In this document: piece after piece, positions 1-23,901 of the stretch | Layout: every line of letters begins with the position of its first letter | Position numbering within the stretch: the stretch's first letter is position 1 | Assembly (NCBI RefSeq): GCF_027912675.1 | Contig: NZ_CP115765.1 | Location: forward strand, 1 to 23,901 | From: Paracoccus sp. SCSIO 75233 | GTDB taxonomy: Bacteria > Pseudomonadota > Alphaproteobacteria > Rhodobacterales > Rhodobacteraceae | DNA length: 23,901 bases | Direction: 5' to 3' | Made by a program: the position numbers and the translations under genes | The notes under the pieces: model-generated | The model's database searches: none | What the model saw: only the letters and a program-made list of their open reading frames with translations | What the model was told of the DNA's origin: nothing

Positions 1-41
1 TGACGAATCCGGGTGTGTGAAATGACGATAGCTTAGAAAAG

Positions 42-50
42 TTATCCACA
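42..50 (+). promoter_or_regulatory. DnaA box in the origin
   Basis: TTATCCACA is an exact match to the strongest consensus DnaA box. It sits in the widest gap between iterons, where a host DnaA site is expected in an iteron origin. Confidence 0.85.
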
Positions 51-77
51 GGCTGTTGGTGTGTGAAATGACGACTC

Positions 78-107
78 TTGACGATTGGTGTGTGAAATGA
101 CGATAGT
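78..107 (+). promoter_or_regulatory. Candidate repA promoter with an iteron in its spacer
   Basis: TTGACG (78-83) and GATAGT (102-107) are separated by 18 bp and could form -35 and -10 elements. The iteron at 87-103 fills the spacer, so RepA binding there would block the promoter. This would give the autorepression typical of iteron plasmids. The -10 match is only 4 of 6. Confidence 0.35.
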
Positions 108-159
108 GAGCCATGGTGTGTGAAATGACGAATCGTGAGCTGAGCAGAGGGTGTGTGAA

Positions 160-1188
160 ATGACGAATGCACGCTCTCCGCTCCTGCCGGACCGGCATCC
201 GCAAAAAGACCTCTTCGTTTGCGACATTGTGGACGCGGTGCCGAAGGGCGACATGGCCTCGATGGAACATCCAGTGTTTACCCTCTCGACCAAGCCGGAC
301 ATGAAGCCGCGACGCTACCAGAATGGTGATAATTCGATTGAGGTTTCACCGTCACGCTACGGGCTGGCCACAGTCCATGACCGTGACGTGCTGATCTACT
401 GTATCAGTCAGTGCATGGCGGCACTCAATGAAGGCCGCAAAGTCAACCGGTCGATGCGGTTCAAGGCTCATGATTTGCTGGTGGCGACGAACCGTCAGAC
501 CTCGGGCCAAGGCTACCAGCTCTTGAAGGATGCGCTGCGGCGTCTGCAAGGCACGCAGATCGAGACGAATATCCGCCAAGGTGGCAAGGAATATTTTAAG
601 GTCTTCGGCCTGATCGAGTCCGCGGAAATCGTTCGGGAGACACGTGACGGTCGGATGCAGGATGTCGAGATCACACTGTCGGATTGGGTGTTTGATGCCA
701 TCGAGAACAATCATGTTCTGACATTGAACAAGCAGTATTTTTTCCTCCGAAAACCGCTTGAACGGCGGCTCTATGAACTGGCCCGCAAGCATTGCGGCGC
801 ACAACCCAAGTGGAAGTGTGGGCTCGAACTCTTGCGCGACAAGTGCGGGTCAGGCTCAACCACGAAAGAATTCAGGCGATTGATTTCGAAGATCATCGAG
901 GATGACGCGGTGCACGACCATCTCCCCGACTACACCATGAGCATCGAAAGCGATAATGTTGTCTTTCGCCCCAAAGGGGCTGAGGCGGTGGTCGCCCCCT
1001 CCTTCCTGGCGTTGCGGTTCAGAAAACCAGACACACATGATGAGGCGCGGCGTCTTGCGCCCGGGTGGGACGTCTACGTGCTGGAAAACGAGTGGCGGTC
1101 ATGGGTGCATGACAAGGCTATCGACGTGAAGGATGCCGATAAGCACTTTCTGGCCTTCTGCAATAAGCGAGGCGCATACCAGAATTAA
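160..1188 (+). CDS. repA: Plasmid replication initiator RepA (RPA family)
   Basis: Replication initiator of about 342 residues that should bind the flanking iterons and recruit host DnaA and helicase. The N-terminal segment (DLFVCDIVDAVPKGDMASME), the middle block AHDLLVATNR and the block KPLERRLYELARKHCG are characteristic of the RPA family of RepA proteins found on alphaproteobacterial plasmids, and the length is normal. I chose ATG 160 because AGAGGG (145-150) lies 9 bases upstream. A GTG in frame at 151 has no spacing for a ribosome site. The start codon lies inside the last iteron, so RepA bound to this copy would cover its own translation start. parA follows after a 59-bp gap containing one copy of the AAATGTGGGTTTGTGG repeat. 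The family call is from recognised sequence and is firm. Regulation is inferred. Confidence 0.92.
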   Translation: MTNARSPLLPDRHPQKDLFVCDIVDAVPKGDMASMEHPVFTLSTKPDMKPRRYQNGDNSIEVSPSRYGLATVHDRDVLIYCISQCMAALNEGRKVNRSMRFKAHDLLVATNRQTSGQGYQLLKDALRRLQGTQIETNIRQGGKEYFKVFGLIESAEIVRETRDGRMQDVEITLSDWVFDAIENNHVLTLNKQYFFLRKPLERRLYELARKHCGAQPKWKCGLELLRDKCGSGSTTKEFRRLISKIIEDDAVHDHLPDYTMSIESDNVVFRPKGAEAVVAPSFLALRFRKPDTHDEARRLAPGWDVYVLENEWRSWVHDKAIDVKDADKHFLAFCNKRGAYQN

Positions 1189-1192
1189 AACG

Positions 1193-1211
1193 CACAAATG
1201 TGGGTTTGTGG
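1193..1211 (+). repeat. parS-like repeat, copy 1 (repA-parA gap)
   Basis: Contains AAATGTGGGTTTGTGG at 1196-1211. With its flank it forms a dyad, CACAAA-N6-TTTGTG at 1193-1210. It lies just upstream of parA, so it could be an operator for autoregulation by the RHH protein as well as a centromere site. Confidence 0.6.
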
Positions 1212-1247
1212 CTTTACGCTTTCCCACGAATGTGGTGAGGTGGACCC

Positions 1248-1919
1248 ATGATCATATCTTTTCTGAACCAAAAAGGCGGCGTCGGCAAAACCACCCTATC
1301 GGTGAACGTGGCGGGCTGTCTGGCACGCCAAGGCCACCGGGTGCTTCTGATCGACGCTGACAAGCAAGGCTCGGCCACAACATGGGCAAGCCTGCGCGAA
1401 GATGCGCCCTTCCAGGTTGTCAGCATGGCACGGGCTAACATGGCGCGGGACGCGCTAAAGCTTGCCCAAGACTATACTCACACCATCATCGACGGCCCGC
1501 CGCACGCGGAGGAGATTGCCCGATCTTGTATCGTTGCATCGGACTTTGTGGCGTTGCCTATCGAACCGTCCGGTCTCTCGACGTGGGCATCTGACCTGAC
1601 AGTGCGCCAAGTCAAAGAAGCGCAGGAATTCAAGCCATCCCTGAAATGTGGGTTTGTGGTTTCCCGCAAAATAGGGAAAACTGTCATAGGGCGAGATATT
1701 CGCAACATGGCTGCCGAGGCGGGTTTGCCAATCCTAGCAAGTGAGATCGAGCAACGGGTGGCCTTCGCTGAAGGTATGACCATGGGGCAAACGATTTTCG
1801 AGTGGGCTGGCGATAGCAATGCGGCCCGCGAGATCAACCAACTAACGAAAGAGATTGAGCGGTATGTCGAAGAAGACATTTTCGGCGGCTCCGAAGCCGA
1901 AGCAGCAGCCAACGGATGA
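1248..1919 (+). CDS. parA: Partition ATPase ParA (small, type Ib-like)
   Basis: Deviant Walker-type ATPase of 223 residues that should drive plasmid segregation on the nucleoid. Walker A is QKGGVGKTT at residues 8-16, the A' motif is DADKQG at 36-41, and the Walker B aspartate is D82 in IIDGPP. There is no N-terminal helix-turn-helix extension, which fits the short type Ib ParA proteins that leave autoregulation to a small partner. ATG 1248 is preceded by GAGGTGG with 5-6 bp spacing. The downstream RHH gene starts inside its 3' end (56-bp overlap), indicating translational coupling. An exact copy of the 16-bp parS-like repeat lies within its coding sequence at 1644-1659. Confidence 0.92.
   Translation: MIISFLNQKGGVGKTTLSVNVAGCLARQGHRVLLIDADKQGSATTWASLREDAPFQVVSMARANMARDALKLAQDYTHTIIDGPPHAEEIARSCIVASDFVALPIEPSGLSTWASDLTVRQVKEAQEFKPSLKCGFVVSRKIGKTVIGRDIRNMAAEAGLPILASEIEQRVAFAEGMTMGQTIFEWAGDSNAAREINQLTKEIERYVEEDIFGGSEAEAAANG
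1644..1659 (+). repeat. parS-like repeat, copy 2 (inside parA)
   Basis: Exact AAATGTGGGTTTGTGG within the parA reading frame. The left dyad arm is degenerate here (TGAAA instead of CACAAA). A 16-base identity to the intergenic copies is very unlikely by chance in a 24-kb sequence. Confidence 0.6.
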
Positions 1920-2163
1920 CCAAATCCTCGCGTTTGAACGTGGCGGGGCAGGGCATGACACAACACGGGCAGACAAGCCGGTCGCGAAGACCATGCCGGA
2001 TGAGCCGACTAAGCGCCTGAGCCTGGATCTTCCGGCGAGCCTGCACACGCGATTCAAAACGGCGTGCAGTGCGACGGATCGGAAAATGGTAGGTGAACTC
2101 CAGGCCTTCATTGAACAGCGCACGCAAGAATTGGAAGAGGATGCGGGCATAACCCGCAAATGA
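1864..2163 (+). CDS. parB: Small ribbon-helix-helix partition protein (ParB/ParG-like)
   Basis: A 99-residue protein with a flexible, charged N-terminal tail (about residues 1-48) and a C-terminal segment at 49-93 (TKRLSLDLPASLHTRFK, then a helix-turn-helix pair ending near RTQEL). This looks like a ribbon-helix-helix DNA-binding domain. The position directly behind and overlapping a short ParA is that of the centromere-binding partner in type Ib partition systems; ParG is the best-known example. ATG 1864 was chosen over a TTG nine bases earlier. It should bind the CACAAA-N6-TTTGTG repeats and stimulate ParA. The parB symbol reflects role by position, not homology to ParB proteins of the HTH class. 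Confidence 0.7.
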   Translation: MSKKTFSAAPKPKQQPTDDQILAFERGGAGHDTTRADKPVAKTMPDEPTKRLSLDLPASLHTRFKTACSATDRKMVGELQAFIEQRTQELEEDAGITRK

Positions 2164-2170
2164 ACAAAAG

Positions 2171-2220
2171 CACAAATGTGGGTTTGTGTGAAATATTGCG
2201 CAGGCGGGATTTGTGGCTTA
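2171..2220 (+). repeat. parS-like repeat, copy 3 plus a degenerate copy
   Basis: CACAAATGTGGGTTTGTG is present exactly at 2171-2188 with the full CACAAA/TTTGTG dyad. A degenerate copy, GGGATTTGTGGCTTA, follows at 2206-2220. The bases 2185-2194 (TGTGTGAAAT) also match ten consecutive bases of the origin iteron, so RepA might touch this site. Confidence 0.55.
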
Positions 2221-2238
2221 AAAACAAAGGGGAGGGCG

Positions 2239-2361
2239 GTGGCGCAAGAAACGTCACCGCATGATGAGAATGCATGCAGAGCTGAGAACGAGAGACGCCC
2301 TTGGGCCATTCGGCCCGGTCGAAGAAAAGAACGCACCAGATGTGTTGTACACGGCGGGTGA
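2239..2361 (+). CDS. Possible 40-residue leader peptide overlapping the dprA-like start
   Basis: A GTG at 2239 follows a strong purine-rich site (AAAGGGGAGGG at 2227-2237, although closely spaced) and opens a 40-codon frame that ends at 2361, inside the next gene in another frame. The dprA-like gene itself has no good ribosome site at its first ATG (2261) and no earlier in-frame start. The short frame may serve to load ribosomes for coupled translation. It resembles no protein I know and may not be real. Confidence 0.2.
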   Translation: MAQETSPHDENACRAENERRPWAIRPGRRKERTRCVVHGG

Positions 2362-2956
2362 TACCGCGCTTTTGACCGAAGGCTCGCGCGTGGCGATTGT
2401 CGGCTCAAGAAAAGCCACCCCGGACGGCATCAAACGAGCACAGGCTGTTACTCGTGCCTTGGTGCAGCAGGGTATTATTGTCGTCAGCGGCCTAGCCGAA
2501 GGCATCGACACAGTAGCGCATAGAACTGCGATAGAAGAGGGCGGGCGCACTATAGCGGTGCTCGGTACGCCCTTATCCAAGGCGTACCCGGCCACGAATG
2601 CCGGTCTACTTGAAGAGATCAAGCGTGATCACCTAGCGATTTCCCAGTTTCCCGAAGGTTATCCAGGCAAGAGCGAGAATTTCCCGCGCCGCAACCGGAC
2701 GATGGCGCTCATCTGCGATGCTACCATCGTGATCGAAGCAAGCGAGAAGAGCGGGACCCGCCACCAGGGATGGGAAGCTATCCGGCTTGGCCGCGATCTC
2801 TACCTGCTTGAGAACGTCGCAACCAATCCGAACCTAACTTGGCCGAAGCAGCTCATCGAGTACGGAGCACAAATCCTGCGCCGTGAAGACCTGCCCGATA
2901 TCTTGCTCGATATTCCGAACTACACTGCTGGGGGCGTTCGTGCCTTCGAGCTATGA
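2261..2956 (+). CDS. DprA/SMF-like Rossmann-fold protein
   Basis: A 231-residue protein covering only the SMF/DprA core. VAIVGSRKAT is at 44-53, SGLAEGID at 76-83, FPRRNR at 141-146 and EASEKSGT at 159-166, the ordered signature motifs of the family. Chromosomal DprA binds single-stranded DNA and loads RecA in transformation. This short form lacks the N-terminal SAM-like and C-terminal winged-helix domains of long DprA, so it belongs to the wider SMF/LOG (SLOG) group, whose members can also bind or process nucleotides. It overlaps the phosphoribosyltransferase gene by 17 bp, so the two should be co-translated. Its place between partition-type repeats makes it look like backbone rather than recent cargo. 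What it does on a plasmid is unknown. ssDNA protection on transfer is one possibility and nucleotide signalling another. Confidence 0.8.
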   Translation: MMRMHAELRTRDALGPFGPVEEKNAPDVLYTAGDTALLTEGSRVAIVGSRKATPDGIKRAQAVTRALVQQGIIVVSGLAEGIDTVAHRTAIEEGGRTIAVLGTPLSKAYPATNAGLLEEIKRDHLAISQFPEGYPGKSENFPRRNRTMALICDATIVIEASEKSGTRHQGWEAIRLGRDLYLLENVATNPNLTWPKQLIEYGAQILRREDLPDILLDIPNYTAGGVRAFEL

Positions 2957-3566
2957 ATATGGCACCTTCGCCAACTATTCCCCACGCGGTAGCTCGGAGC
3001 TGTCTGTAACCTCCCGAAAAGCCTGTGGCGCGATCAAGGCTGGCCGGGTCAATGTCATCGCCTCGGCCGTTCCGCACCTGCAAGTCTCGAAGGCGGACGC
3101 TCTGCGGCCTTTTCTCGGGCCGGATGTCACCTTGGTGCCGGTACCGCGCTCGGCGCCACTCCCCGATGGGGCGCTTTGGCCTGCCAAGGTGATCTGCGAC
3201 GTGTTGCACGAGCACGGGTTCGGCCAAGATGTACAAACCTATCTGAAAAGAACGAGGGCTATACCGCGTTCGTCAAATTCACCGGCGGCGGAAAGACCAC
3301 TTGTCCCTATTCACCTGGGAAGCATCGAGGCGGAGAGACCGTTCTTCGTGCCGAACAAGATCACCATCGTGGATGATGTTCTGACCATGGGACGGACAAG
3401 CTTTGCTTGCGCGGAACTCCTTCGGGCTGTCTGCCCGGATGCAGAAATTCGTATTTTTGCAATGATCCGGACGCAAGGCCTGCAAGAAGACATTGAGAAA
3501 ATTGTTGATCCGGCCATAGGCACCATCATTGGCTACCCATCCGGCAAGACCCACCGTGACCCATAA
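2940..3566 (+). CDS. ComF-like phosphoribosyltransferase
   Basis: A 208-residue type I phosphoribosyltransferase fold. The PRPP-binding loop reads ITIVDDVLTMGRTS at about residues 141-154, preceded by the strand VTLVPVPRS at 63-71, both typical of ComF-related enzymes. ComF proteins normally have an N-terminal zinc-finger region; no cysteine pairs are visible here, so this is a core-only form. GTG 2940 was preferred because GGGGG lies about 6 bases upstream; an earlier GTG at 2883 lies deep in the dprA-like gene. The stop of dprA falls at 2956, inside this gene. Pairing of a DprA-like protein with a ComF-like transferase echoes the competence genes, but substrate and reaction cannot be read from the sequence. 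Confidence 0.75.
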   Translation: MPSSYEYGTFANYSPRGSSELSVTSRKACGAIKAGRVNVIASAVPHLQVSKADALRPFLGPDVTLVPVPRSAPLPDGALWPAKVICDVLHEHGFGQDVQTYLKRTRAIPRSSNSPAAERPLVPIHLGSIEAERPFFVPNKITIVDDVLTMGRTSFACAELLRAVCPDAEIRIFAMIRTQGLQEDIEKIVDPAIGTIIGYPSGKTHRDP

Positions 3567-3572
3567 ATGAAA

Positions 3573-3597
3573 AAATGTGGGTTTGTGGGTATGTGGC
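3573..3597 (+). repeat. parS-like repeat, copy 4 plus a degenerate copy
   Basis: Exact AAATGTGGGTTTGTGG at 3573-3588, running into a degenerate copy GTGGGTATGTGGC at 3585-3597. It lies just after the phosphoribosyltransferase stop. This is the last member of the family and marks the right edge of the partition/dprA module. Confidence 0.55.
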
Positions 3598-3666
3598 GGA
3601 AATGGAAATTGAGTTACTAAGACAAATTACGAAAGATGATCACAGACGGACTGACAATAGGCATAG

Positions 3667-4485
3667 ATGCTGAATAACCATAAACAATTCCTGGCATGGA
3701 GACGGCAGGTCTTTGTCCGCAATCCACATCGAGATCTGAATGCTCTTTACACTGGGCTCAAGCAGAGAAGCGGCGTTTACTTGATCGGCTGCGCGGAGGA
3801 GATTGTCTACATAGGGCAGTCATGGGACCTGACGGAGCGACCAATTGATAGCTTGGGCCGTTTCTACCACCGTGTTTCTGACGTCTCACTGCCGTGGTCT
3901 CTCGCTCTGGCACCCTGCCCACCTGACGAGATGCACGAAAGGGAAAGCAGGGCCATTCGTTCCTTCGCCCCGAAGTTCAACACATCGATCCCAAGCATCC
4001 CTGCGAGCGAGGGACGGATGCCAGAGATTATCGGATACGCTGCTGTCTTTCAGGATCAGATCAGTTCAGGCGGGGCTTTTGACGAGGGAAACCTTCGTCG
4101 GCAAATGGAGCGCGCAGCTGAAAACCCTTCACCACCTTGGCGGCAGGGGAAACAACGAAGGAAAACCGGGAAGCGCGAGCCGAAGTCCAAGTTGCCGCCG
4201 CTTGATCCTCCAACGCAGCTGACGGGAGACTCGCTTCGAGAAGCTTGGCAGCGCTACGGCGTCCCGTCTGATGGAGCTTTGATCTATCCGATCAATCTCT
4301 GCGATGATGGCTCAGTCGTGACCCGTGACGGAGAGGTTATCGGTACATGGTCGATGGACCAGTACGAAGCACCTTCGTTTACGCCAGACGATGCGATTAT
4401 TCCCTTATTCGAAGCACCTTTGGTCGGCCTTCTATGCATGCGCATACGCGAATGGCACGAAAGCAAAACTGGCGAGAAGCTATAG
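3667..4485 (+). CDS. GIY-YIG nuclease-fold protein with unknown C-terminal domain
   Basis: A 272-residue protein. The N-terminal part carries the GIY-YIG hallmarks: SGVYLI at 35-40, VYIG at 47-50, arginines at 57 and 65, and the candidate catalytic glutamate E93 nine residues before the APKFN turn at 101-105. The spacing matches the UvrC-type fold. Residues about 140-195 are basic and proline-rich (linker or DNA contact). Residues 195-272 form a separate domain I do not recognise. GIY-YIG domains cut DNA in repair, homing and restriction, and isolated ones are common on mobile elements. No strong ribosome site precedes ATG 3667. It stands alone on the plus strand, convergent with the YefM-YoeB pair, so no partner is evident. 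Confidence 0.65.
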   Translation: MLNNHKQFLAWRRQVFVRNPHRDLNALYTGLKQRSGVYLIGCAEEIVYIGQSWDLTERPIDSLGRFYHRVSDVSLPWSLALAPCPPDEMHERESRAIRSFAPKFNTSIPSIPASEGRMPEIIGYAAVFQDQISSGGAFDEGNLRRQMERAAENPSPPWRQGKQRRKTGKREPKSKLPPLDPPTQLTGDSLREAWQRYGVPSDGALIYPINLCDDGSVVTRDGEVIGTWSMDQYEAPSFTPDDAIIPLFEAPLVGLLCMRIREWHESKTGEKL

Positions 4486-4545
4486 AGCTACGGCTACGCC
4501 CCCGCTCTGTTCACAACCATCTCCATGGAGCAACAGACAGGAAAT

Positions 4546-4812
4546 TCAGTAATGAAACCGCAGTTGTGCAATCTCTAGGCTTTGGCCGTCGCCAGTTCCA
4601 CTGACCCGGTAGACCATTCGATCTTCCCGAGAAATCCGCCGGGACCACCAGCCAGTCAAATCGCCCTTCAAAGGTTCCGGCTTGCCGGTTCCCTTGAAGG
4701 GGGTCCGCTTGCACTGCTTGATCAGCTCGTTGATCCGGTCGCGTACCTTGTCGTTGGTGTTGACCCAGTATTGATAGTCTTCCCAGGCCTGATCGGAAAA
4801 AACCAGCTTCAC
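4546..4812 (-). CDS. yoeB: YoeB/Txe-family mRNA interferase toxin
   Basis: An 88-residue RelE-superfamily ribosome-dependent endoribonuclease of the YoeB branch. The catalytic set is visible: E46 in KPEPLK, R65 in SREDR, and the terminal H87-Y88 pair, matching E46, R65, H83 and Y84 of Escherichia coli YoeB. The family phrase WWSRRI is present. It starts at GTG 4812, overlapping the antitoxin stop (GTGA), so translation follows the antitoxin. When the plasmid is lost, decay of the labile antitoxin should free the toxin to cut mRNA at the ribosomal A site, favouring plasmid-bearing cells. Confidence 0.93.
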   Translation of the reverse strand: MKLVFSDQAWEDYQYWVNTNDKVRDRINELIKQCKRTPFKGTGKPEPLKGDLTGWWSRRISREDRMVYRVSGTGDGQSLEIAQLRFHY

Positions 4813-5060
4813 TCGGTCAGCTCACGCTCTTCGCCAGTTCCAGCATCGAGTTGCGCGATCGACGCGCGCAAGCGGGATGCGTTTTTCGGTGTGGACAAGA
4901 GGTGCAACGTCTCGTTGACGGCGTTCCAGGTTTCTAGGGATACAACCACGACGGACTCACCTTTTTTGCGCGTCACGACGACCTCTTGCTTGTCGTGGAT
5001 CGCTCGATCCATGACGTCCTTCAGTCGAGCGCGTGCGTCTGAGTAGGTCATAACATCCAT
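4809..5060 (-). CDS. yefM: YefM/Phd-family antitoxin
   Basis: An 83-residue antitoxin. The N-terminal part (MTYSDARARLKDVMDRA) and the strand pair VVVTRKKGESVVVVS are the Phd/YefM DNA-binding fold, and the acidic C-terminus should wrap the YoeB toxin. ATG 5060 is chosen because AAAGGAGAG lies 5-6 bases upstream; ATG 5051 is the alternative. A longer frame reaching 5237 runs through the promoter and operator and is not credible. The gene precedes and overlaps yoeB, the usual order. Autoregulation should act through the TGTAC dyad upstream. Confidence 0.92.
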   Translation of the reverse strand: MDVMTYSDARARLKDVMDRAIHDKQEVVVTRKKGESVVVVSLETWNAVNETLHLLSTPKNASRLRASIAQLDAGTGEERELTE

Positions 5061-5087
5061 GTCGACTCTCCTTTGCCTCCCTCTATA

Positions 5088-5122
5088 TGTACAATATTTA
5101 GTACAAGTAAAGAGGCTGTACG
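5088..5122 (-). promoter_or_regulatory. YefM-YoeB operator
   Basis: TGTAC at 5088-5092 and GTACA at 5101-5105 form a dyad 28 bp upstream of the yefM start, and a third half-site TGTAC lies at 5117-5121. YefM of E. coli recognises TGTACA-type palindromes in long and short forms, so this matches the known operator logic. Exact promoter elements were not resolved. Confidence 0.6.
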
Positions 5123-5191
5123 ACACGAAGACAAGCCTCATCACAGCGCGGGTGGCTCTTAGTCTCGCAAAGGCTTGCTCCCATATGCTGC

Positions 5192-5221
5192 TTGCACAGA
5201 CTGGATCGGTCTGTTCAGAAT
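5192..5221 (+). promoter_or_regulatory. Candidate promoter with dyad for the ATPase-nuclease pair
   Basis: A perfect 6-bp dyad ACAGAC-N7-GTCTGT lies at 5196-5214, between a weak -35-like TTGCAC (5192-5197) and a -10-like CAGAAT (5216-5221), spacer 18 bp. A dyad in a promoter spacer suggests a repressor site. Promoter matches are weak, so this is tentative. Confidence 0.3.
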
Positions 5222-5251
5222 ACCGTGCAACATGCATTGAAAGCAGCCCTG

Positions 5252-6316
5252 ATGCTAAAAAGAGCCTCGTTCACGAATTTAACCAGCGTGCCAAGCGCGG
5301 AATGGCAGTTCTCTTCAGGCCTCAATGTCATTGTTGGCGAAAATGGTCTCGGAAAATCCCATGTACTGAAAGCGCTTTACTCGATCCTGAAATCCTTAAC
5401 TCCTGATGGTATTCCTGTTGATGGTACACAGTTAGAAAGGTTTGGAAAAAGCCAGCTTGAAAAGCGGATCGCAGATGAGTTGTCAGGCAATATGCGTCCT
5501 GACAGCCTTGGACGACTAGTGAAACGACAGCAAGGCCGCAACCGTGCCGAAATCTCTATTACATTCGAGGATAAGCGCCTGAATACCAGCTTCGGCTTTG
5601 CGACCAATTCTAGGTCCCAGGTGGAAATCTCCGACCTTCCGCATATTAGCTTGAACAAATCACCCGTTTTTATTCCGACACGTGAGCTCATCACCCTCTG
5701 CCCGTGGTTTGTTCCGCTCTTTGACTCCTATAATGTGCCTTTCGAGAAAAGCTGGCGCGATACTGTCATGCTGCTCGGGGCCCCCAGCCTTCGGGGCCCC
5801 CGAGAGACAAAGGTCCGCGAATTCCTCTCCCCTATCGAAGCCGCGATGGGCGGCAAGGTGGAGGTTGACGCAAATGGGCGTTTCTTCCTGAAGGTGAATG
5901 GCGGCAAGATGGAAGCCGCCCTCGTTGCTGAGGGCCTACGCAAGTTCGCAATGCTCGCGCGGCTAATTAGCACTGGTATCCTTCTCGAACAAGGATATCT
6001 GTTCTGGGACGAACCAGAGACCAACCTCAATCCCAAGCTGATCCGCGTCCTAGCTCAAGTGATTGTCGGATTGGCCGATCAAGGTATTCAGGTCTTCATC
6101 GCGACACACTCTGTGTTTCTGCTGCGTGAAATCTCCATTCTTACCGATGGCAGGAAGAAACCCAATTCCCGTTATTTCGCACTGGCCGCTTCGGGCGATG
6201 AAGAGGTTTCACATCTGGAGCAAGCCGACACGATCGATGCGCTAGAAACGCTTGTACTTCTCGACGAAGAACTGCGGCAATCCGAACGATACTTGGATGC
6301 TCAAGAAAATGGCTGA
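5252..6316 (+). CDS. AAA/ABC-type ATPase (OLD-like), candidate defence component
   Basis: A 354-residue ATPase of the AAA_15/AAA_21 (SMC/ABC-like) class. Walker A is GENGLGKS at 29-36, the signature-like segment is AEGLRKFAML at 226-235, Walker B is LFWDEPETNLNP at 250-261, and the switch histidine is H286 in IATHS. ATG 5252 begins the usual strand (MLKRASFTNL); an upstream TTG extension to 5192 would cross the putative promoter. It overlaps the next gene by 8 bp. ATPases of this build act with a partner nuclease in OLD, PARIS, Septu and Gabija phage-defence systems, usually sensing phage DNA or proteins. Here the partner is a small PD-(D/E)XK protein rather than TOPRIM or HNH, so it does not match those systems directly. 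Defence is inferred from architecture. Confidence 0.8.
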   Translation: MLKRASFTNLTSVPSAEWQFSSGLNVIVGENGLGKSHVLKALYSILKSLTPDGIPVDGTQLERFGKSQLEKRIADELSGNMRPDSLGRLVKRQQGRNRAEISITFEDKRLNTSFGFATNSRSQVEISDLPHISLNKSPVFIPTRELITLCPWFVPLFDSYNVPFEKSWRDTVMLLGAPSLRGPRETKVREFLSPIEAAMGGKVEVDANGRFFLKVNGGKMEAALVAEGLRKFAMLARLISTGILLEQGYLFWDEPETNLNPKLIRVLAQVIVGLADQGIQVFIATHSVFLLREISILTDGRKKPNSRYFALAASGDEEVSHLEQADTIDALETLVLLDEELRQSERYLDAQENG

Positions 6317-6824
6317 TGTCACGCTTGACGAAGGGCTCCTTCGTTTCGAATTTAAAGACGTTGACTTTGCCGAGCAGTATGATGGCTGGCGCCATCATCG
6401 AAATGTTTTTTCATCTGCTTGTGGCGGAGCAAAGGCAGTAGATTTTGTTGTAGGCAAGGGTAACGTGATCTGGCTTATCGAAGTTAAGGATTATCGTCAT
6501 CACCGGCGGGACAAGACAATCTCGCTTTGGGACGAGATTGCCATCAAAGTCCGCGATACGATGGCCGGTCTCGTGAGCACAAAATTTATTGGAGTTGATG
6601 ATAATGAGCGACGGACTTCGCGGACGGTCCTTGGCAAGAGGACACTTCACGTCGCCCTACATCTCGAGCAGACCAAAAACCCTAGCAGACTATTTCCCCA
6701 AGCTTTCAATCCCGCGAATGTTCGCTTGAAATTGAAACAGAACTTGCGGTTCGCAGACCCACATCCGGTGGTCTTTGACCGAACAGATTTCCCAGCCCAG
6801 CTCGGCCGGGTCACCAGCATCTAA
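6309..6824 (+). CDS. Small PD-(D/E)XK nuclease-like partner of the ATPase
   Basis: A 171-residue protein. The segment AKAVDFVV followed by IWLIEVKDY gives D45, E58 and K60, the D-Xn-ExK core of the PD-(D/E)XK nuclease fold on adjacent strands, with W28-R29-H30-H31 just before. The rest is basic and shows no further domain I recognise. ATG 6309 lies within the last codons of the ATPase gene (8-bp overlap), so the two proteins are probably made in fixed ratio and may form a complex. The likely job is DNA or RNA cleavage controlled by the ATPase. No family name is offered. Confidence 0.6.
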   Translation: MADVTLDEGLLRFEFKDVDFAEQYDGWRHHRNVFSSACGGAKAVDFVVGKGNVIWLIEVKDYRHHRRDKTISLWDEIAIKVRDTMAGLVSTKFIGVDDNERRTSRTVLGKRTLHVALHLEQTKNPSRLFPQAFNPANVRLKLKQNLRFADPHPVVFDRTDFPAQLGRVTSI

Positions 6825-6865
6825 GTAATATACTTAGGCATCTCACCAACGAAAGTAGCATATGT

Positions 6866-6905
6866 GGCTTCATGCGAGCTTTTGGCTAGAAGCCTGCATG
6901 AAGCC
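6866..6905. repeat. 10-bp inverted repeat upstream of the tyrosine recombinase
   Basis: GGCTTCATGC (6866-6875) and GCATGAAGCC (6896-6905) are perfect inverted arms around a 20-bp centre that itself has a small dyad (GGCTAGAAGCC, 6884-6894). A third partial copy, CTTCATGCA, lies at about 6967-6975. It sits 114 bp before the recombinase start, so it may be a recombination or regulatory site. Arm length fits a recombinase site, but the centre is longer than the usual 6-8 bp crossover region. Confidence 0.35.
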
Positions 6906-7018
6906 CTACACCGAAACCCCAACAAAACATCGGTAAAGTGCGGCTTTTTACGACATGCCACTTCCTTCATGCAAGGTTTATACGTATTATCTGATAAGAA
7001 CCCTGCAAGGATTTGCCC

Positions 7019-7648
7019 GTGAAAACTGCCGCCGAGACCACCTGGAACAAAGGCCGCGTCGTGGGCAAAAAACCTCCTCTGACGCCCGACCAGGTGTCCC
7101 TGATCCGGATGATCCTGCGCCAGGAGAAAGCGCTGCGCGATCTCGCCCTGTTCAACACCGCCCTTGATACCAGCTTCCGGGGCTCGGATCTGGTACGGCT
7201 GCGGGTGGCTGATGTCGCCACGCCTGCCGGGGTGCGCGAGATCGTGGAAATCCGCCAGAAGAAAACCGAGACGCGCAACGCACGACCGGTCCAGGCGCGC
7301 TTGTCCTCGGGCACGCGCGACAGCCTGCGCGCCTATCTCACCGACTTTGAAAAGCCGCTGCACGGCTGGCTCTTCACGGGGCAGGGGGCAAGGTGGGTCC
7401 ACACCCACTTGAGCGAAAGCCAGCTCTGGCGGCTGTTCAGGTCCTGGCTGGACAAAGCGCACCTCGATCCCAGCCTCTATGGCCTGCATTCGCTGCGCCG
7501 GACCTTCCCGACCCATATCTATCAGCAGACCGGCAACCTACGCGCGGCCCAACTGCTGCTCGGCCATGCCAGTATTGAGAGCACCAAGGAATACATCGGC
7601 ACCGAACAGGCAGAAGCCTTGGAAATTGCGCGCAAGTATCATCTCTGA
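7019..7648 (+). CDS. Short tyrosine recombinase/integrase
   Basis: A 209-residue protein consisting essentially of the catalytic domain of a tyrosine recombinase. Catalytic residues in order: R54 in SFRGSDL, a lysine near K81/K82, HSLR at 157-160, H183 in LLGH and nucleophile Y192 in KEYIG. It lacks the N-terminal core-binding domain of full-length integrases, as in a recognised group of ~200-residue recombinases on plasmids and islands. GTG 7019 is preferred because AAGGA lies 7 bases upstream; a TTG at 7013 is the alternative. The WGR gene starts 3 bp after the stop. It lies near the edge of the large defence operon and may have helped assemble the accessory region, or may resolve multimers. 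Confidence 0.88.
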   Translation: MKTAAETTWNKGRVVGKKPPLTPDQVSLIRMILRQEKALRDLALFNTALDTSFRGSDLVRLRVADVATPAGVREIVEIRQKKTETRNARPVQARLSSGTRDSLRAYLTDFEKPLHGWLFTGQGARWVHTHLSESQLWRLFRSWLDKAHLDPSLYGLHSLRRTFPTHIYQQTGNLRAAQLLLGHASIESTKEYIGTEQAEALEIARKYHL

Positions 7649-7651
7649 GCA

Positions 7652-7903
7652 ATGCAAACATATCTCGAAAAGCGCCAGCCTACGAAGAACGTCGCCCGGT
7701 ACTACCGGATGGCGGTCATGCCGAACCTGTTCGGCGAATGGACGCTGTACCGCGAATGGGGCCGCATAGGGCAGGGCGGTCAGGTGCGGATGGATTGGTT
7801 CGCGGATGAAAATCAGGCCGTCGCGGCGCTGATCACACTGGAAGCCTCCAAGCGTCAGCGCGGCTATTGGATGGAGCCTCAGCAGCTTGCGATGTTCGGG
7901 TGA
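7652..7903 (+). CDS. WGR-domain protein
   Basis: An 83-residue protein that is almost entirely one WGR domain: RYYRMAVMPNLFGEWTLYREWGRIG carries the naming W-G-R triplet (the motif itself is EWGRIG). The segment AVAALITLEASKRQRGYW completes the fold. WGR domains bind nucleic acids in PARP and in bacterial proteins. The gene lies 3 bp behind the recombinase and is probably co-transcribed with it. Small stand-alone WGR proteins are common on alphaproteobacterial plasmids, but their role is not known. Confidence 0.8.
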   Translation: MQTYLEKRQPTKNVARYYRMAVMPNLFGEWTLYREWGRIGQGGQVRMDWFADENQAVAALITLEASKRQRGYWMEPQQLAMFG

Positions 7904-7907
7904 TTGC

Positions 7908-7997
7908 ATGACCAACCCGGACGAGGCTATTGACAGCACAGCAACCCCGTGCATCGCGCTGCGCAAGCAGGAGATTGACCATTATGAAGGCGACTGA
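7908..7997 (+). pseudogene. 29-codon frame before brnA, possible BrnT remnant
   Basis: ATG 7908 opens a frame of 29 codons that ends in RKQEIDHYEGD and overlaps the BrnA-like start by 14 bp. BrnT toxins normally precede and overlap brnA and end with a basic helix of similar character (RKA...E...Y). This could be the last part of a deleted brnT. The resemblance is slight. Confidence 0.2.
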
Positions 7998-8199
7998 ATT
8001 CGACGAACGCTTCGACGCGGGCGAAGACATGTCCGCCCATGTCGATTGGTCAAAGGCGCGCCGCCTCAATTTCGAGGCTAAGCGGGTGAACGTGGATTTC
8101 CCGACCTGGGTCGTCGCCGGTCTGGACCGGCAGGCCGCGAAGCTCGGCATCACCCGTCAGGCGCTGATCAAGATGTGGATTGCCGAGCGGTTGCAGTAG
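7984..8199 (+). CDS. BrnA/CopG-like ribbon-helix-helix antitoxin, apparently orphan
   Basis: A 71-residue protein. The N-terminal half (MKATEFDERFDAGEDMSAHV) is the acidic toxin-contact region. The second half (KRVNVDFPTWVVAGLDRQAA through LIKMWIAERL) is the ribbon-helix-helix DNA-binding domain typical of BrnA/CopG antitoxins. AGGAG lies about 10 bases before ATG 7984; a longer in-frame start at 7930 lacks such a site. The cognate BrnT RNase is expected just upstream, but only a short frame (7908-7997) is there. It may be a solitary antitoxin that protects against chromosomal BrnT, or a leftover regulator. Confidence 0.72.
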   Translation: MKATEFDERFDAGEDMSAHVDWSKARRLNFEAKRVNVDFPTWVVAGLDRQAAKLGITRQALIKMWIAERLQ

Positions 8200-8323
8200 C
8201 GTTCTCAAACACCAAAGGTTTTGACGGTCTGTTTTCCGTCACCACCTCTAGGAGAGGGACAAATATTATTTTGAAGTACTGCCAGCGTTGCTGGGGTTGC
8301 TGAAATCAGAACACTGTGAACCC
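8200..8323. other. Gap between convergent genes with two small hairpins
   Basis: Between the ends of brnA and the helicase gene lie two perfect small dyads: TGACGG-N8-CCGTCA (8222-8241) and CCAGC-GTT-GCTGG (8282-8294). Neither is followed by a clear T run, so termination is only a possibility. No gene is visible. Confidence 0.4.
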
Positions 8324-11300
8324 TTACACTTGGAATTTTGTGTCAATGTGCGCGGCCACATCTAAGCTTAGCTTCCGGTTCTCAAAGGTTTCAATCAAAC
8401 GCCCTGGAAAATGCTTTTCGTACCAGGCTATCTTGCGTTCACGATGATCCTGATACATATCCGAAGACATCATACCCCAATGCTCCCAGAACCATGTTTC
8501 ACCCTGCCAAGTTACAGTAAAATCAGGTAGATACATTGTGCCATCCGGCGCACGTAATAAGACCTCATAGCTGAAGGGAATACCGCGCTCATGAAGCAAA
8601 TTCGCGATCACAAGCTCTGATTTCGAACGTACCATATCCCCGCTGAGAGCTTGATGAATGAGGCCTTCCTCATACCAGCCTTTGCGGTTTATCAGCTCAT
8701 CCGGAACAGCACGGAAAAAGCCATCAAACAGGGAGGAATTGATTAAGCCGATCTGTGCATTCTCAGGGCGGCGTGCTGACAGCAAGGTGGATATATCGCC
8801 CTGCACGAGAAGCGTACAATGCTGCCGGGCCCGCGTTAGCGCTGTGTAAAGAAGCTCTGAGGACAACGACCGCCCTTTTGATTTCGGTACAACCACGTAG
8901 GTATGATTGAATTCGCTGCCCTGTGCTTTGTGAACAGAGATCGCATACGCAAGCTCTAGGTTAGCCTCGACGCTTTCAGAACCGCCTTTTCCAGTCAAGT
9001 TTCCTCCATACCCTACCCCGAGATGATCCTTCCGTTCAAATTTCACCTGAAACCGCTTGAGGCGCGACAGGAACTTCTTATCAAAACCGTGCTTTTGAAC
9101 GAAGCCAATCTCGCCGTTGAACACCTCAATGCGCTCCGATTTTCCTGTACTGAAATTATAGGCCCAGAGTGGGTTTGACTGCGGCCTATTGCGATACTGA
9201 ATGACCTTGTCGTAGAGCGCTATGCCATCGAGAAGGCCGTGGCGGCTGATAACACCCACCGCGATACGGCCTTGGATTGCTTCATTCAAAGCCTCTACAC
9301 CATGGAGCTCACCGCGATGCGGTGTTAAAACTTGGTATTTCTCCGGCTTCCATTCGAATGCTGCGCGCCAGAGTTCAAACGGCTTTTCGCTATCAAGGGT
9401 CGCACCCGTGTGATCGGCCATCTCGCGTTCAACCGCACGGATCAAAGTGTCAGAAATATCAGCAGGATCGTCCCAATAAGTCACACGCAAGTCGGCATCA
9501 ACATCACCGCCCCTGTGGACCTTTGACAGTAGTTCCTCCCCTTCAGATGATGTGCTCTCGCCGTCATCGCGCGCATTTGCACTGATGAAAAGTTCAGCGA
9601 AGCGTAAGATTGCGGTGCCCTTACCTTCGATTCTATTCTCAAGTTGCCTTAGGTTATGCGTCAGGCGCGCGATGCTGTCCGGCTTATTCTTTGTGAGCCA
9701 TTGGATCGTATCAGCGAAGACACGTCCTCGCCCAATCGGAGGCAACTGGTTGGGATCACCAACCAGGATAAAACGACGCACCTGCCGCCAATCAATGGCG
9801 CGCACAAGGCTTGCCATCAGACCAAGATCGAGCATGGAAGCTTCATCAACGATGATCGTTCCGCTGCCCTCACGCTTACCACCTGCGCGTTTAAAAGTGA
9901 GGTTGTCGTTAAGCCAACCGCCCCTAGCCAAGAACGAGTGTACGGTTGATGTCGCGACGCGCTCGATAGCGCGTTCATGCATCTTGGCGCGTACACGGTC
10001 AGAGGCCTTACCGGTAGGCGCAAGAACGGTAAGCGGTGCTCCATCACCCTCGGTTTGACGCACGGCGCGAATAATTGCGCAAATAGCTGATGTCTTGCCG
10101 GTTCCAGCAGCACCGGTGACCACAGAGAACGGTCTCCGAAAAACCGCTGCACAAGCCTCTGCTTGAGCAGATACAGCTTCCTCATAGGTTTCGCGGGCTT
10201 TTTCCAGAAGCGGGCTCTTTGTATCCCTGACTTCGGCGCGCCAGTCATCATCCGTGAATGGACGTGCGAGCGAAATGTCCGCGCGGCCCCCGAGCCGCGT
10301 TAGCTCCTCCTCAACCGCCCGTTCGTCCTCATAGACGGGTTTCCAATACAGCCACAGTCGATCGGCCTCGCTGCGCAGAACAAGAGCTTCTTCGAGCTCA
10401 TCTCGATCAACCTCAAAATAACGCTCTGTAAAAACGGTGGATTTCCATTCGGGAAGTTTGGCCAAGCGGGTATTAATTTCTGCAAGCACAGCATCCGCCG
10501 CCCGGAAAGTCTGGTTTGGTTCCCGCCGCAACTGATCAACACAAAGGGCACGAAGGCGGCGTGGATCGTCAAATTCCATGTCGGCAAGCGTAGGGCCGCC
10601 GAGCTCCGGCGACGGCAACACCCCACGGTCGACGGTGCCCCAAGGAATCGTGTCGTCGGGGTTATCTCCAACATAACCCTCACAAAGCAAATACGGGTTT
10701 TCGGATATTTCCGCGATGTCGGCGGGCAACCCATGTGCAGCACGAGTAGTTCGTTCTTCACTGAGGATGCGGTCGATTTGCGCCGGATCAAGGTCAAGTC
10801 GGGCAATGACATCTCGCAAAAGTTTTCGCCCAGTCTCAGGCTTCAATTTCCACTGCCGGGATAGACGCTGGAGCGGTTTGCCGAACAAACCGAACTCCAT
10901 AACCTCCTTGCCATCGTCAACTGCTGAGAAAAAGAGCTGGTGCGCCTCTTTGGAGCGCCCCTTCTCCATCATCGCCTTGGCAGGCAAGATCGCCGCTTCA
11001 GCAGAGAGTATCCGCATGACATTGAGGAGGCCGGGATAGAGCCCGCGCTTGCTCCAAAGCTCGGCAATGCAGCTGAGTATCCAGCCAGCGCGCTCATCCC
11101 AGTCTTCGCTGGTATCTCCTAATTCCTTGAGTTCATAGACAGCGCTGAGAAACTGCTCCAACAACCCAATTGCATCATCATTGGTCAGGTGGCGCGCACC
11201 GTACTTGCAGGTTCGGGGGTTCTCCGGAAAAATGGAAATTCTCTTCAAAGTCTCGGGGTCATCACGGTAGCGATGATAAGGGAGCCGGAGCCCCTCATTC

Positions 11301-11932
11301 GGGTAGTGCGAACTGATATTACGAGCCCAAATCATCCCCCCGGCATAGCGCTCTCGAACATGGTCATTGACCTCCCCATAGGTAAGGCGATCACCAATCT
11401 TCTTGACGCGCGATACACCGATCAGGGCGTAGCGTGGGCTTTCCTCGTCGGACAAAGGGTTTGAGTAGTTGGCGTAGTAAAAAATCAGGCTCTTATCGTT
11501 TTCGATCTCGGCAAAAAACTCGTCAGCATTTGCCGAGCGTCGATCATTGTCGAGCCGTCCGCCTTCATCATAGACGTCGTCGCCGTACATCGCTTCATAG
11601 GGCCAGACGCAGGCCGTCGCCTCAGGGATGTCCCACTCCGTGCGGACCGCACCGCCATTGAAGAAATCAGGCGGGTTTGAATATCCTCGGATCGGGTCGG
11701 ACCCAAACGCGTTTACGCTATAGATGCAGGGAGGTATTTGAGCTCCGGAGAGCTTTGCGATCGGTGCGCCTGCATTTTCTGTCTCAAGCGCAAGATTGCG
11801 CTCACGGGCCACAACATCCCCAGGAAAAGAATGCATACCAACACAGTAAGTATTGCAGTCTGGTTTCTCGCAAATCCGGCCATTCCAGCCGTCGTCATGC
11901 CACGCAAGCCGGGCCGTAAGATGTACCGTCAA
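8324..11932 (-). CDS. RecD-like SF1B helicase with C-terminal nuclease-like domain
   Basis: A 1,202-residue motor protein. Residues 1 to about 250 form a conserved N-terminal domain of unknown function, and 250-590 are largely helical. The helicase core has Walker A GAAGTGKTS at 607-615, Walker B IIVDEAS at 694-700, motif III GDPNQLPP at 726-733, then AYAISVHKAQGSEF near 996-1009 and LLYTALTRAR near 1028-1037, the RecD/TraA order. The C-terminal part (E near 1107, LPDFTV near 1136, FWEHWG near 1149) resembles the PD-(D/E)XK/Vsr-like nuclease tail found on some UvrD-type helicases. It starts at TTG 11932 with AGGAGG 5 bases upstream; no better ATG is nearby. It is last in the operon, 18 bp after the methyltransferase gene, and probably supplies translocation and cleavage. 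Confidence 0.85.
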   Translation of the reverse strand: MTVHLTARLAWHDDGWNGRICEKPDCNTYCVGMHSFPGDVVARERNLALETENAGAPIAKLSGAQIPPCIYSVNAFGSDPIRGYSNPPDFFNGGAVRTEWDIPEATACVWPYEAMYGDDVYDEGGRLDNDRRSANADEFFAEIENDKSLIFYYANYSNPLSDEESPRYALIGVSRVKKIGDRLTYGEVNDHVRERYAGGMIWARNISSHYPNEGLRLPYHRYRDDPETLKRISIFPENPRTCKYGARHLTNDDAIGLLEQFLSAVYELKELGDTSEDWDERAGWILSCIAELWSKRGLYPGLLNVMRILSAEAAILPAKAMMEKGRSKEAHQLFFSAVDDGKEVMEFGLFGKPLQRLSRQWKLKPETGRKLLRDVIARLDLDPAQIDRILSEERTTRAAHGLPADIAEISENPYLLCEGYVGDNPDDTIPWGTVDRGVLPSPELGGPTLADMEFDDPRRLRALCVDQLRREPNQTFRAADAVLAEINTRLAKLPEWKSTVFTERYFEVDRDELEEALVLRSEADRLWLYWKPVYEDERAVEEELTRLGGRADISLARPFTDDDWRAEVRDTKSPLLEKARETYEEAVSAQAEACAAVFRRPFSVVTGAAGTGKTSAICAIIRAVRQTEGDGAPLTVLAPTGKASDRVRAKMHERAIERVATSTVHSFLARGGWLNDNLTFKRAGGKREGSGTIIVDEASMLDLGLMASLVRAIDWRQVRRFILVGDPNQLPPIGRGRVFADTIQWLTKNKPDSIARLTHNLRQLENRIEGKGTAILRFAELFISANARDDGESTSSEGEELLSKVHRGGDVDADLRVTYWDDPADISDTLIRAVEREMADHTGATLDSEKPFELWRAAFEWKPEKYQVLTPHRGELHGVEALNEAIQGRIAVGVISRHGLLDGIALYDKVIQYRNRPQSNPLWAYNFSTGKSERIEVFNGEIGFVQKHGFDKKFLSRLKRFQVKFERKDHLGVGYGGNLTGKGGSESVEANLELAYAISVHKAQGSEFNHTYVVVPKSKGRSLSSELLYTALTRARQHCTLLVQGDISTLLSARRPENAQIGLINSSLFDGFFRAVPDELINRKGWYEEGLIHQALSGDMVRSKSELVIANLLHERGIPFSYEVLLRAPDGTMYLPDFTVTWQGETWFWEHWGMMSSDMYQDHRERKIAWYEKHFPGRLIETFENRKLSLDVAAHIDTKFQV

Positions 11933-11950
11933 AATCGCCTCCTATTAACT

Positions 11951-14900
11951 CTACAGCAGCGCATCCTGCCGGTCATCTGCCTTGCCACCTTTGCCCGATC
12001 CTTTAGTATCAAAGGCTCCTGAAGCCTGTAGCGCATCCACCGTGATGATCGGACCATCACAAATGTGTTGAAGCAGATCAGCCTGATGGGGCTCCAGTGT
12101 GACCAAGCGGCCCAAGATGTGCAGAACGTTCAAGAGTTCAGACGTGTATTCAGCCAGCCATTGATCTGAATGGATACTTTCCAGCGAGGACGGGGGACGA
12201 CGCTCACCAATGGTGGTGCGGGTGCGGTCCTTCTTGCGATAACTGAACCAATGGAGAAGAACCTGCTTCCCGGAAACCTCGTATTCCCAGACAGCAGCTG
12301 GCACGTTGTCGATGAAACCGTCACCAACATGTAGGCGCTGTTTCGCAGGATCATGTGAGATTTCGTTCGGCATGAGGTCGGGATCGGTTGGGATAGTGCC
12401 ATCCTTTGGGATCGTCGGCCCTTGCCCCTTGGGCAAGCGTGGTAGGCTGGCGGGGCGGCCTTTTGACGGATCGGTGAAACGGTCCCCAAAAGTGTGGAGC
12501 CAGATGACTTCTTCTCCGATCGCTACAGCTTCCCGGAACAGCTCTCCATCGGACGTGATAGGGATGCGCAAGCCAGGCTGAACAAGATCATCCTTAAAGG
12601 ATGCCGTATAGGCGGGATGTGCTGCAACTGCGGCAAGATAAGCCATGACGTCAGGGCCAGTGACTTTTTCACCTGTCGCTTCTTGTACCGCGCTAACGAA
12701 CATTGGCTTGATATTAGGCTCGGCAGCTTTTGCATCAGCCCAAAGAGGAAATACCCGGCCCCCGAAAGAGCCCTTGTAGTGATCAAGGTCACAAACTGCG
12801 CCAGCAAAAGTCAGCGCGGGACCATTGCTAGGTGAGGATCGATTCAGTGCCGTCAGAAAAACTTGGCTATCTGAGTAGTTTTCCCAAAGAGTGGGGTTTG
12901 ATTGATTGATCAACCTACCATCTGGGATGATCCATTGCCGGTCAAAAGAACGAAAGCAGTACCGAATGGGCGGAATACAGGCATTCTGATCAACAGCAAC
13001 CGGACCTGAACGGAAGGGGTGACCGAACAGCCCACTTTTGAGGGGTTTGTCTATGTGTTTGTCCCCTGGCTTTCCTTTCCGCATATGCGGGTGAAAATCG
13101 CTGGCCTTCTTCTTCGCATCTTTCTGAGTGACAAGTGCATTCCAGCGATCTTCTAGAGTCGCCTTATCAGGTGCAATCACCCAAACACGACCTGGCATAA
13201 CGCCCGATCCATCATAGGTGAACAGCTCTTCGAGCGGGACAAAGTCCGCCCAAGCCCCTATGTTTTCAGGCAAGAAAGATGCGCGAGGTTGGGTCGCACA
13301 TTCCTGCCACGCCGGGCCTTCAAGGGTAATGGCCTTCAAATCCTCGAACTTGTCCGTTCTGTCACCAGAGCAGAGAACACGATAGCGAACGCGCGCAGGT
13401 TGATCTTTCGAGGCTTTCGTTTTCCGCAACGCCATGACGATGCAAACTGGCTGCTGCACATCCTGAAATATGCGGCTCGATACGGGCGGTTGATGGCCCT
13501 CGGGTGTGCAGTCGATCACCCAGATTTCATCTGCCTGCGCGCGAAGATCAGCGCGCATTTTCTGAAATCCTGGGCCATTTAAGAAACCAGCCACAGTGAT
13601 AAAGCTGATCACCCCTGTCTGGTCGCGCTCACGCTGTCCATCGAACTCTGCCGGATCACCGTCACCAAAGACTTTCCACGTCGCCCACCTCCAGAAATAC
13701 ACATATAGGTTACGCAAATGCTTGGTGTGCGTCCCAACATTCCACTCTGTTGGAGGCATCCAGTCCATCAACGGCCCTGGCCGGTTGGCGCTGCCGGTTT
13801 CCACCCATCCCCCAAGTCCCGCCGCCTGGTTCTTATAGGGCGGGTTCCCGATCACAACCGTGATCTTCTCCTGTTTCTTTATCTCGTTTGCTTGCCTTCG
13901 GGATTCCCCGAGGGGCATCAAAATTTGCGGGATATACTCGTCTTCCAGGTACGGGTTGCCCAAAGTGTCGGTCACATAGAGACGCATCGGGTCGGCGTGA
14001 CCGGCAAAGTCATCGCCAACCAGATCGCGTAGCTCTGCCAACAAGCGCAGCTGGGCAACGGCGAATGGTCCGAACTGAAGCTCAAAACCGATCAAACGCG
14101 GGATCGCCGCCTCGATCACACCCGGCACCGCACCGGGTCCCTGATCCTCTTCCGTGGCCTCTGCGATCCTGCGTAAAATGCCCAGAAGATATGTCCCTGT
14201 ACCTGTGGCCGGATCAGCTACTGTGACGTTCTGGTCTCCCAAGCCATCAACCAAACCGAAATAGGCGCTTGATCGCAAAGCCTCGTCCACCAGACGCACC
14301 ATAGACATAACAACCTCTGGCGGCGTGTAATAAGACCCAGTCTTGCGCCGCAGCTCGTCATCATAGGCCTTCAGAAACTTCTCATAGAAATACAGCCACG
14401 CCTCGGGGTCGCCCTTGCTGATCACGTCCCATTCCACGGCATCGAGAACCCGGGTCAGGGTCGCAAGCGACGTTTTCAGAGTCGCCTGATTTTCGGCATC
14501 ATCGGTTAGCAAGCGAAGTGCCGTGCCGATCAACGTGTTGGTCTGGCGCAGTTCTTTCGCCACGCGATCAAGGCCATCCTTGAGCGGTATTTTCCGCGCA
14601 CGCGCCATCAACATACCGAATGTCACCGCCTGAGCGTATCCATCGGCAAAAGCTGCATCGGTCGCATTGGGGAAGAGCAGCTTGCGCCAGTCTGTTGCCA
14701 AATTGGTCAAGGGACCAGACCCCTCGCCAAGCTGCTCTGTCACCTCTTCGCGCAGCAACCTGCACAGCCGGGCAGTCATCTCGGCCAGCGCGAGCGCAGT
14801 TTTTGGCGGTTGGGGGTCCCATTGGAAGAAGTCAGAGAACCGGGCAAGCAGCTCAGGCGGGGCATTTAACTTGTTGCCCGACGTTTCAATGTCACCGTCA

Positions 14901-15316
14901 AGCTGAATAATTTTCCCTACCAGTTCGCCGTCCTGCCAAAGACTGAAAGCGTTGCCATCGGTATAGATCAGATTGGGCAACGTCTTGAGCTTTTCCCATT
15001 GCCCCTGATCATGCTTATCAGTGAAACGGCGCGGGTCAGCTCCTTTGCCCGGTGCTTTGACCTCGACGAAACCGACTAGCATGGATTTGAACGTAACCGC
15101 GTAATCCGGGCGGGTCTTGAGCTCCGCCAGAGACGTCTCCCCAACTGGCACAACGGTACCGGAGGGTAGACCTGCCAGCTCAGCCATCTGGGTAATGAGA
15201 GTTTCGAGGGGTGCGCGGAGCTGATCTTCCGGCGCTCCCGACACGCCAGCGTTTTTCAGCTTAGACTTGGCGGTAGCACCAAAATCCGCGACGATCTCCA
15301 TAAGTGTCTTGCTCAA
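11951..15316 (-). CDS. Type ISP-like restriction-modification protein (nuclease-methyltransferase-specificity)
   Basis: A 1,121-residue protein. Near the N-terminus RPDYAV and GFVEVKAPG give D71, E85 and K87, a PD-(D/E)XK nuclease core. A helical coupler follows (about 170-320). The N6-adenine methyltransferase has GSYYTPPEVV at 327-336, SAM motif DPATGTG at 368-374 and catalytic NPPY at 491-494. The C-terminal 500 residues should be the DNA-recognition domain; the last part (DGFIDNVPAAVWEYEVSGKQ) looks like the type ISP C-terminal domain. Type ISP enzymes such as LlaBIII carry a helicase between nuclease and methyltransferase. None is present here, and a separate helicase follows in the operon. 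It starts at TTG 15316 with GAGGG 7-8 bases upstream; ATG 15301 lacks a site. The gene lies 24 bp behind a perfect 8-bp palindrome. Confidence 0.85.
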   Translation of the reverse strand: MSKTLMEIVADFGATAKSKLKNAGVSGAPEDQLRAPLETLITQMAELAGLPSGTVVPVGETSLAELKTRPDYAVTFKSMLVGFVEVKAPGKGADPRRFTDKHDQGQWEKLKTLPNLIYTDGNAFSLWQDGELVGKIIQLDGDIETSGNKLNAPPELLARFSDFFQWDPQPPKTALALAEMTARLCRLLREEVTEQLGEGSGPLTNLATDWRKLLFPNATDAAFADGYAQAVTFGMLMARARKIPLKDGLDRVAKELRQTNTLIGTALRLLTDDAENQATLKTSLATLTRVLDAVEWDVISKGDPEAWLYFYEKFLKAYDDELRRKTGSYYTPPEVVMSMVRLVDEALRSSAYFGLVDGLGDQNVTVADPATGTGTYLLGILRRIAEATEEDQGPGAVPGVIEAAIPRLIGFELQFGPFAVAQLRLLAELRDLVGDDFAGHADPMRLYVTDTLGNPYLEDEYIPQILMPLGESRRQANEIKKQEKITVVIGNPPYKNQAAGLGGWVETGSANRPGPLMDWMPPTEWNVGTHTKHLRNLYVYFWRWATWKVFGDGDPAEFDGQRERDQTGVISFITVAGFLNGPGFQKMRADLRAQADEIWVIDCTPEGHQPPVSSRIFQDVQQPVCIVMALRKTKASKDQPARVRYRVLCSGDRTDKFEDLKAITLEGPAWQECATQPRASFLPENIGAWADFVPLEELFTYDGSGVMPGRVWVIAPDKATLEDRWNALVTQKDAKKKASDFHPHMRKGKPGDKHIDKPLKSGLFGHPFRSGPVAVDQNACIPPIRYCFRSFDRQWIIPDGRLINQSNPTLWENYSDSQVFLTALNRSSPSNGPALTFAGAVCDLDHYKGSFGGRVFPLWADAKAAEPNIKPMFVSAVQEATGEKVTGPDVMAYLAAVAAHPAYTASFKDDLVQPGLRIPITSDGELFREAVAIGEEVIWLHTFGDRFTDPSKGRPASLPRLPKGQGPTIPKDGTIPTDPDLMPNEISHDPAKQRLHVGDGFIDNVPAAVWEYEVSGKQVLLHWFSYRKKDRTRTTIGERRPPSSLESIHSDQWLAEYTSELLNVLHILGRLVTLEPHQADLLQHICDGPIITVDALQASGAFDTKGSGKGGKADDRQDALL

Positions 15317-15339
15317 TGCCTGCCCTCAAAATTCTCTGA

Positions 15340-15359
15340 ATACTGCCAGTAGGCAGTAT
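15340..15359. promoter_or_regulatory. Perfect palindrome before the methyltransferase gene (operator or attenuator)
   Basis: ATACTGCC-AGTA-GGCAGTAT is an 8-bp perfect dyad filling the 51-bp gap between the regulator and the methyltransferase gene. On the minus strand TTGACC (15367-15362) directly precedes it and could be a -35 element, putting the dyad over the promoter spacer and -10. This suggests separate, repressible expression of the methyltransferase, or a hairpin controlling its TTG start. Confidence 0.5.
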
Positions 15360-15367
15360 CTGGTCAA

Positions 15368-16450
15368 CTATTTCACAACACGTAGCTGTTGTCCCTTAAT
15401 TGGACGGACTGGATCAGCCGCCAATCCGAAAGTCAGTTTCTCAACCTCATCTACCGGCAAATGCAGCGCCCTTGCGATGGTCTCCTTCGTCTTGCCTTCT
15501 TGCCACAGATGATCAAGCACCTGCTTCCAGACGCGCGACTTGTCACGCTCTGTACCGTCCGGCTCACCCGTCCTGTAACCGCGCTGTGTGAGATCAATAC
15601 ACATAGAACGGTATTGCCAGTCAGTCAGAAGCCCCAACCGATGCACTCGGTAGGCCAAGGCCATTGCTGACACACGCCAGCGCTTCTTGAGCTTCAGAAT
15701 CAGGTGGACAGACGGCGCATGCGGAATGCGCCCGCGTACATCCTCTGAAGGCATCAGGAAGCTTGACGCAAAGGCATTCGCTTCTCGCTCCACATCTCGT
15801 CCATGCAGCGTGTTTCCCCCAGCATGCAGGATCAGATGCCCGAGTTCGTGAGCCGCATCCATCACGCCATGCTCGGCTGTCTTCATCGTGTTGAGGAAAA
15901 TGTAAGGGATCCCGTCCTGCCAAAACGAAAATGCATCCACATTGAGCGTTTCTTCGGCGAGCGAAAAAACACGTACTCCCTTAGCCTCAAGAAGCGCAAT
16001 CATGCTGGCGATCGGCTTCTCACCAAGGCCCCACGCCTGCCTAAGCGCCCGTGCAGCGGCTGCCGGGTCTGGCTCATAGCCAATATCAGGTAACACAGGC
16101 TCTGGCAGATTGAACTCCTGTGAAAGCCATTGCCCCACATCCACACCTATCTCACCGGCTGCACGCGCTGCTTCGCGCTCTCGAACGCTTGTGCGCTTGA
16201 GGCTGCGAAAACTCACGGCTTCAGCTGGAAGCTCGTAGGTATCCCCTACAAAGAAAAACTCGACGGGATAGCGCGTTGCCTTCGCCAAAGCATTGATCGT
16301 TTCTTCTGTCGGTTCACTTTGCCCTGTCTCGATGCGTGACAGTTGGACTCGCGAGATCCCTGCGGCTTCTGCCACCTTGATTGCGGTCATCTTTCTGCGT
16401 TTTCGAGCGAGGATCAGGCGAAGGTGGTTGAATGGTTCGTGCCGTGTCAT
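15368..16450 (-). CDS. XRE-HTH / ImmA-IrrE metallopeptidase regulator
   Basis: A 360-residue two-domain regulator. Residues 10-65 form an XRE/Cro helix-turn-helix (KVAEAAGISRVQLSRIETGQSEPT core). Residues about 130-240 are the ImmA/IrrE zinc peptidase with HELGH at 201-205 and the downstream glutamate in REANAFAS at 222-229. Proteins of this COG2856 type repress mobile-element genes or cleave repressors in response to damage or invasion. ATG 16450 overlaps the stop of the upstream gene (ATGA). The C-terminal ~120 residues are basic and not recognised. As the only DNA-binding regulator in the operon, it is the likely reader of the dyads at 17,088-17,130 and 15,340-15,359 and may switch the restriction genes on or off. 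Confidence 0.88.
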   Translation of the reverse strand: MTRHEPFNHLRLILARKRRKMTAIKVAEAAGISRVQLSRIETGQSEPTEETINALAKATRYPVEFFFVGDTYELPAEAVSFRSLKRTSVREREAARAAGEIGVDVGQWLSQEFNLPEPVLPDIGYEPDPAAAARALRQAWGLGEKPIASMIALLEAKGVRVFSLAEETLNVDAFSFWQDGIPYIFLNTMKTAEHGVMDAAHELGHLILHAGGNTLHGRDVEREANAFASSFLMPSEDVRGRIPHAPSVHLILKLKKRWRVSAMALAYRVHRLGLLTDWQYRSMCIDLTQRGYRTGEPDGTERDKSRVWKQVLDHLWQEGKTKETIARALHLPVDEVEKLTFGLAADPVRPIKGQQLRVVK

Positions 16451-17076
16451 TTCCGTGAAATCTTGATGTCGAAGTCGATGGCGTCATCATCCGAAGAGCC
16501 GTCTTCTTCAAGGGCATCAAAATCACTACCATCGTGCACAAAGATACGCTCGATGAATTCGGAAAATTCACCGCCCTTGATAAGGGCATGAGTCACTTCG
16601 ACGGCACCGTCCTGGGCGACCATCACATACCAGACCTCGACATCGAGCCCTTCGCCAGAATGGGTGGCCGGAACCACCTCCTCGATCAGATCAAATGCGC
16701 TGCCTTGGCTAAGGCGCTCAGACCCTGCGCCCTTGCGACTACGCGCCTGCGGCAGATCAGATAGGCTGCAAGCGACATCCACATTCTGATACAGAACAAT
16801 GACCTTACGATCCGGGTGACGAACGCCATTGGTGCCATAAGACTGGTCAATAACCCAACCACGTTTCAAAAACGTAGCCCGAAGCTCACGAGTGCCGTAC
16901 TGGTAAGCGAGCTGCCCGGCTCCGTTCGCGGGAAAGAGGGGGGATGATCCGGTCGCGTGCATACTGGCAGCAACATCCCGGATATCCAGAATATCCTGCC
17001 TGTCCATGCCCAACTCAGCAAGCCGACGATCAACGTCAATGTCGTCGATATAGATTTTAGCAACCATTCGGGGCAT
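16447..17076 (-). CDS. Unknown protein, first gene of the minus-strand operon
   Basis: A 209-residue protein I do not recognise. The N-terminal part (MPRMVAKIYIDDIDVDRRLAEL) is compact and mixed alpha/beta. The middle contains HPDRKVIVLYQNVDVACS, a well-formed strand region. The C-terminus is strongly acidic (EEDGSSDDDAIDFDIK). ATG 17076 is chosen because GGAG lies 6 bases upstream; ATG 17088 is an in-frame alternative but lies in the dyad. It overlaps the regulator gene by 4 bp, so the two are tightly coupled. An acidic tail and first position directly behind the operator would suit an antitoxin-like or inhibitor role, or a target/partner of the metallopeptidase. There is no direct evidence for either. 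Confidence 0.7.
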   Translation of the reverse strand: MPRMVAKIYIDDIDVDRRLAELGMDRQDILDIRDVAASMHATGSSPLFPANGAGQLAYQYGTRELRATFLKRGWVIDQSYGTNGVRHPDRKVIVLYQNVDVACSLSDLPQARSRKGAGSERLSQGSAFDLIEEVVPATHSGEGLDVEVWYVMVAQDGAVEVTHALIKGGEFSEFIERIFVHDGSDFDALEEDGSSDDDAIDFDIKISRK

Positions 17077-17087
17077 GGGATTCTCCA

Positions 17088-17137
17088 TGTTACATTTTCT
17101 TGCCCTCAATGATGGCAAAAAAATGTAACATGGGCAA
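17088..17137 (-). promoter_or_regulatory. Operon promoter with a 17-bp inverted-repeat operator
   Basis: TGTTACATTTTCTTGCC (17088-17104) and GGCAAAAAAATGTAACA (17114-17130) are inverted arms with one mismatch in 17, around a 9-bp centre. On the minus strand TTGCCC (17137-17132) and CATCAT (17114-17109) are spaced 17 bp and could be the promoter, with one arm in the spacer and the other over the start site. This is a classic repressor layout, and the HTH-ImmA protein of the operon is the obvious candidate. The dyad is certain; the promoter elements are tentative. Confidence 0.65.
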
Positions 17138-17205
17138 GTCTCATCTTGCGAACTCAGAGCCGCAACAACCACAGGCGGGCCTTAAATCGACAAAATGGCT
17201 GAGCT

Positions 17206-17278
17206 CGCCCCTCAGGGGCGTATGCGCGAAGCGCCGGGCCTGTTGGCGGGTGGCCTCAAGGCTGCCCGCCGACAGGTC
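17206..17278. other. Cluster of three adjacent hairpins
   Basis: Three dyads follow each other: CGCCCCT-C-AGGGGCG (17206-17220), GCGC-GAA-GCGC (17224-17234), and a long stem at 17239-17276. The long stem has arms CCTGTTGGCGGG and CCCGCCGACAGG, continues inward through two wobble pairs and GCC/GGC to a TCAA loop, and gives 17 pairs in all. It lies between the end of ardC and the restriction operon promoter. It may insulate the two transcripts, encode a structured RNA, or act as a single-strand initiation site. Confidence 0.5.
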
Positions 17279-17315
17279 ACCCTGAAACCGTCCACCACCT
17301 CGATCACGCCAGAAC

Positions 17316-17345
17316 GCAAAAGACCCCCGCCTACTGACGGGAGCC
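17316..17345 (-). terminator. Candidate terminator after ardC
   Basis: On the minus strand, about 25 bp past the ardC stop, CTCCCG and CGGGGG can pair around an 8-base loop (one wobble) and are followed shortly by TCTTTTG. The stem is short and the T run brief, so the call is moderate. Confidence 0.4.
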
Positions 17346-17370
17346 TCGATCATTTCAGCGGTGTGGGCCG

Positions 17371-18255
17371 TTACTCAGCGGCCATCCGGTCAGCCTGCGC
17401 GGTGCGCTCCATGATGTAATCCACGGCCTTCTGCGCCTCGGACGCGGCGCGGAAAATCGCGCGGCTGTCTTCCTTCATCGCCTCAAGCCATCCTTCGACA
17501 TAGGCCGCGCTCTGATCGAATTCAGGCTCCACCCCGATCTGCGCGCAAAGCATGCAGTTTCCTATCTCCGCGACCAGTTCCTCGAAGGCGTAGGCCTTGC
17601 GATCATTGAACCGGCCCAAACGGTCCAGCCGCTTTGTCGCCCCTGTCCAGTGGGTCAACTCATGCGCCAAGGTGCCGTAATATCCTGCGGCCCGGTGAAA
17701 GGTCGCGATTGGCGGCATGTGGATGCGGTCGGTCTTGATGTTGTAGTAGGCGCGCGGCTCCTCGGTGCTGTCGATCTGCGCGCCACTCGCGGCAAAGAAC
17801 GCTTCCAACGCGGGATCGGCCAAGGTGCCAAGATCGCGGGGCGGATCGGGCAGGGTGTAGAATTCAGCGGGCAAGCCCTCGATCTGATCGGCGTTGAACA
17901 CGCGGTAGGCCTTGGCATAGGGGATCTGGCGTTCCTCGCCGTTCTCGTCCTCGCGCTCGACGGTGCCGTATTTCACCACGGTTGCGGATTTCTCGCCCTT
18001 GCGGACATGGCCCCCAAGCTGCTTGGCTTGATTGAACGTCATCCAGCGGGCTGAACTGTAATCTTTCGCCATCGCTGTCGCCCAAAGCATCAGGATGTTG
18101 ATGCCCCGATAGGCTTCGCCGTTAAACCGTTCCGGCAGGCTGACCGATGCCCCGCCGCCAGTCCACGGCTTGTGCCAGGGCGGTGTTCCCGCCTCGATCT
18201 GCGCGATGATCTGATTGGTGACATGGGAATAAACGTCAAACTTCTCTGCGGTCAT
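17371..18255 (-). CDS. ardC: ArdC-type anti-restriction protein
   Basis: A 294-residue protein of the ArdC family. The N-terminal domain (YSHVTNQIIAQIEAGTPPWHKPW and GINILMLW at 51-58) is the single-strand DNA-binding part. The C-terminal domain is a zinc metallopeptidase with HELTHW at 198-203 and EELVAEIG at 225-232. ArdC proteins enter with or protect incoming plasmid DNA and counter host restriction, and some bind ssDNA during conjugation. The ATG at 18255 is preceded by AAGGAGGG, a strong ribosome site. The length is normal for the family. It sits between the restriction operon and the mobilization block, on the same strand as the operon but separated by terminator-like hairpins. Upstream is a ~600-bp leader without genes. 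Confidence 0.92.
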   Translation of the reverse strand: MTAEKFDVYSHVTNQIIAQIEAGTPPWHKPWTGGGASVSLPERFNGEAYRGINILMLWATAMAKDYSSARWMTFNQAKQLGGHVRKGEKSATVVKYGTVEREDENGEERQIPYAKAYRVFNADQIEGLPAEFYTLPDPPRDLGTLADPALEAFFAASGAQIDSTEEPRAYYNIKTDRIHMPPIATFHRAAGYYGTLAHELTHWTGATKRLDRLGRFNDRKAYAFEELVAEIGNCMLCAQIGVEPEFDQSAAYVEGWLEAMKEDSRAIFRAASEAQKAVDYIMERTAQADRMAAE

Positions 18256-18851
18256 TTGTGACCCTCCTTTGAGTGACGCGGTCCGGGTCTCTTCCCCCTT
18301 TCCGCCAATGGGCGGGCCTTCCTGTTCTGATCTTTGGAATGCCCATGCATTCCGAAGGGCAGAGCAGGTAAGGGCAAAGCCCGTCCTGCGGCCTGGCGGG
18401 GCCGTGACAACCGGGTGGAGGGCGTGAATTTGGGAGGGAACCGCGCGCCTGCGCGTGGGAGGAACCGGAATTCTCGACCGGAACCGACGCCGACGGCGGC
18501 GCTTGCCGGTTTTCTCGGACCTGACAGGATGGCAGGCGGATCAACAGGATTTGGAAACTGTCAGGGTTGGGGTGAGCGGGCGTCAGCCCGTCGATCCCCT
18601 GCCCTGTCTATCGCTCAAAGCGAGGCCGGCGTACTGCCGGGATCACACAATTCAGCCTGAACGAAACACTCGTCGTGTTTACACGGCCATGTAACTGCTG
18701 CCGCAATCGCGCGGAGCCGCTAGACGTGCGGGCCCTGACGTAATGCCGATAAGAGAATGGACAGGAAGCGTGCGAGAAATGACAGAATAATATTGCGGCC
18801 AGAACCGCACCCCCGTGCTAGGCGTGAAACAAGCAGATTAAGGACGATGCA
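18256..18851. other. Gene-free 596-bp region between ardC and the 260-residue gene
   Basis: I see no convincing gene here; the open frames are arginine/proline-rich shadows. It is GC-rich and rich in small dyads: CCGCC-AATG-GGCGG (18302-18315), GGAATGC-CCAT-GCATTCC (18336-18353), CGGGC-GTCA-GCCCG (18577-18590) and CCGGC-GTACT-GCCGG (18626-18640). It must hold the ardC promoter and that of the divergent gene at 18852. It could include a long 5' leader for ardC, a small RNA, or leading-region ssDNA promoters. Confidence 0.5.
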
Positions 18852-19634
18852 ATGACAGAGCCGATGAATCCAGAACTGCTGAGGGTGGTGGAAAGCGATA
18901 TGGCGAGATGGGTGCGCGACCGGATCGAGGTATTGCCTGGTCGGGCGAAATTCTGTGCGCATAATGCCGTGCGAAGCCTATACTGGGCGGGCGGGATCGC
19001 TACGCTCGAAAGCACGACCTATCGCGAAGGAGAGCGCGGCTATCGTGTACCGGCAACGTTCTTCCTGATGCACGCGCTGGAAGAGGCCGTGGCCGCTTTC
19101 ATCGCATGCGCCAAGAAAAGCGGCTATACGGCTCTCGCCAAGAAGGTCAGCCCCAAAGACCACGTCCATAAATCAACGCTGCCCTGGCTCTGCGGTCAAA
19201 TCATCGAATTACTGGGTGCCTACAAGATCGGTTTGGCCTATCAGGCCGATCATGACCGGATTGCGGTCAGATACGAGGACAATGGACAGGTATCATATCA
19301 GGTTGCATCAATGCGCTTGCTGGGGTCCGTAGACCAAAACGGCAATTCCAGCGCGTCTTTCGCAGATGACATATACGCCCGTTTCACAAACGAGAAGGAT
19401 GTCCATCGGCTTTTGAAGGAAGGCTCCGGGGGCCGCAACTATCTCATTTATGCAGATGATAATGGCTTTCGTACCGGCCCCTTGGACCTTGAACCGGAGC
19501 TGCGGGAAATAGCCGTAACCGTGATTGGGATACTCTGGGCGACAGTGGATATGTGGGAACACAAGGGCGAGCGTATCCAGCTTGTCGAAATCATTCTCAA
19601 AACCACCCATGAGCTTGCTGAAGCGGCAAAGTGA
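18852..19634 (+). CDS. Unknown 260-residue helical protein, possibly AbiV/HEPN-like
   Basis: Residues about 60-125 (ATFFLMHALEEAVAAFIACA, then a basic stretch and DHVHKSTLPWLC) form long amphipathic helices with an EE pair and a following H/K segment, reminiscent of HEPN-fold proteins of the AbiV abortive-infection family. Residues 140-260 (two strand pairs, then PELREIAVTVIGILWATVDM) are not recognised. AAGGA lies 7 bases before ATG 18852, a good site. A second ATG follows four codons later. The gene stands alone between the ardC leader and the convergent small gene at 19676, so it has its own promoter. The family suggestion is weak; the protein itself is very likely real. Confidence 0.65.
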   Translation: MTEPMNPELLRVVESDMARWVRDRIEVLPGRAKFCAHNAVRSLYWAGGIATLESTTYREGERGYRVPATFFLMHALEEAVAAFIACAKKSGYTALAKKVSPKDHVHKSTLPWLCGQIIELLGAYKIGLAYQADHDRIAVRYEDNGQVSYQVASMRLLGSVDQNGNSSASFADDIYARFTNEKDVHRLLKEGSGGRNYLIYADDNGFRTGPLDLEPELREIAVTVIGILWATVDMWEHKGERIQLVEIILKTTHELAEAAK

Positions 19635-19675
19635 ATGCCGCCTCACGTGTGACCAAAGGCTGGCTCGCGCCAGCG

Positions 19676-20068
19676 CTATTTCAGCCCGAACCGGCTCAGG
19701 ACGCCACGCCTGCTTTCTTGACCGTCCAAAAGCCGTTTCTCGAATGCAATATTCGACGGCAGGCTCACCACGGTCAGACGCCACAATGCCTTGTCATGCG
19801 GCCAGCTTGGCGGACGCCATTCCTGGCGTTCCACTCCGACGATCTCCATGCAGTCTGGAAAGTGCAGCCACGGAACCTGCTCGCCATTGGGAGAGTCGCC
19901 CACCTGCTCCGGTGGAGCATCGAGGAACGTGAACCCATCTGCCTCCGTTCCGTCCAGAAAAAGGAACCGTGCTGTTTCGTCCTCGCCCGGGCAAAGTCCG
20001 CTCACAGCAACCCAGTCACCGCAGGTCGGGGCCTTCGCGGCGTCCAGAACAACGCGCCATTTCTTCAT
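19676..20068 (-). CDS. Unknown 130-residue protein downstream of the relaxase
   Basis: A soluble mixed alpha/beta protein beginning MKKWRVVLDAAKAPTCGDWV, with several tryptophans (PWLHFPDC, WRPPSWPHDKALWRL) and no recognised motif. ATG 20068 is chosen because GGAGGGG lies 8 bases upstream. A GTG at 20098 overlapping the relaxase stop would add ten residues and has no ribosome site of its own. It lies 26 bp behind the relaxase on the same strand and is probably co-transcribed. A mobilization accessory role is possible by position only. Confidence 0.6.
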   Translation of the reverse strand: MKKWRVVLDAAKAPTCGDWVAVSGLCPGEDETARFLFLDGTEADGFTFLDAPPEQVGDSPNGEQVPWLHFPDCMEIVGVERQEWRPPSWPHDKALWRLTVVSLPSNIAFEKRLLDGQESRRGVLSRFGLK

Positions 20069-20094
20069 CTTGGCCACCCCTCCGCAAACGTCTT

Positions 20095-21378
20095 TCACCG
20101 TTCTCTGTCTCTGTCGCGATCGCGGCCCTGCCCGCGCTCGGACGCAGTATCACGCCCACGTCCGAGAATGTCATCCCGCCGCCCCTGGTCACGACCCTCG
20201 CCGTCGCGGGTGGCAATGTCCCGTTCTACCGCCGCTGCATCCCGCTCCTGTCCGATATCGCGCGCACGCCCAAGGATGGCGTTCAGACGCTCCCGAATAG
20301 GATCGTCGGAAGGGGCGCGCTCCCGCCCGACATCCGGCGCTTGCACCTCGGGTCGATCAACCTCGCGCCCCAATACCGCCGCCCGACGCGCATCCATATC
20401 GCCCCGCTCGGCACCAGCCTGCGGCCTCTCGACCTCGCCCATAACTCTCTCCTTGATCCGTGACATCGCCGCCTCGGCGCGGCCCCAAAGCTGATCCAGC
20501 CGCTCGCGCGCGGTGGCAATGAACGCGCGCCCCCGCTCCATCAGCTCAAGCCGCAATTCCAACTGACGCCAGCCCAACTCTTGGCGCTGTGCATTGCGCG
20601 CCTGAGCCGCGCGGAAAGCCTCACCGCGCTCCGTGACGATCCCGCGTTTCTCCTGGGCATTGGCCGATGGGCCGATTTTCGGCTCGGGCTCGCGGCTGAG
20701 CTCGACCACCTTCTTCTCGTGCTCAATCGCAAGCTCTTCCTGCCCGCCCCCCCGCGCGCGCTCGACCTGCTGCTCGGCTTCGGCGCGCTGAACATCGAGG
20801 GACCGATGGTCGATCCGCTCCGACCGCCCTGCCCGCTCAAGCGCCGTGTTCGCGTCCCGTGCCCAGGCTTCGCGCCAGCCCATCAGAAGGTCTGGCGCAT
20901 TCCAGCTGCGGTCCTTCTTCCCGAACCCCTCGCCGGTCAGCTCCCGCATGGTCAGCATGACATGCGCATGGGGCTGACCGTGGCCATCACGGGCCTTGCC
21001 CTCGTGAACGGCCACATCCGCGATCATGCCGCGATCGACAAACTCGCGCTGCACGAACCCGCGCAACAACTCCAACCTCTCGCCCCGATTAAGCTCACGC
21101 GGCAGCGCCACTTCGATCTCGCGAGCAAGTTGGGCATCGCGCCGCTTCTCGACGGCTTCGACCGCGTTCCAGAGCTGGTCGCGATCGCGCATCCAGTCGG
21201 GCGCATTTTCGGGGGCCATGATCTCGGAATACACGACCCCGCCCTTGCGGCTGTAGTCATGCTCCACCCCCTGCCGGTCATCCCGCAGCCGCCCAGCCGT
21301 CCGGTAGGCGGCGGCTGCGACCGATGACCGGCCCCCTGCCCGGCTGATCACTTTCGCACTGAGATGATAGATCGCCAC
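20095..21378 (-). CDS. mobA: MobA/MobL-family (MobQ) relaxase
   Basis: A 427-residue DNA-nicking relaxase. The start AIYHLSAKVISRAGG and Y25 in AAAYRTAGR align with the N-terminus and catalytic Tyr of RSF1010 MobA. H125 and HGQPHAHV (H137, H139) are the metal-binding HUH motif. The C-terminal ~250 residues are Arg/Glu-rich coiled coil without a primase domain. GTG 21378 is preferred because it places AIYHL at the N-terminus as in homologues; a longer frame to 21522 adds Pro/Arg-rich sequence running through the oriT hairpins. The protein should nick at the adjacent oriT, bind covalently to the strand and pilot it into the recipient through the coupling protein encoded on the other side. Confidence 0.9.
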   Translation of the reverse strand: MAIYHLSAKVISRAGGRSSVAAAAYRTAGRLRDDRQGVEHDYSRKGGVVYSEIMAPENAPDWMRDRDQLWNAVEAVEKRRDAQLAREIEVALPRELNRGERLELLRGFVQREFVDRGMIADVAVHEGKARDGHGQPHAHVMLTMRELTGEGFGKKDRSWNAPDLLMGWREAWARDANTALERAGRSERIDHRSLDVQRAEAEQQVERARGGGQEELAIEHEKKVVELSREPEPKIGPSANAQEKRGIVTERGEAFRAAQARNAQRQELGWRQLELRLELMERGRAFIATARERLDQLWGRAEAAMSRIKERVMGEVERPQAGAERGDMDARRAAVLGREVDRPEVQAPDVGRERAPSDDPIRERLNAILGRARDIGQERDAAAVERDIATRDGEGRDQGRRDDILGRGRDTASERGQGRDRDRDRER

Positions 21379-21436
21379 GGATCGAGCGCCTCTCTTTAAA
21401 ACAGGGTCCAGCGCCTGGTTGCGCTGGTCGGGAGCG

Positions 21437-21508
21437 CGAGGGTGAAACCCTCGTTCAGGCGGCATCGCCGCCTTGGGGGGAAGCCGTCCGGCGCGGGGGT
21501 TTACCCCC
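21437..21508. repeat. Three tandem hairpins in the relaxase leader
   Basis: CGAGGGT-GAA-ACCCTCG (21437-21453), AGGCGGC-ATC-GCCGCCT (21457-21473) and GGGGGT-TT-ACCCCC (21495-21508) are perfect dyads with very short loops between the relaxase start and the oriT core. They may be relaxosome or accessory-protein sites, or leader structures damping relaxase expression. Confidence 0.55.
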
Positions 21509-21520
21509 ATGAGGACGCGC

Positions 21521-21553
21521 ACGTTGTCGAAGACAATGTATAAGCGCGCATTT
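21521..21553. other. oriT: Origin of transfer (oriT), RSF1010-like
   Basis: The inverted repeat ACGTTGTC-GAA-GACAATGT (21521-21539, one mismatch) is followed by ATAAGCGCGCATTT. RSF1010 oriT has the same plan: a dyad around the loop GAA (TCTCGAAGAGA), then TAAGTGCGCCCT containing the nick. Here TAAGCGCGCA (21541-21550) should hold the nick. The site lies between the divergent relaxase and mobC genes, as in MobQ plasmids. The exact nick position is inferred. Confidence 0.75.
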
Positions 21554-21614
21554 AAATCTTTTCAACCTATCAATCCGCCACTACATTCGCCCCAATTATT
21601 CCCGAGGTTGCCCC

Positions 21615-21902
21615 ATGTCCCAAAGCCGCCCAACCGACGCCCGGATCAAAGAACTGGCCGAAAAGAAAGCCCAGCTCGACGCCCAGATTGCAGCGCTCGA
21701 TGCCCGGCGGCGTCTGTCTGAGAAGAAAGACGAAGACCGCCTCAAATGGCTCCTGGGCACTTTGGTCTTCGACCGTTTGAGCGCCGAACCTGCTCTTCAG
21801 AGCATCGTGCGGCGCGACCTGCCAGACCGCCTCACCCAGCGGGACCGCGACCGTGGACTCTGGCAGATTCTGTTTCCCGATAGCGACGAGGACCGGTCAT
21901 GA
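21615..21902 (+). CDS. MobC/TraD-like relaxosome accessory protein
   Basis: A 95-residue protein. The N-terminal half is a charged coiled coil (DARIKELAEKKAQLDAQIAAL). The second half (RRLSEKKDEDRLKWLLGTLVFDRL) resembles the small mobilization proteins that help a MobQ relaxase open oriT. It starts 62 bp after the oriT core on the strand opposite the relaxase and overlaps the coupling-protein gene by 4 bp (ATGA), so these two should be co-translated. Identification rests on pattern and position rather than a strong motif. Confidence 0.65.
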   Translation: MSQSRPTDARIKELAEKKAQLDAQIAALDARRRLSEKKDEDRLKWLLGTLVFDRLSAEPALQSIVRRDLPDRLTQRDRDRGLWQILFPDSDEDRS

Positions 21903-23743
21903 GTTTTGTTCTGGAAGCCCGCCACTGGGTGATCATGATCGGTGCTGTGATCTTGGCCGCTGCCGCCCTGATCCTCGCTCCGCAAGCGGTCGCGATCTAC
22001 CCGGTGACCACCTATGCCTTCCCGATCATCGCCTTGGCCACCATTCTCGATACCCTTGGAACCGCCGCAGAGCGCCACAGGACACCGCTTAAGCTCCTCG
22101 CATGGGTCTGCCTGTGCTCTGCCGCCCTCACAGCCCTGACGCCCCTCAGAGCGCCGCTCAATGACATACTGGCGACTGTCCAGGCATGGACGGGCGCTGG
22201 CTGGCCCCTCCCCCGTGCCATTTGGGAGGGCCTCAAGGGGCTGGCCCGGTATTCTGATCCCCAGAAACAGGCCATGGCGATCTCCTTCGCGCTTGGCGTG
22301 GTCGGCGTCGCAGTGGCCGTCAGCGCACCATTGGTGGCGATCTTCAATCCACGCATTGGCCGCAACCGAAAATCCCGCACTGGCCCCTGGCAGGCGGGAT
22401 GGATGGACCCACGCGACATTACCCAGCTCGCGCGCAACAAGACCGGCCTGCCCCTCGCCCTGCACAAGGGTAAGCTCCTGCGCTACGTCAAGAACGACGC
22501 GAAGGGATGGCGGGGAGGTCATCACCTCGTCGTCTCCGGCACACGGGGCGGCAAAGGCGTCAGCGCCGTGATCCCGGCCATCCTCGATCACCAGGGGCCG
22601 GTCGTGGCGTTGGACATCAAGGGCGAGAATTTCGCCGTGACGCGCCGCCACCGGGAAGAGCTCGGGCGCAAGGTCGCTGTCCTAAACCCCTTCGGCCTCG
22701 TCGAGGACGGAAAGGATCAGTTCAACCCGCTCGACTACATCCGCCCCCACGAGCTGGCGCGAGACGTGGCCCTGGTTGCGGACGGCCTGGTCAAACCCGA
22801 ACAAGGCGACGGCGCGCATTTCTGTGAAATGGCCCGCCAGCTGGTCGCGGCTGCAATTGAGGTAATCCTGACTCAGGAAGAACACGATAAGCGCAACCTG
22901 ATTTCAGTGGCTGATTTGCTTTTGTCGGCAAATTTCGACCAGACCCTTGAGGTCTGGTCGAAAAGCAAAGACCTTATCGGCCACCGCCCTGCCCAAACCG
23001 CCGCAACCATTCTGCGTGCAGGTGACAAAGAACGTGGTGCCATTCAGACGACAGTCTCAAAAGCCTTTGAATGGATGCAGTCGGACAACATGCGCCACTT
23101 CCTGGCCGGGTCCAGCTTCCGCATGGATGATCTTCTCGATGATCGGGTTGATCTCTTCATCGCTGTGCCCCTCGATCAGGTGGACAAGCAAGCGATCTTT
23201 ATGCGCCTGTTCATCAACCTTGTCCTGGGCACAGTTGTGCGCCAGGACGGGCGGCGCAAGGTCAACGCTCCGATCCTGCTGGTTCTCGATGAATTCGTGC
23301 GGATGGGCCGCATGGAGCAGATCATGAACATCGCCAATGTCGCCGCAGGGGCCGGTGTCGAAGCGCTGTTCGTTACCCAGGATACTGGTCAGGTCGAAAA
23401 GGCCTATGGGCCAAACGATGCCCGTTCGATCTTTGGCTCCTGCATCACCAAGCGCGTCTTCAACCTCAACGATATCGAAACCGCCGAATGGGCGGCGCGG
23501 CACCTCGGGGAAAGCACTGTCTATTCTCAGCAAATTCGAGAGGGCAAGGCCTTGAACGAGGGGCGGGATTTTTCCTACTCGGAGCAGCGTCAGAAGCTCA
23601 TGACGGCTGAGCAGATCACGGGCATGAAGGCAGATGATCTGCTGCTGTTGGTGGGTAACCGCAACCCGCTCAAGGCCAAGCAGAATGTGTATTTCAAGAG
23701 CAAGACCTACCGTGGAAGGTTCGATCAGAACCCGCTGAATTGA
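21899..23743 (+). CDS. VirD4/TraG type IV coupling protein
   Basis: A 614-residue inner-membrane ATPase that links the relaxosome to a secretion channel. The N-terminal 150 residues hold several hydrophobic helices (about 10-30, 38-55, 65-82, 128-148). Walker A is SGTRGGKGVS at 213-222, Walker B is ILLVLDEF at 459-466, and VVALDIKGENF and VTQDTGQ are further VirD4/TraG landmarks. The length is typical. It overlaps the mobC-like gene by 4 bp. No VirB/Trb mating-channel genes are present anywhere on the plasmid, so the protein must dock to a channel encoded elsewhere in the cell. The symbol (traG or virD4) cannot be decided here. Confidence 0.93.
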   Translation: MSFVLEARHWVIMIGAVILAAAALILAPQAVAIYPVTTYAFPIIALATILDTLGTAAERHRTPLKLLAWVCLCSAALTALTPLRAPLNDILATVQAWTGAGWPLPRAIWEGLKGLARYSDPQKQAMAISFALGVVGVAVAVSAPLVAIFNPRIGRNRKSRTGPWQAGWMDPRDITQLARNKTGLPLALHKGKLLRYVKNDAKGWRGGHHLVVSGTRGGKGVSAVIPAILDHQGPVVALDIKGENFAVTRRHREELGRKVAVLNPFGLVEDGKDQFNPLDYIRPHELARDVALVADGLVKPEQGDGAHFCEMARQLVAAAIEVILTQEEHDKRNLISVADLLLSANFDQTLEVWSKSKDLIGHRPAQTAATILRAGDKERGAIQTTVSKAFEWMQSDNMRHFLAGSSFRMDDLLDDRVDLFIAVPLDQVDKQAIFMRLFINLVLGTVVRQDGRRKVNAPILLVLDEFVRMGRMEQIMNIANVAAGAGVEALFVTQDTGQVEKAYGPNDARSIFGSCITKRVFNLNDIETAEWAARHLGESTVYSQQIREGKALNEGRDFSYSEQRQKLMTAEQITGMKADDLLLLVGNRNPLKAKQNVYFKSKTYRGRFDQNPLN

Positions 23744-23759
23744 AAGTTGGGCGTTGGAA

Positions 23760-23868
23760 TTTTGTTAAAGGCTTCGCGTTTTGAGGGAGTTAAATAGAGT
23801 TATAATAGAGTTACACCTTGGAAAATGGCCAATAACACCTTGAAACAAATAAATTTTTCTAGAAGGTC
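23760..23868. other. AT-rich region beside the iterons (candidate unwinding element)
   Basis: This stretch after the coupling-protein gene is clearly more AT-rich than the rest of the plasmid. It holds three phased copies of GAGTTA starting at 23787, 23797 and 23808 (spacing 10 and 11 bp, one helical turn), and two copies of ACACCTTG about 28 bp apart. An AT-rich segment with phased short repeats next to iterons is the usual position of a DNA unwinding element in iteron plasmids. The function is inferred from position and composition. Confidence 0.5.
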
Positions 23869-23901
23869 GGTGTGTGAAATGACGAAGTTTGGTGTGTGAA
23901 A
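23869..23901 (+). repeat. oriV iterons at the right end, the second spanning the circle junction
   Basis: An exact copy of the 17-bp iteron GGTGTGTGAAATGACGA lies at 23869-23885. A second begins at 23891, runs off the window end with 11 bases (GGTGTGTGAAA), and is completed by TGACGA at positions 1-6. The two starts are 22 bp apart, the same as the distance to the next copy at 12. All copies have the same orientation. Confidence 0.93.

What the first reader, a model, noticed from the sequence alone, without database searches (positions are those of the whole stretch)
8324..17137. Four-gene operon: unknown protein, HTH-metallopeptidase, type ISP-like methyltransferase, RecD-like helicase-nuclease
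Tight spacing (4-bp overlap, 51 bp, 18 bp), one operator at the front and complementary activities argue for a single 8.8-kb system. It does not match the gene lists I know for BREX, DISARM, Pgl, type I or type ISP. It looks like a regulated restriction system with a separate motor.
Basis: partly seen in the sequence, partly recalled or inferred. Interest (0 to 1): 0.85.

Follow-up and report, generated by a model that had tools for sequence, protein, structure and literature searches.

The report
Plasmid cassette of three phage-defence modules
The four genes look like three recognisable anti-phage modules stacked behind one control site on a small plasmid (a toxin-antitoxin pair, a one-protein restriction enzyme, and a helicase-nuclease), and the helicase-nuclease, seen elsewhere beside quite different restriction systems, is the part worth following up.

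Summary
In detail: four tandem minus-strand genes (gaps -4, 51, 18 bp) behind a palindrome with 24-nt arms. The reading as one new system does not. PADLOC models name three modules: RosmerTA (RmrT-RmrA), a type IIG restriction-methyltransferase, and PDC-S68, a RecD-like helicase with a C-terminal PD-(D/E)XK-type domain. The methyltransferase has no motor and resembles TaqII/TaqIII, not type ISP; only its recognition domain is ISP-like. In the homologous loci opened the modules do not co-occur: methyltransferase or RmrT near the helicase in 0 of 28 loci, methyltransferase or helicase near RmrTA in 0 of 11, RmrTA or helicase near the methyltransferase in 0 of 18. Similar palindromes precede 9 of 11 lone RmrTA pairs, so the operator is probably RosmerTA's own. 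Related plasmids carry other cargo here. The surprising part is the helicase: relatives lie in operons with type I, III, IIG and BREX genes, and its N-terminus resembles YTH/EVE modified-base readers, weakly. I read it as a portable effector of methylation-based defences; function is untested.

The parts
17085..17133 (.). palindromic operator (24-nt arms) just upstream of rmrT
   Evidence: only palindrome reaching score 15 in the window; similar palindromes before 9 of 11 rmrT homologues
16447..17076 (-). RmrT, presumed toxin of RosmerTA, 209 aa
   Evidence: PADLOC RmrT PDLC03932 201.7 bits; AF2 model mean pLDDT 73.8, weak resemblance to PD-(D/E)XK folds
15368..16450 (-). RmrA, HTH + ImmA/IrrE (M78) antitoxin/repressor, 360 aa
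   Evidence: PADLOC RmrA 510.7 bits; Pfam HTH_3 and Peptidase_M78; HELGH at 201
15317..15367 (-). rmrA-methyltransferase gap with an 8-bp perfect hairpin (attenuator, operator or chance)
11951..15316 (-). single-chain restriction-methyltransferase of the TaqII/TaqIII (type IIC/IIG) kind: PD-(D/E)XK-type nuclease + N6-adenine MTase + ISP-like target recognition domain, 1121 aa
   Evidence: PADLOC REase_MTase_IIG 1270.9 bits; Pfam Type_ISP_C and N6_Mtase; motifs shared with 13 aligned relatives including the Thermus aquaticus p11 enzyme
8324..11932 (-). PDC-S68: N-terminal reader-like domain (about 1-270), RecD-like helicase (about 375-1065), C-terminal PD-(D/E)XK-type domain (about 1100-1190), 1202 aa
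   Evidence: PADLOC PDC-S68 1699 bits; Pfam; conserved residues; AF2 and structure comparison of residues 1-590
8190..17206 (.). extent of the cargo cassette, as seen against NZ_CP054605.1 (left edge) and NZ_CP086935.1 (right edge)
   Evidence: homology ends on the left at 8189 (L086), 8180 (L088) or 7896 (L087, L089) and resumes on the right at 17206 (L089) or 17224 (L086, L087); L088 has no match on the right

Best explanation
The 8.9-kb block is a plasmid-borne defence cassette made of three modules. (1) RosmerTA: RmrA binds the palindrome, represses the operon and neutralises RmrT; phage infection disturbs RmrA and frees RmrT to stop the host. (2) A TaqII-like one-protein restriction enzyme: it methylates an adenine in a short asymmetric site on host DNA and cuts unmethylated entering DNA a little outside the site, without a motor. 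(3) PDC-S68: a RecD-like translocase with a terminal nuclease domain that unwinds and degrades foreign DNA, entering at cut ends or at bases recognised by its N-terminal reader-like domain. Shown here: gene identity by model, conserved motifs, the operator, that the modules occur apart in the loci opened, and that the cassette site is variable. Inferred: every activity, co-transcription of all four genes, and any cooperation between modules 2 and 3.
For: PADLOC and Pfam identities. RmrT directly followed by RmrA in 11 of 11 loci opened, none with methyltransferase or helicase. Methyltransferase without the other modules in 18 of 18 loci, 27-60% identical to the window's; on the six plasmids opened it is annotated 'type ISP restriction/modification enzyme' with neither neighbour. 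Helicase without methyltransferase or RmrT in 28 of 28 loci. In one family member (G762) helicase and methyltransferase are on different contigs. Operator-like palindromes before lone RmrTA pairs, 9 of 11 at 14 or more of 20 matches, against 13 of 300 control stretches. The cassette edges coincide with the ends of backbone homology to related plasmids with other cargo.
Against: RmrT cluster P0123 (95%) and methyltransferase cluster P0169 (79%) both list a longest contig of 15,228 bp and the same source tag: perhaps one contig, so RosmerTA and the restriction gene may travel together in close relatives that I could not open. The tight spacing favours one transcript; the sigma-70 scan found no site in either gap, but none before rmrT either and no more than in shuffles (4 found, mean 4.7), so it says little. 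Sampling is limited: 2 of 10 RmrT plasmid records, 6 of 22 methyltransferase plasmid records and 2 of 8 helicase plasmid records were opened, several methyltransferase loci are distant relatives, and some contigs end close to the gene. A first palindrome scan with stricter rules found only 1 of 7 homologues, and one with shorter stretches 7 of 11.
Confidence: 0.78

Rival explanations
1. One integrated system: RmrA, through the shared operator, sets expression of restriction enzyme and helicase (as C-proteins do for type II systems, recalled), and the helicase is the motor or effector of the restriction enzyme, with RmrT as last-resort toxin.
For: Gaps of -4, 51 and 18 bp, one strong operator, cassette borders against NZ_CP054605.1 that enclose these four genes, possible RmrT + methyltransferase contig.
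Against: No co-occurrence in 28 helicase, 18 methyltransferase and 11 RmrTA loci; similar operators before lone RmrTA pairs; the methyltransferase kind works without a motor (PMC5587805, passages).
Confidence: 0.15
2. PDC-S68 is a modification-dependent (type IV-like) nuclease: its YTH/EVE-like domain binds modified bases of phage DNA that escapes the neighbouring restriction system, and the helicase-nuclease destroys it. It thus serves as second layer for many unrelated methylation-based systems.
Confidence: 0.4
3. PDC-S68 is a RecBCD-like clean-up machine: it needs no modified base, enters at double-strand ends made by whichever restriction enzyme is next door, and degrades the fragments.
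Against: Also found inside a BREX locus, where restriction by cutting is not established (recalled); no hit to the partner panel in 9 of 27 loci (of these L006 has Ietas-like genes, by similarity to L007, and L015 a weak type IIG match); does not explain the highly conserved N-terminal domain.
Confidence: 0.35

Closest known systems
RosmerTA (RmrT/RmrA) toxin-antitoxin defence
   Same: Two-gene order, HTH + ImmA/IrrE antitoxin with HELGH, RmrT model match, own palindromic operator
   Different: This RmrT (PDLC03932 kind) matches no Pfam family at E 0.1; the Gordonia phage Kita RmrT is reported to depolarise membranes (PMC10440598, passages); I did not compare the two, so this toxin's target is unknown
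TaqII/TaqIII Thermus-family type IIC/IIG enzymes
   Same: About 1100 aa, nuclease + N6-MTase + ISP-like recognition domain, plasmid-borne, act alone; 37.9% identity to the Thermus aquaticus p11 enzyme
   Different: On an alphaproteobacterial plasmid; target site unknown; sits behind RosmerTA
Type ISP (LlaGI, LlaBIII)
   Same: Methyltransferase and target-recognition domain
   Different: No ATPase domain found; 1121 against 1406 and 1578 residues of the solved chains
PDC-S68 (PADLOC single-gene candidate)
   Same: Full-length match, 1699 bits
   Different: Nothing beyond the candidate label found in the paper searches made; context and N-terminal fold described here
BREX, DISARM
   Same: Relatives of the helicase lie inside BREX loci (L014, L021) and beside DrmD-like genes (L022, L024)
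   Different: No BREX or DISARM protein among the four genes; the methyltransferase has only weak partial matches to PglX, MAD2 and DrmMI

Membership tests
RosmerTA | RmrA: HTH + ImmA/IrrE metallopeptidase with HExxH | tested here: met
RosmerTA | adjacent RmrT gene | tested here: met
   RmrT model 201.7 bits, 4-bp overlap
RosmerTA | toxicity neutralised by RmrA; phage protection | not testable with these tools
   needs expression and plaque assays
Type IIC/IIG, TaqII-like | one chain of about 1100 aa with nuclease, N6-MTase and recognition domain, active-site motifs present | tested here: met
Type IIC/IIG, TaqII-like | cleaves near and methylates its site on its own | not testable with these tools
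   reported for TaqIII (PMC5587805, passages), not for this protein
Type ISP | SF2 helicase-like ATPase in the same chain | tested here: not met
   no ATPase family up to E 0.1; definition from the abstract of PMC4666363 (listing)
Type ISP | Type_ISP_C recognition domain | tested here: met
   PF18135 229.3 bits
PDC-S68 | full-length match to the PADLOC model | tested here: met
   1699 bits over 1-1198
RecD2 / RecD equivalogs | NCBIfam cut-off 500 (RecD2) or 310.15 bits (RecD) | tested here: not met
   211.3 and 191.1 bits
EVE/YTH reader | sequence match to Pfam EVE or YTH | tested here: inconclusive
   none in 25 members, but distant members can be missed; EVE profile probability 0.7%, P 0.08
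EVE/YTH reader | PUA-like fold with base pocket | tested here: inconclusive
BREX / DISARM / Pgl | core genes in the operon | tested here: not met
   none among the four proteins beyond weak partial matches of the methyltransferase

The most novel reading that the evidence does not exclude
PDC-S68 is a portable YTH/EVE-like reader + RecD-type helicase + nuclease that unrelated methylation-based defences (type I, type III, TaqII-like and Eco57I-like type IIG, BREX) take up as a common effector, and that uses the local methylation state of DNA to decide what to degrade; in this plasmid it has been placed, with its methyltransferase, under the repressor of a toxin-antitoxin pair, so that loss of RmrA would raise restriction and free the toxin together.
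Probability: 0.25. Interest if true: 0.78.

Novelty: new variant of a known kind. Interest (0 to 1): 0.42.

Why it matters
As a four-gene system the find is mostly a stack of known modules. It matters for two reasons. First, it shows how a 24-kb plasmid backbone swaps whole defence cassettes at one place. Second, it draws attention to PDC-S68: a large family (829 proteins at E <= 1e-100 among the 7996 candidates scored) with a highly conserved N-terminal domain, no function assigned in anything I found, and neighbours from at least four different methylation-based defences. If it reads DNA modification, it would be a shared effector across systems now treated as separate.
Full report
Observation. 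The window is a 23,901-base contig (G000:C9). On the minus strand four ORFs follow each other with a 4-bp overlap, 51 bp and 18 bp. A palindrome with 24-nt arms lies at 17085-17133; nothing else in the window reaches the score of 15 that I asked for.

Identity of the parts. PADLOC models match all four over almost their whole length: RmrT (201.7 bits), RmrA (510.7), REase_MTase_IIG (1270.9) and PDC-S68 (1699). Pfam adds HTH_3 and Peptidase_M78 for RmrA, N6_Mtase and Type_ISP_C for the methyltransferase and a superfamily 1 helicase core for the last protein, nearest to RecD and RecD2 though below their cut-offs. RmrT-RmrA is the RosmerTA pair; different RmrT toxins are reported to pair with an ImmA-domain antitoxin and to protect from phages (PMC10440598, passages).

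The methyltransferase. It has 1121 residues, a PD...EVK nuclease signature at 69-87, motif I at 368 and NPPY at 491; PD, ExK and NPPY are kept in 13 of 13 relatives aligned. No ATPase family was found, so it is not a type ISP enzyme, which carries an SF2 helicase-like ATPase (abstract of PMC4666363, search listing). It resembles TaqII and TaqIII, about 1100-residue type IIC enzymes whose recognition domain is like that of LlaGI and LlaBIII; recombinant TaqIII, purified, cleaves its site (PMC5587805, passages). A Thermus aquaticus plasmid enzyme is 37.9% identical. I take that record (plasmid p11, strain YT-1) to be the TaqIII plasmid from size and strain; this is inference.

Do the modules belong together? 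I compared the four proteins with every locus fetched (tblastn). Helicase loci: 24 from the genome collection, 2 plasmids and 2 class genomes; methyltransferase or RmrT in 0 of 28; RmrA in 1 (L023, where only a 66-residue helicase piece was matched and the RmrA gene is about 7 kb away). RmrTA loci: 11, RmrA next to RmrT in 11 of 11, methyltransferase or helicase in 0 of 11. Methyltransferase loci with wider flanks: 18, 27-60% identical, none with the other modules; two of them (L072, L073) have short contigs. The other methyltransferase hits were seen only with about 1.5 kb of flank and show no other module there. A DNA search of 394 genomes of the family found matches in 14, the window's own included; apart from it no genome had DNA matches to two modules at one place, though G762 has helicase and methyltransferase on different contigs. 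Against this: the RmrT cluster P0123 and the methyltransferase cluster P0169 give the same longest contig length, 15,228 bp, so RmrTA and methyltransferase may sit together in some close relatives; that contig was not open to me.

The operator. In 9 of 11 RmrTA loci without methyltransferase or helicase, the stretch before rmrT holds a palindrome with at least 14 of 20 pairs, centred 24-46 bases before the expected start (window: 18 of 20 at -34); 13 of 300 stretches drawn at random from ten of these loci reach 14. L081 and L083 missed. Two earlier runs were less favourable: 1 of 7 with stricter rules and 7 of 11 with stretches that cut off part of the site in some loci. L070, L113 and L114 are close relatives and not independent. 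I conclude that the operator is part of the RosmerTA module. Whether RmrA also governs the two genes behind it here is open; a hairpin lies in the 51-bp gap.

The cassette. Homology to related plasmids ends on the left at 8189 (NZ_CP054605.1), 8180 (NZ_CP045396.1) or 7896 (NZ_CP067128.1, NZ_CP086935.1) and resumes on the right at 17206 or 17224 in three of the four; NZ_CP045396.1 has no match on the right. There NZ_CP054605.1 carries a reverse transcriptase gene, a TIR-domain gene and a DEAD/DEAH helicase gene, and NZ_CP086935.1 AbiEii-like and N-6 methylase genes. The block behaves as exchangeable cargo between a tyrosine recombinase and WGR gene on one side and an ArdC-like gene on the other.

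The helicase family. Of 23 genome loci with a helicase ORF, 11 have, in the same direction and with gaps of at most 300 bases, genes of methylation-based defence: type I subunits (L001, L010, L012, L013, L016, and an HsdM-like gene in L017), type III Res (L004), an Eco57I-like type IIG gene (L011), BREX genes (L014, L021) and a DrmD-like gene (L024) (L001, L010, L012, L016 and L017 by similarity to the scanned ones). In L014 the helicase gene stands between pglXI and brxH in a run brxF-brxC-pglXI-helicase-brxH-pglZ-brxA, which I recall as the type III set. With a panel of such proteins 18 of 27 loci gave hits and 0 of 20 arbitrarily chosen chromosomal stretches did (panel drawn mostly from the same loci, so not unbiased; L023 was dropped). 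Among the nearest relatives of the window's protein, 79-81% identical, the contexts are type I, no recognised partner, a HATPase gene and Ietas genes: partners change quickly.

In print. Searches for PDC-S68 (0 papers), RosmerTA, RmrT/RmrA, type ISP with RecD-like helicase, EVE with RecD, PADLOC candidates and RecD-like accessory helicase-nucleases showed, in the titles and abstracts listed, no description of this four-gene set or of PDC-S68 as companion of these systems. A survey of BREX auxiliary effectors (PMC12839542, passages) has no occurrence of RecD in its main text and one of SF1 that I did not see. Only open-licence papers are held, so this is not proof of absence.

Verdict. Known modules in an unusual stack; the promiscuous, reader-like helicase-nuclease is the lead to follow.

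Noticed in passing
window 2261-3566: DprA-like and phosphoribosyltransferase-like genes match PADLOC ShosA (246 bits) and ShosT (69.5 bits): probably a ShosTA toxin-antitoxin defence pair on the backbone.
   Followed up: partly
window 5192-6824: AAA ATPase (374 aa) and 190-aa protein match the PADLOC candidate system HEC-02 (493 and 190 bits), so the plasmid carries further defence cargo.
   Followed up: partly
window 17371-18255: ArdC-like antirestriction protein (ArdcN + zincin-like peptidase) directly beside the restriction cassette.
   Followed up: no
L014:2546-19235: A BREX run brxF to brxA with the PDC-S68 gene between pglXI and brxH; L021 shows pglXI-helicase-brxH as well.
   Followed up: partly
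L006:640-11441 and L007:3154-13954: IetA- and IetS-like genes (scanned in L007), a ResIII-type helicase, PDC-S68 and a 115-aa ORF form one run, with nearly identical helicases in two genomes.
   Followed up: no
L022:10001-13522: The PDC-S68 gene is split into two ORFs in this Bacillota MAG; real break or assembly error unknown.
   Followed up: no
L119:5244-8545: The methyltransferase relative matches in two separate pieces, so its frame may be broken there.
   Followed up: no
window 15317-15367: Perfect 8-bp inverted repeat with 4-base loop between rmrA and the methyltransferase gene.
   Followed up: partly
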